This document shows positions 1-64,000 of a DNA stretch of 64,000 nt, piece by piece. Numbering within the stretch: the first letter of the stretch is position 1; every line of letters begins with the position of its first letter. The stretch lies in assembly GCA_902577525.1 (NCBI GenBank), contig CACGZG010000006.1:1-64000 (forward strand). Direction: 5' to 3'. The DNA is from an uncultured Pelagibacteraceae bacterium (lineage in GTDB: Bacteria > Pseudomonadota > Alphaproteobacteria > Pelagibacterales > Pelagibacteraceae). Both the position numbers and the translations under genes were made by a program. The notes below the pieces were generated by a model, which was not told the DNA's origin, did not search any database, and saw nothing but the letters and a program-made list of their open reading frames with translations.

Positions 1-7
1 ATTTTTT

Positions 8-649
8 TTAATTTACTTTGTATAATCCTAACCAAGCGTTCACATCTTTGCTTGCAATATAATCTGATTTAAAAAATTCTAATTCTTTCCACTTGTTATC
101 TTTTTTAAGCGAATTAATTTTTTTATCAAAAGCATAATCAATATAAATACCTTCATTGATAGTAAAACAAATTAAACCGTCTTTTTTTGTTATTCTTACA
201 AATTCATCTAATGCTTGTGGTTTAACATGACCAAAAGTAAAAGTTCCAACACACATCACTGCGTCATAAAAATTATCTTCAACCTCAATAGGTTTATTTA
301 AATCAACTTTAATTAATTTTTGATAGAGGTTAGTAGGAATAGTGTCTAATAATTTTTGCGAAAGGTCTGCTCCATGAAAATTTTTATAACCAAACTTTTT
401 TAATTCTAATCCAACAAGTCCTGTTCCACATCCTGCATCAAAAATAATTGATTCTTTATTAAAAGAATATTTTTTAAAAGTATTTACTGTTTCTTTAGGT
501 CCAGTGTAATTCCATTCAAACATATCTTTGTTATATTTATTTTCTTCTCCCCACTCATCATAATATTTCATTACTTCTTCAGTAGTTTTAAGTTTGTAAA
601 TAGGAATTTTGTTACCAACATCTTTTTGAGACATAAATATATTTTCCAT
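8..649 (-). CDS. class I SAM-dependent methyltransferase
   Basis: The 213-residue protein has a Rossmann-type SAM site: motif I IIFDAGCGTG at residues 68-77, an acidic residue after strand 2 (GADLS, about 93-97) and a following YDAVMCVGTF stretch. These are standard class I methyltransferase features, and the overall look resembles the small WBSCR27-like group. The substrate cannot be told from sequence. The gene is complete, with its stop 7 bases from the window edge. A second start at Met6 is possible. It lies downstream of a small HTH regulator on the same strand, separated by about 240 AT-rich bases, so co-transcription is possible but not shown. Confidence 0.8.
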   Translation of the reverse strand: MENIFMSQKDVGNKIPIYKLKTTEEVMKYYDEWGEENKYNKDMFEWNYTGPKETVNTFKKYSFNKESIIFDAGCGTGLVGLELKKFGYKNFHGADLSQKLLDTIPTNLYQKLIKVDLNKPIEVEDNFYDAVMCVGTFTFGHVKPQALDEFVRITKKDGLICFTINEGIYIDYAFDKKINSLKKDNKWKELEFFKSDYIASKDVNAWLGLYKVN

Positions 650-893
650 TCTAATTTTTTTTTATCAAAATTGTTTTAAAAATAATTAAATTTGTTATTA
701 AACATAAATTTTTCTCAAATTTTTTTAAAAAAATTAAATTTTCTTGAACAATCAAATATTTTTTTTTTACATTTAATGAAACTAAATAATTTTTTTTATT
801 TAAATGATTAATTTGTAATTGGAAATTAACTTTTATCATTTGAAATAAATAAATGATAAGATAATTAAATGTTTTGTAAATTTTTTTCATAAA
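650..893. other. AT-rich spacer with an inverted repeat and a doubtful 79-codon ORF
   Basis: This gap lies between two minus-strand genes. An open frame on the minus strand (651-890) fills it almost exactly, but its translation is a run of Lys, Asn, Leu, Ile and Phe with no domain or signal sequence, as expected from random AT-rich DNA. The clear structure is an inverted repeat, TTATCATTT (833-841) with AAATGATAA (851-859). It is a 9-bp stem with a 9-base loop just downstream of the HTH gene and could slow or end its transcript, although no clean T-tract follows. I see no other feature here. Confidence 0.4.
833..859 (-). repeat. 9-bp inverted repeat downstream of the HTH regulator
   Basis: The arms TTATCATTT (833-841) and AAATGATAA (851-859) are perfectly complementary. 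The element starts about 35 bases after the stop codon of the minus-strand regulator at 894. It may be a transcript 3'-end hairpin, but there is no long T-run directly after it on the minus strand, so an intrinsic terminator is uncertain. Confidence 0.4.
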
Positions 894-1439
894 TTATTTT
901 GCTAATTCTAATAAATTTTTTAATGCTCCACTTTTTTCCCACTTATTTACTAAAGAACTTAGATCAAGTGTAGTTTGTGTAACAAAATCTTTATAAATAG
1001 TTTTATATGATGGTCCTAATTTAATTCCACTGTAAGTGTTAAAAGATAAAATATCTTTTTTTGATAGACTTATAATTTTTCTTCTTACAGTTTCTCTAGG
1101 AAGCTGTAATACTTCTGCAATACTTGCAAAAGTTAATTTTCTTTTGTTCAAGTAATTTTTTTCTGTTATTTTTTCCATTTGTTCTTCTAAATCTGAAAAA
1201 GATTTTGTTCCTAACTTGTTAGTCTCATACAATGAATGACTTACTACAACTTGCAAAATTACAAATGATTCAAAATCTATATTTAATTTTTCTTTAACTC
1301 TCGTATACAATGAAAGTATGAACATTACCCAATGGTATAATCCTTTAGAAAAAACAGGTTCTTTGATGCCCCTTTCTTTCACTACTTCCTCTAAAGAAAC
1401 AATCTTATTAACACCCATTATAGTTTTTTCGTTACTCAT
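894..1439 (-). CDS. small winged-helix DNA-binding regulator
   Basis: This 181-residue protein has a clear helix-turn-helix at about residues 100-135 (KLTFASIAEVLQLPRETVRR), with the spacing seen in MarR- and Crp-type winged helices. The N-terminal 95 residues are helical and hydrophobic around 35-70 and match no ligand domain I can name. There is no cNMP-binding barrel. The gene is divergent from the sulfatase-like gene at 1533, and the 93-base spacer carries two exact ATAGGTAT repeats 21 bases apart, which suits autoregulation and possibly control of the neighbour. DNA binding is well supported. Family and signal are unknown. Confidence 0.7.
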   Translation of the reverse strand: MSNEKTIMGVNKIVSLEEVVKERGIKEPVFSKGLYHWVMFILSLYTRVKEKLNIDFESFVILQVVVSHSLYETNKLGTKSFSDLEEQMEKITEKNYLNKRKLTFASIAEVLQLPRETVRRKIISLSKKDILSFNTYSGIKLGPSYKTIYKDFVTQTTLDLSSLVNKWEKSGALKNLLELAK

Positions 1440-1461
1440 ACTAGTTTATATTCCCCCTAAC

Positions 1462-1490
1462 ATAGGTATATTACAACCTAAAATAGGTAT
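1462..1490. promoter_or_regulatory. ATAGGTAT direct repeats, likely operator
   Basis: Two identical octamers ATAGGTAT occur at 1462-1469 and 1483-1490. Their 21-base spacing puts them on the same face of the helix. The right copy is also half of an inverted pair, ACCTA (1476-1480), AAA, TAGGT (1484-1488). They lie between the start of the HTH regulator (1439, minus) and the start of the sulfatase-like gene (1533, plus), so the regulator is the natural candidate to bind here. Confidence 0.45.
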
Positions 1491-1532
1491 GATCAATCCT
1501 TTATCCTTATTTAATCAATATAAGATAGCTTA

Positions 1533-2996
1533 TTGAAATCATTTATGAAAATTTGGCTAAAAAATTATTTAATTAGAGTCTTAACAATAAATTTCTTTTC
1601 TTTATTCTATTTGATTCAAACACCAGTTTTTGACTCTGGTTTTTTTTCAATTCAATCAATTTTTTATTCTTTTAACATTTATTTATTATACCTCTTTATT
1701 TTTCTGGAAGCAAAATCATCTTTTTTTTCAATATACGGTTTGGACTTTAATTTTTATAAACTTGTAATTAATAATTTAGATAATCTCAACTTCAAATATA
1801 TATTATACATTGCGTTTCAAAATATTAATATTTTCTATTTTTTATTTTTCTCTTTAGGTTCCTTAGTTTTTATTGAAAAAATAAATTATAATTTTGTATT
1901 TAAAAGAGATTTATTTCAAACCAAAAAAAAATTTGTTTCTTCTATTCTTGTAATTGTTTTTATCTTAACTTGTTTCAATCCAAGCAATACTCATTTAACT
2001 TTAATAGAAAGATATAAACACTTAACTAACACATGGACTTCAAATGATTTGGTTCTGAATGAAGTAAAATATATTTCACAGTATATTAGAAATGATTTTT
2101 TTAGAAATGATAACTGGTTTAATACAGTCAAATATACTTATTTATATTTTGACAGTAATCCTTCAGGTGAAAGAAAGCTTTCACAATTTGATAAAAACAT
2201 AAAATTAAAAAGTTTTAGAGATTTTGGTAAAATAATAACAAAAAGTGAATATGATAATGTCTATGTAATCATAAATGAATCTTACCCTAATTTTAGAAAT
2301 AAAAAACTCAAAGAAAATTTATTAAAAAAAATAAAGATAGGTAATGATGATTTACTCGTTCAAAATTTTAAAAAAAAATGGAATAGAACTCTAACAACTC
2401 AAGGAGCTGAAATGGAATTTTTCTGCAACAAAGATGTTAATTTTGAAAAATATATTGTCAGTGAATTAAAAAATTTTATTGAAAAAAATAATTGTTGGAT
2501 CAATTTAATGAAAGATAAAAACTTAATTTATATACACAGCTATGAAGAGTCTTTTTTTAACAGATCAAGATATAAAAGTTTTTTTAACAAAACATTTTTC
2601 AAAAAAGAATTAAGTGATCTAAATTTTGAAATTTGTAATCAAAAGTACAGTGGAATATGCGATCATTTAATCTTAGATAATTTAGATAAAATTATTAAAG
2701 ATAAAAAAAATAATTTTATTATTTTTTTAACAGTGAATAATCATATTCCAGTAGAGCCAGTTTATAATATTTCATACATAGATTGTAATAAAAATTTTCC
2801 GTTAAATATCAGTGAACAATTTTGTAAAATTTATAATAACCAAATGTTATTTAATGAAAGTATTTCAAAATTTATTAATCGCATGAATAAAAATGACCTG
2901 TTAGTTTTTTTTTCAGATACACCACCAATGTTTGCGTCAAAGAGAAGAGTTCATTTCGAAGATTTAATTGATGTTTATTTTTTTACTAAAAAATAA
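1533..2996 (+). CDS. membrane sulfatase/alkaline-phosphatase-fold protein (lipid head-group transferase-like)
   Basis: This is a 487-residue protein. Hydrophobic segments near residues 13-30, 43-60, 90-115 and 136-150 are followed by a large extracytoplasmic domain. That domain keeps landmarks of the EptA/LtaS-like sulfatase fold: NES at 248-250, a Thr pair at 288-289 in TTQGAEMEFFC that could hold the nucleophile, HSY at 335-337, NNHIP at 402-406 and SDTPP at 461-465. In the family the last motif normally reads DH, a metal-ligand His. Here it is Asp462-Thr463, so activity may be altered. A role in modifying surface lipids or glycans is inferred. The stop lies 2 bases from the end of the convergent gene at 2999. 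Confidence 0.6.
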   Translation: MKSFMKIWLKNYLIRVLTINFFSLFYLIQTPVFDSGFFSIQSIFYSFNIYLLYLFIFLEAKSSFFSIYGLDFNFYKLVINNLDNLNFKYILYIAFQNINIFYFLFFSLGSLVFIEKINYNFVFKRDLFQTKKKFVSSILVIVFILTCFNPSNTHLTLIERYKHLTNTWTSNDLVLNEVKYISQYIRNDFFRNDNWFNTVKYTYLYFDSNPSGERKLSQFDKNIKLKSFRDFGKIITKSEYDNVYVIINESYPNFRNKKLKENLLKKIKIGNDDLLVQNFKKKWNRTLTTQGAEMEFFCNKDVNFEKYIVSELKNFIEKNNCWINLMKDKNLIYIHSYEESFFNRSRYKSFFNKTFFKKELSDLNFEICNQKYSGICDHLILDNLDKIIKDKKNNFIIFLTVNNHIPVEPVYNISYIDCNKNFPLNISEQFCKIYNNQMLFNESISKFINRMNKNDLLVFFSDTPPMFASKRRVHFEDLIDVYFFTKK

Positions 2997-2998
2997 TT

Positions 2999-3301
2999 TT
3001 AATTTGGATCGCCTCTTATATCTGTATTAAGTTCTTGATATATGAGTACTGAGATGGTTTGTAAATTTTCAATTACTCTTTCGTAATCCCATTCTAAATA
3101 AACATCATTACAATTTAATTCTCTATAAACATAATACTTTGCATTTCCTAATGAGGGATCAATGTTTTCTGTGATAATATTTAACTGCTGGGTTTTCTTT
3201 TCTAGCGCAAAGTTATACTTACAGACATTTGAAGTGGCCCAATAAAGTATTGAACTAATTACTATGGCAAAAAAAATCATCACTTTAGGAACACCCATCA
3301 T
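2999..3301 (-). CDS. small membrane-anchored or exported protein of unknown function
   Basis: The protein has 100 residues. One hydrophobic segment near the N-terminus (about residues 6-24) could be a membrane anchor or an uncleaved signal. A charged domain with two further Cys follows, and no family is recognisable. The gene starts 1 base after the stop of the GAF-PP2C phosphatase on the same strand, so the two are almost certainly co-transcribed. A link to that phosphatase is inferred from position only. Confidence 0.55.
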   Translation of the reverse strand: MMGVPKVMIFFAIVISSILYWATSNVCKYNFALEKKTQQLNIITENIDPSLGNAKYYVYRELNCNDVYLEWDYERVIENLQTISVLIYQELNTDIRGDPN

Positions 3302-3302
3302 C

Positions 3303-4583
3303 TTATTTTCCGTCTATTACAACTATTGTTAAATCATCTTTTTGAATTTTTCCAGACTTAACAATATCCTCTATAATTACTTTTAATCTGTTATTGTTGG
3401 GTGTGGATTGATACTTTTTAATATAATTCTGAAAGCCTTCTGCTCCTAACATTTCTCCATTAGGATCTTTTATTTCTGTGACACCATCAGTAAAAATGTA
3501 CATAGAACTTTCTGAAAAAGATATTGAACTCTCCTTGTAGGTAATATTTGGCATAATACCTAATGGCGGTCCTGCTTCTGTATGATTAGAAAATTTTCCA
3601 TCTTTTGAATAAATCAATGGAGGTTCATGTCCAGCATTTGAAATTAATAATTCTTTTTTGTTACTATCATAAATTCCAACTAACATAGTAACAAACATAC
3701 CTCTTGCTGCAGTTTCACAAATTTCTTTATTTAATAAATTTAATAAGTCTGATGCTGAAAACATTGTTTTACTTAAGCATCGATAAAGACTTGAGGCTTT
3801 TGACATCAACAAAGATGACTTAATTCCTTTTCCAGATACATCTGCAACACCAAATCCATATTTACCATCTCCTAAATCAGAAAAGTTATAAAAATCTCCA
3901 GACACTACTTTTGCAGGGATATTTATACCTGCTATTGGAAAAGGGTCTTCTTTATTTTTGGATAATAAGGTTTTTTGTATCTCTCCGACAATTTCTATCT
4001 CCTTCTGCATTCTATTTTTATCAACAAGCTCTTTAGCCATCCGAGCATTTCTAATAGCAAGAGCCGCTGGTGTGGCTAATGTTTCTAAAAGTTTTCTATC
4101 ACTCTCTTCAAAAAGTTTATTGGTTGTTTTTTTATTTAAACAATGAAGGACCCCAATACATTCATTAGCAGCAATAAGAGGTGCACATAACACAGAGTAT
4201 GTAGTAAAATTTGTTTTGTTATCTAAATCAAAATAAAATTCTGCAATTTCTCTCACATCTTTTCTAACATCTCCAACTCGAATACATTTTTTTTGTAAAA
4301 CCGCTTTACCCATCACTCCTTGAGTCAAAGGAATCTCGTAATCCTCCAAGTATGCTTGGTGTTTTGATGCGATGCATTGGAAAACTTGTTTTTTTTCTTC
4401 AATTAAAAAAACATTAGCAGCTTGTGCATTTATTCTTTTAATAATAACATCAAGTGAATTTTGCAGTGTCTCACCTAAATCAAGAGAAGTGGCAAATTCT
4501 TGACTTAGTTTTGTGATAATTTGAAAATCTTCTATTCTTGAGTCTTCTTTAATTATTTCAGGTTTTTTTGATTTAAAAAACAT
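3303..4583 (-). CDS. GAF domain-PP2C/SpoIIE-type serine phosphatase
   Basis: This is a 426-residue RsbU-like protein. A GAF sensor domain spans about residues 35-178, a helical linker about 180-208 and an SpoIIE-type PP2C domain about 212-424. Metal-binding Asp residues are seen in VVSGDFY (D230) and GVADVSGKG (D248), with AGHEPP and FTDGVTE further on. Such enzymes dephosphorylate anti-anti-sigma (STAS) proteins in partner-switching systems, but no STAS or anti-sigma gene lies in this window. It has no membrane segment and no receiver domain, so the signal is probably cytoplasmic and read by GAF. It leads a two-gene unit with the small protein at 2999 and diverges from pilD. Confidence 0.88.
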   Translation of the reverse strand: MFFKSKKPEIIKEDSRIEDFQIITKLSQEFATSLDLGETLQNSLDVIIKRINAQAANVFLIEEKKQVFQCIASKHQAYLEDYEIPLTQGVMGKAVLQKKCIRVGDVRKDVREIAEFYFDLDNKTNFTTYSVLCAPLIAANECIGVLHCLNKKTTNKLFEESDRKLLETLATPAALAIRNARMAKELVDKNRMQKEIEIVGEIQKTLLSKNKEDPFPIAGINIPAKVVSGDFYNFSDLGDGKYGFGVADVSGKGIKSSLLMSKASSLYRCLSKTMFSASDLLNLLNKEICETAARGMFVTMLVGIYDSNKKELLISNAGHEPPLIYSKDGKFSNHTEAGPPLGIMPNITYKESSISFSESSMYIFTDGVTEIKDPNGEMLGAEGFQNYIKKYQSTPNNNRLKVIIEDIVKSGKIQKDDLTIVVIDGK

Positions 4584-4672
4584 ATTTTATATTTTGCATT
4601 TTACATCTTTTTTGGTAATTTCAACAAGAATGGAAATAGTTATTTACGCACCAAATTTTTACTTACACATTC

Positions 4673-4729
4673 AAGATGCGGTAGTATTTGTACAATACTG
4701 TATAAATGGAGTTTTAGAACTCGCATCTT
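4673..4729. ncRNA. compact three-way-junction element upstream of pilD (candidate leader RNA or operator)
   Basis: The sequence can fold into a closed three-helix figure. The outer stem AAGATGCG (4673-4680) with CGCATCTT (4722-4729) is 8 bp and perfect. Hairpin 1 is AGTATT (4683-4688) with AATACT (4694-4699) and a TGTAC loop. Hairpin 2 is AGTT (4710-4713) with AACT (4718-4721) and a TTAG loop. It sits 17 bases before the GTG start of pilD and 89 bases before the start of the divergent phosphatase gene. I do not recognise a known riboswitch class. A DNA operator is the alternative, because a TATAAT box lies between it and pilD. Confidence 0.4.
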
Positions 4730-4738
4730 ACATAAAAA

Positions 4739-4744
4739 TATAAT
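4739..4744 (+). promoter_or_regulatory. TATAAT box just upstream of pilD
   Basis: A perfect -10 hexamer ends 2 bases before the GTG codon at 4747. If it is used, transcription would start at or very near the start codon, giving a leaderless pilD mRNA, and the -35 region would fall inside the folded element at 4673-4729. Confidence 0.35.
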
Positions 4745-4746
4745 AC

Positions 4747-5511
4747 GTGTTTTATATTCTAGCTTTTATTTTAGGAAGTATCTGGGGTAGTTTTTGTAAT
4801 GTTTGTATTTATCGTCTACCATTAGAACAAAATGTAATGAAAGGAAGATCTTTTTGTCCTTCCTGTAAGGAGCAGATAAGATGGTTTGATAATATCCCTT
4901 TTTTTTCTTTTCTATTCTTAAAAGGAAAATGTCGAAGATGCAATATTAAGATAAGTATACAATATTTTATAGTAGAATTAATTTCAGCATTAAGTTTTCT
5001 TTTCATTTTTTACATATACGGAATTTCAATTACTACTTTATTACTTATTATTTTGAGTATTTTTTTTATCATAATATTTTTTATTGACTTAAAGCATTAT
5101 ATAATTCCAAATGAATTAACATTTCCTTTGATGTTTATTGGTTTTGTAAAATCTTTTGATCCAAATTTAAATCAATCTTTATTTCCTAATTATATTAATT
5201 CTTTAATTGGAGGATTGTTTGGTTATGCAATTATTTGGTTAATCATTTTTTTTTATAAAACTTTAAGAAATAAAGAAGGAATGGGGCTTGGTGATGCAAA
5301 ATTAATTGCTGTAGTTGGTTTTTGGTTTGGCTGGTTTAGCATACCTTTTACAATTTTTATTTCCTCAGTTGTTGCTTTAGTTTATTCAATCCCATCATTA
5401 ATGAACAAGAGCAGAGATTTATCCGCACAAATCCCTTTTGGGCCTTTTATAATTATTGGCTGTTTAATTTATGTTATGTTTGCAAATCAAATAAAAAATT
5501 TTTTTCTATAA
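4747..5511 (+). CDS. pilD: prepilin peptidase / N-methyltransferase PilD
   Basis: This inner-membrane aspartyl protease cleaves and N-methylates type IV prepilins. The 254-residue protein has the zinc-binding cysteines C37xxC40 and C62xxC65 in the N-terminal cytoplasmic loop, the first catalytic Asp in FFIDLKHYIIP (D114) and the second in the GxGD motif GLGDAK (D183), with about seven membrane helices. The start is GTG, supported by the conserved opening with SIWGSFCNVCIYRLP. Its likely substrates are the minor pilins encoded at 11.8-14.2 kb. It is convergent with pilY1. Confidence 0.95.
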   Translation: MFYILAFILGSIWGSFCNVCIYRLPLEQNVMKGRSFCPSCKEQIRWFDNIPFFSFLFLKGKCRRCNIKISIQYFIVELISALSFLFIFYIYGISITTLLLIILSIFFIIIFFIDLKHYIIPNELTFPLMFIGFVKSFDPNLNQSLFPNYINSLIGGLFGYAIIWLIIFFYKTLRNKEGMGLGDAKLIAVVGFWFGWFSIPFTIFISSVVALVYSIPSLMNKSRDLSAQIPFGPFIIIGCLIYVMFANQIKNFFL

Positions 5512-5548
5512 CGGATAATTTTTTTTTATTTTAAGATTTTTTGAAAAA

Positions 5549-8500
5549 TTAATAGCCAGATTCTCTCCAACTACCTCTGCTTGTTTCAACTTCTCCAGCA
5601 GCAGCTAAGATTGAGTAGAGTGTCTCAGCATCTTCTTTAGGTCCTGCAACGTTTGCAAATAATTTATCCCCGAAGATTACAAGCTCTGACAAAATACCTT
5701 CTCTTACAAATTCACAATTTTTTCCGTTTGGCACGCCACCTCTAGATAACAGATGAGAGTTATTTGATCCACACTCATCATCTACGACACAAATAAATGC
5801 ATTACCAATGTTACATGGATTAGCTCCTTGAGGAGGTTCATATATTGGAAAGTAAACTTGACCTTTAAATAAAGTAGGTGCAGCTGATAATTTTCTAAAA
5901 GTATTGTTACTATTTTCATTTGGACCTTTGCCGTCTGGTGTATCTAAATGAACTACCCATGCTTGTTGCCCGCTTGAAGGTCCATCATCACAACTTATTT
6001 TACCAGTAGTATCTTTACAGACGACTGCATTATCAATGCTTGCAGCTGCATTCGCCCCTTTGTGTGCCTCGGCTAAAAAATCATCGTCAGTTTCTCTTGG
6101 GACGTGCGCACCATTTAAATGATCAAAATATGGGTAATTTGGATCTTTAACAGCATAAAGAATATTATCCATAAATTTAGAACCGCCACCTATATCATTA
6201 AAGTTTCCTGTCCCACCAAATAACCAAAAATCTCTTGTTGTTTGTCCAATTCCTGCATCCATTGAAAAATAACTGTATCTTTTATTAACTGTGTTAGCAT
6301 CTAATCTAAATAAAGTAGTTTGATCAAAAAGATCTGCATCATTTTTTGTAGAACTTGTTAAATTTAATTTTGTAATTTTTCCTTCAAGATCATTAAAATA
6401 AACCATAGCGCCTCTCCAAGGAATATTAAATGCAGTATCTGGGGTTATAACGACTGCTGAAGCAGGTAAAGAGTTTCCAATATCGCTTCCATTTGGTGTA
6501 TGTTGCCCAGCAACTTTAGTTGCTGCTTGTGTAGTCACAGTTTCGGTTGTACCGTCATCCTTTGTGATTGTTGTTGTTACAGCTTCTCTAGTTACAACTG
6601 TATCTACAATTGTAATTGGACCTCCGTTAGTTGTGGCTCCATAAATAGTTCCAGGTTCAATACCTTCTTCATCATCTCTATCTAAATTAACTATAAATAC
6701 TGCTGAACCAGCACATAAATTTGTAGCACCCATACCCGCTCCCATTACTGCAACATATCTATCTTTGCTTGAATTATTTCTATCAGCAAGCGTTTCTGAT
6801 GGAATTCTAAATATTCTTGGAGCTGACCATGTCTCCCCTAATTGGCTATAATCATATTGTACTGGTATATCAGTAGCTGCAGTGCATGATGTAGCAACTG
6901 TAAACTGATTGGTCGGTGAACTTTCAAGAGGACTACCACCTGCATTATAAGTTTTCTCAGTAGGAAACGTTATTACTAAATTATCGTTTTCATACTCTGC
7001 ACTAGTAAAATCGATTGTTTGTAAAGTTCCGTCAACTCTTTCAGTAACTTTTAATGAAGACTTAGGTACAGTTCCATCGGCGTTTGCTTGAGGTTTTAAA
7101 TCAGAAAATCTAAATTTTGTACCTTTAAAGCACGAAGCTGTTCCTGCTGCATCTGAATGAAATAGACCAGTAGTCGTCATGACGTCTGTATCATTAAATT
7201 GACAGACTGCTATAGCATCTTGATTAGTACAGTCTTGTATTACATCAGGATTATCAGAGCTATCACAGTAAGAGGAATGATCTGGATTTAAAGAGTCATC
7301 ACCTCCATCTGCTGTAAAGGCTGTATCTAAATTTTCACCAGCTTTTATTGCCTCTAATGAGTCTTGAATACTAACAGAACCAGATGAGTAAGGATATGTT
7401 GTAATCTGACCTTCATGGTCAGCCATATAGACAGTACTGTTAATCGCATCATTAAAGACACTAAACATATGTATAGGTCCTAAATTATCTTTTAGTATTG
7501 GATTAGTAACATCTAAAACAGAAAATCCTGCTCCACCTCTTCCATAAGGAACAAATAAAATAGTATGCCAATTTCTTTGATTCTCTAGTTCTCCCCGTTC
7601 ATTAATTCCTCTAATAAAAACATCATGTACTACTGGTGATCCATCAACACCAAAAATAGCATTGGTTCCACCTTTTTTACCATCAATTTTTCCACTGAGA
7701 TCAGCATTCATTAGTGAGGGAAGCAATCCAGCAATGAATGGTGGAATAAAGCCCCACTCCTCTGCACCAGTTTCAGCATTAATAGCATGAAGCACACCAC
7801 TATTCGCGCCTGCATAGATAACGTTTCTTCTTGATGCGTGTTTTGCCACAAAACTTTGATAGTTATTAGTTGCTCTATAATATGCTTCTTCATTAGCACC
7901 AGTAAACTCAATACTTGCATCAGGTGGGCCTACTTCTATCAATTGTGAGTGATAAATATCCCCAAGAACATGACTTCTTACTTCAGTAACATCACAGTCT
8001 CCATCATAATCAAAGTAATCCGTTCCCTTCATAAAATTTATTAATCCTAAAAGATCATCAGATGTTCCATTGTCGCCCACATATCCATTTGTTGCACAGT
8101 AAGAAGTTGCATTATGGTAGTCAGCAATATCAAAACCATATAATTCAAATAATTCAGTTATATCATCTGAGTTGTCTGTGTTAAAGTTATCCCAATTTCC
8201 AAGGTAAGGTGATCCGGGTATCGCACTCCATAAATTTCTTGTATCAGCCGCATCAGCAATTGTAGCTTGTTTTCTAATTTCTACCGATGCATCCCAGTTT
8301 CCAGCTGCATCCATTTCATGAATAACAGTTCCGTCCGCGTTTAAAGTTTTTCTCAAAATTGTTCCTTGCCATTCTCCAAACTGTTCGTAAGAAAACTGTG
8401 CTTGATATAAAGAACCCCCTTCTTGAACAGTAGCTGTGATCGATGGAGCGGTAAATGACAATCGTTCAGCAAGTATTTGTCTGATTTTTGCTGTCAATTG

Positions 8501-10396
8501 AGTTTTTAAAGACTCTGGTGTATCAGCAACTATTGTTGGTTCACAATCAGGGCTGTTTGCGTCTCCCCCTGGACATGATCCAGCTACAGCCATTTCATCA
8601 AAAATTTCCATTCCTCTGGCGTTAATACCTCCGCCATAAGCAACAAATAAAGTTTTAACTGGATTTGTTTTATCTCTTAATTCCTCAATTCTAGGAACGG
8701 CAGAAGCATTGTTTCTCATCATTCCATCACCAATTACGATAACATAATTTAATTGACACTCTGAGTTCTCATCGTAAGCCTCAAAATCATTATTAAAATA
8801 ATCAAGCGCCATAATAGAGTATGCGTTAGCGTCAGTACCCCAAGCTAAACCTTGAGGAATTAGATTGTCTAGAATTCTCGTGTATCCTTCAGCACTTATT
8901 CCTACATTTAAACATGAGTCTCTATTACATTGTAATGATTGTCCGTCTGGATGATCACCATTCCACCCACCGTAATATGTACAACCATCATTAAAATGAC
9001 AGAATCTTCCACCTCTAGCTCCTGTTCTTCGACCACCAGTTTCTCCAGCATTCCAGTGTCCATAACCAAAGTGAGCACCACTGGTTAAAGTTGTGTCACT
9101 TATAATGGCACTCATTGCTTTTTTAACACCAACCCATCTTGATACGACTCCACCACCCATTTGTAAAAGCCAAGAAGTATCTCTATTTTCTGCAGTAAAT
9201 AAATTTTCATTGAAAACATCTATAGTTCCTCTTGTTGTCCCAACTAAAATTCTATCCGATGTTACATGAATACCAATTGGTTGGTTAAATCTAACGGAGT
9301 TAGCTCTAAGAGCTCCAGAAGCTTCTATATTTGCTCCATTATTTCGTCTTCCAGTCCCTGCTCTTGCTAATATTGTATAAGTTGTATTTGTATCAAGCCG
9401 AACTTTTTGAATGACATGTCTTCTTGATGAAGTTATATATAAAATATCATCATCATCAGGTGAAACATCGATACCTACTACGTCTGCTAATTGTGTATCT
9501 AAATTTCCACGATTTACTCTAGTATAAAGTCTGGTGGCCGCGTTATTGGTAATTCGAAAAGCTTCACCATCTCTTTCCATGGTATACCCATATATATGAA
9601 CTCGGCCTAAATATAACATTGAGGCATCACTGTTAACTGCAATTCTCCAAGTAAGCCTACCAAGACGTGCAAATGAATTATTAAGATTTCCTGTAAAAGT
9701 CTGTACACCGCTACTCATGCCTGAATTTAAATTGAATGATACAAATGCTGAAGAATTACCCACTCTACCAGTAACGAACAAAAAGTGTTCGTCTCCTATT
9801 TGTTGATAATCCAATCCTTGAATTGTCAGTCCAAGTTCCAGGTATATCTTGCAATCCTGTCCATCCTCAGAATATCCAACAATTGCTTGATCATCTCTTA
9901 GTTGACGATCGTTAGATCTGAAGAAAAATATATCCGTATTTGTAATTGCTCCATTATCGGTAGTTAATTCTTCTGCAAATCTTAAATCGGCAGTGTGCCG
10001 TGCAACCGTATTTTTTGTTATGGCTCCACCATAACCCATTCCTGTAGATGACAGGGTACATGTGTCTGATGTATTACCAGTATATCTTCCAACATTATCA
10101 TTAAACTCTCTGTTTCTAGTTCCATCAGCATTAAATTTTACTACTCCGTTATTTCTAAACTGTGATGCAAGAATATCTCCATTTGAATCGTAAATTGCAT
10201 TTGGTACATACTGAATGGCATCTCTATTACTCATTCTACGTCTCATACTTGCTGAACTATCAATTAAAATCAGAATATTAGCAGGGACATCTCCCTCTCC
10301 TGAACCAGGAGGAACTGGTTTTGCATCAACTTTAGATACAAATGCAATCTCTAATAAGATGAAAAAGAATAAAAAATATTTTGCAAAATGTTTCAT
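5549..10396 (-). CDS. pilY1: PilY1-type pilus tip adhesin / assembly factor
   Basis: The protein has 1615 residues, including a signal peptide (about 1-25). A von Willebrand A-like domain starts with an intact MIDAS, DSSAS at residues 46-50. A region of propeller-like repeats (about 130-400) may be an insertion in that domain. The VWA part resumes with VIGDG near 550, and the C-terminal half is the PilY1 beta-propeller with Asp-rich calcium-type loops such as DYDGDCD. PilY1 caps the pilus with minor pilins and affects adhesion, retraction and mechanosensing. It is the last gene of the pil operon, 3 bases after the small secreted protein gene. The length exceeds that of Pseudomonas PilY1. Confidence 0.9.
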   Translation of the reverse strand: MKHFAKYFLFFFILLEIAFVSKVDAKPVPPGSGEGDVPANILILIDSSASMRRRMSNRDAIQYVPNAIYDSNGDILASQFRNNGVVKFNADGTRNREFNDNVGRYTGNTSDTCTLSSTGMGYGGAITKNTVARHTADLRFAEELTTDNGAITNTDIFFFRSNDRQLRDDQAIVGYSEDGQDCKIYLELGLTIQGLDYQQIGDEHFLFVTGRVGNSSAFVSFNLNSGMSSGVQTFTGNLNNSFARLGRLTWRIAVNSDASMLYLGRVHIYGYTMERDGEAFRITNNAATRLYTRVNRGNLDTQLADVVGIDVSPDDDDILYITSSRRHVIQKVRLDTNTTYTILARAGTGRRNNGANIEASGALRANSVRFNQPIGIHVTSDRILVGTTRGTIDVFNENLFTAENRDTSWLLQMGGGVVSRWVGVKKAMSAIISDTTLTSGAHFGYGHWNAGETGGRRTGARGGRFCHFNDGCTYYGGWNGDHPDGQSLQCNRDSCLNVGISAEGYTRILDNLIPQGLAWGTDANAYSIMALDYFNNDFEAYDENSECQLNYVIVIGDGMMRNNASAVPRIEELRDKTNPVKTLFVAYGGGINARGMEIFDEMAVAGSCPGGDANSPDCEPTIVADTPESLKTQLTAKIRQILAERLSFTAPSITATVQEGGSLYQAQFSYEQFGEWQGTILRKTLNADGTVIHEMDAAGNWDASVEIRKQATIADAADTRNLWSAIPGSPYLGNWDNFNTDNSDDITELFELYGFDIADYHNATSYCATNGYVGDNGTSDDLLGLINFMKGTDYFDYDGDCDVTEVRSHVLGDIYHSQLIEVGPPDASIEFTGANEEAYYRATNNYQSFVAKHASRRNVIYAGANSGVLHAINAETGAEEWGFIPPFIAGLLPSLMNADLSGKIDGKKGGTNAIFGVDGSPVVHDVFIRGINERGELENQRNWHTILFVPYGRGGAGFSVLDVTNPILKDNLGPIHMFSVFNDAINSTVYMADHEGQITTYPYSSGSVSIQDSLEAIKAGENLDTAFTADGGDDSLNPDHSSYCDSSDNPDVIQDCTNQDAIAVCQFNDTDVMTTTGLFHSDAAGTASCFKGTKFRFSDLKPQANADGTVPKSSLKVTERVDGTLQTIDFTSAEYENDNLVITFPTEKTYNAGGSPLESSPTNQFTVATSCTAATDIPVQYDYSQLGETWSAPRIFRIPSETLADRNNSSKDRYVAVMGAGMGATNLCAGSAVFIVNLDRDDEEGIEPGTIYGATTNGGPITIVDTVVTREAVTTTITKDDGTTETVTTQAATKVAGQHTPNGSDIGNSLPASAVVITPDTAFNIPWRGAMVYFNDLEGKITKLNLTSSTKNDADLFDQTTLFRLDANTVNKRYSYFSMDAGIGQTTRDFWLFGGTGNFNDIGGGSKFMDNILYAVKDPNYPYFDHLNGAHVPRETDDDFLAEAHKGANAAASIDNAVVCKDTTGKISCDDGPSSGQQAWVVHLDTPDGKGPNENSNNTFRKLSAAPTLFKGQVYFPIYEPPQGANPCNIGNAFICVVDDECGSNNSHLLSRGGVPNGKNCEFVREGILSELVIFGDKLFANVAGPKEDAETLYSILAAAGEVETSRGSWRESGY

Positions 10397-10399
10397 AAT

Positions 10400-10912
10400 T
10401 TAATTTACTGCTAAAATAACCTCTTCTCCTATTGTAAAATCTATCAATTCTTCTGTCGAAATATCAAGAGTTTCTATCGTGCCATTGTAATCTTTTGTTT
10501 TTGCATAAAGAATTTTGTCTTGGCCAACACTAATATCTTTATAGCCAAACCAATTTTTATTCTCAACTTCCTTACTCAAATTTCCATAGGTAACTTTGGC
10601 AAATTTATATATTTCATATTCATTTACTCCAACATCCATGGTTTCTAATCGGATCCCAACAATTTTTGATTGATAAACAAAGACATGGATGTAAGAATTT
10701 TCTAGATTACTTTTTGGACAATAATCTGCAGCATAACCCATGTACTGAACAGTGTTCCATTCATCAAAATCTTCCTCTGAATAACCATCAATAATAAAAA
10801 AAGTTTTTTTTGCGCTTGAGACCTTAGTGCCTGTTAATTTAAGTGCATCACAAGCTAAAGAGTTATTAGTGAATAAAATAAAAACAAAAATGATAAGGAA
10901 ATTTTTATTCAT
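10400..10912 (-). CDS. secreted protein of unknown function within the pilin operon
   Basis: I chose the start at the internal ATG (10912), because it gives a typical signal peptide (MNKNFLIIFVFILFTNNSLA) followed at once by Cys. A longer frame would start at 11011 inside pilX. The mature part has about 150 residues and two cysteines, the first residue and one in AADYCPKS, so a disulfide is possible. The SLAC site is a poor lipobox, so a lipoprotein is less likely. I recognise no family. It sits between pilX and pilY1 on the same strand, which suggests a periplasmic or pilus-tip role, by position only. Confidence 0.6.
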   Translation of the reverse strand: MNKNFLIIFVFILFTNNSLACDALKLTGTKVSSAKKTFFIIDGYSEEDFDEWNTVQYMGYAADYCPKSNLENSYIHVFVYQSKIVGIRLETMDVGVNEYEIYKFAKVTYGNLSKEVENKNWFGYKDISVGQDKILYAKTKDYNGTIETLDISTEELIDFTIGEEVILAVN

Positions 10913-10982
10913 AAGAATATTATAAATTTTTGAGTTTATTTTTAAAAGACTCTTTTTATAGAAATTACTTATTTTGAGCATA

Positions 10983-11828
10983 TCAATTTGACACAACAAC
11001 CACAGTTTCAAGGGCTACTAAGATGTCTGGTCTTTTTCCATCAATTTCAGCCCAGCCTTCAGCAGTAAAACCCGAGTTAATATCAGCGCTACTTTTTGAA
11101 TCGCTTTTATCCATCATATAGCCACAGCCATAAATTTTATACGCGGTGCCTGATGATTGTGTATTAGTAGTAGTTTTTTTTAAACTAGCTCCTGCTCCAC
11201 GAAAATTTGCAGTTCCAATATTGACGATAAAATACTCATACCTAAATCTATCCATGTGGGCTTTTTCTTTTTGAATAGTGTCTGCATCAGTTAAATTATC
11301 AAGAGAAGCATCTGAAAAAACTTGTTGTATTAATGATCCAAAGTTTTTATTCACCGCATGGGCTGCAACTGCCAATGTATTTGAATGAGTAGTGCCATCT
11401 ATTTCGACATTACTTTTAGCAATATTTCTGTAACTATTGAAGCACGGAGTTTTTGTAACCACATTTCTGTTAGTGGGTAAATCTCTTCTATCAACATATC
11501 TTGACATTCCTTGAACCGCCGTACTTTTCATTTGCTCGATCATCGAATCCCAACTTGCTCTTTCATCACTAGTCATTCCTGAGGTGTCCTCAGATTCAAC
11601 TGTTGATGTTGAAATCCAGGGACCCATTCTTTGGTTGATTATCCATTTTTCTCCTTCGAGCAATGCAGTCTCAGCTACATAAAAAGTTTGTTGGTATTCA
11701 TCGCTAGAATTATTACTTTGGTGATCAGTTGATGAAATAACAATAAGCGCTCCTCCCATCAATGACATTACAAGTAAAAGTAAAAGTGATAAAACTAATG
11801 CAAATCCTTTTTCATTTTTACGTTTCAT
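10983..11828 (-). CDS. pilX: PilX-type minor pilin
   Basis: The 281-residue protein begins KNEKGFALVLSLLLLLVMS, the positively charged leader, Gly and long hydrophobic helix of PilX/GspK-like minor pilins. The Glu5 usual in major pilins is missing, as is normal for this group. After the helix comes ETALLEGEKW, where PilX proteins commonly carry an AExAL-type motif. The gene lies 2 bases after pilW. With PilV, PilW, FimT and PilY1 it would form the priming and tip complex of the pilus. Confidence 0.82.
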   Translation of the reverse strand: MKRKNEKGFALVLSLLLLLVMSLMGGALIVISSTDHQSNNSSDEYQQTFYVAETALLEGEKWIINQRMGPWISTSTVESEDTSGMTSDERASWDSMIEQMKSTAVQGMSRYVDRRDLPTNRNVVTKTPCFNSYRNIAKSNVEIDGTTHSNTLAVAAHAVNKNFGSLIQQVFSDASLDNLTDADTIQKEKAHMDRFRYEYFIVNIGTANFRGAGASLKKTTTNTQSSGTAYKIYGCGYMMDKSDSKSSADINSGFTAEGWAEIDGKRPDILVALETVVVVSN

Positions 11829-11830
11829 GA

Positions 11831-12751
11831 TTATATCCCACTTCCTATATTTCTTGTGTGGATGGTAACGACAACTGAATCTCTCAATTTAGTATCATCA
11901 AAATTATGTCCTCTGTCTCCCAAACCTTTTACATAACGAGGTTTGCCTGCTGCAGATTTAAATTTATAGAAATTACTTTTTGATCTAAAAGTAATTATTA
12001 AGTCAACTGCTCTTATTTTATAAAGATTATCCCTAGCCGCGGTATCTGAACCAGGACGAGGCAATGGAGAAAGCACTCTACCTTCAGCATCCAGTGGAAC
12101 AAATTCCATATCCACTATGTGATCACGAATTTTTTGTCCAACATAACATTCGGGACAATTATCAACCCAAGTACCACTTTCAGAGTCTATTGGTTGAGAC
12201 CAGCTTCTAAGAGATTTATATGCAGCATACCTTTGTCCATCACCATCTGTAATTGGTGCAGCATAATAGGTAATCTTATATCTCTTATATGGTTGAGTTG
12301 TATCATTTTGATTAAAATCATCATAAACTATATGTATTCTGTCACAACATTTACTGCCTTCGTCTGGGTGACCTTGTGTTTCTATTTTGCCATAAGAACC
12401 TTCCGCTGGTCCTAAAGCACTCTCACCTTTTTCTATAATTATTGGATCATGACTTTCTGCAATGCTAGTATTACCACCTACAAATTCTAAATAACTTCTA
12501 TTAGGTAAACCAAGAGTGTTAGTACCTAACACATATTTAAAACCCGCCATTCTAATGTCTCTCATCATCATTTCCACAATATCTCTACCAGATCGACTAA
12601 TTTTTGCTCTCTCTGTTACCTGGCTATAGCTATTATTAACAACTGTATATGTTGTATAAATTGCTCCCATCATTATCGATGAAATCACAACTCCAATGAG
12701 CATCTCTAAAAGAGTTAAACCTGCAATATTTTTAAATTGATTTTTTTTCAT
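11831..12751 (-). CDS. pilW: PilW-type minor pilin
   Basis: The 306-residue protein has a class III signal, AGLTLLEMLIGVVISS near residues 10-25, with Gly before the cleavage site and Glu at +5, then a long helix ending in RDIVEMMMRDIRMAGF, typical of PilW. The C-terminal domain is beta-rich with cysteine pairs (KCCDR and CPEC) that may form disulfides. It overlaps pilV by 4 bases (ATGA type) and would be processed by PilD. Confidence 0.85.
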   Translation of the reverse strand: MKKNQFKNIAGLTLLEMLIGVVISSIMMGAIYTTYTVVNNSYSQVTERAKISRSGRDIVEMMMRDIRMAGFKYVLGTNTLGLPNRSYLEFVGGNTSIAESHDPIIIEKGESALGPAEGSYGKIETQGHPDEGSKCCDRIHIVYDDFNQNDTTQPYKRYKITYYAAPITDGDGQRYAAYKSLRSWSQPIDSESGTWVDNCPECYVGQKIRDHIVDMEFVPLDAEGRVLSPLPRPGSDTAARDNLYKIRAVDLIITFRSKSNFYKFKSAAGKPRYVKGLGDRGHNFDDTKLRDSVVVTIHTRNIGSGI

Positions 12752-13455
12752 TTTCTTGTGTTGTAATCAGCTTGAAAGTATAAAAACTTTCTTTTTTTCC
12801 CATTGTTTAAATTAACCTGAATTCTTCCAATATACATTCCGTTATCATTAATTCGGGGGTCAATGTAATTTGAACAAGCATCATTCCATCTGCAAATTTT
12901 ATACATTTTTACTTTTTTGATATCTCGATCACCTCTACATTTTAAATAACGATCCTCTCCAAATATTGTCATCCATTTCTGCTCTTTATTTTGTGGACCA
13001 TCTGAAAATTGTGAACTGTAAATACTTGTTGGCGCACTTGAGCTTGGTGAACTTTCTTGTTGTTCTGTTGTACCAGTTGTACCAAGAGCAGCAGTAGCTA
13101 AATTTGACGATCCACATGCTCCCGTAAAAAATTCCACATTATCGTGAGCTAAATGTTCCGTAAATCTTCTTGCAGTTTCTCTTTCTTCCTCATTAATTGT
13201 CACTGTACCATCAATACTTATAGCAACTTTATCTACATTTGGATCTACTCCATAAACAGCATCTTTATAACCAATGATATCTTCTGCAATCATGCTAACT
13301 AAGTAATTAGCTTTAGTTCTCTCTCCAGATGTATCAATTGATTGTACTGAATAATTTACCATTTGAAGTATAGCAATAAAACCAATACCAACAATTGCTG
13401 TTGAAATAAGTCCTTCTAAAATTGTTAGACCTAAAATATTTTTTATTTTTCTCAT
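12748..13455 (-). CDS. pilV: PilV-type minor pilin
   Basis: The 235-residue protein has a prepilin leader and helix, LGLTILEGLISTAIVGIGF, with Glu5 and the GF/LL pattern of PilV. Helix continuation and a GYKDAVYGV segment follow. A Ser/Thr/Pro/Gln-rich linker lies at about residues 122-150, and four cysteines occur in the C-terminal part (two in KICRWNDAC). It is followed by pilW with a 4-base overlap and sits 16 bases after the FimT-like gene. Confidence 0.82.
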   Translation of the reverse strand: MRKIKNILGLTILEGLISTAIVGIGFIAILQMVNYSVQSIDTSGERTKANYLVSMIAEDIIGYKDAVYGVDPNVDKVAISIDGTVTINEEERETARRFTEHLAHDNVEFFTGACGSSNLATAALGTTGTTEQQESSPSSSAPTSIYSSQFSDGPQNKEQKWMTIFGEDRYLKCRGDRDIKKVKMYKICRWNDACSNYIDPRINDNGMYIGRIQVNLNNGKKRKFLYFQADYNTRK

Positions 13456-13471
13456 ATAATTGCAAAACCCA

Positions 13472-14167
13472 TTATTGCAAAACCCACTCTAACGTTTTAC
13501 TGCTCCATTTGTCTAAAGTAATTTCTCCAAATCTAGTCCAATCTAAAGAATACATCAAATTATCATCAGCGTCAGCAGGTTCACCAGATGCGTTGACTCC
13601 ACATGCATTATCACCATCTCTTTTACATATTATTAAACTTTCATCGACTACAGAGTCATTGCCTGTTCCACTGAGTAAATCTCCAGCTCCACTAAACCAC
13701 CTAGCATTTTTAGAAAAACATACCGCAGAATCACCTGCTAAATTGGTAGTGATATCCTCGAATGTTACTGACTGAACTTCAATATCGTTTACCTCTGAGC
13801 CATCTACGTCCCAATAATCTGGTGTAGTCATATCACATCTTGAAGATATAGTTGTGTTCCATGTACTATCACCATCATTAATTTTTTGAGCTAAAGTATC
13901 TGTTTTCATACCTCTAGTGGTAAGAGTAACGTTATCATCATTCACACCAATTAAAACTTGCACAAATGCAAATTGGCCTCTTTGAACCTGAGCATTAATA
14001 CTCTCAAATACTTTTTTTACTTTAAGAGCATCAGTTCTTACCTCTCTACCTTTTTTCCACGATGAAAACTTTGGATAAGCTGAAGCAGATATAACTCCGA
14101 TGATTGCGAGAACAACGATCAACTCTAGTATATTAAAACCTTTAATGTTCTTTTCCGGCACCAGCAT
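13472..14167 (-). CDS. fimT: FimT/GspH-type minor pilin
   Basis: It has the prepilin signal KGFNILELIVVLAIIGVISA with Glu5 and a C-terminal GspH/FimT-like domain. The frame opens at 14188, but the Met codon at 14167 gives a normal short leader (MLVPEKNIKG) and a smaller overlap with pilT (26 instead of 47 bases), so I prefer it (231 residues). FimT-type minor pilins can bind DNA in competent bacteria; whether this one does is unknown. The gene stands between pilT and pilV. Confidence 0.75.
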   Translation of the reverse strand: MLVPEKNIKGFNILELIVVLAIIGVISASAYPKFSSWKKGREVRTDALKVKKVFESINAQVQRGQFAFVQVLIGVNDDNVTLTTRGMKTDTLAQKINDGDSTWNTTISSRCDMTTPDYWDVDGSEVNDIEVQSVTFEDITTNLAGDSAVCFSKNARWFSGAGDLLSGTGNDSVVDESLIICKRDGDNACGVNASGEPADADDNLMYSLDWTRFGEITLDKWSSKTLEWVLQ

Positions 14168-15155
14168 CAATTTTCCCAGCTTTAACAAGTTCTTCTAATG
14201 ATTTCTGCATTGTTATCATTCCTTCTTTAACAGCAGTTTGCATGATGCTTGGGATTTGATGAATTTTTGACTCTCTTATTAGGTTTTGAATTGGGGCTGT
14301 ACACTTCATCACCTCAAAAGCACCACAACGACCTTGGCCGTCTTTAGTTTTTAAAAGTCTTTGAGTAACAACCATCTTTAACGATGTTGAAATTTGTGCT
14401 CGAATTTGAGCTTGTTGTTCGGGTGGAAACACGTCAATAATTCTATTGATAGTATTTGGTGCACCACTAGTGTGTAATGTTCCAAAAACTAAGTGACCTG
14501 TTTCTGCAGCTGTTAAAGCTAATGAAACTGTTTCTAAATCTCTCATCTCACCTACTAGAATTACATCTGGATCTTCTCGAAGTGCTGCTTTTAATGCACT
14601 TGCAAAAGTTTTGGTTTGTTTTCCCACCTCTCTATGAGAGACAATACTTTTTACATCTTTATGAATAAACTCAACTGGGTCTTCAACAGTAATAATGTTT
14701 GCAGTTCTAGTTTTATTAATTTCATTTATGATGGCTGCAAGGGTTGTTGATTTTCCAGATCCTGTTGGGCCTGTAACAAGAACAAGACCTTTATGCATAT
14801 CAATAATATCATATAAAACTTGCGGTAAATCAAACTGTCCCATTTCAGGAATAACACTTTCTACTCTTCTTAATACTGCAGCAGGTCCTGTGATAGTTTT
14901 ATAAAAATTAGCTCTAAATCTTAATCCACTAAGAGTAACTGAAGAGTCTAGCTCATGCGTTTCAGTAAACCTCTTCATTTCAACTTCATTACAATTAGTT
15001 GATAATAAATCTTGAAGATCTTGAGCCTTAACAATTACTTCTGGAATTTTATGAATTTCTCCTGTTTGTCTAAATGCAAGTGGCCATCCACTTCTAATAT
15101 GAAAGTCCGAAATTTTCTTGTTATTTTTAGCTAGCTCTTCTAATTTTTCAAACAT
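14142..15155 (-). CDS. pilT: type IV pilus retraction ATPase PilT
   Basis: This is a 337-residue hexameric cytoplasmic motor that powers pilus retraction. The Walker A motif GPTGSGKST is at residues 129-137, with an Asp box and Walker B in REDPDVILVGEMRD, the His box in HLVFGTLHTSGA and a PilT-specific APIQNLIRE motif (the AIRNLIRE box) near residue 290. This separates it from the extension ATPase PilB. It is the first gene of the minus-strand pilus operon, and its promoter must lie in the 183-base gap to the right. Confidence 0.94.
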   Translation of the reverse strand: MFEKLEELAKNNKKISDFHIRSGWPLAFRQTGEIHKIPEVIVKAQDLQDLLSTNCNEVEMKRFTETHELDSSVTLSGLRFRANFYKTITGPAAVLRRVESVIPEMGQFDLPQVLYDIIDMHKGLVLVTGPTGSGKSTTLAAIINEINKTRTANIITVEDPVEFIHKDVKSIVSHREVGKQTKTFASALKAALREDPDVILVGEMRDLETVSLALTAAETGHLVFGTLHTSGAPNTINRIIDVFPPEQQAQIRAQISTSLKMVVTQRLLKTKDGQGRCGAFEVMKCTAPIQNLIRESKIHQIPSIMQTAVKEGMITMQKSLEELVKAGKIDAGAGKEH

Positions 15156-15227
15156 GATAAATTTTTATATAGAATTTTACTTAAAGACAAGATTATACTT
15201 TTTTAATAAATCACAAAGGAATTTATT

Positions 15228-15273
15228 GCCCATAATGGTCAAAAAACACAAGAATTTTACACCAAATATGGGC
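15228..15273. promoter_or_regulatory. inverted repeat between pilT and the first autotransporter
   Basis: GCCCATA (15228-15234) and TATGGGC (15267-15273) are perfect complements 32 bases apart. They lie in the 183-base divergent spacer, 72 bases from the pilT start and 65 bases from the first possible start of the surface protein. The spacing is too wide for a strong hairpin, so two operator half-sites are the more natural reading. No other structure is clear in this spacer. Confidence 0.3.
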
Positions 15274-15365
15274 ATAATTTTTAGTGAATAAAATTTATAA
15301 TCATTTAAAAAATACGCATATCATTTAAAAATTCTATAATGAAGATTTTGATGACAGGTTTGATG

Positions 15366-17465
15366 ATGAAATTCTTTAAAATAATAACTTTTATAGTTTT
15401 TATTTTTCCAAGCTCAATAGCTTTTGGAGCTGTAAGTGGATTTGTTGACAGCAAAGGTATTACGCAAAAACTTGCACATGGAATAACATTTAAACCAGAT
15501 GGAACTAAAATGTTTGTTGTTGGAATGAGTCAAAATAAAATTTTTGAATTTGATTTATCTACAGCTTTTGATATTTCAACTGCTACCAAAAATTCTAATG
15601 AATATCTTCATTTTTCAGAACAAATAGATGCAAGAGATATAAAATTTAATTCTGATGGTACAAAATTATTTCTTGCTGGATCAGATGATCAAGAAATAAA
15701 TGAGTATAATTTATCAACTGCCTATGATGTTTCAACCAGTGTGCATCAGAATACATATTTTAATGGGGATGGTTTGGATTTTGTAGCTATCGCATTTAAT
15801 ACGAATGGAACAAAACTTTTTATTTATGATAAGACAGGTAATGACTCGATTAAACAATATTCATTGGGTAGTCCCTTTGATCTCTCAAACGCAGTTCTTC
15901 AAAAAGAATATACTGGAACGAGTAGCAAAACTTTAAGACAAATAAATGGGACTCCACAAGGATTTGCATTTAGCTCTGATGGATCTAAAATGTACGTTAC
16001 AGGAGAAGGTACACAAAAAATTAAAGAATTCACACTAAGCACACCTTTTGATTTATCTAATGTAACACTTGAACCAGGAGGTTACGACCTCTCTGGCCAA
16101 ATTGAAGAACCTTCAGGAATTGCATTTAGTGCTGATGGTCTCAAATTATTTATTTTAGATTTCAAAAATAATGCTGCTAATAGAGATGTTAATGAATATG
16201 ATTTAACTTGTGGTTTTGGTGTCATCAGTTGCATCGATCCGACAGCAAATAAAGATGATGTTGCTTCTATTGAAACACAATCTGAAACTACAAAAAAACT
16301 TATACAGCATACAACTTATCCAGTGCTCAATCGTATGGAATGGTTAAGACGAAATAGTGGAAGAATAAATTTAACAAATCAAAATATAAAGTTTCAATTT
16401 AATAATGAAATTTTAAATTCCTTATCAAATAGTTTAATTCCTCTTTATCTTTCTAATGATAATTCAAATGATTTGAATGATCAAAGTTCAAGCTGGTCTT
16501 TTTGGAGTGAGGGCACTATTAGTATTGGGAAAGTTGGGGACGACTCAGCTTCCTCAGCAAAGAATATTAACACATCTGCAATTACACTCGGTGCAGATAA
16601 AAAAGGTGAAGATAATATTATGAGAGGTATTGCATTAAGATTTGGTACTGATGATATAGATGTTGGTACTTTAGGAAGTGCACTTGATATGAGCTCTTTT
16701 GGTTTAACTTTTTACTCAAGTAAACCAAAGGGAGAACAAAGATTTACAGATCACTTATTGGGTATGAGTTTTATAAATTCTAATTTAATTAATAACAGTG
16801 GTTCTGCATCAACAGATGGTGAAAGATACGGTGAACAATTATATGGCTCCCTAAGTTTAAGAGATACATTTTCAAAAAATCGATTAAATTTTACACCTAG
16901 ATTAAAAATTAATTATGGAATAACACATTTAGGAGCATATAAAGAAACTGGATCAACAGGGTTGAACTTAGAATACGAGGATCAATATATTGGAAACTTT
17001 ACATCATCTTTAGGAACAAGTTTAGATAATACTTATGATTTTGAAGTTGGATCTTTTATTCCATATTTTGATTTTGAGTATTATGCAGATATGAGTCCAG
17101 CTTCAAAACAAAAATTCTCTTATATATCTAATGGTGAGAGTTTTACTTTAGAAAATATTGAGAGCACTACTCACAATTTTTCGAGTGGTATTGGATTTGA
17201 TTTTATCTCAGACAGTGGATTAACCTTAATGACGAAATATACCAGAGACCAAGCTCAAAACCATAAAAATGATAGCTTCATAATTGCTTTAGATTATAGA
17301 GGCTCTCAAAGGTCTTCTTATGCCATGTCTATTCAGGACACTTCAGCAAAGCTTTCACATAATAAAGAGTTTAATGATTTCAAGATTAATATAGACAGTC
17401 ATTATGATTTTTTTAAAGACGATCCAGATTATGGAGTTTATTTGAAAATTTCAAACCTTAATTAA
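15366..17465 (+). CDS. secreted propeller protein with autotransporter-like barrel (paralog 1)
   Basis: The frame opens at 15339, but Met10 (15366) starts a clean signal peptide (MKFFKIITFIVFIFPSSIAF), so I use it (699 residues). The passenger part carries five repeats of a blade motif, roughly (G/D)xxFxxDGxKxF followed by an EF/YxLSTxFDxS strand, typical of a beta-propeller. A linker with NRMEWLRRN follows, then WSEGTISIG and a C-terminal beta-rich domain of alternating strands resembling an autotransporter barrel. Unlike its neighbour it ends in Asn, not Phe. It should be exposed on the outer membrane; the ligand is unknown. The gene at 17536 is a paralog in tandem. Confidence 0.65.
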   Translation: MKFFKIITFIVFIFPSSIAFGAVSGFVDSKGITQKLAHGITFKPDGTKMFVVGMSQNKIFEFDLSTAFDISTATKNSNEYLHFSEQIDARDIKFNSDGTKLFLAGSDDQEINEYNLSTAYDVSTSVHQNTYFNGDGLDFVAIAFNTNGTKLFIYDKTGNDSIKQYSLGSPFDLSNAVLQKEYTGTSSKTLRQINGTPQGFAFSSDGSKMYVTGEGTQKIKEFTLSTPFDLSNVTLEPGGYDLSGQIEEPSGIAFSADGLKLFILDFKNNAANRDVNEYDLTCGFGVISCIDPTANKDDVASIETQSETTKKLIQHTTYPVLNRMEWLRRNSGRINLTNQNIKFQFNNEILNSLSNSLIPLYLSNDNSNDLNDQSSSWSFWSEGTISIGKVGDDSASSAKNINTSAITLGADKKGEDNIMRGIALRFGTDDIDVGTLGSALDMSSFGLTFYSSKPKGEQRFTDHLLGMSFINSNLINNSGSASTDGERYGEQLYGSLSLRDTFSKNRLNFTPRLKINYGITHLGAYKETGSTGLNLEYEDQYIGNFTSSLGTSLDNTYDFEVGSFIPYFDFEYYADMSPASKQKFSYISNGESFTLENIESTTHNFSSGIGFDFISDSGLTLMTKYTRDQAQNHKNDSFIIALDYRGSQRSSYAMSIQDTSAKLSHNKEFNDFKINIDSHYDFFKDDPDYGVYLKISNLN

Positions 17466-17512
17466 GCTAAATTTTTAAAAAAATTTTGAATAAATTAAAA
17501 GATGAATTAAAT

Positions 17513-17518
17513 TATAAT
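17513..17518 (+). promoter_or_regulatory. TATAAT box before the second surface-protein gene
   Basis: A perfect -10 hexamer lies 17 bases before the ATG at 17536, inside the 70-base gap between the paralogs. It suggests that the second gene has its own promoter and a very short leader. No convincing -35 box is visible. Confidence 0.35.
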
Positions 17519-17535
17519 TTAGGTAAAAAACTTTC

Positions 17536-19824
17536 ATGTCTTTAATAAAAAAAACTCTCATCATATTTTTTCTATTTTTTCCTATTTCTAATTCATTTAG
17601 TTCTATGACTTTTAATCAAAAAGCTGAAGTTCATGATTACGCTGCTGGTGGAACAACTGGTCTTATAGCTGGTATTGAATTTAATAATGATGGAACAAAA
17701 ATGTTTATCAGTTACGCTCAGAAATTTAATGGTTCATCTACTCATTTTATAAATGAGTATAATTTAACTATTCCATATGATGTTTCATCTAAAGCCTACG
17801 CAGGTGATAGTGAAAGATGTGTATTAACTGGAACCGACGGAAATACAATTTATGATTTAGATTTCAGTAGTGATGGAATGAGATTATTTGTAGTCTCTAG
17901 AAATGCTGGTTCAAATAATGATCAAGACGGTGATAAAGCTTATGGATTTGATTTAACTTCACCTTACGATATTTCTACTTGTTCATTAGCTTCAGAAACT
18001 GAAAATTTAGATAATGGTGTCTTTACAAGTGGAAGTAACGCTGGAGAATATGCTTATGCAGAGGCGATGAATAATTTAAAGACTCATAGATTACAGTCTA
18101 TTGAAATTAATAATGATGGCTCCAAATTATTTTTACTTTTTATGGATTCCCTTAGTGAAACTGTTAATGGTAGATTGTATGAATTCAACCTATCCACTCC
18201 ATATGATGTCTCAACATTATCAATTGTTACTTCTGCTGGAATTGCAATAGGAACGGAAACACAAACTGGTGTAACTAATCCAGCAGGGATGAGATTTAGT
18301 CCTGACGGAAAAAGATTAATTATAACAAGTCATGCTCATAATGGAATTAGAAGAGTTCTGCAAATTAGTCTTTCAAAAGGTTTTGATACATCCTCGTTTA
18401 CGATTGATGGTAGTAGAATTCTTGGTGGAGCAGGCAATGAAATGTCTCAAGCAAACACACAAACAAGAGGAGCTGCATTTAGTGGGGCCGGACTTAAAGT
18501 ATATATAGGAAGTGATAGAGATCAAAATTCTAAGGATGAAGTTTTTGAATATAATTTAGTTTGTCCTTTTGATATTATTGGTGGGAAGTGTCCTCCAATA
18601 ACAGAGAATAAAGATAGAACTGGCATGGCATTAGCTCAAATAGAAATTGCTAAAAGAACCATCGATCATTCAACTGATACTGCTCTTAATAGACTTAAGT
18701 GGATTAGAAGGAACAAAGATGAACAAAATTTAACTAATTTAAATATTAATTTCAATTTTACCAATCAAAAATTAGCTTCTTTAACTGAAGTTGTTAAGGC
18801 TTCTGCAGCTAAGAAAAAAGCGAATGATAAAGAAGAGGATGTATTTTATTGGAGTGAGGGAAGTATTGCGGTTGGAAGAATTGGTGATACCAGTATTTCA
18901 TCAACTAAAAAAATTGGTACTGATGCTTTAACTTTTGGGGCAGATAAATTTACCAATGATAATGGTATTAAAGGTTTAGCATTTAGAGTTGGTAGAAATA
19001 ATGTTGATGTAGGCAGTGCTGGAAGTAATTTGGATACAGATACTTATAATATCACTTACTATTCTACTTCTCCTATAGAAGACGATACTAAATTTTTAGA
19101 TACAATTTTCGGTGTTGGTAAATTAAAATTTGATTTGTTATCAGCAATTGATGGTAAAAAGACTCTAGCAAGTAGGTCAGGACATCAAATATATGGAACT
19201 TTAAGAATAAAAGATGAAATTAAAAAAGACAACTTAACATTTATTCCATCTGGAAGATTTGACATTGGTCATACCATTTTAGATTCTTACAGAGAGGTTG
19301 GATTAGGAGCAATTGAAGTTGAAAAACAGCACGTAAGATCAAAAAAGATAAGAGCTGGTCTCGCAGCCGTTGAGGATCTATCTAACGACAAATATGATAT
19401 AAAAAGACATGGTAAGATTGAATACGTTGCAGATATCGATCGTGCTTCTAATTTCAAATATACCTACATTGGTGATGGCAGTAAAAGTTTTAACGATACT
19501 TTGCACTCAGAAGCTTTACACAATATTCATGGTGAAATTGGTATTGATATCGTTTTACCTGATAGATTTAGTATTTTTTTAATCTATGAACGTAATCAAG
19601 CTATAGGCTCAGGACATACAGACAAAATACATCTTGCGATAGGATATTTGCCTAATAAAGAAACTAATTATGCTTTTTCAATAACTGGGGAAGATAATTT
19701 AAAATCGAATTATGTTTTAAGTAAAAAAATAAACGATTATTTGATCGATTTTAAATTAACTAACAATGCTATGAGACCTGAAGAATTTGATGAAATATCT
19801 TTAAATTTAAACCGTAAATTTTAA
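17536..19824 (+). CDS. secreted propeller protein with autotransporter-like barrel (paralog 2)
   Basis: The 762-residue protein has a signal peptide (about 1-22). Five blade-like repeats follow (for example FNNDGTKMFI, FSSDGMRLFV, FSPDGKRLII), then LNRLKWIRRN, WSEGSIAVGRIGDTS and a C-terminal beta-rich domain that ends in Phe, the usual last residue of outer-membrane barrels. Layout and motif order match the gene just upstream, so the pair arose by tandem duplication and has since diverged strongly. Export of a propeller to the cell surface is inferred; binding partners are unknown. It converges on the small membrane gene at 19826 with one base between them. Confidence 0.68.
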   Translation: MSLIKKTLIIFFLFFPISNSFSSMTFNQKAEVHDYAAGGTTGLIAGIEFNNDGTKMFISYAQKFNGSSTHFINEYNLTIPYDVSSKAYAGDSERCVLTGTDGNTIYDLDFSSDGMRLFVVSRNAGSNNDQDGDKAYGFDLTSPYDISTCSLASETENLDNGVFTSGSNAGEYAYAEAMNNLKTHRLQSIEINNDGSKLFLLFMDSLSETVNGRLYEFNLSTPYDVSTLSIVTSAGIAIGTETQTGVTNPAGMRFSPDGKRLIITSHAHNGIRRVLQISLSKGFDTSSFTIDGSRILGGAGNEMSQANTQTRGAAFSGAGLKVYIGSDRDQNSKDEVFEYNLVCPFDIIGGKCPPITENKDRTGMALAQIEIAKRTIDHSTDTALNRLKWIRRNKDEQNLTNLNINFNFTNQKLASLTEVVKASAAKKKANDKEEDVFYWSEGSIAVGRIGDTSISSTKKIGTDALTFGADKFTNDNGIKGLAFRVGRNNVDVGSAGSNLDTDTYNITYYSTSPIEDDTKFLDTIFGVGKLKFDLLSAIDGKKTLASRSGHQIYGTLRIKDEIKKDNLTFIPSGRFDIGHTILDSYREVGLGAIEVEKQHVRSKKIRAGLAAVEDLSNDKYDIKRHGKIEYVADIDRASNFKYTYIGDGSKSFNDTLHSEALHNIHGEIGIDIVLPDRFSIFLIYERNQAIGSGHTDKIHLAIGYLPNKETNYAFSITGEDNLKSNYVLSKKINDYLIDFKLTNNAMRPEEFDEISLNLNRKF

Positions 19825-19825
19825 A

Positions 19826-20167
19826 TTAGAAGAAAATATAATAAATTACCCAAACAATAAGAGTATATTCAAAAAAAGACTTTGATAATTGAAGTTGTTT
19901 TTCACTAAACTTTGAAGTCAAAAGTTTTTTTAAAAAATAGAAACCCAAATGAACTAGAATTATTCCAACGACAATACCTATAATGGTGTTTTGAATTGAA
20001 AAATTTTTATAACCAAAATAACAAGCTGCAATTAATGTCAGCCAAGAAACTTTAGATATAAATACTTTAAATATTAAACCAGCTTTTTTACTAAAGACAG
20101 ATTGAGTTTTAATAATTGAATACGACCAAATAACCCCAGTTAAAAAAGTTAAATATTTTACAATCAT
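19826..20167 (-). CDS. small integral membrane protein, unknown function
   Basis: The protein has 113 residues and about four predicted membrane segments (near residues 5-20, 30-50, 60-78 and 96-112) with basic loops between them. I recognise no family motif. It overlaps the upstream gene at 20164 by 4 bases, so it belongs to a three-gene minus-strand unit with the MOSC protein. Confidence 0.55.
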   Translation of the reverse strand: MIVKYLTFLTGVIWSYSIIKTQSVFSKKAGLIFKVFISKVSWLTLIAACYFGYKNFSIQNTIIGIVVGIILVHLGFYFLKKLLTSKFSEKQLQLSKSFFEYTLIVWVIYYIFF

Positions 20168-20508
20168 TCAATTACTTCGATTTCTTCTATGATACTTAGT
20201 ATTTTTGAACCTTTAATAACTGCATTAACTCGAGCACATTCATAATAAGCAAATGAGGTTTCCTCAGCAATTGCTTTCATTTCCAAACATCTAGATCTGC
20301 CTGAAGTAAATAAATGTTCGGTTAGTTCTGGTGGGTCACCTAAATACATCATTAAACCAATTACCTCATCTTCTTTTTCATAATCTGCTAATTCTTCTAT
20401 TTTAGCTACCCTATCTCCAACACCGATCTCAAAATTTTTAAATGTTTCATAGCCTTTATAAACAGCAAAAATTAGTATTAGATAAAAAACTATCTTAATT
20501 TTACTCAT
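20164..20508 (-). CDS. small membrane-anchored protein, unknown function
   Basis: The protein has 114 residues. An N-terminal hydrophobic segment (about 5-20) could be an anchor or signal, followed by an acidic soluble domain with two Cys (SRCLEM and YECARV) that might pair. No recognised family. It overlaps both neighbours by 4 bases, which is strong evidence of translational coupling with the MOSC gene and the membrane protein. Confidence 0.55.
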   Translation of the reverse strand: MSKIKIVFYLILIFAVYKGYETFKNFEIGVGDRVAKIEELADYEKEDEVIGLMMYLGDPPELTEHLFTSGRSRCLEMKAIAEETSFAYYECARVNAVIKGSKILSIIEEIEVIE

Positions 20509-20954
20509 AATAAATTAGTTTTTATTTTATCACCAATTTTGATAATTGAGGAAGACAATATTTGGCATCTTAATCCACCTCTTCTTAAAAATTCTTTAAT
20601 AATATTATCTTGATTCAAGGTCTCTGCTAAATGTTTACAGGGTCTGCACAAATCAATTCCTTCTAATTCCACATTGCCAACTAAGAACTTTTTTCCAACT
20701 AATTCATTCAATCTTACACCCTTAGTAATTACATTTCTTCTAAAATTGACATAAGGAATGCTTAATCCATATTTAATATTATAATAATCTATATTTTCAG
20801 ACTCTATAATAGATATTTGATTATATGGATCATTGAATTCACTAAAGTGTCGGTCTCCTACTATTCCTTGATTAGCTATCACTTGAATTTCATTAACTTC
20901 ATTAATTGGTAAATTATTTTTATTTACAATACCTAATTTTAAGATTTCAGACAT
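20505..20954 (-). CDS. MOSC-domain protein
   Basis: The 149-residue stand-alone MOSC domain has the hallmarks of the fold: GIVGDRH near residues 31-37, NFRRNV near 71-76 and the conserved cysteine in LCRPCKH near residue 102. MOSC domains carry sulfur from a bound cysteine persulfide to molybdenum-cofactor enzymes or reduce N-hydroxylated compounds. No molybdoenzyme is encoded nearby. It leads a unit with two small membrane proteins. Confidence 0.85.
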   Translation of the reverse strand: MSEILKLGIVNKNNLPINEVNEIQVIANQGIVGDRHFSEFNDPYNQISIIESENIDYYNIKYGLSIPYVNFRRNVITKGVRLNELVGKKFLVGNVELEGIDLCRPCKHLAETLNQDNIIKEFLRRGGLRCQILSSSIIKIGDKIKTNLL

Positions 20955-21003
20955 AAATAAAGTAAATCACATTATTATAGGATGACAATATATAAATGAA
21001 AGA

Positions 21004-21633
21004 CTATGGCTTTGGGATAACTAAGTTTTTTTCGTGAGAACTATAACCTTTTATAACTGCTTTTCTATTTGCAATTTCTAAATACCATCTAGATAAATTT
21101 TCAAAACTTTTCAAACCAATATCATGCCACTCATGTCTTGCTATCCAGGGCCAGGTAGCAATATCGGCTATAGTATACTTATCACCAGCTAAGAATTTTG
21201 ACTGACCTAATCTTACATCAAGATCTTCATATATTTTTTTAGATATCTTAAAATATCTTTCCTCACCAAATTCACTTTTTCCTGGATGGTAATGATGAAA
21301 CTGATGATGTTGACCAAGCATTGGTCCTACATATCCCATTTGAGCCATCAGCCATTGATTTATTTTTAATCGATTATTTTTATCGTAAAATTTCCCACTT
21401 TGTTCAGCCAGATATATTAAAATTGCACCAGACTCAAACACCGTCTCCTGGTTATTTTTGTGATCAATAATAACTGGAATTTTATTAAAAGGACTTTTCT
21501 TTTTGAAATCTGGACTAAACTGTTCTCCTTTATTCAGATCTATTTTAGTTAGCTTATAATTATAACCAATTTCCTCTAACATAATCGTAATTTTTTTACC
21601 ATTAGGGGTATCGGCTGAAAATAATTCAATCAC
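21004..21633 (-). CDS. glutathione S-transferase-like protein (YfcG/YghU type)
   Basis: The frame can open with TTG at 21645, but the GTG at 21633 gives MIELFSADTPNGKKITI, which lines up with the start of Nu-class enzymes such as E. coli YfcG (MIDLYFAPTPNG), so I chose it (209 residues). The N-terminal thioredoxin-like domain (1-80) has TPNGKK at the active site, PFNKIPVI and the ESGAIL glutathione-binding turn. An all-helical domain follows. YfcG-type proteins are disulfide reductases using glutathione. It overlaps the reductase gene upstream by 8 bases. Confidence 0.85.
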   Translation of the reverse strand: MIELFSADTPNGKKITIMLEEIGYNYKLTKIDLNKGEQFSPDFKKKSPFNKIPVIIDHKNNQETVFESGAILIYLAEQSGKFYDKNNRLKINQWLMAQMGYVGPMLGQHHQFHHYHPGKSEFGEERYFKISKKIYEDLDVRLGQSKFLAGDKYTIADIATWPWIARHEWHDIGLKSFENLSRWYLEIANRKAVIKGYSSHEKNLVIPKP

Positions 21634-22645
21634 CTTTGACGCCAAGTCGACTCTTTATAGTCTTAGAGGAAGTTGTAAATTCAAATCTATATTTTTCATT
21701 GGGTCGTGCTAATTTAAAACAAGCTCTCGCAGCCAATGCACCTTCATGAAATCCAGATAAAATAAGTTTTAATTTTCCTGGATAATTACAAATATCCCCA
21801 ACAGCATAAATTCCTTTTTGGTTTGTTTCAAATTTTTCTGTATCAACTTCTATAGTTTTTTTATCAAGATTAAGCCCCCAATTTGCAATTGGACCAAGCT
21901 GCATTATTAAACCAAAAAAACCTAAAACATAATCGGTTTTTAAATTTTTAATTTCACCATCATCATGTTTGATATCAATACTTTGTAATTGATCGGATCC
22001 ATTTAATTTATCTAATTGGTACTTTGTATAAAGATTGATTTTACCTGATTTTGACAATTCCTTTACTTTATCTACAGTCAATTGAGCGCCTCTAAAATCA
22101 TCTCTTCTGTGAATTAAATTTACTTTAGAATTGGCTGATAATTCTACTGCCCAGTCTAAAGCACTATCTCCACCACCAAAAATAGAGATGGTTTTATCTT
22201 TAAAAATATTTTTATTTTTTACAGAATAAAAAAGGGATTTATCTTCAAATTTTTCACACTCTTTTGGAGAAAATTTTCTTGGCTCGAAAGATCCAACTCC
22301 GCCAGCAATGATTACATTGGGTGTTTGAAAAGTTTTTTCATTATTTGTTTTTACAATCCAATTGCCGTTCTCTTTTTTAACTTCTTCTACTCTTTCACCC
22401 AAATGAAACTTAATATCAAATGGTTTAAGTTGATTTATCAAATTATTAGTTAATTCTTCTCCTGTGCATTTTGGTATTGCTGGGATATCGTAAATTGGCT
22501 TATCAGGATAAAGTTCTATACATTGACCACCGATTTTATCTAGATTATCAACAACCTCACAATCTAATCCAATTAATTTTAATTGGTGGGCTGTAAATAA
22601 TCCAGTTGGTCCTGCTCCAATTATCAATGCATCAGTTTTTTTCAT
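21626..22645 (-). CDS. thioredoxin-reductase-like ferredoxin-NADP reductase
   Basis: The 339-residue flavoprotein has an N-terminal FAD site (IIGAGPTGLFTAH, about 7-19), a central NADP site (FGGGDSALDWAVEL) and the C-terminal FAD motif GIYAVGDICN. The CxxC redox pair of thioredoxin reductase is absent, which is what separates YumC-type ferredoxin-NADP reductases from TrxB. The gene for a [2Fe-2S] ferredoxin directly upstream, overlapping by 1 base, supports this. Many annotations would call it thioredoxin reductase; I think that is less likely. Confidence 0.85.
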   Translation of the reverse strand: MKKTDALIIGAGPTGLFTAHQLKLIGLDCEVVDNLDKIGGQCIELYPDKPIYDIPAIPKCTGEELTNNLINQLKPFDIKFHLGERVEEVKKENGNWIVKTNNEKTFQTPNVIIAGGVGSFEPRKFSPKECEKFEDKSLFYSVKNKNIFKDKTISIFGGGDSALDWAVELSANSKVNLIHRRDDFRGAQLTVDKVKELSKSGKINLYTKYQLDKLNGSDQLQSIDIKHDDGEIKNLKTDYVLGFFGLIMQLGPIANWGLNLDKKTIEVDTEKFETNQKGIYAVGDICNYPGKLKLILSGFHEGALAARACFKLARPNEKYRFEFTTSSKTIKSRLGVKGD

Positions 22646-22965
22646 TAAGCTTGTTTTGAGGGAATGTTCACTATTAAACCATCAAGTTCATCTGAAACTA
22701 TAAGCTGACAACTTAGTCTACTATTTTGTTTTGGTTCAAATGCCATATCGAGCATGTCCTCTTCTCCATCTTCTTTTTTTGGAAGCTTATCTAACCAATC
22801 TTCTTTGACATAAACATGGCAAGTAGCACAAGCCATACCACCACCACAATCAGCATCAATTCCTGGTATATCGTTCTGAACTGCACCTTCCATAACAGTC
22901 AGTCCATTTTGAACATCAATAGTATGTGTTTGATTATCATGTGTGATGTAAGTAATTTTAGACAT
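22645..22965 (-). CDS. [2Fe-2S] ferredoxin, adrenodoxin/ISC type
   Basis: The frame could open at TTG 22974, but the ATG at 22965 fits ferredoxin N-termini, giving 106 residues. Cluster ligands are C40, C46 and C49 ([12 protein letters not shown]) and C86 (SRLSCQLIV), the C-x5-C-x2-C...C pattern of vertebrate-type ferredoxins. It should shuttle electrons with the reductase just downstream. The start codon lies only 19 bases from the T-tract of the proteorhodopsin terminator, so its promoter must overlap that terminator (see 22979-23009). Confidence 0.92.
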
Positions 22966-22978
22966 GGAATTCAATATA

Positions 22979-23009
22979 AGTGTAAAAAAAAATAGGGCAA
23001 GTATGTCAA
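22979..23009 (-). promoter_or_regulatory. candidate ferredoxin promoter embedded in the terminator
   Basis: Read on the minus strand, a perfect TTGACA (23009-23004) lies across the loop and upper stem of the proteorhodopsin terminator. A TACACT box (22984-22979) follows after 19 bases. Initiation would fall about 7 bases before the ferredoxin ATG, making a nearly leaderless mRNA. Confidence 0.4.
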
Positions 23010-23025
23010 AACATACTCGCCCTAT
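22984..23025 (-). terminator. intrinsic terminator of proteorhodopsin
   Basis: The arms 22992-23006 and 23011-23025 pair over 15 positions with a single A-C mismatch around a 4-base loop. On the minus strand they are followed by nine T (22992-22984). The hairpin begins about 20 bases after the proteorhodopsin stop codon. This is one of the two clearest intrinsic terminators in the window. Confidence 0.9.
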
Positions 23026-23045
23026 AAATTTAGTTTAAACAGTAA

Positions 23046-23819
23046 TTATCTTGCTCTTGCACCAGCTGAACTTACTGCAGCAGCCCAGATTACTAGACCG
23101 AATGCAATTTTATTTATAAAGTCAGCTAAGTTGTAAACTACGTTTAATGAGTTAGCGTCTACTCCACCAGTTAGGTAACCAAATACATAACCTAATGGGT
23201 AAATTGCCCAACCTACAGTTACAATCATTCTCATTGCACCGAACGCAGTTACTAGAGCTTTGTTACCGCTCTTAGCAGCAGCTTTTCCAGCTTCACCTGA
23301 GAATACTTCATATAAGATGTAGATCCACCCAGCCATACCGATTACAAAACCAAGTGTAGCGTTGATGTATCCAGCTTCTCCTAAGTATCCACCGATTAAC
23401 ATTACTAATGAACCAATTAACAATCTCCAGAAAATTCCAGAGTTTGCTTTTCTTACAGCTACTAGAATTAAGTAAAACTCTATCATCTGTAGTGGCACAG
23501 TAATTAACCAGTCAATATATCTGTATACTGTTGGTGAATCGCCTGTCATCACCCATACTTCTCTCATGTACATGTAATGGATGAATGCAATACCAGTTAC
23601 AAGACCTGCAACAGTTACTGACGTTTTCCAGCCAGGAGCAACAGTGTTTCTTTCCATAAAAAAGAAAGCTGTAGCAGCCAACATACCCATTGAGATTATC
23701 CAAAAAGATATCCCAACAAAGTCATCTTGAGCTAACATTGTAGCAGATGCTGCGTTTGCTATACCAGTTACACCCAATAGGGCTACAACTGTAAGAGCAA
23801 ACAATTTAAGTTTTTTCAT
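23046..23819 (-). CDS. proteorhodopsin, blue-absorbing type proton pump
   Basis: This 257-residue light-driven proton pump has a signal-like N-terminus (1-22) and seven helices. The proton acceptor and donor form the DTE motif, D103, T107 and E114 in YIDWLITVPLQMIEFY. H81 in AFIHYM matches the conserved His partner of the acceptor, and K237 in FINKIAF binds retinal by Schiff base. The spectral-tuning position (105 in the reference protein) is Gln111, which is known to give blue absorption. A good ribosome-binding site (GAGGGAG) precedes the ATG, and a strong terminator follows. Codons are more GC-rich than in the neighbours, consistent with high expression. No retinal-synthesis gene is in the window. 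Confidence 0.97.
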   Translation of the reverse strand: MKKLKLFALTVVALLGVTGIANAASATMLAQDDFVGISFWIISMGMLAATAFFFMERNTVAPGWKTSVTVAGLVTGIAFIHYMYMREVWVMTGDSPTVYRYIDWLITVPLQMIEFYLILVAVRKANSGIFWRLLIGSLVMLIGGYLGEAGYINATLGFVIGMAGWIYILYEVFSGEAGKAAAKSGNKALVTAFGAMRMIVTVGWAIYPLGYVFGYLTGGVDANSLNVVYNLADFINKIAFGLVIWAAAVSSAGARAR

Positions 23820-23825
23820 AAAAAA

Positions 23826-23832
23826 CTCCCTC
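23826..23832 (-). promoter_or_regulatory. strong ribosome-binding site of proteorhodopsin
   Basis: GAGGGAG on the minus strand ends 6 bases before the ATG at 23819. Good Shine-Dalgarno sequences are rare in this window, so this one marks a highly translated gene and confirms the start. Confidence 0.7.
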
Positions 23833-23850
23833 TTTAGTTAGTTTTTACTT

Positions 23851-23866
23851 TAGTTTATATAAACTA
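23851..23866. promoter_or_regulatory. 16-bp perfect palindrome in the proteorhodopsin promoter region
   Basis: TAGTTTATATAAACTA reads the same on both strands and lies 32 bases before the proteorhodopsin start. It contains TATATA, a plausible -10 box, so the palindrome may be both promoter core and operator. Confidence 0.45.
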
Positions 23867-23867
23867 G

Positions 23868-23896
23868 GCTCAGGCTTCCCTAAGCCAAAGTTGAGC
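23868..23896 (-). promoter_or_regulatory. nested inverted repeats upstream of proteorhodopsin
   Basis: GGCTT (23873-23877) and AAGCC (23882-23886) pair around CCCT, and GCTC (23868-23871) pairs with GAGC (23893-23896) outside them. The element abuts the 16-bp palindrome. It could be an operator in DNA or a leader hairpin if transcription starts farther upstream. Confidence 0.35.
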
Positions 23897-23985
23897 GTTA
23901 AATAGCAAATAAAATTAGATTATAGAAGACTTAATTGTCATTAATTTACATTGATTTTACTGACTTTTTAAAATTAAATACAATT

Positions 23986-23991
23986 TATAAT
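23986..23991 (+). promoter_or_regulatory. TATAAT box upstream of the acyl-CoA synthetase
   Basis: A perfect -10 hexamer lies 42 bases before the ATG at 24034. TGACTT at 23961-23966 is a possible but distant -35 (19-base spacer). The rest of the 214-base divergent spacer holds the palindromes near proteorhodopsin. Confidence 0.35.
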
Positions 23992-24033
23992 TTAAAAATC
24001 TAAAAAAAAGGCACTATCGAATCAAAAAAACGT

Positions 24034-25935
24034 ATGTCTCTGAATTTCAACAAAATTTACCAAGAATCGATCAATAACCCAGAAAAGTTTTGGAAAGAAG
24101 CTTCAGAGGATATCTTTTGGTTTAAAAAACCTACCAAAATTTTGAATAAGTCTAACCCTCCCTTCTTTAAATGGTACGAAGATGGAGTGACTAACACCTG
24201 TTACAACGCATTAGATTTCCATATTGATCAAGGTAAAGGAAACAAAACTGCCTTAATTTACGACAGTCCAATTACAGGTAATAAAAGTAAGTTTACTTAT
24301 GATCAATTAAGATCAAAAGTATCAAAATTCGCAGGTGCCCTTAAAAATCAAGGTGTAAACAAAGGTGACCGAGTTATTATTTACATGCCAATGATACCTG
24401 AGGCTGTTATTGCTATGTTGGCATGCGCAAGAATTGGAGCAATACACTCCGTTGTATTTGGTGGATTTGCATCTAATGAACTTGCAAGCAGAATAGATGA
24501 TAGTGAAGCAAAATTATTAGTTACTGCCTCATGTGGTTTTGAGCCAGGAAGAACTGTTGAATACAAACCGCTTGTAGATGAAGCAATAAAACAAGCTCAA
24601 CATAAGATTAGCAAGATGATCTTGTTCCAAAGAAAAGGTAATGAAGTTAAACTAAATGCACCTATGGAAATAAGTTGGGACGAAGCACATGCTAATGCGA
24701 AAGATACTGATTGTGTTGAAATGAATTCTAATGAATTTGCTTACATACTTTACACATCAGGCACTACCGGAACACCAAAAGGTATCGTAAGGGACATTGG
24801 TGGGCATATCGTTGCTTTAAAATGGACAATGAAAAATATTTATAACATCGATGAGGATGATATTTGGTGGTCGGCGAGTGATATTGGTTGGATTGTTGGG
24901 CACTCATATATTGTTTACGCACCTTTGTTTAAAGGATGCACCACTGTATTGTTCGAAGGTAAGCCAGTGGGTACACCTGATGCAGGAGCTTTCTGGAAAA
25001 TTATTTCTGACTATAAAGTAAAATCTTTATTTACTGCACCAACAGCATTTAGAGCTATTAAAAAAGAAGACCCTGAGGGTAAATTTTTTTCAAAATACGA
25101 TTTGAGTAAATTTGAAAGTCTGTTTCTAGCTGGGGAGCGAGCTGATCCAGATACAATTAAGTGGGCAGAGAATTTATTAAAAGTTCCAGTAATTGACCAC
25201 TGGTGGCAAACAGAAACAAGTTGGGCGATTAGTTCAAATTGCACAGGTATTGAAATGATGAAAACAAAATATGGCTCAGCTTGTAAAGCAGTGCCGGGAT
25301 ACGATGTTAAAATTATTAAGTCTGATCAAACTTTAGCTAAACCTAATGAAATGGGAGATATAGTTGTTAAACTACCTTTGCCTCCTGGAACTTTTCCAAC
25401 TCTTTGGAATGCCGATCAAAGATACAAAGAAAACTACATGTCTAATTATGAAGGTTATTACCAAACTTACGATGCAGGACACATTGATGAAGATGGATAT
25501 ATTTGGATCATGTCTAGAACTGATGACATTATCAATGTTGCAGGCCATAGATTATCTACTGGTGCAATTGAGGAAGTATTGTCTGAACACCAGTCTGTTG
25601 CTGAGTGTGCAGTACTAGGAATTGCTGATAAATTAAAAGGACAATTACCCATAGGCTTAATTGTTTTAAAAGCTGGTGTAGATAAAGATAACGACACAAT
25701 TTCTAAAGAATGTATTCAAATGGTTAGAGATAAAATTGGACCAGTGGCTGCCTTCAAAGTTGCAATAGTTATTAAGAGACTTCCAAAAACAAGATCAGGT
25801 AAAATTTTGAGAGGAACAATTAGAAAAATCGCAGACAATGTTGAATATAAAATGCCACCAACAATTGATGATCCTGCTATTCTTGATGAAATAAAACAAG
25901 ATCTAATTGATAATAAGATATTAAATAATGGTTAA
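24034..25935 (+). CDS. acetyl/propionyl-CoA synthetase (PrpE/ACSS3 type)
   Basis: This 633-residue AMP-forming acyl-CoA synthetase makes acyl-CoA from a short-chain acid, ATP and CoA. It has the P-loop YTSGTTGTPKG (about 240-250), the WWQTETSW core motif, and the C-terminal PKTRSGKILRG with the catalytic lysine that is often acetylated. The stretch GFEPGRTVEYKPLVDEAI is more like propionyl-CoA synthetase PrpE than Acs, so propionate is a likely substrate. It is divergent from proteorhodopsin and overlaps the SMR gene by 8 bases. Confidence 0.9.
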   Translation: MSLNFNKIYQESINNPEKFWKEASEDIFWFKKPTKILNKSNPPFFKWYEDGVTNTCYNALDFHIDQGKGNKTALIYDSPITGNKSKFTYDQLRSKVSKFAGALKNQGVNKGDRVIIYMPMIPEAVIAMLACARIGAIHSVVFGGFASNELASRIDDSEAKLLVTASCGFEPGRTVEYKPLVDEAIKQAQHKISKMILFQRKGNEVKLNAPMEISWDEAHANAKDTDCVEMNSNEFAYILYTSGTTGTPKGIVRDIGGHIVALKWTMKNIYNIDEDDIWWSASDIGWIVGHSYIVYAPLFKGCTTVLFEGKPVGTPDAGAFWKIISDYKVKSLFTAPTAFRAIKKEDPEGKFFSKYDLSKFESLFLAGERADPDTIKWAENLLKVPVIDHWWQTETSWAISSNCTGIEMMKTKYGSACKAVPGYDVKIIKSDQTLAKPNEMGDIVVKLPLPPGTFPTLWNADQRYKENYMSNYEGYYQTYDAGHIDEDGYIWIMSRTDDIINVAGHRLSTGAIEEVLSEHQSVAECAVLGIADKLKGQLPIGLIVLKAGVDKDNDTISKECIQMVRDKIGPVAAFKVAIVIKRLPKTRSGKILRGTIRKIADNVEYKMPPTIDDPAILDEIKQDLIDNKILNNG

Positions 25936-26260
25936 AACATATTCTTTTTTACTTATCGCTATATTTTGTGAGGTAGCTGGAACAATGTTATTGCCAGTAT
26001 CGCAAAACTTTACGAAAATTATTCCAACAATTTGTCTGACAATATTCTATCTCGTATCTTTCTATTTAATGACCTTTGTCATGGATAAACTTCCAATTGC
26101 GATTGTGTATGCAACATGGAGTGGATTAGGTGTATTTACAATAGCCATTCTTGGGTATTTCTTCTTCAAACAAACTTTAGCTTGGCAAGCAATAGCAGGA
26201 TTATTTTTAATCGTTATTGGAGTAATTCTTGTAAACAGTTTTGCCGGAAAAATTAATTAA
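25928..26260 (+). CDS. small multidrug resistance (SMR) family transporter
   Basis: The 110-residue protein has four membrane helices. The essential glutamate of EmrE-type exchangers is present in IFCEVAGT (E15), and the YATWSGLG motif (Y and W line the pocket) and the helix-4 glycine pattern also fit. SMR proteins exchange protons for cationic compounds or guanidinium. It is translationally coupled to the acyl-CoA synthetase. Its end overlaps the convergent dihydroorotase by 8 bases. Confidence 0.9.
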   Translation: MVKTYSFLLIAIFCEVAGTMLLPVSQNFTKIIPTICLTIFYLVSFYLMTFVMDKLPIAIVYATWSGLGVFTIAILGYFFFKQTLAWQAIAGLFLIVIGVILVNSFAGKIN

Positions 26261-27560
26261 ACTTTAAGGGGGTACCTTCAGGATCTCCTAAAATTTTACC
26301 ATCTTTCATTTTTGTTTTGCCTGCAATTATAGTTGCAACTGGTGTTCCTTTAAATTCAACATTATTGAAAGGTGACCATCCGCACTTACTTTCGATATTC
26401 TCATTTTTAATAACAATTTTTTTATTCATATCGACAATCGTGAAATCTGCATCATAACCCTCTCTTATAAATCCTTTGTGTTTGATGCCAAAAATTTTAA
26501 TAGGATTTTCACACACCAGGTTCATCAATTGATTGAGTGATAATTTTCCATCGTTAACATGATTTAACATCACTGGCATTAATGTTTGAACACCAGGCAT
26601 ACCTGAGGGTGATTTTGGATATTCTTTATCCTTATTTACTTTTAAATGTGGGGCATGATCCGATCCAATAGTATCGTTTAAATTGTTTTTAACTGCATAC
26701 CACAATCGATCATAATGAGATTTATCTCTAATTGGAGGATTCATTTGAGCATAAGTCCCAAGTTTGTCATAACAATCAGGTGCATAGATTGTTAGATGTT
26801 GTGGAGTAATTTCAAAAGTAATATTGCCTTTGTGTTGAGATAAAAAATCTATTTCTTGCTTAGTTGTAATGTGAAGAACATGAGCTTTTTTATTATACTT
26901 TTCAGCTAGTCTAACGATTCTTCTTGTAGAAGACATTGCACACTCTTCACTTCTCCATACGGGATGTGAGTGTACATCTCCGTTTTTGATTAATTTTTTA
27001 TTCTTATTTAAAACTTCCTCATCTTCAGAATGAACTGCAACAACTTTTGAACAATTTTCAAAAACCTTATCAATATCTTTTTCCTCTGCTACCAGTAGAT
27101 TACCAGTTGAGGAACCAGCAAATAATTTAATACCGCAGCATCCTTCTAAATCTTTTAGTTCTGCTAATTGATTAACGTTATCCGCAGTTGCACCAAAATA
27201 AAAAGCATAATTGCAATACATTCTATTTTTTGCAAGATCTAATTTTCTTTGAAATTCTTTTATGTTTGATGTTGGAGGATTGGTATTTGGCATTTCGAAT
27301 ACTGCTGTTATACCTCCAGCTACGGCAGCTCTACTTCCAGAATGAAGATCCTCTGTGTCTGTTGAGCCGGGTTCTCTAAAATGAGTTTGAGTATCTATAC
27401 ATCCTGGCAGCACAATTTTATTTTTTGCATCATAAACTTCCTTGGCCTCTTCCATTATTTTGCCAATTTTTAATATTTTACCGTCTTTAACAGCAATATC
27501 ATTATCTTCTAGCTTGCCACTAATATAACATTGGCCATTTTTAATTATTAGATCTAACAT
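26253..27560 (-). CDS. pyrC: dihydroorotase
   Basis: This 435-residue amidohydrolase-fold protein of the type I dihydroorotase group takes part in pyrimidine synthesis. It has a metal-site motif (DTQTHFREPG, residues 56-65), a candidate carboxylated lysine in GIKLFAG, His ligands in VAVHSEDE and HVLHITT, and the catalytic Asp in IGSDHAPH. The first His of the usual HxH is Gln58. A similar Gln occurs in some dihydroorotases (DQxHFREPG form), so this is a variant rather than damage. An allantoinase-like role is possible but less likely. Confidence 0.85.
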   Translation of the reverse strand: MLDLIIKNGQCYISGKLEDNDIAVKDGKILKIGKIMEEAKEVYDAKNKIVLPGCIDTQTHFREPGSTDTEDLHSGSRAAVAGGITAVFEMPNTNPPTSNIKEFQRKLDLAKNRMYCNYAFYFGATADNVNQLAELKDLEGCCGIKLFAGSSTGNLLVAEEKDIDKVFENCSKVVAVHSEDEEVLNKNKKLIKNGDVHSHPVWRSEECAMSSTRRIVRLAEKYNKKAHVLHITTKQEIDFLSQHKGNITFEITPQHLTIYAPDCYDKLGTYAQMNPPIRDKSHYDRLWYAVKNNLNDTIGSDHAPHLKVNKDKEYPKSPSGMPGVQTLMPVMLNHVNDGKLSLNQLMNLVCENPIKIFGIKHKGFIREGYDADFTIVDMNKKIVIKNENIESKCGWSPFNNVEFKGTPVATIIAGKTKMKDGKILGDPEGTPLKFN

Positions 27561-27603
27561 TTGTGAAAAAAGTTATTATATTAAAATTAAGTATCAATCA
27601 AAT

Positions 27604-28491
27604 ATGAATAATAATGTTTATATACTAGAGGATAGAGCCATACTCTATATTAACGGTCCAGATGCAAAAGATTTTCTTCAAAATCTAATAAGCAATGACA
27701 TAAATAAGGTCTCAGATAGCTCTAGTTGTTTTGCTTCTTTATTAACTCCACAAGGCAAATTTTTATATGAATTCATAGTTGTAAAACATAAATCGGGTTA
27801 CTTTATTGATTGTGAAAAATCTCAATCAGAGGAAATTTTTAAACAATTTCATTTATATAAAATTAGAACAAAAATAGAAATTCTCAATTTAAGTAACGAA
27901 TTTGTGGTTGCTAGTTTTGGATATGAAAAATATTTAACTATAACAGGTTCAAAGGATGTTCTAGGCTTTACTTTTAAATATAGAGAAGATCCAATTTTAT
28001 TAGATCCTAGAAATAAATATTTAGGTGCGAGATTGATAATAAATCTAGAAAAACTTTATTTATCTCTAAAAAAACTTGATTTAAAAAATGATAAAATTCA
28101 GAATTATCATAATCATAGTCACAAACTCGGTATAGTTCCAAAAAACTTAAATAAATTGAAAAATAAATTATTTGGAATTGAGTGTAATTTCGAAGAACTA
28201 AACGGAATTGATTTCAAAAAAGGGTGTTACGTTGGTCAGGAGAATACTGCAAGAATTAAATTAAAAAATAAACTTTCAAAAAGATTACTGCCTATTGAAA
28301 TCATTGATGGGAAACTTTCTGAAGATGAAACAATATATTATAACGATATTGACATTGGTAAAGTTCTTATCAATGAAGATTATCCGTTCGCCTTAATAAA
28401 GTATTTAAACGAAAACTTTAATAAAGATTCTATACTTAAAAGTAAAAATGCAACCTTTAAAATATTCATACCTGATTGGCTAAAAATTTAA
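27604..28491 (+). CDS. ygfZ: YgfZ/GcvT-fold tetrahydrofolate-dependent Fe-S maturation protein
   Basis: The 295-residue protein carries the YgfZ signature KGCYVGQENTARI near residues 214-226, with the redox-important Cys, and an N-terminal GcvT-like domain beginning with LEDRAILYINGPDAKDFLQN. YgfZ (IBA57 in mitochondria) helps assemble or repair [4Fe-4S] clusters using folate. NadA, which needs such a cluster, is encoded just downstream beyond tRNA-Leu, but the link is only positional. Confidence 0.9.
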   Translation: MNNNVYILEDRAILYINGPDAKDFLQNLISNDINKVSDSSSCFASLLTPQGKFLYEFIVVKHKSGYFIDCEKSQSEEIFKQFHLYKIRTKIEILNLSNEFVVASFGYEKYLTITGSKDVLGFTFKYREDPILLDPRNKYLGARLIINLEKLYLSLKKLDLKNDKIQNYHNHSHKLGIVPKNLNKLKNKLFGIECNFEELNGIDFKKGCYVGQENTARIKLKNKLSKRLLPIEIIDGKLSEDETIYYNDIDIGKVLINEDYPFALIKYLNENFNKDSILKSKNATFKIFIPDWLKI

Positions 28492-28496
28492 GTCTT

Positions 28497-28582
28497 TGGT
28501 GCGGCCAGAGAGACTCGAACTCTCATGGACTAGGTCCACACGGCCCTCAACCGTGCCTGTCTACCAATTTCAGCATGGCCGC
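28497..28582 (-). tRNA. tRNA-Leu (anticodon GAG)
   Basis: Read on the minus strand, the 5' acceptor arm GCGGCCA (28582-28576) pairs with TGGCCGC. The anticodon stem CACGG/CCGTG encloses TTGAGGG, giving anticodon GAG. A long variable arm and a T arm with GTTCGAGTC are present, and the 3' CCA is encoded (28499-28497). The length of 86 bases is normal for a class II tRNA. The 3' end lies 5 bases from the stop of ygfZ. Confidence 0.97.
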
Positions 28583-28643
28583 AAACAAATATGACCCACA
28601 TTAAATCAATGACAAGTAGGTTTCAAATTGATAAATTTTAGAT

Positions 28644-29633
28644 ATGGAATTTAATCAGGAAGTAAAAAAAGCAACAGATTCTATTTATCAAAAAATCTCA
28701 AAGGTTATGCCTGAGATTGAATGGTCAGTACATGCTCCATATATCCACAAAATTAATCAACTAAAAAAAGAAAAGAATGCAGTCATTCTTGCTCACAATT
28801 ACCAGACACCAGAAATTTATCATGGTATTGCAGATTTTTCAGCTGACTCTTTAGCTCTTGCGGTTGAGGCTTCAAAAACATCTGCAGATATAATTGTAAT
28901 GGCAGGAGTACATTTTATGGCTGAAACTGCAAAATTGATGAGCCCAAATAAAAAAGTTTTGTTACCTGATATGAATGCTGGGTGTTCACTTTCTTCATCA
29001 ATCACAGGAAAAGATGTAAGATTGCTTAAAGAAAAATATCCAGGAGTACCTGTTGTTTCTTATGTTAATACATCTGCTGATGTTAAAGCAGAAACTGATG
29101 TATGTTGTACTTCTGCGAATGCAGTTAAAATTGTAAAATCACTGGGAGTAAAAAAGGTAATCTTTTTACCTGATGATTATTTAGCAAAATATGTTGCGTC
29201 TCAAACTGATGTAGAAATTATATCTTGGAAAGGAATTTGTATAGTTCATGATCAATTTAATGAAAATGAAATTAATAGCATAAGAAAAAATAATCCAGGA
29301 ATAAAAATTATTGCACACCCTGAGTGTCCTCCAGAAGTAATTAAAGCAAGTGATTTTGCAGGGTCAACCTCTGGAATGATTAATTATGTCAAAAACAATC
29401 AGCCGAAAAAAGTTATGATGGTCACTGAATGTTCAATGAGTGATAATATACAAGTAGAAAATCCTAATGTAGAATTTATAAAACCTTGCAATTTATGTCC
29501 TCACATGAAAAAAATTACTTTACCAAAAATTCTTGATTGTTTAGAGAATGAAACCGGTGAAATAACCATGGATAAAGAAACAATTAATAAAGCGAGATTA
29601 TCAGTAGAAAAAATGGTTGCTATTGGTAGATAA
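28644..29633 (+). CDS. nadA: quinolinate synthase NadA
   Basis: The 329-residue [4Fe-4S] enzyme condenses iminoaspartate with dihydroxyacetone phosphate to quinolinate in NAD synthesis. Typical motifs are AHNYQTPEI, AGCSLSSSI, TECSMSDN and PCNLCPHMK, whose cysteines include the three cluster ligands. nadC follows 6 bases later. The usual third gene, nadB (aspartate oxidase), is not in the cluster or the window. Confidence 0.95.
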   Translation: MEFNQEVKKATDSIYQKISKVMPEIEWSVHAPYIHKINQLKKEKNAVILAHNYQTPEIYHGIADFSADSLALAVEASKTSADIIVMAGVHFMAETAKLMSPNKKVLLPDMNAGCSLSSSITGKDVRLLKEKYPGVPVVSYVNTSADVKAETDVCCTSANAVKIVKSLGVKKVIFLPDDYLAKYVASQTDVEIISWKGICIVHDQFNENEINSIRKNNPGIKIIAHPECPPEVIKASDFAGSTSGMINYVKNNQPKKVMMVTECSMSDNIQVENPNVEFIKPCNLCPHMKKITLPKILDCLENETGEITMDKETINKARLSVEKMVAIGR

Positions 29634-29639
29634 CATTTA

Positions 29640-30473
29640 GTGTCAAAAATCAATTTAAGTAAAACTTTTATCAAAGATTGTGTCAAATTAGCTTTAACAG
29701 AAGACTTATATCCCTATGGAGATATAACCTCTAATTTATTAAAAGAAGATAAAATCATTACAGCTAAATTAATATCAAATCAAAAAGCCGTTATTGCAGG
29801 TTTACTTTTTGCAAAAGAAACTTTTAATCAAGTTGATAAAAAAATTAGATTTATAGTAAAAAAAAAAGATGGATCACCAGTTCAAAAAAATTCATTAATT
29901 GCAATAATAAAAGGTCAAGCTAGATCATTACTTATTGGAGAAAGGGTTGCGTTAAATTTTTTATCTCATATTTCAGGCATAGCTACTAAAACTAATCAGT
30001 TTGTAAAACTTGCAGGAAAAAAAAGTAAAATTTGTTGTACTCGTAAAACTATTCCTAATTACAGAGTTATTCAAAAATATGCTGTAAAAGTTGGAGGTGG
30101 TACTAATCATAGATTTAATTTAAGTGACGAATTTTTAATAAAAGATAATCATATCGCTAGTTCAAACATAAGAGATTTGGTTTCCTTAGCTATCAAAAAT
30201 AGAAGAGGAAAAAAAATTACTGTAGAAGTTGATAACTTAAAACAATTTAATGAGATAATTGGCTTAAAATTTGACACTGTTTTGTTTGATAACATGAATG
30301 TTAAAACTTTAAAGCAAGGGGTTAAACTTGCAAAAAAATATTATGAAACTGAAGCTTCAGGAAATATAAATCTTAAAACTATAAAATCATTTGCTTCCAC
30401 TGGCGTAAATAGAATTTCAGTAGGAAGTATTACCCATAGTGTTCCGGCTATTGATTTTAAATTAGAATTTTAA
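29640..30473 (+). CDS. nadC: nicotinate-nucleotide diphosphorylase (carboxylating) NadC
   Basis: The 277-residue enzyme turns quinolinate and PRPP into nicotinate mononucleotide. The start is GTG at 29640. Family motifs include EDLYPYGDITS near the N-terminus, TRKTIPNYR, KVGGGTNHRFNLSD (PRPP and quinolinate binding), IKDNH and the closing ASTGVNRISVGSITHS. It is encoded 6 bases after nadA in one unit. Confidence 0.95.
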   Translation: MSKINLSKTFIKDCVKLALTEDLYPYGDITSNLLKEDKIITAKLISNQKAVIAGLLFAKETFNQVDKKIRFIVKKKDGSPVQKNSLIAIIKGQARSLLIGERVALNFLSHISGIATKTNQFVKLAGKKSKICCTRKTIPNYRVIQKYAVKVGGGTNHRFNLSDEFLIKDNHIASSNIRDLVSLAIKNRRGKKITVEVDNLKQFNEIIGLKFDTVLFDNMNVKTLKQGVKLAKKYYETEASGNINLKTIKSFASTGVNRISVGSITHSVPAIDFKLEF

Positions 30474-30486
30474 ATTATTAAATTGG

Positions 30487-33153
30487 TTAATTTTTGTTTT
30501 TTTTAAGTTCAGCTTGAGCAGCAGCTAATCTTGCAATAGGAACTCTGTAAGGGGAACAAGATACATAATTTAAACCAACTTTAGAACAAAAATAAATACT
30601 TTTTGGATCACCTCCGTGCTCGCCACAAATTCCTAGTTTAATCTTTTTATTTTGTTTCTTCCCTTTTTCTACTGCTATCTTCACTAAATCTTTAACACCA
30701 TCATCTATAGACACAAATGGATCAATTGAAAAAATTTTATTATCTATGTAATCATTTAAAAATTTACCACTGTCATCTCTGCTTATACCAAAAGTAGTTT
30801 GAGTTAAGTCGTTAGTTCCAAAACTAAAAAATTCAGCATGTTTTGCTATTTCTTTTGCTTTAATTGCCGCTCTGGGTAATTCTATCATTGTACCAACTAG
30901 AAATTCTATTTTGGTCTTATTCTCATCCTGTACTTTTTTTGCAGTATTAATAACGAGATCCTTCATTATTTTTATTTCAGCTTCTGTTGAGACTAAAGGT
31001 ATCATTATTTCTGGAAAAGCAGATTTTTGCTTATTCTTTTTAAGATCTGACAAAGCTTCGAAAATTGCCCTACATTGCATTTCATAAATCTCTGGAAATG
31101 AAATACCCAACCTACATCCTCTATGTCCAAGCATGGGATTGTGTTCATGAAGTTCTCCTATTCTAGACTCGACCTCTTTTTTATCTACACCCACTATATC
31201 TGCAACTTCAGAGATTTCTTTGTCAGATTTTGGTAAGAACTCATGAAGCGGAGGATCAAGTAATCTAACTGTTACAGGAAGTCCCTGCATAATTTTGAAT
31301 ATTTCCACAAAATCTTTTTTTTGATGTGGTAATAATTTTTCTAATGCCTTAGCTCTATCAGTTTTAGTCTTAGATAAAATCATTTCTCTAACTGACAAAA
31401 TTCTTTCCTCATCAAAAAACATATGTTCTGTTCTACAAAGCCCGATCCCTTCAGCACCAAAGTCTCTAGCCGTTTTGGTATCCAATGGCGTTTCAGAGTT
31501 TGTTCTAATTTTTAATTTTCTTTTATTATCTGCCCAACTCATCAATTTAGAGAAATCTCCTGAAATTTCAGGTTTGACTGTAGGAACTGTGCCTAAAATT
31601 ATCCTTCCAGTAGATCCATCAATTGTAATTGTGTCACCTTCTTTTATTTCAACAGATGAGGTTTTGAAAATTTTTTTATCATAATTTATATCAATTTCAC
31701 TTGAACCAGAAACACAAGGCCTTCCCATACCTCTCGCAACCACAGCTGCATGGCTAGTCATCCCACCTCTCGCAGTTAAAATTCCTTTTGCAGCGTGCAT
31801 ACCTTGAATATCTTCAGGGGAAGTTTCAACTCTTACTAAAATAGTATCTTGCATCATGTCGTTTAATCTTTCTGCTTCTTCTGATGTAAAAACAACTTTT
31901 CCACTTGCTGCACCAGGAGATGCGGGAAGACCATTTGCAATCACTTCAATTGGACTTTTCTCATCTAAGGTAGGATGTAATAACGAGTCTAAAGAATTTG
32001 GATCAATACGTAAAATTGCATCATTTTTAGAAATCAATTTTTCTTTAACCATATCAACTGCAATTTTAACTGCTGACTTTGAGGTTCTTTTTCCGGAACG
32101 AGTTTGTAATATCCAAAGTTTTTTATTTTCAACTGTAAATTCTACATCTTGCATATCCTTATAATGTTTCTCAAGTTTCTTTAAAATTTTGTATAATTCA
32201 GAATATACTTTTGGCATAGACTCCTCCATCGATGCCGCATTTACTTTTGCCTCTTTTTTTGCTTTTTGAGTTATGTACTGAGGTGTTCTTGTTCCAGCAA
32301 CTACATCTTCACCCTGAGCATTAATAAGGTATTCTCCATAAATATCATTTGATCCATTAGATGGGTTTCTTGTGAAAACAACACCTGTTGCACAATCATT
32401 TCCCATATTTCCAAAAACCATAGATTGGACATTGACTGCTGTGCCCCACTCTGATGGAATTTGGTTTAACTTTCTATAAACCTTTGCCCTATTACTTTCC
32501 CAAGATAAAAATACTGCGCTAATAGCACCAAATAATTGTTGATAAACATCTTGAGGAAATTCTTTATCAGATTTTTCCTTAACTGTTTTCTTAAAATCTT
32601 TTATTAAACCATCCCAATCTCCCTCATCTAAATCCGTATCTAGTAATACCCCTTTGGTAAGTTTATAATTCTCAATTAATTCCTCAAAATGATACCCTTG
32701 CACACCCATTACAACATTAGCATACATCTGAATAAATCTTCTGTAACTATCTTTTGCAAATCTTCCGTTAGATGTTTTTTTTGATAAAGCCACTACAGTT
32801 TTATCATTAAGTCCAAGATTAAGAATTGTATCCATCATCCCAGGCATTGAAACTCTGGCACCAGACCTAACGGATAAAAGAAGAGGATTTTTTAAATCAC
32901 CAAATTTTTTCGATACATCTTTTTCTATAACTTTTAACTCTTTTTTTATTTGATTGATTATTTTTGAATTCAATTTTTTTTTATCATTATAAAATATTTC
33001 ACAGACTTTTGTCGAAATTGTAAAACCAGGTGGAACTGGTAGTCCGATCCTACCCATTTCTGACAAATTAGCACCTTTACCACCCAAAAAATCTTTTGGA
33101 TTTTTTATTTTTTTTGATTCTTTTGACTTAAAATTTAAAATTAAATTAGTCAT
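30487..33153 (-). CDS. ppdK: pyruvate, phosphate dikinase
   Basis: The 888-residue enzyme interconverts pyruvate, ATP and phosphate with PEP, AMP and diphosphate. An N-terminal ATP-grasp domain opens with GGKGANLSEM, the swivelling phosphohistidine domain has GGMTSHAAVVARG with the catalytic His, and the C-terminal PEP/pyruvate barrel has GTNDLTQTTFG and GICGEHGGD. It can serve gluconeogenesis. It overlaps glyS by 8 bases, a placement near glyQS that I associate with alphaproteobacteria. Confidence 0.96.
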   Translation of the reverse strand: MTNLILNFKSKESKKIKNPKDFLGGKGANLSEMGRIGLPVPPGFTISTKVCEIFYNDKKKLNSKIINQIKKELKVIEKDVSKKFGDLKNPLLLSVRSGARVSMPGMMDTILNLGLNDKTVVALSKKTSNGRFAKDSYRRFIQMYANVVMGVQGYHFEELIENYKLTKGVLLDTDLDEGDWDGLIKDFKKTVKEKSDKEFPQDVYQQLFGAISAVFLSWESNRAKVYRKLNQIPSEWGTAVNVQSMVFGNMGNDCATGVVFTRNPSNGSNDIYGEYLINAQGEDVVAGTRTPQYITQKAKKEAKVNAASMEESMPKVYSELYKILKKLEKHYKDMQDVEFTVENKKLWILQTRSGKRTSKSAVKIAVDMVKEKLISKNDAILRIDPNSLDSLLHPTLDEKSPIEVIANGLPASPGAASGKVVFTSEEAERLNDMMQDTILVRVETSPEDIQGMHAAKGILTARGGMTSHAAVVARGMGRPCVSGSSEIDINYDKKIFKTSSVEIKEGDTITIDGSTGRIILGTVPTVKPEISGDFSKLMSWADNKRKLKIRTNSETPLDTKTARDFGAEGIGLCRTEHMFFDEERILSVREMILSKTKTDRAKALEKLLPHQKKDFVEIFKIMQGLPVTVRLLDPPLHEFLPKSDKEISEVADIVGVDKKEVESRIGELHEHNPMLGHRGCRLGISFPEIYEMQCRAIFEALSDLKKNKQKSAFPEIMIPLVSTEAEIKIMKDLVINTAKKVQDENKTKIEFLVGTMIELPRAAIKAKEIAKHAEFFSFGTNDLTQTTFGISRDDSGKFLNDYIDNKIFSIDPFVSIDDGVKDLVKIAVEKGKKQNKKIKLGICGEHGGDPKSIYFCSKVGLNYVSCSPYRVPIARLAAAQAELKKNKN

Positions 33154-35218
33154 TATTTGCTTTCAATAATTGAAAATTTATAAAGTTTTGAAAGGTTTTA
33201 CATAACATATTAATAAGTTCCAATCTGTTTTTTCTTAAGGTCTCACTTTCTTCATTCACTCTTACATTTTCAAAAAATTCAAATATCTCCTTTTTTGAAC
33301 CTGCTAAAATTGATAGTGATTTTTCATAATTTTCGTCATTATTGATAGCTAAATAATACTTTTTAATTTCATTTATTTTCTTAAACAAATTATTTTCAAA
33401 ATCACTTTTAAAAATTCCAGGATCAGTTGTATTTTCTATTTCAATTTTTGTGTTTTTAATCTCACTTTCTAAAATATTTGATGCTCTTTTATAACTAGAC
33501 ACAATATCTACGCCAGTCTGTGTATCTATAATCTTATTAAGACATTTTGCCTTTTCAAAAGTTGAAAATAATTTATTTAAAGATAATGATGAAATTGAAG
33601 CTTCTATTATATCATAACGTATTTCTTTTTCTTTAAGATAAAATTTAAATCTATCTCTCAAAAAAACACTCAAGTCTTTTTTAAGATCTTTGTTAAAAAG
33701 TTTATAGCCTTGATCTTCATATAAGCTTGTAGAGTAATTTAATAAATCATTAATTTTTAAATCTTTTTTATTTTCTACAATTATTCGAATAATACCTAAC
33801 GCAATCCTTCTTAACGCTAAAGGATCTTTTGAACTTGTGGGTTTTTCGTTAATTCCAAAAAAACCGACTATAGTATCAATTTTGTCTGTAATAGATAATG
33901 CAACACTAAAAGGTTTTTTGGGAACTTTAGAGCTTAATCCAATTGGTAAATATTGTTCTGTTAATGCCAATGAGATATCCTTATCAAAACCCTGATGTGC
34001 TGAAAAATATCCACCCATTACTCCTTGAAGTTCAGGAAATTCATTTACTAAGTCGGAAGTTAAATCAGTTTTACAAATTGATGCTGACAACTCTACTTTT
34101 TCTCTGCTAATTAATAATTCATCCGAAATCATTCCACCAAGTTTTCTCATTCGTTGAACTTTATCAAAATAACTACCTAAACCTTTAAAAAAATTCATTA
34201 ATCTCAATTCAGATACTTTTTTTACTAAATTTTGAGTTTTATCTTTATTCCAAAAAAATTCTGCATCATTCAGTCTTGCCTCGACAACGTTTTCATTTCC
34301 AATCCTTATAAGTCCTTTATTATCTTTGTTGTTGGCAACAACCAAAAACTCATTAGTAATTTCATTTTTATCATTGAAAGTTGGAAAATATTTTTGATGA
34401 GACTCCATCGTCAAAATTAAAATTTCACTTGGCACGGATAAAAATTTCTTATCAAATTTACATAATAATATATTTGGTCTATCTACTAAGTTTACTACCT
34501 CATCAATAAGCTTAGGGTTTTCATTGATACTTAAATTCCTTTTATTAAGTATCTTTAAAAAAGATCGATTTATAATATTTAATCTTTTATTGTGATTTAT
34601 AAATATTCCCTTACTCTCGAAAAATTTTTCATAAGATTTAAAATCTTCAAAGATTTTTTTTTTTTCCTCAAAATCTTTATCTACAAATGTAGTATTTGAT
34701 GAAATGAGATGGTGAAAATTAAAATTAATTACTTTTTTATCAAATACTGAAAGAATTGATTTAAGAGGTCTTCCCCAATTTAGATCAAATTCACCCCATT
34801 TCATTGAATTTTTCCACTGATAATTTTCTAAAATTTTTGGAGTGAACTCAATTAATAAGTCCCTCGTTTTTAATAAATGTGATTTAGTTTGATAAAAATA
34901 AAATTCATCTTTTTCATTTTTTTTTATATAAAGATTTTTTTTTTCAATTTTATTCGATCTTAAAAAACCTTCTAATGCTTGATCGGGTGCTGAGGTTTTT
35001 GGACCTCTGATTTCTTCTGATTTAATTTTAATTTGTTTATCTAAACCTTGAAATACTACAACCAATCTGTTTGGTGAAGATAAGGAAAAGCTTTTTTTTG
35101 ACTTTACAAATTTTTTGTCAAAAAAAGTTCTGAAATCCTCTAAAACTTTTTCTCTTAAGTTTTTTTGAAGACCTGCTGGAATTTCTTCACTAAAAAGCTC
35201 TAAAAAAAATTCTGACAT
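33146..35218 (-). CDS. glyS: glycyl-tRNA synthetase beta subunit
   Basis: This 690-residue subunit of the bacterial alpha2beta2 enzyme opens with the typical FFLELFSEEIPAGLQ and contains MKWGEFDLNWGRP and SKDPLALRRIALGIIRI, both characteristic. It binds tRNA, while GlyQ holds the aminoacylation site. It follows glyQ by 1 base and overlaps ppdK by 8 bases. Confidence 0.96.
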   Translation of the reverse strand: MSEFFLELFSEEIPAGLQKNLREKVLEDFRTFFDKKFVKSKKSFSLSSPNRLVVVFQGLDKQIKIKSEEIRGPKTSAPDQALEGFLRSNKIEKKNLYIKKNEKDEFYFYQTKSHLLKTRDLLIEFTPKILENYQWKNSMKWGEFDLNWGRPLKSILSVFDKKVINFNFHHLISSNTTFVDKDFEEKKKIFEDFKSYEKFFESKGIFINHNKRLNIINRSFLKILNKRNLSINENPKLIDEVVNLVDRPNILLCKFDKKFLSVPSEILILTMESHQKYFPTFNDKNEITNEFLVVANNKDNKGLIRIGNENVVEARLNDAEFFWNKDKTQNLVKKVSELRLMNFFKGLGSYFDKVQRMRKLGGMISDELLISREKVELSASICKTDLTSDLVNEFPELQGVMGGYFSAHQGFDKDISLALTEQYLPIGLSSKVPKKPFSVALSITDKIDTIVGFFGINEKPTSSKDPLALRRIALGIIRIIVENKKDLKINDLLNYSTSLYEDQGYKLFNKDLKKDLSVFLRDRFKFYLKEKEIRYDIIEASISSLSLNKLFSTFEKAKCLNKIIDTQTGVDIVSSYKRASNILESEIKNTKIEIENTTDPGIFKSDFENNLFKKINEIKKYYLAINNDENYEKSLSILAGSKKEIFEFFENVRVNEESETLRKNRLELINMLCKTFQNFINFQLLKANND

Positions 35219-35219
35219 T

Positions 35220-36098
35220 CTATAATTGAGTATTAATCCAGATTTCAGCTGCTGATTTTGTTATTTCTCTTATTCTTCCAATATATTCAGCTCTTTGAGC
35301 AACACTTATCGCTCCACGCGCATCTAATATATTAAATACGTGACTAGCTTTTAAACATTGATCGTATGCTGGTAAAGATATTTTTTTTTCAACCAATGAT
35401 TTTGCTTCACTTTCTAACATATCAAAAATCTTAAAAAGATTATTTGTATTAGCGTGTTCAAAATTATATGCTGAAAATTCTTTTTCGGCTTGTTGAAATA
35501 CTTCACGATATTCAACATTATTATTATTCCAAATTAAATCGTAAACATTTTTTTTTTGTTGAGTGAACATACAAATTCTCTCTAAACCATAAGTAATTTC
35601 TACAGAAATAGGTTTACATTCAAATCCTGCCATTTGCTGAAAATATGTAAATTGAGTAATCTCCATTCCATCACACCAAACTTCCCATCCAAGTCCTGCA
35701 GCACCAAGAGTTGGGCTTTCCCAGTCATCCTCAACAAATCTTATATCATGATCTTTATGATTTATCCCAATTACTGACAAACTTTGTAAATAGAGTTTTT
35801 TAATATTTGTTGGAGAGGGCTTAATTATAACTTGAAATTGATAATAATGTTGAAGTCTATTTGGATTATCTCCGTATCTACCATCAGTTGGCCGTCTTGA
35901 AGGTTGAACGTAAGCCGCCTGCCAAGGTTTTGGTCCAAGAGATCTTAATGTGGTTGCTGGATGAAATGTTCCAGCTCCAACTTCAATATCATATGGTTGT
36001 AAAATTACACAACCATGTTTACTCCAGTACTTTTGTAAATTAAAAATTGTATCCTGAAACGTTTGAAAATTCAGTTTCTTTTTTTTTTTAGAGACCAT
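35220..36098 (-). CDS. glyQ: glycyl-tRNA synthetase alpha subunit
   Basis: The 292-residue catalytic subunit shows the highly conserved stretches [33 protein letters not shown] and [17 protein letters not shown]. It overlaps the S49 peptidase gene upstream by 11 bases and precedes glyS by 1 base. Confidence 0.97.
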
Positions 36099-36894
36099 AT
36101 TTTTGCCAAACAGATTTTTCTTCTAGAATATTTGATAATTGATCAACATGATTATTTGATGACGATAATTTTTTACTTAACCAACTTCTGTTTTTTTCAA
36201 ATTTTTTAATGACCACATCTTCTCCAAATTTTTCTTTAAGTATTTGATGGGAATCACCAACTTCATCTATTAGACCTAGTTCTTTAGCTTTACTACCAGA
36301 CCAAAATTCTCCAGAAAATAATTCTACTTCAGATTTTTTTAACTTTGTACCTCTGCTTTTTTCAACAACATTAATAAAATCTTTATGAATATCTAATTGT
36401 ATTGTTTTTAATCTTTCAATGTCATCTTTTTTTTCCTCTAAAAAAGGGTCTAACGTGCTTTTATTTTTTCCTGCTGTATGAATTCTTCTCTCTACTCCAA
36501 TTTTTTTTATCAACTCTGTAAAACCAAATGAAGAATAGATAACACCTATCGAACCAATTATTGAACTAGAATTTGCATATATTTCATCCCCGGCACATGC
36601 GATTAAGTAACCACCAGAAGCGGCAACATCTTCTGCAAAAACAATAACCTTTTTTTTATTTTTTTTTGCCTGAAGTCTTATAAAATTATAGATAAGATGT
36701 GATTGAACAGGAGATCCCCCAGGTGAATTTACTGTTATTGCAATACAAGGTGCTTTTTTAACTGAAAAAGCTTTTAAAATTATTTCCTCCTGGCCTGAAA
36801 AATCAATACCCTGTCTAAATTTCCCAACATTTCCTATAATTCCAGTTAATTTTATATGAGGAATAATTTTTTTCTTTTTTAAAAAAGAGAACAT
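36088..36894 (-). CDS. S49-family serine peptidase (SppA/SohB-like)
   Basis: The 268-residue protein has the SppA fold: an oxyanion-loop region [11 protein letters not shown] near 56-65, the nucleophile Ser93 in AASGGYLIA, and a likely general base Lys at 143 or 145 in AGKNKS. Family members cut signal peptides or other membrane peptides. This copy has no membrane anchor, only the short basic MFSFLKKKK start, so it is probably cytoplasmic or peripheral. It overlaps glyQ, an arrangement I believe recurs in alphaproteobacteria. Confidence 0.85.
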
Positions 36895-36937
36895 TATTTA
36901 TTATTTATAGAATTTTTTTATGAATATAAAGACACCT

Positions 36938-36943
36938 TATAAT
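36938..36943 (+). promoter_or_regulatory. TATAAT box upstream of polyprenyl diphosphate synthase
   Basis: A perfect -10 hexamer lies 65 bases before the start at 37009, in the divergent spacer with the S49 peptidase. It is inside a small inverted repeat, CACCT (36933-36937) and AGGTG (36953-36957) with an AATT/AATT inner pair. No clear -35 is seen. Confidence 0.3.
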
Positions 36944-37008
36944 TGAAGAATTAGGTGCGTCAATTGATAAGTATCATATGAAAGTTAATGTACTAATTTG
37001 CTGAATAA

Positions 37009-38022
37009 ATGGGAAGTGTAATCCAATTAAAAGACCAAATAAATAATTCTTACTTTCAACTGAAAGATTCTGTTGAAAATAAATTGATAATGGTTGAGGA
37101 AAAAATAAAGACAAAACTATCAAGTAATGTTGAGTTGGTTCAAAAAATGACTGACTATCATCTTGACACTGGTGGTAAAAGATTAAGAGCCTTATTAACT
37201 CTAGGTTCAGCAAAAATGTGTGGTTATACTAAAGGGACTAGAGATGTAAATCTTGCAGCATGTGTCGAACTAATTCATGCAGCCACATTAATGCATGATG
37301 ATGTAATTGATAATGGATCCATTAGAAGAGGAAAAAAAACTCTTAACAAAATATGGGATAATCACTCGTCAGTGCTAGTTGGGGACTACTTACTGAGTAG
37401 ATGTTTTGAAATGATGGTTGAAGATGGGAGTATTGAAGTTCTAAAGTTACTATCCTCTACATCTTCAAAGATTGCTCAGGGAGAAATTTTACAACTTCAA
37501 CATAGAGGAGAGGTAGATATGTTGGAAGAGACTTATTTAAAAATTATTTCAGCTAAAACTGCTGAATTATTTGCAGCATCAACAAAAGTTGGAGCTATAT
37601 TATCTAATATGAAATCTAAAGAGAAAGAAGCTTTAGAATTTTATGGAAGAAACCTTGGATTAACATTTCAAATAGCTGATGACACATTAGATTACAACTC
37701 TGAATTAAAATTATTTGGAAAAAAAATTGGACAAGATTTTTATGAAGGAAAAATAACACTTCCAATAATTTTATTGTTTCAAAAAGCAAAAATTGAAGAA
37801 AGAAAAAAACTTAAAGAAATTTTTTCTAAACAGACAAGAGATGAGAGTGAACTTAATTTTACTTTATCTCTTATTAAACAGTACAATATAATCAAACTTT
37901 GTTATCAAAAAGCTCAACATTATATTAATTTAGCATCAAACTCTTTGTCACTGTTTAAAGATTGTGATGAAAAAATTATTTTAGAAAATTTAACTTCATT
38001 TAGTTTATCCAGAAACTTTTAA
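37009..38022 (+). CDS. ispB: all-trans polyprenyl diphosphate synthase (ubiquinone side chain)
   Basis: The 337-residue E-type prenyl transferase has GGKRLRALL, the first Asp-rich motif in LMHDDVIDNGSIRRG and the second in QIADDTLDYNSE. Its length and the small residues before the first Asp-rich motif fit long-chain (octa- to decaprenyl) synthases. The exact chain length cannot be read. It converges on pdxH with a 4-base overlap. Confidence 0.9.
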   Translation: MGSVIQLKDQINNSYFQLKDSVENKLIMVEEKIKTKLSSNVELVQKMTDYHLDTGGKRLRALLTLGSAKMCGYTKGTRDVNLAACVELIHAATLMHDDVIDNGSIRRGKKTLNKIWDNHSSVLVGDYLLSRCFEMMVEDGSIEVLKLLSSTSSKIAQGEILQLQHRGEVDMLEETYLKIISAKTAELFAASTKVGAILSNMKSKEKEALEFYGRNLGLTFQIADDTLDYNSELKLFGKKIGQDFYEGKITLPIILLFQKAKIEERKKLKEIFSKQTRDESELNFTLSLIKQYNIIKLCYQKAQHYINLASNSLSLFKDCDEKIILENLTSFSLSRNF

Positions 38023-38642
38023 GGGCTTAAAAGACTTTTAGACCAATCGTTATTAACTAAGGTATATTTTAATCTTTCATGAATTCTATTATCACCATCT
38101 AGCCAAAATTCAATACTCTTTGGCTTAAGATTCCAACCAGTCCAATGATCTGGTCTTGGAACTTTTTTTTTATCTTTAAATTTATTTCTAAAATCCTCTA
38201 AAGCTTTTAAAAGATCAGATCTTTTTTTTAAAATACTACTTTGTTTTGATGCCCAAGCTCCTATTCTACTTTCATAAGATCTTGAATTGTAATATTCATC
38301 TGCTGTCTTATCATCTACTTGTTTTAAAGTTCCAACAATTCTAATTTGTCTAAGTAAACTTTTCCAATGAAAACACATAGAGGCATTTGGATTTTCTTTT
38401 AATTCATTTCCTTTTTGACTATTTAAATTTGTATAAAAAATAAATCCATTTTCACTAAAGTTCTTTAAAAGAACCATCCTAACAGACGGAATCCCTTCTT
38501 TATTAGCAGTGCCTAAAGCTAGAGCATTTGGATCATTTATTTCTTTCTTTTTTGCCTCTTCAAACCACCTTTCAAATAATTCGAAAGGATTATCAAGATC
38601 TAAAAAGCATTTATCAAGCCCCAATGAGTTTTTTTGATTCAT
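38019..38642 (-). CDS. pdxH: pyridoxamine 5'-phosphate oxidase
   Basis: The 207-residue FMN enzyme makes pyridoxal phosphate. Conserved stretches are NALALGTANKEGIPSVRMVL and FHWKSLLRQIRI, a RIGAWASKQS loop, and the C-terminal RPDHWTGWNLKP with WLDGDNRIHERLKY. The gene is divergent from aroC with 33 bases between start codons. Confidence 0.95.
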   Translation of the reverse strand: MNQKNSLGLDKCFLDLDNPFELFERWFEEAKKKEINDPNALALGTANKEGIPSVRMVLLKNFSENGFIFYTNLNSQKGNELKENPNASMCFHWKSLLRQIRIVGTLKQVDDKTADEYYNSRSYESRIGAWASKQSSILKKRSDLLKALEDFRNKFKDKKKVPRPDHWTGWNLKPKSIEFWLDGDNRIHERLKYTLVNNDWSKSLLSP

Positions 38643-38675
38643 AATTTTAACAAAATAATCTATACAATATAAATA

Positions 38676-39758
38676 ATGTCATTTAATACTTTTGGAAAGG
38701 TTTTTCGTTTCACAACATGGGGAGAGTCCCATGGTACTGCAATTGGCTGTATTATTGACGGATGTCCACCCTTAATTCAATTAAATGAGCAAGATATTCA
38801 AAAAGAATTAAACAAAAGAAAACCAGGCCAGTCTAAATTTACTACTCAAAGAAAAGAAAGTGATAAAGTTCAAATTCTTTCTGGAGTTTTTGAGGGTAAA
38901 ACCACTGGCACGCCAATATCTCTCATAATCTACAATGAAGATATGCGCTCTAAAGATTATAAAGATATCAAAGACAAATTTCGACCTGGGCATGCTGATT
39001 TTACTTACTTTAAAAAATATGGAATTAGAGATTACAGAGGTGGAGGAAGATCTTCTGCGAGAGAGACTGCATCAAGAGTTGCGGCAGGTGCAATTGCAAA
39101 AAAGGTCTTAGAAAAAAAATTAGGAAAAAAATACAAAATTTCTGGTGCTGTAACACAACTTGGCATTCTTGGTTGCGATACAAAAAATTGGGATGACAAA
39201 ATAATATATAAAAATCCATTTTTTTGCCCAGACAAATCAATGATAAAAATTTGGGAAAAATATTTACTGGGTGTTCGAAAAGCAGGATCTTCATGTGGCG
39301 CGGTAATTGAAATTAGAGCTAATGGGATTCCAGCTGGTTTGGGTGCACCAATTTATTCAAAGTTAGATTCTGATATCGCATCTGCGATGATGAGTATAAA
39401 TGCTGTCAAAGGAGTAAATATAGGCTCCGGAATGAATTCCGCAACTTTATCTGGCGAAGATAATTCAGATGAAATTTCAAATAATAGGAATAAATTAATT
39501 TTTAAATCCAATAATGCAGGTGGTATTCTTGGTGGTATTTCCTCAGGACAAGAAATAGTAGTATCTTTTGCAGTAAAACCTACTTCCTCAATTTTAAAAA
39601 CTAAAAAGACAATAAATAAATTTGGAAAAAATACTTCTATTTCAGTCAAGGGTAGGCATGATCCATGTGTAGGTATAAGAGCAGTACCAGTTGGGGAAGC
39701 TATGCTTTCATGCGTTTTGCTTGATCACTATCTTATGCATAAAGCTCAGTGCGGATAA
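38676..39758 (+). CDS. aroC: chorismate synthase
   Basis: The 360-residue FMN-dependent enzyme performs the last step of the shikimate pathway. The signatures [17 protein letters not shown] near the start, [38 protein letters not shown] and the C-terminal [18 protein letters not shown] are all present. It is a complete single gene. Confidence 0.97.
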
Positions 39759-39781
39759 ATCTGTTTTTTTAGAAAAAATAT

Positions 39782-40522
39782 TTATCTTTTATAAAATACT
39801 TTGTTAAAATTATTGTAATTGTGAAACTCGTATTCTAAGTATAGTTTATCTTTTTTTTTTGAAATAACATAAAAACCACCTTCCTCTAGACTTAACTTTT
39901 CATCCTTACAATTTGTAAACATTTCGCAAACAACTACACCATTGTGAGCTGATACGATGGTATTTTCATTTTTATTTAAAGGTAAATTCAAATAAAAAAA
40001 TTTTAGTTTGTCTATTCTTTCTGATCGTTCTTCATTATATGGGCCACTATGAACTAAGATTCTATGAAGAGTATCATATTTGCCGAAAACTAATTCAGCA
40101 GTTTGTCTGGCTCTGCATGAAACTGATGATGCTATATGACCAATTGGTAAACCAATATTTTGAATATGTTCGCCCATTGCCCTAGCTTGAATTTTTCCAC
40201 GTGAATTTAAACAAACTGCATCTGCAAAATAATCATTTTCTGCGAATCTGCTTCCATCTTTTCCATTATTATGTAAATCGCTTTCTAGCGCATCATACAT
40301 AGTAACATCAATCCATTTATCTCTTTCTGTATGACGAAAATGAAGAATAAAACCACCTTCAATGATTTTTTTAGCCCAATATATATCGTCTTTATTTGCT
40401 TTATAATTATTCTTTTTATCTTTATTATTTTGAAAATCGTAAATCCCATAAAATACAATTAAAAGTAAAATAATTATTGATCCTAACTTAATTATATTTT
40501 TTTTTATTTTCTTAAAAATCAT
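39782..40522 (-). CDS. membrane-anchored histidine phosphatase family protein
   Basis: The 246-residue protein has an N-terminal membrane anchor (about 12-28) and a histidine phosphatase domain: catalytic His64 in FRHTE, SVSCRARQTAEL with the phosphate-binding Arg, and the second His in SAHNGVV. The expected RHG is RHT here, as in several divergent members. The substrate is unknown. It probably faces the periplasm. It precedes no clear partner; dxs lies upstream by 11 bases on the same strand. Confidence 0.75.
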   Translation of the reverse strand: MIFKKIKKNIIKLGSIIILLLIVFYGIYDFQNNKDKKNNYKANKDDIYWAKKIIEGGFILHFRHTERDKWIDVTMYDALESDLHNNGKDGSRFAENDYFADAVCLNSRGKIQARAMGEHIQNIGLPIGHIASSVSCRARQTAELVFGKYDTLHRILVHSGPYNEERSERIDKLKFFYLNLPLNKNENTIVSAHNGVVVCEMFTNCKDEKLSLEEGGFYVISKKKDKLYLEYEFHNYNNFNKVFYKR

Positions 40523-40533
40523 AAAATTAATTT

Positions 40534-42465
40534 TTAATTAGATTTATTTTTTTTTTTATTTTGAGCAAATATTACATTTGAATTTAAGGCATTTTCTATT
40601 TTGTTAACAATAGATAAATAATCTAGACCTGCAGATTTATACATATTTTCAGGAGTATCTTGATTTATAAAAGTGTCTGGTAAAATCATTGATCTAAATT
40701 TTAAACCACTATCAAATACTCCCAGATCTGATAAAAATTGCATTACATGAGAACCAAAGCCTCCAATGGATCCCTCTTCTATGGTCAATAAAACTTCATG
40801 ATTTGACGCAATTTCCATAATTAATTTTTCATCCAATGGTTTCGCAAATCTAGCATCCACTACAGTGCAGTCTATACCCTTTGAAAAAAGAGTTTTACTT
40901 GCATTAACACATTCGTGAAGACGTGCTCCAAAATTTAAAATAGCAACTTTTTTCCCTTCTTTAATAATACGACCTTTGCCTATTTCTAAAGTTTCATTAA
41001 TTGAAGGCAATTCAACCCCTAAACCGTTTCCTCTAGGATATCTAAAAGCTGAAGGCCTATCATTAATATCTACTGATGTATTTACCATTTTTACAAGTTC
41101 TGCTTCATCACTTGCCGCCATGACTACAAAATTTGGTAAAGTAGACAAGTAAGTGATATCAAATGACCCTGCATGTGTTGGGCCATCGGCACCAACTAGA
41201 CCAGCTCGATCAATTGCAAATCTAACTGGTAGTGACTGAATAGCCACATCATGAACAACTTGATCATACGCTCTTTGTAAAAAAGTAGAGTAAATTGCAG
41301 CATACGGTTTATAACCTTCAGTTGCTAATCCAGCTGCAAATGTAACCGCATGTTGCTCAGCAATTCCAACATCAAAAGTTCTATCAGGAAATTTTTCTTT
41401 AAATAAATTCAAACCAGTTCCCGATGGCATTGCTGCTGTCATTGCTACAATTTTGCTATCTTTTTTTGCTTGTTCAATTAATGTATTGGCAAATACATTT
41501 GTGTAGGAAGGAACTTTTGGAGTACTTTTAATTTGCTCCCCAGTCCTTACATTAAATTTAGATACTCCATGATAATTATCTTTAGCCTCTTCAGCAAACG
41601 AATAACCTTTACCTTTTTTTGTTTTTATATGAATTAAAATTGGACCTTGATATTTTGAGTCACGCGCATTTTTTAGAATTGGAATTAAAGAATTTAAATC
41701 ATGGCCATCAATCGGACCTATATAATAAAAACCAAGAGCACTAAATAATGTTCCACCAGTGACAGCAGATCTGAGTAAATCTTCAGCTTTTCCAGCTTTT
41801 GCACTAAATCTTTTTGAAAATGCAGACATAATTAATTTAATTGTTTCTCTTAAACTGAAATAAATCTTTCCTGAAAAAATTTTTGCTAAATAGGTGCTCA
41901 TAGCTCCAACTGGTCTATCAATGGACATATCGTTATCATTAAGAATAACAATCATTTTAGTTTTTGATGCTCCTGCATTATTCATTGCTTCATATGCCAT
42001 ACCTGCACTAATAGCTCCATCTCCTATAACCGCTACGACGTTATCAGTTTTATTTGAAAGTTTATTAGCCTCTGCTATGCCTAAAGCAGAAGAAATTGAA
42101 GTTGAGCTATGAGCTGCACCAAATGGATCAAATTCACTCTCTTGCCTTTTGGTAAAACCAGATAGACCTCCTCCTTGTCTTAAAGTTCTAATTCTATCTT
42201 TTCTTCCTGTTAAAATTTTATGCGGATAACATTGATGTCCAACATCCCAAATTAACTTATCTTTAGGTGTATTAAAAATATAGTGAAGTGCTACACTTAA
42301 TTCAACTACTCCAAGACTTGCTCCCAAATGACCACCTGTAACAGATACAGCATCAATCATTTCTTCTCTTAATTCGTCAGCTACTTTTTGTAACTTAGTC
42401 TCAGGTATATTCTTTAAATCTGACGGAAAATTAATTTGATCTAGAAATTCATAATTTTTTTTCAT
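40534..42465 (-). CDS. dxs: 1-deoxy-D-xylulose-5-phosphate synthase
   Basis: The 643-residue thiamine-diphosphate enzyme makes the first product of the MEP isoprenoid pathway. It has [15 protein letters not shown], the ThDP-binding [17 protein letters not shown], and the transketolase-like half with [15 protein letters not shown] and [15 protein letters not shown]. It overlaps ispA by 4 bases, in the common order xseB-ispA-dxs. Confidence 0.97.
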
Positions 42466-43334
42466 TTTTTTCTGTTTAAAATATAGTTTAATGTTTTAGA
42501 TAGATTTTTTGATTTTGATCCATATGTTTTTAATTTATTGTTAATTTTATAAATTATTTCATTAGCATATCTAATAGTATTTTCATATCCAAGTAAATTA
42601 ATTAAAGTTGCTTTGCCTCTTTTTTTATCTTTACCAGTTTTTTTTCCAGCAATTTTTAAACTTCCTTTATAATCTATTAGATCATCAGCAACCTGGAAAA
42701 GTAATCCTATATCTGCCCCAATATCTTCAAATTTTTTAATTTCTCTTCTATCTTTTTTTTTTAAAATAAGCGGGGCTACACAACAAAAACTAAAAAGTTT
42801 TCCTGTTTTTTTTATTTCCATTTCAATTACTTTTTTTTTAGAAACATTTTTGTTTTCATAACTTAAATCAAGATATTGTCCCCCAGCTATACCAAGATGT
42901 CCTGAACTTTCCGAAATTTTATTAATCAAATTAATTTTTGTTTTTTCTGAAATATTTAAATTTTTATGACTTAAAATTTCAAAAGCCATAGTTAAAAGTG
43001 AATTACCAGCCAAAACTGCAGTCGATTCTCCAAATTTTATATGAGTGGATGGTTTGCCTCTTCTAATGGTATCATTATCCATACAAGGTAAATCATCATG
43101 TATTAAGGAGTATGCGTGAATACATTCAACGGCTGAACCTATGGCTATTAATGACTTATAATCTAATTTAAAGAGAGAACCTATATCAATTAAAATTTTT
43201 GATCTAATTTTTTTTCCACCTGAAAATAAACTATATTTCATAGGAATGATTAATTCAGATTTTTTTTGATTTTTAATAAATCTTTTTAGAAAATTATTAG
43301 TATCTTTTGCAATCTTATTTAATTCATTTTGCAT
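42462..43334 (-). CDS. ispA: farnesyl diphosphate synthase (geranyltranstransferase)
   Basis: The 290-residue short-chain prenyl transferase has [10 protein letters not shown], the first Asp-rich motif with two extra residues ([17 protein letters not shown]), which is typical of bacterial FPP synthases, and the second motif [11 protein letters not shown]. Its product would feed the long-chain synthase at 37009. It overlaps xseB by 11 bases and dxs by 4. Confidence 0.93.
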
Positions 43335-43569
43335 TTTTTTTTGAAGTAATCTTTAAAACAATCTCTTTTGTTTTTTGGTTAATATTTTTAACATCTTTCT
43401 GAAATTTCTTTTCGATAATATTATTAAGTTTTAACAAATTTTGATATTTATCAATTGATTTCTCAAGATCTTTCTGTTTTTCTAGTTCCTCTATTATCTC
43501 ATTTGCTTTAATAGTTAACTCTTCTAATGATAAAGAGTTATAATCATTTGGTAAATTATTATCTTTCAT
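43324..43569 (-). CDS. xseB: exodeoxyribonuclease VII small subunit
   Basis: The 81-residue helical protein has the XseB pattern SLEELTIKANEIIEELEKQ near 13-31, then DLEKSIDKYQNLLKLNN. Its place before ispA and dxs is the usual one. The large subunit XseA is not in the window. The start is only 20 bases from the divergent start of the Sua5 gene. Confidence 0.85.
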   Translation of the reverse strand: MKDNNLPNDYNSLSLEELTIKANEIIEELEKQKDLEKSIDKYQNLLKLNNIIEKKFQKDVKNINQKTKEIVLKITSKKNAK

Positions 43570-43589
43570 ATAATACTCTCAGATAATAC

Positions 43590-44531
43590 ATGAAAAGTAA
43601 TCTTGCAAATATTAAAAAAGCAATAAAGCTACTAAAATTAGGTGAGTGTATAGCAATACCTACTGAAACTGTCTATGGTTTAGCTGCTAATGCTTATTCT
43701 GATAAAGCTTGTAAAAAAATATTCAAATTAAAAAAAAGACCAAAAAATAACCCTCTTATTGTGCATTATTTTGATCACAAAGATCTTATAAAAGATTGCA
43801 ACTTCAATAATGATTTTATTAAATTGTATACAAATTTTTGTCCAGGACCAATTACATTTATTTTAGATTTAAAAAAAAATTCAAAAATTTCTAAAGTTGT
43901 AACTAACAAAAAAAAATCTTTAGCTGTAAGATTTCCAAAACATCCTATTACAAGAAATTTGTTGAAAAAAGTGGGATTCCCGTTAGCAGCTCCAAGTGCA
44001 AATCTTTCATCAAAAGTAAGTGCTGTATGTTCATCTGACGTAAAAGAAGATTTTGGAAAAAAAATAAAATTTGTTCTGGAGGGTGGAAAATCTTCTATTG
44101 GTTTAGAGTCAACTATTATCGATCTTAGAAATAAACCAAAGATTTTAAGACTTGGTGGTTTAGCCCTGCCAGATATAAAAAAAATAATAAATAAGAAAAT
44201 AATTATTGAAAATAATCCATCAAAAATTTCCTCGCCTGGACAATTTAAATTTCATTACTCTCCAGGTATTCCAATTAGATTAAACTCAAAACCAATCAAA
44301 GATCAAGAGGCTTATCTTCTTATTAGAAAACAAAAAAAAATGAAAAAAAATTACTACTTTCTGTCTAGAAATGGTGATTTAAAGGAAGCCGCTAAAAATT
44401 TATATAGCACCTTAAGAAAAATCAAAAAAGACAATTATAAATCTATAGCTGTAGAAAAAATTCCTAACAAAGGGATAGGAAGAGCTATCAATGATAGATT
44501 ATTCAGAGCATCCAATTTAAATGAAAACTAG
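43590..44531 (+). CDS. tsaC: L-threonylcarbamoyladenylate synthase, Sua5 long form
   Basis: The 313-residue enzyme forms threonylcarbamoyl-AMP for the t6A37 modification of ANN-decoding tRNAs. The YrdC domain spans about 1-200 with IPTETVYGLAANA, KKRPKNNPLIVH, APSANLSSKVSA and the SIGLESTIIDLR segment. A C-terminal Sua5 domain starts after the linker PGQFKFHYSPG, so it is the two-domain type. It overlaps the ABC ATPase gene by 11 bases. Confidence 0.93.
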   Translation: MKSNLANIKKAIKLLKLGECIAIPTETVYGLAANAYSDKACKKIFKLKKRPKNNPLIVHYFDHKDLIKDCNFNNDFIKLYTNFCPGPITFILDLKKNSKISKVVTNKKKSLAVRFPKHPITRNLLKKVGFPLAAPSANLSSKVSAVCSSDVKEDFGKKIKFVLEGGKSSIGLESTIIDLRNKPKILRLGGLALPDIKKIINKKIIIENNPSKISSPGQFKFHYSPGIPIRLNSKPIKDQEAYLLIRKQKKMKKNYYFLSRNGDLKEAAKNLYSTLRKIKKDNYKSIAVEKIPNKGIGRAINDRLFRASNLNEN

Positions 44532-45246
44532 ACTCGAAGTAATAAAACTAACTAAAATTTATGATGATAAAATAGCTGTTAAAGATATTTCATTTAAAAT
44601 AAATCAAAATGAAATAATCGGAATTCTTGGCCCAAATGGGTGTGGAAAAACTACAACTATTGGAATGATTTTGGGCTTATTAAAACCATCAAATGGTAAA
44701 GTTCTAATCAATGAAAAAGAAGTGGAAAAGAATAGAGTTGATCTAATGAGTAACCTAAATTTTATTTCACCTTATATTGAATTACCAAAAAAATTAACTG
44801 TTAAACAAAATCTTGAGGTATACGGCAGACTATACGATGTAAAAAATCTTAAAACAAAAATTGAATATCTTGCAGAAAAGTTAAGGCTTTCAGAAATTAT
44901 GAATAAAATAACTGGAGAACTTTCATCTGGTCAAAAAAATAGAGTAAGTCTTGCAAAGTCAATAATTAACGATCCAATAGTCCTTCTTTTAGATGAACCA
45001 ACGGCATCTCTTGATCCTGAGACTGGAGATTTTATAAGAAGTTTTTTAGAGAATTATCAAAAAGATAGGCAAGCTTCTATTCTACTTGCTTCACATAACA
45101 TGGCTGAGGTGGAGCGATTATGCTCTTCAGTTCTCATGATGAATAAAGGAAAAATTATCGATCAAGGAGATCCTAAAAAATTGATTAAAAAACATGGAAG
45201 AAAAAATATGGAAGAAGTATTCTTAAAACTTACAAGGGAAAATTAA
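44521..45246 (+). CDS. ABC transporter ATP-binding protein
   Basis: The 241-residue ATPase has Walker A GPNGCGKTT, signature LSSGQKNRVSL, Walker B IVLLLDEPTASLD and the switch His in LASHNM. It belongs to the DrrA/NodI-like group that pairs with ABC-2 permeases, and the permease gene follows with a 1-base overlap. Substrate unknown; export of a lipid or polysaccharide-type molecule is a guess from the family. Confidence 0.9.
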   Translation: MKTRLEVIKLTKIYDDKIAVKDISFKINQNEIIGILGPNGCGKTTTIGMILGLLKPSNGKVLINEKEVEKNRVDLMSNLNFISPYIELPKKLTVKQNLEVYGRLYDVKNLKTKIEYLAEKLRLSEIMNKITGELSSGQKNRVSLAKSIINDPIVLLLDEPTASLDPETGDFIRSFLENYQKDRQASILLASHNMAEVERLCSSVLMMNKGKIIDQGDPKKLIKKHGRKNMEEVFLKLTREN

Positions 45247-46037
45247 TGAATTTAAATAAAATGTATGGTCTTTTTTTAAGACATTTTTATCTTATTAAAA
45301 GTTCTTTTCCGAGAATATTAGATCTTATTTATTGGCCAACAATACAAATTATTCTTTGGGGTTTTATTTCAAAATTTTTTTCAATTTATAGTGATTATTA
45401 TAATAATACTCTGGGGGTTATTCTAACCTGCGCGATACTTTATGATATTCTTTTTAGATCAAGTATAAGTTTTAATATGCTTTTTTTAGAGGAAATTTGG
45501 AGCAGAAATTTTACAAATTTATTTATTGCACCACTTAAAATAAAAGAAATTATAGTATCATTAATATTTACCGCTTTAATAAGAACCTTAATAGGCCTTG
45601 TACCAGCCATAATGTTAACAGCACCTTTTTTTGGAGTTTCGATATTGAAATTAGGTTTTCCTCTGCTTCTATTGTTTTTAAGCCTTTATATTTTTGGAAT
45701 TACTCTAGGTTTATTTGTTAGTGCGGGTCTTTTAAGATACGGTCCAGCTTTTGAAAATATTGCTTGGTCATCTCTATTTTTACTTGCCCCTTTGGGTTGT
45801 ATCTATTATCCAATTGATATACTTCCAAATTTTTTTCAGATTGTAGCTAAAGGATTACCTCTGGTCTATATTTTTGATGAAACAAGAAATATTCTTTTAA
45901 ATGGCTCTTTAAATTATGAAAATTTAAAATATGCTTACTTATTAAATTTAATATATCTTTCATGTGGTATTGGTTTTTTTTATTATGCTTTTTTAAAAGC
46001 TCGAGTTAAAGGAACTTTGATTAATATGGGAGAATAA
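45246..46037 (+). CDS. ABC-2 type transporter permease
   Basis: The 263-residue membrane protein has about six hydrophobic segments and the ABC-2 layout, with an amphipathic N-terminus and a short loop near APLGCIYYPIDILPNFFQ before the last helices, as in NodJ/DrrB-type permeases. It pairs with the ATPase just upstream. Its stop codon directly abuts the 3' end of the convergent tRNA-Arg. Confidence 0.88.
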   Translation: MNLNKMYGLFLRHFYLIKSSFPRILDLIYWPTIQIILWGFISKFFSIYSDYYNNTLGVILTCAILYDILFRSSISFNMLFLEEIWSRNFTNLFIAPLKIKEIIVSLIFTALIRTLIGLVPAIMLTAPFFGVSILKLGFPLLLLFLSLYIFGITLGLFVSAGLLRYGPAFENIAWSSLFLLAPLGCIYYPIDILPNFFQIVAKGLPLVYIFDETRNILLNGSLNYENLKYAYLLNLIYLSCGIGFFYYAFLKARVKGTLINMGE

Positions 46038-46114
46038 TGGTGCGCCTGCTAGGAGTCGAACCCAGAACCTCCTGATCCGAAGTCAGGCGCTCTATCCAGT
46101 TGAGCTACAAGCGC
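46038..46114 (-). tRNA. tRNA-Arg (anticodon TCG)
   Basis: On the minus strand the acceptor arm GCGCTTG pairs with CAGGCGC, allowing one G-T pair. The anticodon stem CCTGA/TCAGG encloses CTTCGGA, giving anticodon TCG, and the T arm contains GGTTCGACT. CCA is encoded. The length is 77 bases. No base separates its 3' end from the stop codon of the ABC permease. Confidence 0.97.
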
Positions 46115-46137
46115 TTATAATATTAATATAACATTTT

Positions 46138-47115
46138 ATGGAAAAAAAAATAAATTTAATAGCCAAAGACATAGATAAAAACTTGAGAGTAGATGTTTTT
46201 ATCAATAAAAAAGAAAACAATCTAAGTAGAACTAGAATTAAAAATTTAATTTTAAGTAAAAAGTTAAAGATTAATAACAAAATTGTTATCAATCCATCAA
46301 AAAAAATTTCACAAAATGACAGGGTAGTTTTGAATATTCCTGAACCAAAAAAAATATCTCTAAAGCCTTTCAAATATAAACTTGATATAGTTTATGAAGA
46401 TGAAGACTTAATTGTAATTAACAAACCATCAGGAATAGTAATACACCCAGGTGCAGGTAACTTTGATAAGACTATTGTAAATGCATTAATAAATTATAAT
46501 AAAAACTCTTTGTCTACTGTTGGTGATAAGTTTAGGCCTGGGATTGTTCATAGAATAGATAAAAATACCTCTGGTTTAATTGTAGTAGCGAAAAATAACA
46601 TCTCTCACGAAAATTTATCTAATCAATTCAGTAAGCACACTATTAAAAGAATTTATCATCTTCTAATTTGGGGAAAGTTAAGACCTTCAAAAGGAAAAAT
46701 TGAAACACTGATTACTCGCAGTTCTAAAAATAGACAATTAATGGAAGTAAGTCGTTTAAAAGGAAAAAAAGCAGTTACAAACTATAAAACCATTGAAGTA
46801 TTTGAAAATAGAAATACACCAACTTTGAGTTTAGTAGAATGCAAATTGGAGACTGGTAGAACACATCAAATAAGAGTTCATATGAATTATTTAGGACACA
46901 GTATAGTAGGAGATGATAAATATAAAAAAAAATTTAAAAAGATCAAAAATATCAATCCATCTTTGGAAAAAAAATTAATGAACTTAAACAGACAATTTCT
47001 TCATGCTAAGACCATTGGATTTATTCATCCCAAAAAAAATAAAGAAATGGTTTTCAACTCAATTTTGCCACATGATCTTGAAATTATTTTAGAAATGTTA
47101 AGAAATACGTATTAA
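46138..47115 (+). CDS. rluD: RluD-type 23S rRNA pseudouridine synthase
   Basis: The 325-residue protein has an N-terminal S4 RNA-binding domain (about 15-75) and an RluA-family catalytic domain with the active Asp in VHRIDKNTSGL, plus INKPSGIVIHPGAG and LETGRTHQIRVH. RluD modifies helix 69 of 23S rRNA. Paralogs such as RluC are hard to exclude by eye. Confidence 0.9.
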   Translation: MEKKINLIAKDIDKNLRVDVFINKKENNLSRTRIKNLILSKKLKINNKIVINPSKKISQNDRVVLNIPEPKKISLKPFKYKLDIVYEDEDLIVINKPSGIVIHPGAGNFDKTIVNALINYNKNSLSTVGDKFRPGIVHRIDKNTSGLIVVAKNNISHENLSNQFSKHTIKRIYHLLIWGKLRPSKGKIETLITRSSKNRQLMEVSRLKGKKAVTNYKTIEVFENRNTPTLSLVECKLETGRTHQIRVHMNYLGHSIVGDDKYKKKFKKIKNINPSLEKKLMNLNRQFLHAKTIGFIHPKKNKEMVFNSILPHDLEIILEMLRNTY

Positions 47116-47158
47116 ATAAATTATTGAAAAATAATGAAAATTAATTAGATAACCTTCT

Positions 47159-48052
47159 ATGAATATGTCGATAAACAACAATTTACCTGTATTAAGTAAT
47201 GAGGGTGGTCTCTCTGCTTATTTAGAGCAAATTAAAAAATTTCCTATGCTTGATGCAGAGGAAGAATATATGCTTGCGAAAAATTGGAAAAATACAGGTA
47301 ACATTAAATCCGCAGAAAAACTTGTAACTAGTCACTTAAGATTAGTTGCAAAAATTGCAATGGGATATAAAGGATATGGTTTACCTGTAAATGAAATGAT
47401 TTCTGAAGGAAATGTTGGATTAATGCAAGCAGTGAAAAAATTTGAACCAGAAAAAGGTTTTAGACTTGCAACATACGCGATGTGGTGGATAAAGGCATCA
47501 ATTCAAGAATATATTTTGAGGTCTTGGAGTTTAGTTAAAATTGGAACTACAACTGCTCAAAAAAAACTTTTTTTTAATTTAAAAAAATTAAAAAACCAAA
47601 TTGCTCCTCAAAGCGAAGGCGATTTGAGAAATGAACATGTGGAAAAAATAGCTAACAAGCTTAATGTAAGTAAAGATGAAGTTGTGTCCATGAATCGTAG
47701 ATTATCTGGAAAAGAATTCTCTTTAAATGCCCAAGTTGGTGAAGATGGTGATGAATGGCAAGATTGGTTGGTTGACAAAGAATTAGATCATGACTTAAAG
47801 TTTGCTCAAAGTCAAGAGATGGAACAAAGAAAAGATTTATTAAAAGATTCTATTAAAGTACTTAATGATAGGGAGAAAGAAATTTTATATTCAAGAAGAC
47901 TTAATGATAATCCGTCTACTCTTGAGGAATTAAGTAAAAAATATAAAATTAGTAGAGAACGAGTAAGACAAATTGAAAATAAAGCTTTCGAAAAATTACA
48001 AAAACAAATGCTTTTATTAGCTAAATCTAAAAACTTATTAACTGCCAATTAA
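47159..48052 (+). CDS. rpoH: heat-shock sigma factor RpoH (sigma-32)
   Basis: The 297-residue sigma-70-family factor has region 2 [24 protein letters not shown] followed by [20 protein letters not shown], an RpoH-box-like [12 protein letters not shown], and region 4 with the [19 protein letters not shown]. The RpoH box and the short region 1 separate it from RpoD. It would direct heat-shock genes, with FtsH (also in this window) as its likely protease by analogy. Its 3' end overlaps convergent purA by 4 bases. Confidence 0.93.
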
Positions 48053-49341
48053 ATTTCAAAAGGATTTTCTATTAAAATAGTATCTTCTCTTTCTGGACTC
48101 GTGGAAATGCTTGATATTTTCGCTCCTATAAAGTCTTCAATTGCATAAATATAATCTTTAGCTTTCTCTGGAAGTTCATTTATATTCTTTATTCCATTAG
48201 TTTTTTGTTTCCAGCCTTTAAAGGTTTTATATACGGGTTTTATTTTTAATTGATCCTCAACAGCAGCGGGCAAATAATCAATTTTTTTTCCATTCAACTC
48301 ATAACTTATACACATTTTTATTTCATCTAGTTCATCCAAAACATCAAGTTTTGTTAAGGCTATACCATTTATTCCGGATATTTTTATAGTTTGTCTTACT
48401 AAAACACCGTCGAACCACCCACATCTTCTTTTACGACTTGTTACAGTACCAAACTCTTTGCCTCTTGTTCCTAATAGTTCACCCACCTCATTTTGAAGTT
48501 CTGTCGGAAACGGACCTTCACCAACTCTGGTGGTATAAGCTTTGGTAATTCCTAAAACATAATTTATTGTATTTGGTCCACATCCAGAACCAGTTGCTGC
48601 ACTTGAAGCAACAGTATTAGATGAAGTTACAAACGGATATGTTCCATGATCAACATCTAATAAGATACCTTGTGCCCCCTCAAACAAAATCCTTTTTTTC
48701 TTTTTTTTGAATTCATCAATTTTTAACCAAACTGGTTGGGAAAATTTGAGTATTTCAGGTGCAATTTTTAATAAATCATCTTTTAATTTTTTTTTTTCGA
48801 AAATTTTTTTTCCTAAACCTTTTCTTATGGCATTATGATGAATTAATACTGAGTCTAGTCTTTTATCTAAATTTTTTTCAGACCTTAGATCCATTACTCT
48901 AATTGATCTTCTGCCAACTTTATCCTCATATGCTGGTCCTATACCTCTTCTTGTTGTGCCTATTTTACTTTTTCCAGCTGTGTCCTCTCTAATTTCATCC
49001 ATTTCTTTATGAAATGGCAAAATTAAATTAGCAGCCTCAGAAATAATGAAATTATCAATATCTACTTTCACACCTTTAGATTTAATTTCATTAATTTCTT
49101 CAATTAAAGCCCAAGGATCTATTACAACTCCATTTCCAATAATTGAAATTTTATCTTTTCTAACTATCCCAGAAGGAAGTAACCTTAATTTATAAGTTAC
49201 ACCATTTATAACCAATGTATGACCAGCATTATGTCCACCTTGAAATCGAATAACAACATCAGCTTGTTCTGATAACCAGTCAACAATTTTTCCTTTTCCC
49301 TCATCTCCCCACTGAGAACCTACTACTACAATATTTTTCAT
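48049..49341 (-). CDS. purA: adenylosuccinate synthetase
   Basis: The 430-residue enzyme joins IMP and aspartate with GTP in AMP synthesis. The GTP-binding loop [11 protein letters not shown] opens the protein and GGHNAGHT follows. [19 protein letters not shown] and the C-terminal [11 protein letters not shown] segment are conserved. It is the last gene of the long minus-strand series and overlaps thiD by one base. Confidence 0.97.
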
Positions 49342-50153
49342 TATCGGAATTTTTTATTTATTTTCATTGAATTTAGATGGTTAATTGGACCATGACCTTT
49401 TCCATATTTTGGGTTTGTTAATATGGCAGAATTTACATATTTAATTCCAAGCTCACAAGCTTTCTTAATACTTTTTCCACATGAATAAAAAGTTGTTATT
49501 GCACTTGATAGTGTACATCCTGTTCCATGTGTATTTTTTGTCTTATACCTTGGGCTTTTAAATATTTTTACTTCTGAACTATTCAAAAAAACATCCTCAA
49601 CATTTTTTGTTTTTAAATGTCCTCCCTTTATTAAAACATTTTTTACACCAAATTTTATTAATTTATTTGCTGCAATAATCATATCTTCTTTATTTCTAAT
49701 TTTAGTTTCTGTTAGGACTTCTGCCTCTGGTATATTTGGTGTAACCAGATTTACATGTTTGATTAATTTCATTTTCAAAAATTTTATTGATTTTTCGTCT
49801 ATTAATTTTGCTCCACCCTTTGCAACCATTACAGGATCTAAAACTATCTTTTTAATTTTCAATTTTTTTAATGATACTAAAATTTCTTCAATAACAGATT
49901 TTGAATTTAACATGCCAATTTTGATTGCATCAGGTCTGATATCTTTGGCAGAATAAATAATTTGATTTCTCACCTCTTTGGAACTTATTGGTATTACAGA
50001 CTTGACTCCTTTTGTGTTTTGAATTGTAACAGCTGTAACAGCTGTTAAAGCGTAAGATCCGAGACTTGTAACAGTTTTTATATCTGCTTGAATACCAGCA
50101 CCACCAGAAGAGTCTGATCCTGCAATTATAAGAATTTTAGATTTTGGTTTCAA
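49341..50153 (-). CDS. thiD: hydroxymethylpyrimidine (phosphate) kinase ThiD
   Basis: The 270-residue ribokinase-fold enzyme phosphorylates the pyrimidine part of thiamine. It has [17 protein letters not shown] at the N-terminus, [12 protein letters not shown], and the anion-hole motif [13 protein letters not shown] near the C-terminus. It lies between glmM and purA. It could act in pyrimidine salvage, since no other thiamine genes are here. Confidence 0.94.
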
Positions 50154-50154
50154 T

Positions 50155-51480
50155 TTATCTTATTTTTTTAACAATTAAATTCATTGATTTTTTTAGCAAA
50201 ACCTTATCTTCACTTTCACCCATAACTCTTATTTTTGCTTCAGTGCCAGATTTTCTAACTAAAATTCTCCCTTTTCCTTTTATAACTTTGTTGGCAATTT
50301 TGATTGCATTACGTACTGTTTTCTTTTTTAAAATATTTTCATCTTTATATTTAATATTTTTTAAAATTTGTGGTGTTTTTTCAAAAACATTGAAAAATTT
50401 GCTTGCTTTAACTTTTTTACCTAAAGCTTTAATAACTTCTAGAGCAACTAAAAGTCCATCTCCAGTTGTTGCAAATTTTCCTAGAATAATGTGGCCGGAT
50501 TGTTCTCCACCTAAATTAAATTTTTTCCTCTGCATTATTTCTTTAACATACCTGTCTCCTACATTGGCTCGAATAAATTTTATTTGTTTATTTTTAAGAT
50601 ATTTTTCTAATCCAAAATTAGACATTAATGTGCCAACAACACCACCTTTAAGAATCTTTCTTTTTTTCCATTGAATAGCTAATGCAGCTATAATTTGATC
50701 TCCATCTATAATTGACCCATTTTCGTCACACATTATTACTCTATCAGCATCTCCATCTAGGGAGATACCTAAATGAGCTTTATGTTTTTTTACGTTTTTC
50801 TGAAGCATGTTAGGAAAAGTTGATCCACAATTTTTATTAATATTAAAACCATTTGGTTTGTTTCCAATTACTATCACTTTAGCACCTAATGAATTAATCA
50901 TTTTAGGTGCAGATTTATAACCAGCACCATTAGCACAATCTAATACAATTTTCATATTCTTTAATTTAAATTTCTTTGGAAGTCTTTTTTTTATAATTTC
51001 TAAATACTTTTCAGTTCCTGTCTCTAATCTTTTTACTCTACCTAATAACTTTGGTTGAGATAAATGATTTTTAACTTCTTTATCAATTATGTTTTCAATT
51101 TTTTTTTGAATTCTATCTGATAACTTTAAACCATCAGGACCAAATAATTTCAAACCATTATCGAAAAAAAGATTGTGAGAAGCGGTTATCATAATTCCTA
51201 AATTTGCATTCATAGATTTTGTTAACATAGCTAGGCCATTTGTTGGTAAGGGTCCAAGTGTATAGACATGCATTCCAGCTGATGCTAATCCAGATACCAA
51301 AGCAGGTTCCAATGCATATCCTGAAAGTCTGGTATCTTTTGCAATTATCGCAGTTTGTTTTTTTTTTTTTAAATTTGTAAAATATTTTCCTGCCGCTAAA
51401 CCAAACTTAAAAAACATATCACCATTAATATTTTTTGTATTTACACGACCTCTAATTCCATCAGTGCCAAAATATTTCAT
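50155..51480 (-). CDS. glmM: phosphoglucosamine mutase
   Basis: The 441-residue enzyme converts glucosamine-6-phosphate to the 1-phosphate for UDP-GlcNAc. It begins with FGTDGIRGRVN and carries the phosphoserine loop ITASHNLFFDNG (most GlmM have Pro after Asn, here Leu), the metal loop SLDGDADR and the C-terminal RKSGTEAKIRVM. It follows folP by 1 base. Confidence 0.95.
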   Translation of the reverse strand: MKYFGTDGIRGRVNTKNINGDMFFKFGLAAGKYFTNLKKKKQTAIIAKDTRLSGYALEPALVSGLASAGMHVYTLGPLPTNGLAMLTKSMNANLGIMITASHNLFFDNGLKLFGPDGLKLSDRIQKKIENIIDKEVKNHLSQPKLLGRVKRLETGTEKYLEIIKKRLPKKFKLKNMKIVLDCANGAGYKSAPKMINSLGAKVIVIGNKPNGFNINKNCGSTFPNMLQKNVKKHKAHLGISLDGDADRVIMCDENGSIIDGDQIIAALAIQWKKRKILKGGVVGTLMSNFGLEKYLKNKQIKFIRANVGDRYVKEIMQRKKFNLGGEQSGHIILGKFATTGDGLLVALEVIKALGKKVKASKFFNVFEKTPQILKNIKYKDENILKKKTVRNAIKIANKVIKGKGRILVRKSGTEAKIRVMGESEDKVLLKKSMNLIVKKIR

Positions 51481-51481
51481 T

Positions 51482-52528
51482 TTATTTGATAAGTTCTTTA
51501 AATACTTTAATGCTTTGATTTATTTCATTAACATCATGTACTCTAAGTAATTGAATACCATTCATCATAGCAAAAATACTTGTGCTTGTTGTTCCACCAA
51601 TTCTAGATAGGCTATCATTATTTTTTGACAAATCTTTGATAAATCTTTTTCTAGAAATCCCTAGCAATATAGGCAATCCTAAAGAATGGTAAATCGATAT
51701 ATTTCTAAGTATTGTAATATTATGTTTCAAATTTTTTCCAAATCCAATACCGGGGTCTAAAATGATATTGTGGTGTTTTATACCAATCTTCCTTAATAAT
51801 TTTATCTTTTTTTCGAAAAAATCATAAATATCCAATAATACGTTTTTATATTTTGGATTTAATTGCATATTATCTGGATTTCCTAATGAATGATGAATAA
51901 TAAATGGGACGTTGTATTTTTTTAAAATCTTAATTGATCTCTTATCATAATTTAACCCCGATACATCATTAATTATTTTAACACCTAATTTAATACCTTT
52001 TTCCATAATTTCAGATTTTCTAGTGTCAAGTGATATTATTTTTTTTTTATCTATTAATTTTAAAATCTTTTTAATTCGATCCCACTCAATTTTTGTTGAT
52101 ACAGCTTTAGATCCCGGTCTTGTAGACTCACCACCAATATCTACTAAATCTGCACCACTATTAAAAAGATAAGATAGATGTTTTTTTGCTGAAATATTTC
52201 TTAAATATTTACCACCATCAGAAAAACTATCAGGAGTGATATTTAAAACACCCATTATAACAGGTTCAAATTTAAGTTTTAAATATTTAATATTTTTTTT
52301 CTTAGTAATTAATCTTATATCTTTTGTAATCTTTTTTTTTAAAAAATTTGGTAGATTATTAACTTCTTTTAAAGAAATTTTTTTCTTAGATTTTCTAGAA
52401 TAAATTTCAATCTTGTCGAATGAGATTTTTTTATTCCCATTAAGTGGTAATGATTTTCTTTTCTTTATAAGTTCTTCAGAATTTTTACCATAATAGAAAT
52501 TACACACTCTTGTGTAATATCTAGACAT
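51482..52528 (-). CDS. folP: dihydropteroate synthase
   Basis: The 348-residue folate-pathway enzyme contains GVLNITPDSFSDGG near residue 94, DIGGESTRPGSK and the DPGIGFGKN motif. It is longer than usual (about 280) because of an N-terminal extension of about 85 basic residues, beginning MSRYYTRVCNFYYG, whose role is unknown. It follows ftsH by 5 bases and precedes glmM, matching the common ftsH-folP-glmM order. Confidence 0.93.
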   Translation of the reverse strand: MSRYYTRVCNFYYGKNSEELIKKRKSLPLNGNKKISFDKIEIYSRKSKKKISLKEVNNLPNFLKKKITKDIRLITKKKNIKYLKLKFEPVIMGVLNITPDSFSDGGKYLRNISAKKHLSYLFNSGADLVDIGGESTRPGSKAVSTKIEWDRIKKILKLIDKKKIISLDTRKSEIMEKGIKLGVKIINDVSGLNYDKRSIKILKKYNVPFIIHHSLGNPDNMQLNPKYKNVLLDIYDFFEKKIKLLRKIGIKHHNIILDPGIGFGKNLKHNITILRNISIYHSLGLPILLGISRKRFIKDLSKNNDSLSRIGGTTSTSIFAMMNGIQLLRVHDVNEINQSIKVFKELIK

Positions 52529-52533
52529 TAATG

Positions 52534-54426
52534 TTAATGAGCTATTTTTGGTTTAAGACCCATGGCACTTAAAGAGGAGCCTTTATCATCGTCTTCAACT
52601 TTTAAGTCTTGTTTATCTGCGGGATATATATTCTTATTAATTAAATTCTCTATTTCTTCTCCAGTTAAAGTTTCATAAGTCAAAAGAGCTTTAGCTAATT
52701 TGTGTAAATCCTCAATTTTTTCAGTTAAGACCTTCCTTGCTCTTTCATAACCTTTATCTACAATTTTTCTAATTTCTGAGTCTACTTTTCTTGCTGTTTC
52801 TTCTGACATATTTTGTTGTCTTGCAACAGACCTACCTAAAAAAACTTCCTCCTCATTTTCACCATAAGCTACAGGTCCGAGCTCTTTGCTTAAACCTGCT
52901 CTCATTACCATCGCTCTTGCTCTTTTAGTAGCTTGTTCAATATCACTTGCAGCCCCAGTTGTAACTTTATCTTCACCAAATATAATTTCCTCTGCAACCC
53001 TACCACCCATTGCTATAGCTAACTGGGCATGTAATTGTTCTCTAGTCTGAGATAATTCATCTCTTTCTGGTAACTGCATAACCATACCAAGTGCTCTACC
53101 TCTTGGAATTATTGTTGCTTTATGTATTGGATAAGCAGCACTCTCGTTTATTGTTACAATAGCATGACCAGCCTCATGATAAGCTGTAAGTGTTTTTTCT
53201 TCTTCTGTCATTACCATTGATCTTCTTTCAGAACCCATCATCACTTTATCTTTTGCTTCTTCGAATTCATTTAAAGTCACAATTCTTTTATTTTTTCGAG
53301 CAGCAAGTAAGGCAGCTTCATTGACCAAGTTAGCTAAATCTGCACCGGAAAATCCAGGTGTTCCTCTTGCTATAATTCTTAAGTTTACATCCGGAGCCAT
53401 CTTAATTTTTTTAACGTGTACCTTTAATATCTTTTCTCTACCAATTATGTCTGGGTTTGAAACAACAACTTGTCTATCAAATCTTCCTGGTCTTAACAAA
53501 GCAGGATCTAAAACATCGGGTCTATTTGTTGCAGCAATAATAATAACCCCTTCGTTCGTATCAAAACCATCCATTTCAACCAACAACTGATTTAATGTTT
53601 GTTCTCTTTCATCATTGCCTCCACCTAAACCTGCTCCCCTACTTCTTCCAACTGCGTCAATCTCATCTATAAATATTATACAGGGTGAATTCTTTTTTCC
53701 TTGCTCAAACATATCTCTTACTCTTGAGGCGCCTACTCCAACAAACATTTCAACAAAGTCTGAACCAGAAATTGTAAAAAAAGGAACCCCAGCTTCACCA
53801 GCAATTGCTCTTGCAAGTAAAGTTTTTCCTGTACCTGGAGGACCGACTAATAGTGCACCTCTTGGTATCTTGCCTCCTAGTCTACTAAATTTTTTTGGAT
53901 CTTTTAAAAATTCTACTATTTCCTCTACTTCCTCTTTGGCTTCTTCTACACCAGCAACATCATTAAAAGTTACTTTCCCTTTTAATTCATTCATCATTTT
54001 GGCTTTAGATCTTCCAAAACCCATAGCTCCACCTTTTCCACCTTGCATTTGTCTCATAAAGAAAATCCATACAGCAATAAGAAGCAACATTGGAAACCAA
54101 GAAAGTAAAACACCAAACAACGATGGCATTTTTTCATCGATTGGAGCTGCTGATATACTTACTCCTTTGTCTGAAAGTTTTTCTATTAGGTTTGGATCGT
54201 TTGGAGAATAAGTTGTAAAAGTTTTTCCGTTTGAATAAACACCTTTAATGTTGTTTCCTTGGATTTCAACTTTAAGTACCTCTCCATTATCAACTGAAGT
54301 AAGAAATTCTGAAAATATAACTTGATTTCCTCCTTTAAGATTAGATTGAGGATTTTTAAACATATTGTATAATCCAATCGTTAAAAAAACAATTATTGCC
54401 CACATAGCTATATTTTTTATATTCAT
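52534..54426 (-). CDS. ftsH: membrane AAA+ zinc protease FtsH
   Basis: The 630-residue protease has two N-terminal membrane helices (about 5-20 and 103-123), an AAA module with Walker A GPPGTGKT and Walker [12 protein letters not shown], the SRH region with [12 protein letters not shown], and the zinc site HEAGH. It degrades membrane proteins and, in many proteobacteria, RpoH and LpxC. It is complete and of normal length. Confidence 0.97.
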
Positions 54427-54488
54427 ACTCTTAAAATAAGAATTATTATTAATTAAACAAGTGGCATTTTGTATTATCTGCCATTAAT

Positions 54489-55517
54489 TTAATGTTCTTT
54501 TGAGACAATTATGGTCTGATTAACTTTTTTAATAATACATCCACCCAATGTTGCCTTAAAGTCTGAATTATTACGGATTTTCAAAATAATATTATCCAGT
54601 TTTTTGCCTCTTACATTATAATATCTTTTTCCAACTATTTTTAAACAATTTGAAAATGATCTAAAAACTATTTCATAGGGTTGGTTAAAAAACTCATTAT
54701 TAATTATCATTTTATTTTGATTATAAGAAAAAAACGTATTATTTTTTAAATTTTCCATAACATCAGAATTAATAACAAAATTTGAATATCTTAAATTAGT
54801 AATTGTCTTATTAAATTTTTTATTATCGAGTCCATTGAATTTTAATATTTTGATCAATTTTCTAATTCGGATTCTTTGAAATTTATCGTCATTATTTGAT
54901 GGATCACTTATAAAAAACCCGAAAACGGATTTTGTAACAAACATCAAATCCTCTTTTTTTATTTCTAAGAGAGGTCTTAATAAGTTAATATTATTTATTG
55001 AAGTTTTTTTACTAAAAGAAGTAAGACCCTTTAATCCACTTCCTCTTAAAATTCTAATGAAAAAATTTTCAATTAAATCATTCTGATGATGTCCTAAAAG
55101 AAGATTTACTATTTTAAATTTTTTACATTTATCAAATAAGAGCTGATATCTCTTTTTACGTGCTAATGACTGAATATTTTTTTTTGGCTTAGTACCATGC
55201 CATATTAAAATTTCTGCTTTTATAGATAATTTTCTTAAAACTTTTCTTACCTTTTTTGCTTCAACTGAGGAGTCTGACCTAAGTTTATGATCAACAATAT
55301 AGTATTTAGGATTTATCCCTTTTTTAAAAGAGTAAACTTTTGAAAAAAAAGCTAATGCCAAACTATCAGCACCTCCTGATACAGCTACAATAAAATTATC
55401 TTCAAGGTTTAGGGATTTTTCAAATTTTTTGTAAATTTTATTAATCTTTTTATTATTTAACTTTTCTCTTATAAGTTTAGGAATTTTGATTTTTACACTC
55501 AAATTTTTGCGACTCAT
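54489..55517 (-). CDS. tilS: tRNA-Ile lysidine synthetase
   Basis: The 342-residue N-type ATP pyrophosphatase adds lysine to C34 of tRNA-Ile(CAU). The PP-loop VSGGADSLALAF is near residue 44, with LGHHQNDLIENFFIRILRGSG and RPLLEIKKEDL following. The ATG chosen overlaps cpoB by 41 bases; a TTG at 55502 would shorten this. It stands directly before ftsH, as in many bacteria. Confidence 0.92.
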   Translation of the reverse strand: MSRKNLSVKIKIPKLIREKLNNKKINKIYKKFEKSLNLEDNFIVAVSGGADSLALAFFSKVYSFKKGINPKYYIVDHKLRSDSSVEAKKVRKVLRKLSIKAEILIWHGTKPKKNIQSLARKKRYQLLFDKCKKFKIVNLLLGHHQNDLIENFFIRILRGSGLKGLTSFSKKTSINNINLLRPLLEIKKEDLMFVTKSVFGFFISDPSNNDDKFQRIRIRKLIKILKFNGLDNKKFNKTITNLRYSNFVINSDVMENLKNNTFFSYNQNKMIINNEFFNQPYEIVFRSFSNCLKIVGKRYYNVRGKKLDNIILKIRNNSDFKATLGGCIIKKVNQTIIVSKEH

Positions 55518-56469
55518 ACTTGGCTTTTTGAATTATAGACTGGTTAGCTTTTGGATATTGTTTTTCAACACCATTAATCATTTTACATCCTTGATTTTTT
55601 TCTCCTATCTGAACCATTGAAATACCAAGTTTTAATAAATTTATTGGCGCCTTTTCTCCTTTCGGATATTTTTGATAACCTTCTAAATAAGCTGAAGCTG
55701 CATCAGTATATAATTGACGAATTCTAAATGTTTCTGCGTACCAATATTGAGCATTGCCTGCTAATTTGTGATCTGGATTTGCTTGTACAAATTCTCGAAA
55801 AGCTCTTTCAGCTGTTGAATAATCTCCTACTTTTAAAAAACTTGTAGCAAACTCGTATTGTTTTTCTGGAGATTCCTTGGGAAGAATTTTTTCTTCAGCC
55901 TGAAAAGTTTCAGTTACTATAGTTGCTGTTGTATCAATCGATTGAATTTGCTGATTAGTTTCATTTGTTTCACTATCTTTGTAAGAAATCGATCCCAAAT
56001 CTTGCGGTTCAGAACTGCCTGGTAAAAGTTTTTGATCATTGATAATTTTTTTTGAAATTTTTTTATTTTCTTCATTATTAAAAACTCCATTTTCAATGTC
56101 TTGAAATCTCAATTGATTATCAGCTTGAACTTTTGATAATCTATTTGATAATTTATCCAACTTAAAATTTATCTCTTCAAATCTATTTGTTAGTTGCTGA
56201 AATTGGTTTTCAATTTCTGATAATTTTAATAGGTGTCTAGTAAGAACATCCTCTGAATTTAAGTCTTGATTTTTAATTGAGTTGTTGTTTAACGAATTGC
56301 TAGTTTGTAAAGATCCAGAGTAAACTGCCTTCTCAAGCGTTTTGATGTCTTTTTGAATAATTTCTAAAGTTTCATATATATTGTGATTATCGGCTTTTAA
56401 ATTTAAACACAAAAAAAAACTTAAAACTAAATAAGTTTTGAATTTTAAAATTTTGATTAAAAATTTCAT
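55477..56469 (-). CDS. cpoB: cell division coordinator CpoB (YbgF)
   Basis: The 330-residue periplasmic protein has a signal peptide (about 1-26), a coiled-coil stretch (about 85-130) that fits the trimerization region, a linker, and C-terminal TPR repeats beginning KQYEFATSFLKVGDYSTAERAF, then NPDHKLAGNAQYWYAET. CpoB links Tol-Pal to peptidoglycan synthesis at the septum. Its place after tolQRAB-pal is standard. An intrinsic terminator stands 30 bases before its start. Confidence 0.93.
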   Translation of the reverse strand: MKFLIKILKFKTYLVLSFFLCLNLKADNHNIYETLEIIQKDIKTLEKAVYSGSLQTSNSLNNNSIKNQDLNSEDVLTRHLLKLSEIENQFQQLTNRFEEINFKLDKLSNRLSKVQADNQLRFQDIENGVFNNEENKKISKKIINDQKLLPGSSEPQDLGSISYKDSETNETNQQIQSIDTTATIVTETFQAEEKILPKESPEKQYEFATSFLKVGDYSTAERAFREFVQANPDHKLAGNAQYWYAETFRIRQLYTDAASAYLEGYQKYPKGEKAPINLLKLGISMVQIGEKNQGCKMINGVEKQYPKANQSIIQKAKYESQKFECKNQNS

Positions 56470-56498
56470 TATTCAGTTATGATTATAATAATGGCAAA

Positions 56499-56536
56499 AA
56501 AAAGACCCTTAACTTAATTGAGTTAAGGGTCTTTTT
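56499..56536 (-). terminator. intrinsic terminator after pal
   Basis: A perfect 16-bp stem, 56499-56514 with 56521-56536, and a 6-base loop contain GACCCTTAACT and its complement, flanked by T-runs on both strands. On the minus strand it starts 10 bases after the pal stop codon and would separate tolQRAB-pal from cpoB. It is symmetrical enough to work in both directions. Confidence 0.92.
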
Positions 56537-56546
56537 AAATCTTAAA

Positions 56547-57023
56547 TTAATTAGCTTTTACAGTAACTGATCTTCTATTTTTTGACCAAGCAAGAGGGTT
56601 TGATCCAGAGTCAACTGGTCTTTCTTTACCATAACTTAATACTGAAATTCTGTCTGAAGATATTCCGTATGTCATTAAATAATCTTTAGCAGCATTAGCT
56701 CTTCTTTCACCGAGCGCTAAGTTATATTCTCTAGTTCCTCTTTCGTCTGCATGACCTTCTAAAACAATAGTCACTTTAGAATTTTTTCTTAACCATGCAG
56801 CTTGTTTTCTTAGAGTTTCTCTTGAAGCGGTTGTTAAAACTGACTCATTTGTAGCAAAGAAAACTCTATCTGGTACACCTGAAGCTAAATATTCAACAGT
56901 ATCAGTACCTGTATATACATCACCTTGTAATTGTGTTGAAACTTTTTTTGTTGCACAGGCAGTCAATGCTAAGCAAGCTATTACAACTAAAAAAGTGTTT
57001 TTTAGAATTTTGTTTAATTTCAT
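56547..57023 (-). CDS. pal: peptidoglycan-associated lipoprotein Pal
   Basis: The 158-residue outer-membrane lipoprotein has a type II signal peptide ending in the lipobox LTAC at about residues 19-22. The OmpA-like domain carries the peptidoglycan-binding stretch LEGHADERGTREYNLALGERRA. It anchors the outer membrane to the wall and binds TolB. A strong AAGGAG ribosome site precedes the start, and a strong terminator follows. Confidence 0.96.
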   Translation of the reverse strand: MKLNKILKNTFLVVIACLALTACATKKVSTQLQGDVYTGTDTVEYLASGVPDRVFFATNESVLTTASRETLRKQAAWLRKNSKVTIVLEGHADERGTREYNLALGERRANAAKDYLMTYGISSDRISVLSYGKERPVDSGSNPLAWSKNRRSVTVKAN

Positions 57024-57028
57024 TATTG

Positions 57029-57034
57029 CTCCTT
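57029..57034 (-). promoter_or_regulatory. strong ribosome-binding site of pal
   Basis: AAGGAG on the minus strand, 5 bases before the ATG at 57023, is among the best Shine-Dalgarno matches in the window and confirms the pal start. Confidence 0.7.
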
Positions 57035-57108
57035 GATCAATATTTCAAAATCTTACTTTTTCACAACTAATTAGAGGTTTCAAGATAAAAAATCAAGATA
57101 AATTGTGT

Positions 57109-58455
57109 TTAATTGCTTAATAAAGATGACCATGATGGGTCAGAGGCATCGACAGGGGTATTGACTAACCTTTCATTATAACCAGTCAAATCAATTGACC
57201 ATAATTTTGCCGAAAAACCCTCTCCCTTATCATCAGTTTTGGTTTCTCTATAAAAAATTAAAACCCTTCCATTTGGTGACCATGAGGGAGCTTCTTGATA
57301 AAAATTTTCAGTCAAAAGTCTCTCTCCACTACCATCAGTTCTCATAACACCAATATAAAATTTTCCTTTATGTAATTTTGTAAAAGCAATTAAATCTCCC
57401 CTCGGTGACCAAACCGGTGTACCATAAAGACCTTTTCCAAAAGAAATTCTTTTAACATTACTACCATCATTCTTCATGATATATATTTGTTGATATCCAC
57501 TTCTATCAGAATTAAAACAAATATACTTTCCATCTGGTGAATAAGAAGGTGAAGTGTCTATTGATGGATGATTAGTAATTTTTTCAACAATTCTATTTTC
57601 CAAATCCATTGTGTAAATATCTGAGTTTCCATCTTTTGCAAAACTCATTATTATTTTTTTCCCATCAGGAGAAAATCTTGGCGCAAAAGTCATGCCAGGA
57701 AAATCTCCAACAACTTCTTGTGTTCCTGTTTCGATATCCAATAAGTAAACTCTTGGTAAATTTCTAAAATAAGATAGATATGTTACCATTTGGCTAGTTG
57801 GATTAAATCTTGGAGTTAAAACTAATTCATTTCCCAAAGTTAAAAACTTATTATTTGCACCATCTTGATCCATTATCGCTAACTTTTTAACTCTTTTGGT
57901 TTTAGGTCCTTCCTCAGCAACATAGATGATTCTTGTATCAAAATATCCTTTTTCACCAGTTAAACGTTCATAAACTTTATCAGTAATAATATGACCGACT
58001 CTTCTCCAATTAGTAGGTACTGTTGTAAAAGCAAGAGCCATCATTTCTTTACCAGCTAAAACATCCCATAATCTAAACTCAACTCTCAATTTTTCATCTA
58101 CATATTTCACTTTACCTGTTATTAAAGCTTGAGCTTTAATTAAGTTCCAATCCTCAAAACGAGGTTTTAAATTTGCTATTTCAGGTGCTTGAAGAAATGC
58201 ATCTTTGTTTAGTGGATTAAATAGTCCAGAGGTTTTTAAATTCTTTTCAACAACTGAGGAAATTTCGTCACCGATATTATCTTTTTTTAATATTTTTTCA
58301 AAATTTTCTCGAGAATTTTCATCAATTGACAGAGGGGACACCGCAATAGGTAATGGATTTAAATTTCCTCTAGTTATATCAACTTCAATTAAAGCAGTAG
58401 CATTAATGGGTAAAATACTTAATATTAACAAATAAAAAAATCTATAAATTTTCAT
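57109..58455 (-). CDS. tolB: Tol-Pal system protein TolB
   Basis: The 448-residue periplasmic protein has a signal peptide (about 1-22), an N-terminal alpha/beta domain (to about 165) and a six-bladed propeller with repeated PxxSPDGKxIxF strands such as [13 protein letters not shown] and [13 protein letters not shown]. It passes the TolA signal to Pal. It lies between tolA and pal, 85 bases before pal. Confidence 0.96.
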
Positions 58456-58464
58456 GATATAATA

Positions 58465-59274
58465 CTACCCTTCTAACATTTCTCTTGCATCAAAATTTAA
58501 TTGTAATTCTTTCCATCTTTCATAACCGGTCGTTGGAACTCTTAGAGGTTGACATAATTTTATTGCTCTCAAGGCACTTTCAGCCAAAACTTTATAAAAT
58601 CCCTGCCCTGGTTTATTCATTCTAGCGTGATCAAGTATTTCAGAATTTATTATCGTGCCATCAGGTTTTAATTGTAACTTTATTCTTACTAATAAATTTT
58701 CGTTATAAGGTAAACCCAAAGGGATGCTCCAACAACCAAAAATTTGTGCCTTTAAAGCATCTTCCTCACTTAAAGAAAGTCCAAGATTTTTGAAATTTTT
58801 ATCTTGATCTTGAGTTATTTCGTCAGTTTTTTTTACACTTTCAGAACTTTCAATTTTTGATTTATCAATCAAGGCTGCTATATTATCTGGGTCAAACAAT
58901 TCATCCTTTTCAAATTCTGAGACTTGTTTTACTTCATTATCAATTTTTTCAGGATTTTGTTTATCATCTTCAATTTTTTTTACTTTATCAACCTTATCTT
59001 CTGGCATTGGAACAGAGTCGGGTTTAATCTTTTTTACTTTTTTAGGAGGCGCTTGCTCAGAAACTAATTTTTTTTCCTCCTCTTTTATTTTTTCCAATAT
59101 TTTTTTTGCTTTAGGAGCAAATGGAATATTGGTTTCCTCAGTAATTTGTATCAACTCAACAGATATAATGGGAGGAAGATTTATTGGTTTTTTCGCTAAA
59201 AATGGCAAACTCATTGCTGTTATAAAAACCAGAATAGTATGTAAAACTGAAGAAATTAAAATACTTCTAGTCAT
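58465..59274 (-). CDS. tolA: TolA-like protein of the Tol-Pal system
   Basis: The 269-residue protein has an N-terminal membrane anchor (about 8-26), a charged Lys/Glu-rich middle (about 60-170) expected to span the periplasm, and a C-terminal TonB/TolA-like domain with FGCWSIPLGLPYNENLLVRI and ESALRAIKLCQP. The middle segment is short compared with E. coli TolA. It follows tolR by 5 bases. Confidence 0.9.
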   Translation of the reverse strand: MTRSILISSVLHTILVFITAMSLPFLAKKPINLPPIISVELIQITEETNIPFAPKAKKILEKIKEEEKKLVSEQAPPKKVKKIKPDSVPMPEDKVDKVKKIEDDKQNPEKIDNEVKQVSEFEKDELFDPDNIAALIDKSKIESSESVKKTDEITQDQDKNFKNLGLSLSEEDALKAQIFGCWSIPLGLPYNENLLVRIKLQLKPDGTIINSEILDHARMNKPGQGFYKVLAESALRAIKLCQPLRVPTTGYERWKELQLNFDAREMLEG

Positions 59275-59279
59275 ACATA

Positions 59280-59696
59280 TTATCTTTCTTTATAAGGCTC
59301 AGATATAAGTGCAACTTTAGTGAAACCGGAACCAGATAACAGTCCCATTATTTCAAGCACTCTCCCATAATTTATTGTTTTGTCTCCCCTAACATAAATC
59401 CTTGTATCTGTTCTATTTTTTGAAACTGCTAAAACTTTCGCAATTATTTTCTCGTATTCAACTTTTGACTCTTGAATAAAAATTTCTCCCTTCGAATTAA
59501 TTGATAAAGTTAAAGGTTCGGCTTCTTCGGGAAGAGAGTCGGCTGAACTTTCAGGTAAATCAACTTGCACTCCCACAGTTAATAATGGAGCTGTAACCAT
59601 AAAAATAATCAAGAGCACCAACATCACATCAACAAATGGAGTGACATTAATTTCACTCATTGGTTCTTTTGATGAACGATTAAATTTAAAAGCCAT
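59280..59696 (-). CDS. tolR: biopolymer transport protein TolR (ExbD family)
   Basis: The 138-residue protein has one membrane helix (about 22-42) preceded by MSEINVTPFVDVML, which contains the conserved Asp of the proton path, and a small periplasmic domain ending with KVALISEP. With TolQ it forms the proton-driven motor for TolA. It follows tolQ by one base. Confidence 0.95.
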   Translation of the reverse strand: MAFKFNRSSKEPMSEINVTPFVDVMLVLLIIFMVTAPLLTVGVQVDLPESSADSLPEEAEPLTLSINSKGEIFIQESKVEYEKIIAKVLAVSKNRTDTRIYVRGDKTINYGRVLEIMGLLSGSGFTKVALISEPYKER

Positions 59697-59697
59697 T

Positions 59698-60372
59698 TTA
59701 AATTATTGTTAAAAATCTTTTTGAAAAATTTTCAAGCTTTTGAGAATATTTTATAGAATCATTGTTAAATTTATTATATGCAACAACTGCTGGGATTGCT
59801 GCTAGCAAGCCTAATGCTGTTGCAAAAAGTGCTTCTGCAATACCTGGTGCTACAATGGCTAAACTAGTATTTCTTGAAATTGCAATAGACTGAAATGAAT
59901 TCATTATACCCCAAACTGTTCCAAATAAACCAATAAAAGGAGCAGTCGAACCTACTGTTGCTAAAAATGTAAATCCTTTACTAATTTTTGACATTTGTTT
60001 TTCAATTCCTGTCTCTAACATGGTTGTCATTCTAATATTAAGATCACTCTTAGATCTTCTTTTTAATAAACTTTGCATTGCATCTTTAAATACCAGAGCC
60101 ATGGGATCCTCTATGTTAGTAGGAAGATTATTGTAAAATGTTTCAGCTGATTTAGAATTCCAAAATTTTGTCTCAAATTCTTCTGTAGATTGATTTATTT
60201 TTTTAAATAATCTTAATTTTTCTATAATTACCGCCCAAGAGTAAATTGAGCAGGCAATTAACAAAACAATTACAGATTTAACTATTATATCTGCCCTTAT
60301 GAATAAATTCATTAATGAAAAATCAGCACTAGATGCTAAGCCTACTGCTTGTGTCGATATATCAGCTTCCAT
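59698..60372 (-). CDS. tolQ: proton channel subunit TolQ (ExbB/MotA family)
   Basis: The 224-residue protein has three membrane helices (about 27-47, 130-152 and 168-195). The last two include TVGSTAPFIGLFGTVWGIMN and PGIAEALFATALGLLAAIPA, both hallmark TolQ/ExbB segments. It is the first gene of the tol operon; the ybgC gene that often precedes it is absent. Confidence 0.96.
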   Translation of the reverse strand: MEADISTQAVGLASSADFSLMNLFIRADIIVKSVIVLLIACSIYSWAVIIEKLRLFKKINQSTEEFETKFWNSKSAETFYNNLPTNIEDPMALVFKDAMQSLLKRRSKSDLNIRMTTMLETGIEKQMSKISKGFTFLATVGSTAPFIGLFGTVWGIMNSFQSIAISRNTSLAIVAPGIAEALFATALGLLAAIPAVVAYNKFNNDSIKYSQKLENFSKRFLTII

Positions 60373-60425
60373 GTTTTCTTCTCACACTTAAATGTGTCAT
60401 GATTTTGTCTTTAATGGACTAGAAA

Positions 60426-60920
60426 TCATTCATCTGTTTTGTAAGTTTCATTATAAAAACTTGCAATTAAAATGGCATCAGCTTTATTAGAGTCCTTTTT
60501 TTTTGCTAATTCTTTAGAAAAATAAGGAAATATTTCAATTGCTCTTGTCCTACTCGCATCTTTTTCTGAATTAATTAAATTAAAATATTTTTTCCATTTT
60601 GCAGGTCTTACAAAATACATAGATAATTGCATTGCTGAACATATTCCTTTTAAGATACCAAATGATTGTCCAAAATTAAACATACTGGTCACTCCTTGCC
60701 CAGGCATAGCGGTTACATGTTCTATAACAACTCTTATATTGTGTTTTTCAATACCTATAATTCTTGAAGAAATTTCATTAAAGATTTGTGATCCATTTAC
60801 TTGTCTTTTGTTTTTTTTACCATCAGTCATGGTTGGCATTTCGATAACATCAAAAATTTTACCTTCCTTTAAAAAACAAATTGAGCCAGATATTCCTGGG
60901 TCTATACCTATAATAAACAT
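60426..60920 (-). CDS. phage-type RuvC-like Holliday junction nuclease
   Basis: The 164-residue RNase H-fold protein has acidic residues that fit the catalytic set: D7 in IGIDPG, E67 in VVIEHVTAMPGQG, and D143 and D148 in DSNKADAILIA. The stretch AMPGQGVTSMFNFGQSFGI is typical of RuvC-like proteins common in phages and differs from the classical RuvC sequence. It stands between yebC and tolQ, exactly where alphaproteobacteria usually have ruvC-ruvA-ruvB, but ruvA and ruvB are not here. A role in resolving junctions is likely, but its cutting specificity is unknown. It overlaps nothing and is followed by a 53-base gap before tolQ. Confidence 0.75.
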   Translation of the reverse strand: MFIIGIDPGISGSICFLKEGKIFDVIEMPTMTDGKKNKRQVNGSQIFNEISSRIIGIEKHNIRVVIEHVTAMPGQGVTSMFNFGQSFGILKGICSAMQLSMYFVRPAKWKKYFNLINSEKDASRTRAIEIFPYFSKELAKKKDSNKADAILIASFYNETYKTDE

Positions 60921-60923
60921 ATT

Positions 60924-61646
60924 TTAAATCTTAAATTTAGCATTAGAAAAAATATTCTGAACATCATCATCCTCTTCTAAACTCTCAAAAAAATCAATAA
61001 AATGATCTTGTCTCTCTTTTGGAATTTCTACACTGTTTAAAGGTATCCACTCAATTTTTGTTGATAAAAAATTATTAATCTTTTTTTCAAGTTCCTTTTT
61101 AATATTATAAATTTCGTTGATCGGGCAATGAATTTCATGAAAATCATTAATTGAATTACAATCATTTGCTCCAGAATCGATTGCAAGCTCAAAAATATCA
61201 TCTTCGGAAATTTCTTTCTTATCAATCTTAATAACACCTAATTGATTAAAATTATGTGATGCTGAACCTTGAGAGCCTAATGAGCCTCCAGCTTTTTGAA
61301 ATATAGTTCTAATGTTTGAAGCTGTTCTATTTTTATTATCAGTTAATGTTTCCACAATAACTGCAACTTTTTCAGGTCCAAATCCCTCATATCTTAAATT
61401 TTCAAAATTTGTTTCAGTATTAGCTGAAGATTTGCTTATTGCCCTCTCAATATTATCCTTTGGCATATTGGCAGATCTTGCTGCTTGAATGGCTGATCGC
61501 AATCTTGGATTAATATCGGGATCTTTATCTCCAAGTTTTGCTGCGGCTGTAATTTCTTTTGATATTTTAGAAAAAACTTTAGATCTTTTTTTGTCTACTT
61601 TACTTTTTTTATGTTTTATACCAGCCCAATGAGAATGTCCTGCCAT
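60924..61646 (-). CDS. yebC: YebC/PmpR/TACO1 family protein
   Basis: The 240-residue protein opens with the invariant MAGHSHWAGIKHKKSKVDKK and contains SANMPKDNIERAI and YEGFGPEKVAVIVE. Members are described as transcription regulators and, more recently, as helpers of translation through difficult sequences. The gene lies 3 bases upstream of the RuvC-like gene, the usual yebC-ruvC neighbourhood. Confidence 0.95.
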   Translation of the reverse strand: MAGHSHWAGIKHKKSKVDKKRSKVFSKISKEITAAAKLGDKDPDINPRLRSAIQAARSANMPKDNIERAISKSSANTETNFENLRYEGFGPEKVAVIVETLTDNKNRTASNIRTIFQKAGGSLGSQGSASHNFNQLGVIKIDKKEISEDDIFELAIDSGANDCNSINDFHEIHCPINEIYNIKKELEKKINNFLSTKIEWIPLNSVEIPKERQDHFIDFFESLEEDDDVQNIFSNAKFKI

Positions 61647-61650
61647 AATT

Positions 61651-62454
61651 TTAATTTTTACTTAATTGGCCTCCAAAAATATAACTTTCAACTTTATTTG
61701 CAAGCCCAGTTTCAAAATTGCAATCCACAATAACCCCACTTAATGTTACATCACCCTCTGCTGGAAAATGTTTAACAGACACTTTACTAAAAAATCTATT
61801 TAAAGAATTTTCTTTATCCATTCCAATAACTGAGTCATAGTTTCCACACATGCCTGCATCAGTTTGATATGCAGTGCCATTTTTTAAAATTCTAGCATCA
61901 TTAGTTGGAATATGGGTATGAGTTCCAACAACCAAGGTTGCCTTACCATCAAAAAAATGTCCAATAGCATTTTTTTCACTTGTTATTTCTCCATGAAAAT
62001 CTACTACAAGAAAATCAAAATCTTTTTTTATACAATAATTTTCTACAAAATGTTTTGAAGCTTGAAAAACGTTTTCACATTTTTTCATGAAAATGTTTCC
62101 CATCAAATTTAGAACTCCTATTTTAACTTTTTTTTTTGTAGAATATATTTCAAAACCCTTACCGGGTGCCGGTTCAATCAAATTTTTAGGTCTTAACAAT
62201 CTATTTTCTTTATCGATAAAATTCATTATTTCTTTTTGATCCCAAACATGATTTCCAGTTGTGATTACATCTACCCCACTATTATAAAAATTTTCACAAA
62301 TATCTTTTGTTAATCCAACCCCACTCGCTGCTGCATTCTCTGCATTAACAATTACAAAATCAATTTTTTTTTTTTCAATTTGTTCTGACAAATTATCAGT
62401 TATTTTTTTACATCCACTCTCACCGACAACATCACCTAAAAATAAAATTCTCAT
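61651..62454 (-). CDS. YmdB-type metallophosphoesterase
   Basis: The 267-residue protein of the TIGR00282 group has the metal ligands in FLGDVVGESG, VNAENAAASG, TTGNHVWDQKE, VDFHGEITSEK and VVGTHTHIPTNDARIL. In Bacillus, YmdB hydrolyses 2',3'-cyclic nucleotides. The function here is inferred. It follows the formyl-THF cyclo-ligase gene by one base, a common pairing. Confidence 0.9.
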   Translation of the reverse strand: MRILFLGDVVGESGCKKITDNLSEQIEKKKIDFVIVNAENAAASGVGLTKDICENFYNSGVDVITTGNHVWDQKEIMNFIDKENRLLRPKNLIEPAPGKGFEIYSTKKKVKIGVLNLMGNIFMKKCENVFQASKHFVENYCIKKDFDFLVVDFHGEITSEKNAIGHFFDGKATLVVGTHTHIPTNDARILKNGTAYQTDAGMCGNYDSVIGMDKENSLNRFFSKVSVKHFPAEGDVTLSGVIVDCNFETGLANKVESYIFGGQLSKN

Positions 62455-62455
62455 A

Positions 62456-62992
62456 CTAATATTTTTTATCTGTAATAATATAATCTAATGTAATATCATA
62501 ATTATTAATTGGTATATTGATAACTTTTTGAAAAGAGTACGCTAAACCAATTGTAATGATTTTTTTTCTTTTAGATATTTTTTCTAAATATCTATCGTAA
62601 TAACCTCCACCATATCCAATTCTATTTAATTTTTTATCATATGCTACCAGAGGGACTAATAATAAATCAGGATACCTAATATTATTAGAAATAGGCTCTG
62701 GTATACCATATTTATTTATTATTAATGGCTGAGTAAAAGACCATTCAAAAAAATCCATTTGATTATTTTTTTTAATTTTAGGCAAAGTAATTAGATATTT
62801 TTTTTTTTCCAATTTTTGTAAAATTTTAAGATCATCAATTTCTTTGTTATAAGGAAAATATCCTCCAACTATTTTGATATTTTTCTGATACTTGATAACT
62901 TTAATCAAATTTTCAATATTAATATGATGGTTTTCAAGATTTTTTGATTTTCTTAATTTAAGGATTTTTTTTCTAATTTGATATTTTTTCAC
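62456..62992 (-). CDS. fau: 5-formyltetrahydrofolate cyclo-ligase
   Basis: The 178-residue enzyme uses ATP to turn 5-formyl-THF into methenyl-THF. It has IVGGYFPYNKEID near residue 42, LVPLVAYDKKLNRIGYGGGYYDRYL, the strongest family signature, and IGLAYSFQ. It lies 5 bases after zapA. 6S RNA, often found here in other proteobacteria, has no room. Confidence 0.92.
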   Translation of the reverse strand: MKKYQIRKKILKLRKSKNLENHHINIENLIKVIKYQKNIKIVGGYFPYNKEIDDLKILQKLEKKKYLITLPKIKKNNQMDFFEWSFTQPLIINKYGIPEPISNNIRYPDLLLVPLVAYDKKLNRIGYGGGYYDRYLEKISKRKKIITIGLAYSFQKVINIPINNYDITLDYIITDKKY

Positions 62993-62997
62993 AAAAA

Positions 62998-63444
62998 TTA
63001 TTTTGACAAATTTTCTAAATTTGCTCTTTCAATAAAATTTGAAATTTCATCGGCTGCTTCATCAATAAATTTTTCATAATTTTTTTGATTTATATCAATC
63101 TTATTTTTTAAATCATAATGTTTATTGTTTAGTTCTTTTATTTCTTCTTCTTTTTTTTCCTTGTAGTCATAAATCAATGATTTAAGTTCTTTAAATTTAT
63201 TTGAAAGATTTTTTAACTCATCTTTTTGTATTTCTACTTTTTTCCTTGTTTCATGATATTCGTCCAATACTTTTACTGCTGTGATTAACAATAGCTTATT
63301 TTCTCCTAAATTTCCTAAATTATTTTTTAAATCATTAAATTTTTGATTGATATGTATTAATAATTCTTTCAGATGTTCCTCTTGACCATCATCACATGAT
63401 AAAAGAAATTCTTTGCTGTTAAATTTAATTTTTACGTTTGCCAT
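62998..63444 (-). CDS. zapA: cell division protein ZapA
   Basis: The 148-residue protein has an N-terminal ZapA domain (MANVKIKFNSKEFLLSCDDGQEE..., LLLITAVKVLDEY) and a long C-terminal coiled coil (about 65-135), longer than in E. coli ZapA (109 residues). It should bundle FtsZ filaments. It overlaps the upstream coiled-coil gene by 13 bases. Confidence 0.85.
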   Translation of the reverse strand: MANVKIKFNSKEFLLSCDDGQEEHLKELLIHINQKFNDLKNNLGNLGENKLLLITAVKVLDEYHETRKKVEIQKDELKNLSNKFKELKSLIYDYKEKKEEEIKELNNKHYDLKNKIDINQKNYEKFIDEAADEISNFIERANLENLSK

Positions 63445-63755
63445 TTATCTATATCCTCTAATAAACTATCTGTTTCTTGATTCAATTCATCAATTTTTTC
63501 TGAAAATTCCAATTGTTTAATTTTTTCAATTTTTTCTTTGCTCTTAATCTCATCTAACTTTAAACTTAGCTCATTATAATCATTAACTAAACTTTTATAT
63601 TTTTCCTCTACTTCTTGTTTTTCAATTTCTAATTGATTTTTTTGTAAACTTAAATTTTCTAAATTTTTTTTTATATCTGGATTTTTAAGATCTAAATTTT
63701 TTAATCTTGTTAACGCTAAATTCAATTTTTTTTCTTTTTCAAACACAGAATTCAT
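63432..63755 (-). CDS. coiled-coil protein upstream of zapA (DUF4164-like)
   Basis: The 107-residue protein is almost entirely heptad-like (Leu, Glu and Lys rich) with no membrane segment. A small coiled-coil gene between tkt and zapA is common in alphaproteobacteria and is often placed in the DUF4164 group; I match it by position and look, not by a firm motif. The 13-base overlap with zapA suggests a joint role in division. Confidence 0.65.
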   Translation of the reverse strand: MNSVFEKEKKLNLALTRLKNLDLKNPDIKKNLENLSLQKNQLEIEKQEVEEKYKSLVNDYNELSLKLDEIKSKEKIEKIKQLEFSEKIDELNQETDSLLEDIDKWQT

Positions 63756-63768
63756 ATATATATATGAT

Positions 63769-63774
63769 TATAAT
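63769..63774 (+). promoter_or_regulatory. TATAAT box upstream of transketolase
   Basis: A perfect -10 hexamer lies 36 bases before the TTG start at 63811, in the 55-base spacer shared with the divergent coiled-coil gene. Confidence 0.35.
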
Positions 63775-63810
63775 ATTAAATAGAATCTTCTTAGTCTAGA
63801 CAGGATAATT

Positions 63811-64000
63811 TTGAGCAATCTATATAAAGAATTGGCCAATTGCATCAGATTTCTATCAATTGATGCTGTTCAAAAAGCCAATTCTGGTCATCCGGGAATG
63901 CCGATGGGAATGGCTGATGTAGCAACAGTTCTTTTTAAAGATTTTTTGAATTTTAATCCAAAAAATCCAAGTTGGGTAAATAGAGATCGTTTTGTTCTTT
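63811..64000 (+). CDS. tkt: transketolase, 5' part (cut by window edge)
   Basis: The visible 63 codons start with TTG and read [20 protein letters not shown], then [20 protein letters not shown], the unmistakable N-terminus of transketolase with the substrate-binding His in SGHPG. The enzyme moves two-carbon units in the pentose phosphate pathway. No in-frame ATG precedes the conserved region, so TTG is the likely start. The remainder lies beyond the window. Confidence 0.93.

Follow-up and report, generated by a model that had tools for sequence, protein, structure and literature searches.

A single small gene between yebC and tolQ is very probably the housekeeping Holliday junction resolvase of SAR11, the ocean's most abundant bacteria, where it would have replaced ruvC-ruvA-ruvB at their own locus and would work with RecG or with spontaneous branch migration, and no RuvAB. 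The gene was analysed in a 64,000-nucleotide stretch of DNA (hereafter the window) from an uncultured Pelagibacteraceae genome, G000, which comprises 1.14 Mb in 30 contigs and is 90% complete. Its family, its locus, its inheritance and the recombination genes found and missing around it are described below.

The yebC-tolQ slot and its protein

The usual alphaproteobacterial gene order is yebC-ruvC-ruvA-ruvB-ybgC-tolQ, where the three ruv genes encode the standard machinery for migrating and cleaving Holliday junctions in recombination. The yebC-tolQ interval of the window holds a single ORF, as a sequence-only reading of this DNA had claimed; ybgC is gone as well (Table 1). The ORF is intact with an ATG start, begins 3 bp past the yebC stop and ends 53 bp before tolQ. 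Upstream, Pfam identifies yebC, a YmdB-like phosphoesterase and a 5-FTHF cyclo-ligase, and by reading of the ORFs tolR, tolA, tolB and pal come after tolQ. In one relative (locus L331) ruvC, ruvA and ruvB are adjacent, and three genera (g5, g6 and g7; loci L209-L212) keep the order yebC-resolvase-ybgC-tolQ. The resolvase therefore occupies the exact place of ruvC-ruvA-ruvB, which bears out the proposed displacement at the native locus.

Table 1. Coordinates of the features discussed; positions are those of the window unless a contig or locus is named
Feature	Position	Strand	Remarks
Phage/MOC1-type RuvC-like Holliday junction resolvase gene	60426..60920	(-)	164 aa, coordinates include stop
yebC, left border of slot	60924..61646	(-)	PF01709, E 2.4e-52
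tolQ, right border of slot	59698..60372	(-)	PF01618, E 3.9e-36
Catalytic Asp7 codon, DPG motif (NtMOC1 D116, RuvC D7)	60900..60902	(-)	invariant in alignment A1
Catalytic Glu67 codon (NtMOC1 E175)	60720..60722	(-)	invariant in all 31 rows of alignment A2
AMPGQGVTSMF block, residues 71-81	60678..60710	(-)	on MOC1 base-recognition loop, read from alignment A2
Asp143 to Asp148 codons, C-terminal acidic pair	60477..60494	(-)	Asp148 = NtMOC1 E258; Asp143 = NtMOC1 D253
Slot gene of the sister family f2	L213:2318-2698, L214:1027-1398, L220:2317-2700, further loci L223-L246		between yebC and tolQ
recG of G000	C3:38512-40368		full length, 637 bits
Type IV pilus-like cluster	4747-15155		read from ORFs
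Large PilY1-like protein	5549-10396		in the pilus-like cluster
Product reading as proteorhodopsin	23046-23819

The slot protein is an RNase H-fold nuclease of the phage/MOC1 type and not a classical RuvC. It matches the PHROG profile phrog_1770, 'Holliday junction resolvase', over its full length (E 2.7e-36, 126 bits; residues 1-161 on model positions 4-152 of 158). The Pfam RuvC family (PF02075) gives no match to it, and the NCBIfam RuvC model gives 13.4 bits against a cut-off of 163, below the classical RuvC threshold. The best phmmer match among solved structures is chloroplast NtMOC1 (6kvn, E 5.7e-14). An AlphaFold2 model of the monomer, for which sequences from the window, from SAR11 and from viral contigs were aligned, has a pLDDT of 91.4 and a pTM of 0.88; with this model Foldseek ranks MOC1 first (TM about 0.84-0.87, rmsd about 1.9 Å), while classical RuvC is weaker (TM 0.52-0.72).

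All 123 SAR11 copies compared (123/123) retain D7, E67, D143 and D148. The catalytic tetrad of NtMOC1 consists of D116, D118, E175 and E258, and its Y180 intercalates while D183 reads cytosine (PMC7078210). The tetrad is incomplete in the slot protein, where D7, E67 and D148 match D116, E175 and E258. Since Gly9, as in RuvC, stands at the position of D118, the active site differs from that of MOC1. In alignment A2, read with the NtMOC1 study (PMC7078210), Met72 aligns with Y180 and Gln75 with D183, so that this base-recognition loop would be expected to give a cleavage preference other than the CC of MOC1.

Although MOC1 (6kvn, 6jrf and 8kfr) is the best match in both sequence and fold among solved structures, the slot protein is about 25-30% identical to it, has DPG rather than DPD and lacks a transit peptide. 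With the PHROG 1770 phage resolvases (Salmonella phage epsilon15, Planktothrix phage PaV-LD) it shares an AMPGQGV-type block and 38-48% identity; unlike these, the SAR11 copy is fixed on a bacterial chromosome, where it forms an operon-like series with yebC and tolQRA. It has the RNase H fold, the RuvC-type acidic active site and the chromosomal slot of classical RuvC, but falls below every curated cut-off for that family, and its genome provides no RuvA or RuvB partner. The sequence-only reading had taken the AMPGQGVTSMF protein to be phage-RuvC-like and not classical. This holds as to type, with the refinement that among solved structures the chloroplast MOC1 proteins come nearest.

Distribution in SAR11 and the sister family

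A single-sequence search found the gene in 28 of 61 near relatives, and a profile search covering 198 genomes from the order found it in 164, every one belonging to the same family as the window (f1). By the profile search each of the 11 single-contig genomes has exactly one copy; the nine f1 genomes with no profile match are all drafts in at least 20 contigs. In a public genome collection, the 80 top-ranked contigs with relatives bear the names Pelagibacteraceae, Pelagibacterales or Candidatus Pelagibacter, which places the genome in SAR11. Of 80 loci on genome contigs, 79 have yebC upstream and 79 have tolQ downstream, the contig ending too early in the others, and both flanks are present at every locus whose contig ends permit checking.

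Pairwise resolvase distances correlate with the distances of both flanking genes (Mantel r = 0.889 for yebC and 0.807 for tolQ), and the median dN/dS is 0.083 for the resolvase, 0.089 for yebC and 0.094 for tolQ. The wide carriage in relatives, the constant flanks and the low dN/dS show that this is not a chance ORF. Flank-like dN/dS, together with distances that follow those of the neighbours, indicates a vertically inherited, selected gene and not a prophage passenger. Encoding by a phage or prophage was not found; in all checked loci the resolvase is fixed between yebC and tolQ and co-inherited with them. The resolvase is a core SAR11 gene under purifying selection.

The sister family (f2) has no homologue of the window resolvase in single-sequence or profile searches, and neither RuvB nor RuvC. 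Reading of its yebC loci revealed a different gene in the yebC-tolQ slot, a second DISPLACEMENT, encoding about 126 aa. All 24 f2 genomes searched carry this gene, against 0 of 21 f1 genomes and 0 of 23 other alphaproteobacteria; in every case it follows yebC and precedes tolQ, and the E-D-E-K catalytic residues are found in 24/24. Profile matches tie the protein to the phage PD-(D/E)XK endonuclease family PF24608 (31-33 bits, cut-off 27) and to PHROG 244, whose label is Holliday junction resolvase (lowest E 2.7e-21). Its identity is 51% to a protein of Roseobacter phage CRP-810 with the Holliday junction resolvase annotation and up to 58% to marine viral contigs. Foldseek with a viral relative of the protein returned weak Hjc matches alone (E about 0.02), so its fold assignment comes from the motif and the Pfam and PHROG matches.

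This PHROG 244/PF24608 resolvase, distantly of Hjc type, resembles that of f1 in its yebC-tolQ slot and in the absence of RuvABC, but differs from it in fold class and in its E-D-ExK catalytic motif, and the two have no homology. Across the two sister families, one chromosomal slot is filled by two unrelated phage-type resolvases, both without RuvAB. Either ruvC may have been displaced in two independent events, or ruvCAB may have been displaced once, after which one resolvase was exchanged for another.

Origin and role of the slot gene

A fully supported split in a 50-row tree sets classical RuvC apart from the sequences of SAR11, phages and MOC1. SAR11 rows are not nested inside phage rows, and the RuvC outgroup attaches between SAR11 and the phages (78/97). 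With the outgroup attached beside SAR11, the tree does not prove the implied movement from phage to bacterium; an outgroup branch of about 10 changes per site also makes the root unreliable. An AU test found SAR11 as a single clade compatible (p-AU 0.57). Another AU test, of SAR11 plus classical RuvC, was set aside as uninformative, for it merely restates the attachment of the long outgroup branch.

Phage capture appears the likelier history, the direction being suggested by a phage-dominated family, by the absence of the gene from other alphaproteobacteria (none of the 40 searched, the single weak match being a classical RuvC) and by the parallel case in f2. Among viral sequences no near phage donor was found, the closest sharing only about 45-48% identity with the slot protein. 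The gene might instead belong to an ancient cellular resolvase lineage, which SAR11 or its ancestor kept or got from cells and which phages took from such bacteria; it would still be the resolvase of the cell. The outgroup joining the SAR11 side, the compatibility of one SAR11 clade and the lack of a close donor agree with such a lineage. We nevertheless think it unlikely, as the profile family is a phage family, other alphaproteobacteria do not carry the gene, the f2 slot holds an unrelated phage-type resolvase, and the outgroup position depends on that long branch.

In the same tree NtMOC1 and ZmMOC1 group with Planktothrix phage PaV-LD (L035) and viral contig L121 (92/89, not fully supported), which hints at a possible origin of MOC1 in a cyanobacterial phage.

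Capture from a phage could also have produced a domesticated nuclease with some other job, such as debranching, decatenation or attack on invading DNA, with junctions left to RuvX/YqgF or to RecG with topoisomerases. Phage relatives of RuvC can be promiscuous on branched DNA (PMC3864405), but such a job fits poorly with the ruvC slot position, the near-universal retention and the purifying selection. The f2 slot is moreover filled by another resolvase, a sign that what the cell needs from this locus is junction resolution as such, and we regard a different job as quite improbable. The preferred reading thus stays with a housekeeping junction resolvase, to which RuvX/YqgF could add a contribution.

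Branch migration and the recombination pathway

RuvB_C was found in none of 61 SAR11 genomes and in 267 of 289 alphaproteobacteria; classical RuvC was likewise found in 0/61 SAR11 genomes. RuvA above cut-off was found in 0/20 SAR11 genomes, 11 of them single-contig, and in all three RuvB-positive alphaproteobacteria searched as controls. RadA/Sms, the third bacterial branch-migration factor, is absent from the same 20 genomes and present in the same three controls. Incomplete assembly has next to no chance of explaining the missing ruvABC, even with G000 at its stated completeness and contig number, because relatives with closed or 99-100% complete genomes also lack RuvA, RuvB and/or RuvC, and the assembly covers the native slot and shows a gene in it. 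The sequence-only reading had inferred loss of the RuvAB motor and had named, as findings that would speak against it, ruvA and ruvB elsewhere in the genome and a place for the protein inside classical RuvC. The inference is supported: both genes are absent, in closed relatives too, and the tree keeps classical RuvC apart.

Several candidate matches were rejected. RuvB_N matches in G000, two of them just over cut-off, read as ClpX, DnaX and Lon, and RuvB_C finds nothing there; the RuvB_N match inside the window is FtsH, not RuvB. Weak SAR11 matches to RuvA were dismissed as small ones of HhH type (18 bits against a cut-off of 85, model positions 109-140). RadA matches of 30-48 bits were judged by model range and ORF size to be cross-matches of Lon and RecA/DnaB-like proteins.

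RuvB_C is also absent from other small-genome alphaproteobacteria, namely G252 and G441 (family f27), G266, G371 and G451 (f41), G361 (f122), G392 (f130) and G405 (f92), and in G252, G266 and G405 there is no RuvA over cut-off and no RadA. That RuvB-minus alphaproteobacteria outside SAR11 share the SAR11 resolvases is unsupported, none of them matching A2 or A3; as neither SAR11 resolvase occurs in them, they may have other replacements.

Full-length RecG is encoded in G000 and, with a single exception, in every SAR11 genome searched. That exception is the sister-family genome G043 (92% complete), where the absence is probably an assembly gap. With RuvA, RuvB and RadA absent and RecG present, RecG is the only dedicated junction translocase found, and it is the likely answer to the question, raised by the sequence-only reading, of how junctions are moved in this cell. 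In five f2 genomes (G037, G038, G039, G040 and G045) a match to an Mfd-like helicase domain (about 374-386 bits) adjoins recG. The ORF is short, about 790-804 aa where other alphaproteobacteria have about 1010-1175 aa, and among the matches listed for f1 there is no Mfd-like one of similar strength; Mfd seems to have been shortened in f2 and lost in f1.

The best reading of these results would be a minimal, chloroplast-like pathway of RecA, RecG and a phage-type resolvase. RecA would make the Holliday junction, RecG or thermal (spontaneous) migration would move it instead of RuvAB, and a dimer of the phage-type nuclease would open the junction and nick it symmetrically with bound metal, without a RuvAB scaffold. 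Chloroplasts are not known to have RuvAB. MOC1 works without it in an organelle using RecA and RecG, and plant organelles are described as having RECA and RECG (PMC8159992).

RuvAB ranks among the most conserved bacterial recombination genes, and a survey of 117 genomes found it missing from just two that bear RecA (PMC1193525). Firmicutes, in which RecU takes the place of RuvC, are a known case of a resolvase displaced by a non-orthologous one (PMC1193525). One table includes a 'putative Holliday junction resolvase' in the SAR11 core without commenting on it (PMC3686209); the entry may be the slot gene or YqgF. In the literature searched we found no paper discussing RuvC, RuvAB or a resolvase of SAR11, nor a description of a major free-living clade in which RuvAB loss goes together with a slot filled twice by phage-type resolvases.

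The recombination-to-mutation ratio of SAR11 (r/m 63) is among the highest reported (PMC4053759), and a 2025 study tied its promiscuous recombination to the loss of RecBCD, RecF and MutSL, the main text leaving ruv genes and resolvases unmentioned (PMC12374537). We suggest, tentatively and with more doubt than confidence, that RuvABC was replaced twice at one locus by unrelated phage-type resolvases and that a RuvAB-free pathway of RecA, RecG and such a resolvase, with relaxed demands on junction or sequence, partly explains this frequent and promiscuous recombination.

The window also carries a type IV pilus-like cluster, with prepilin peptidase-like and pseudopilin-like proteins, a PilT-like ATPase and a large PilY1-like protein (Table 1). 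It is possibly a DNA uptake machinery relevant to SAR11 recombination. A further window product reads as proteorhodopsin, which is usual for SAR11.

The loss of RuvABC and RadA and the two unrelated slot resolvases complete the post-synaptic half of the SAR11 recombination picture, with a solution that parallels the RecA, RecG and MOC1 of chloroplasts. The question of what minimal machinery serves frequent recombination becomes testable through one small protein.
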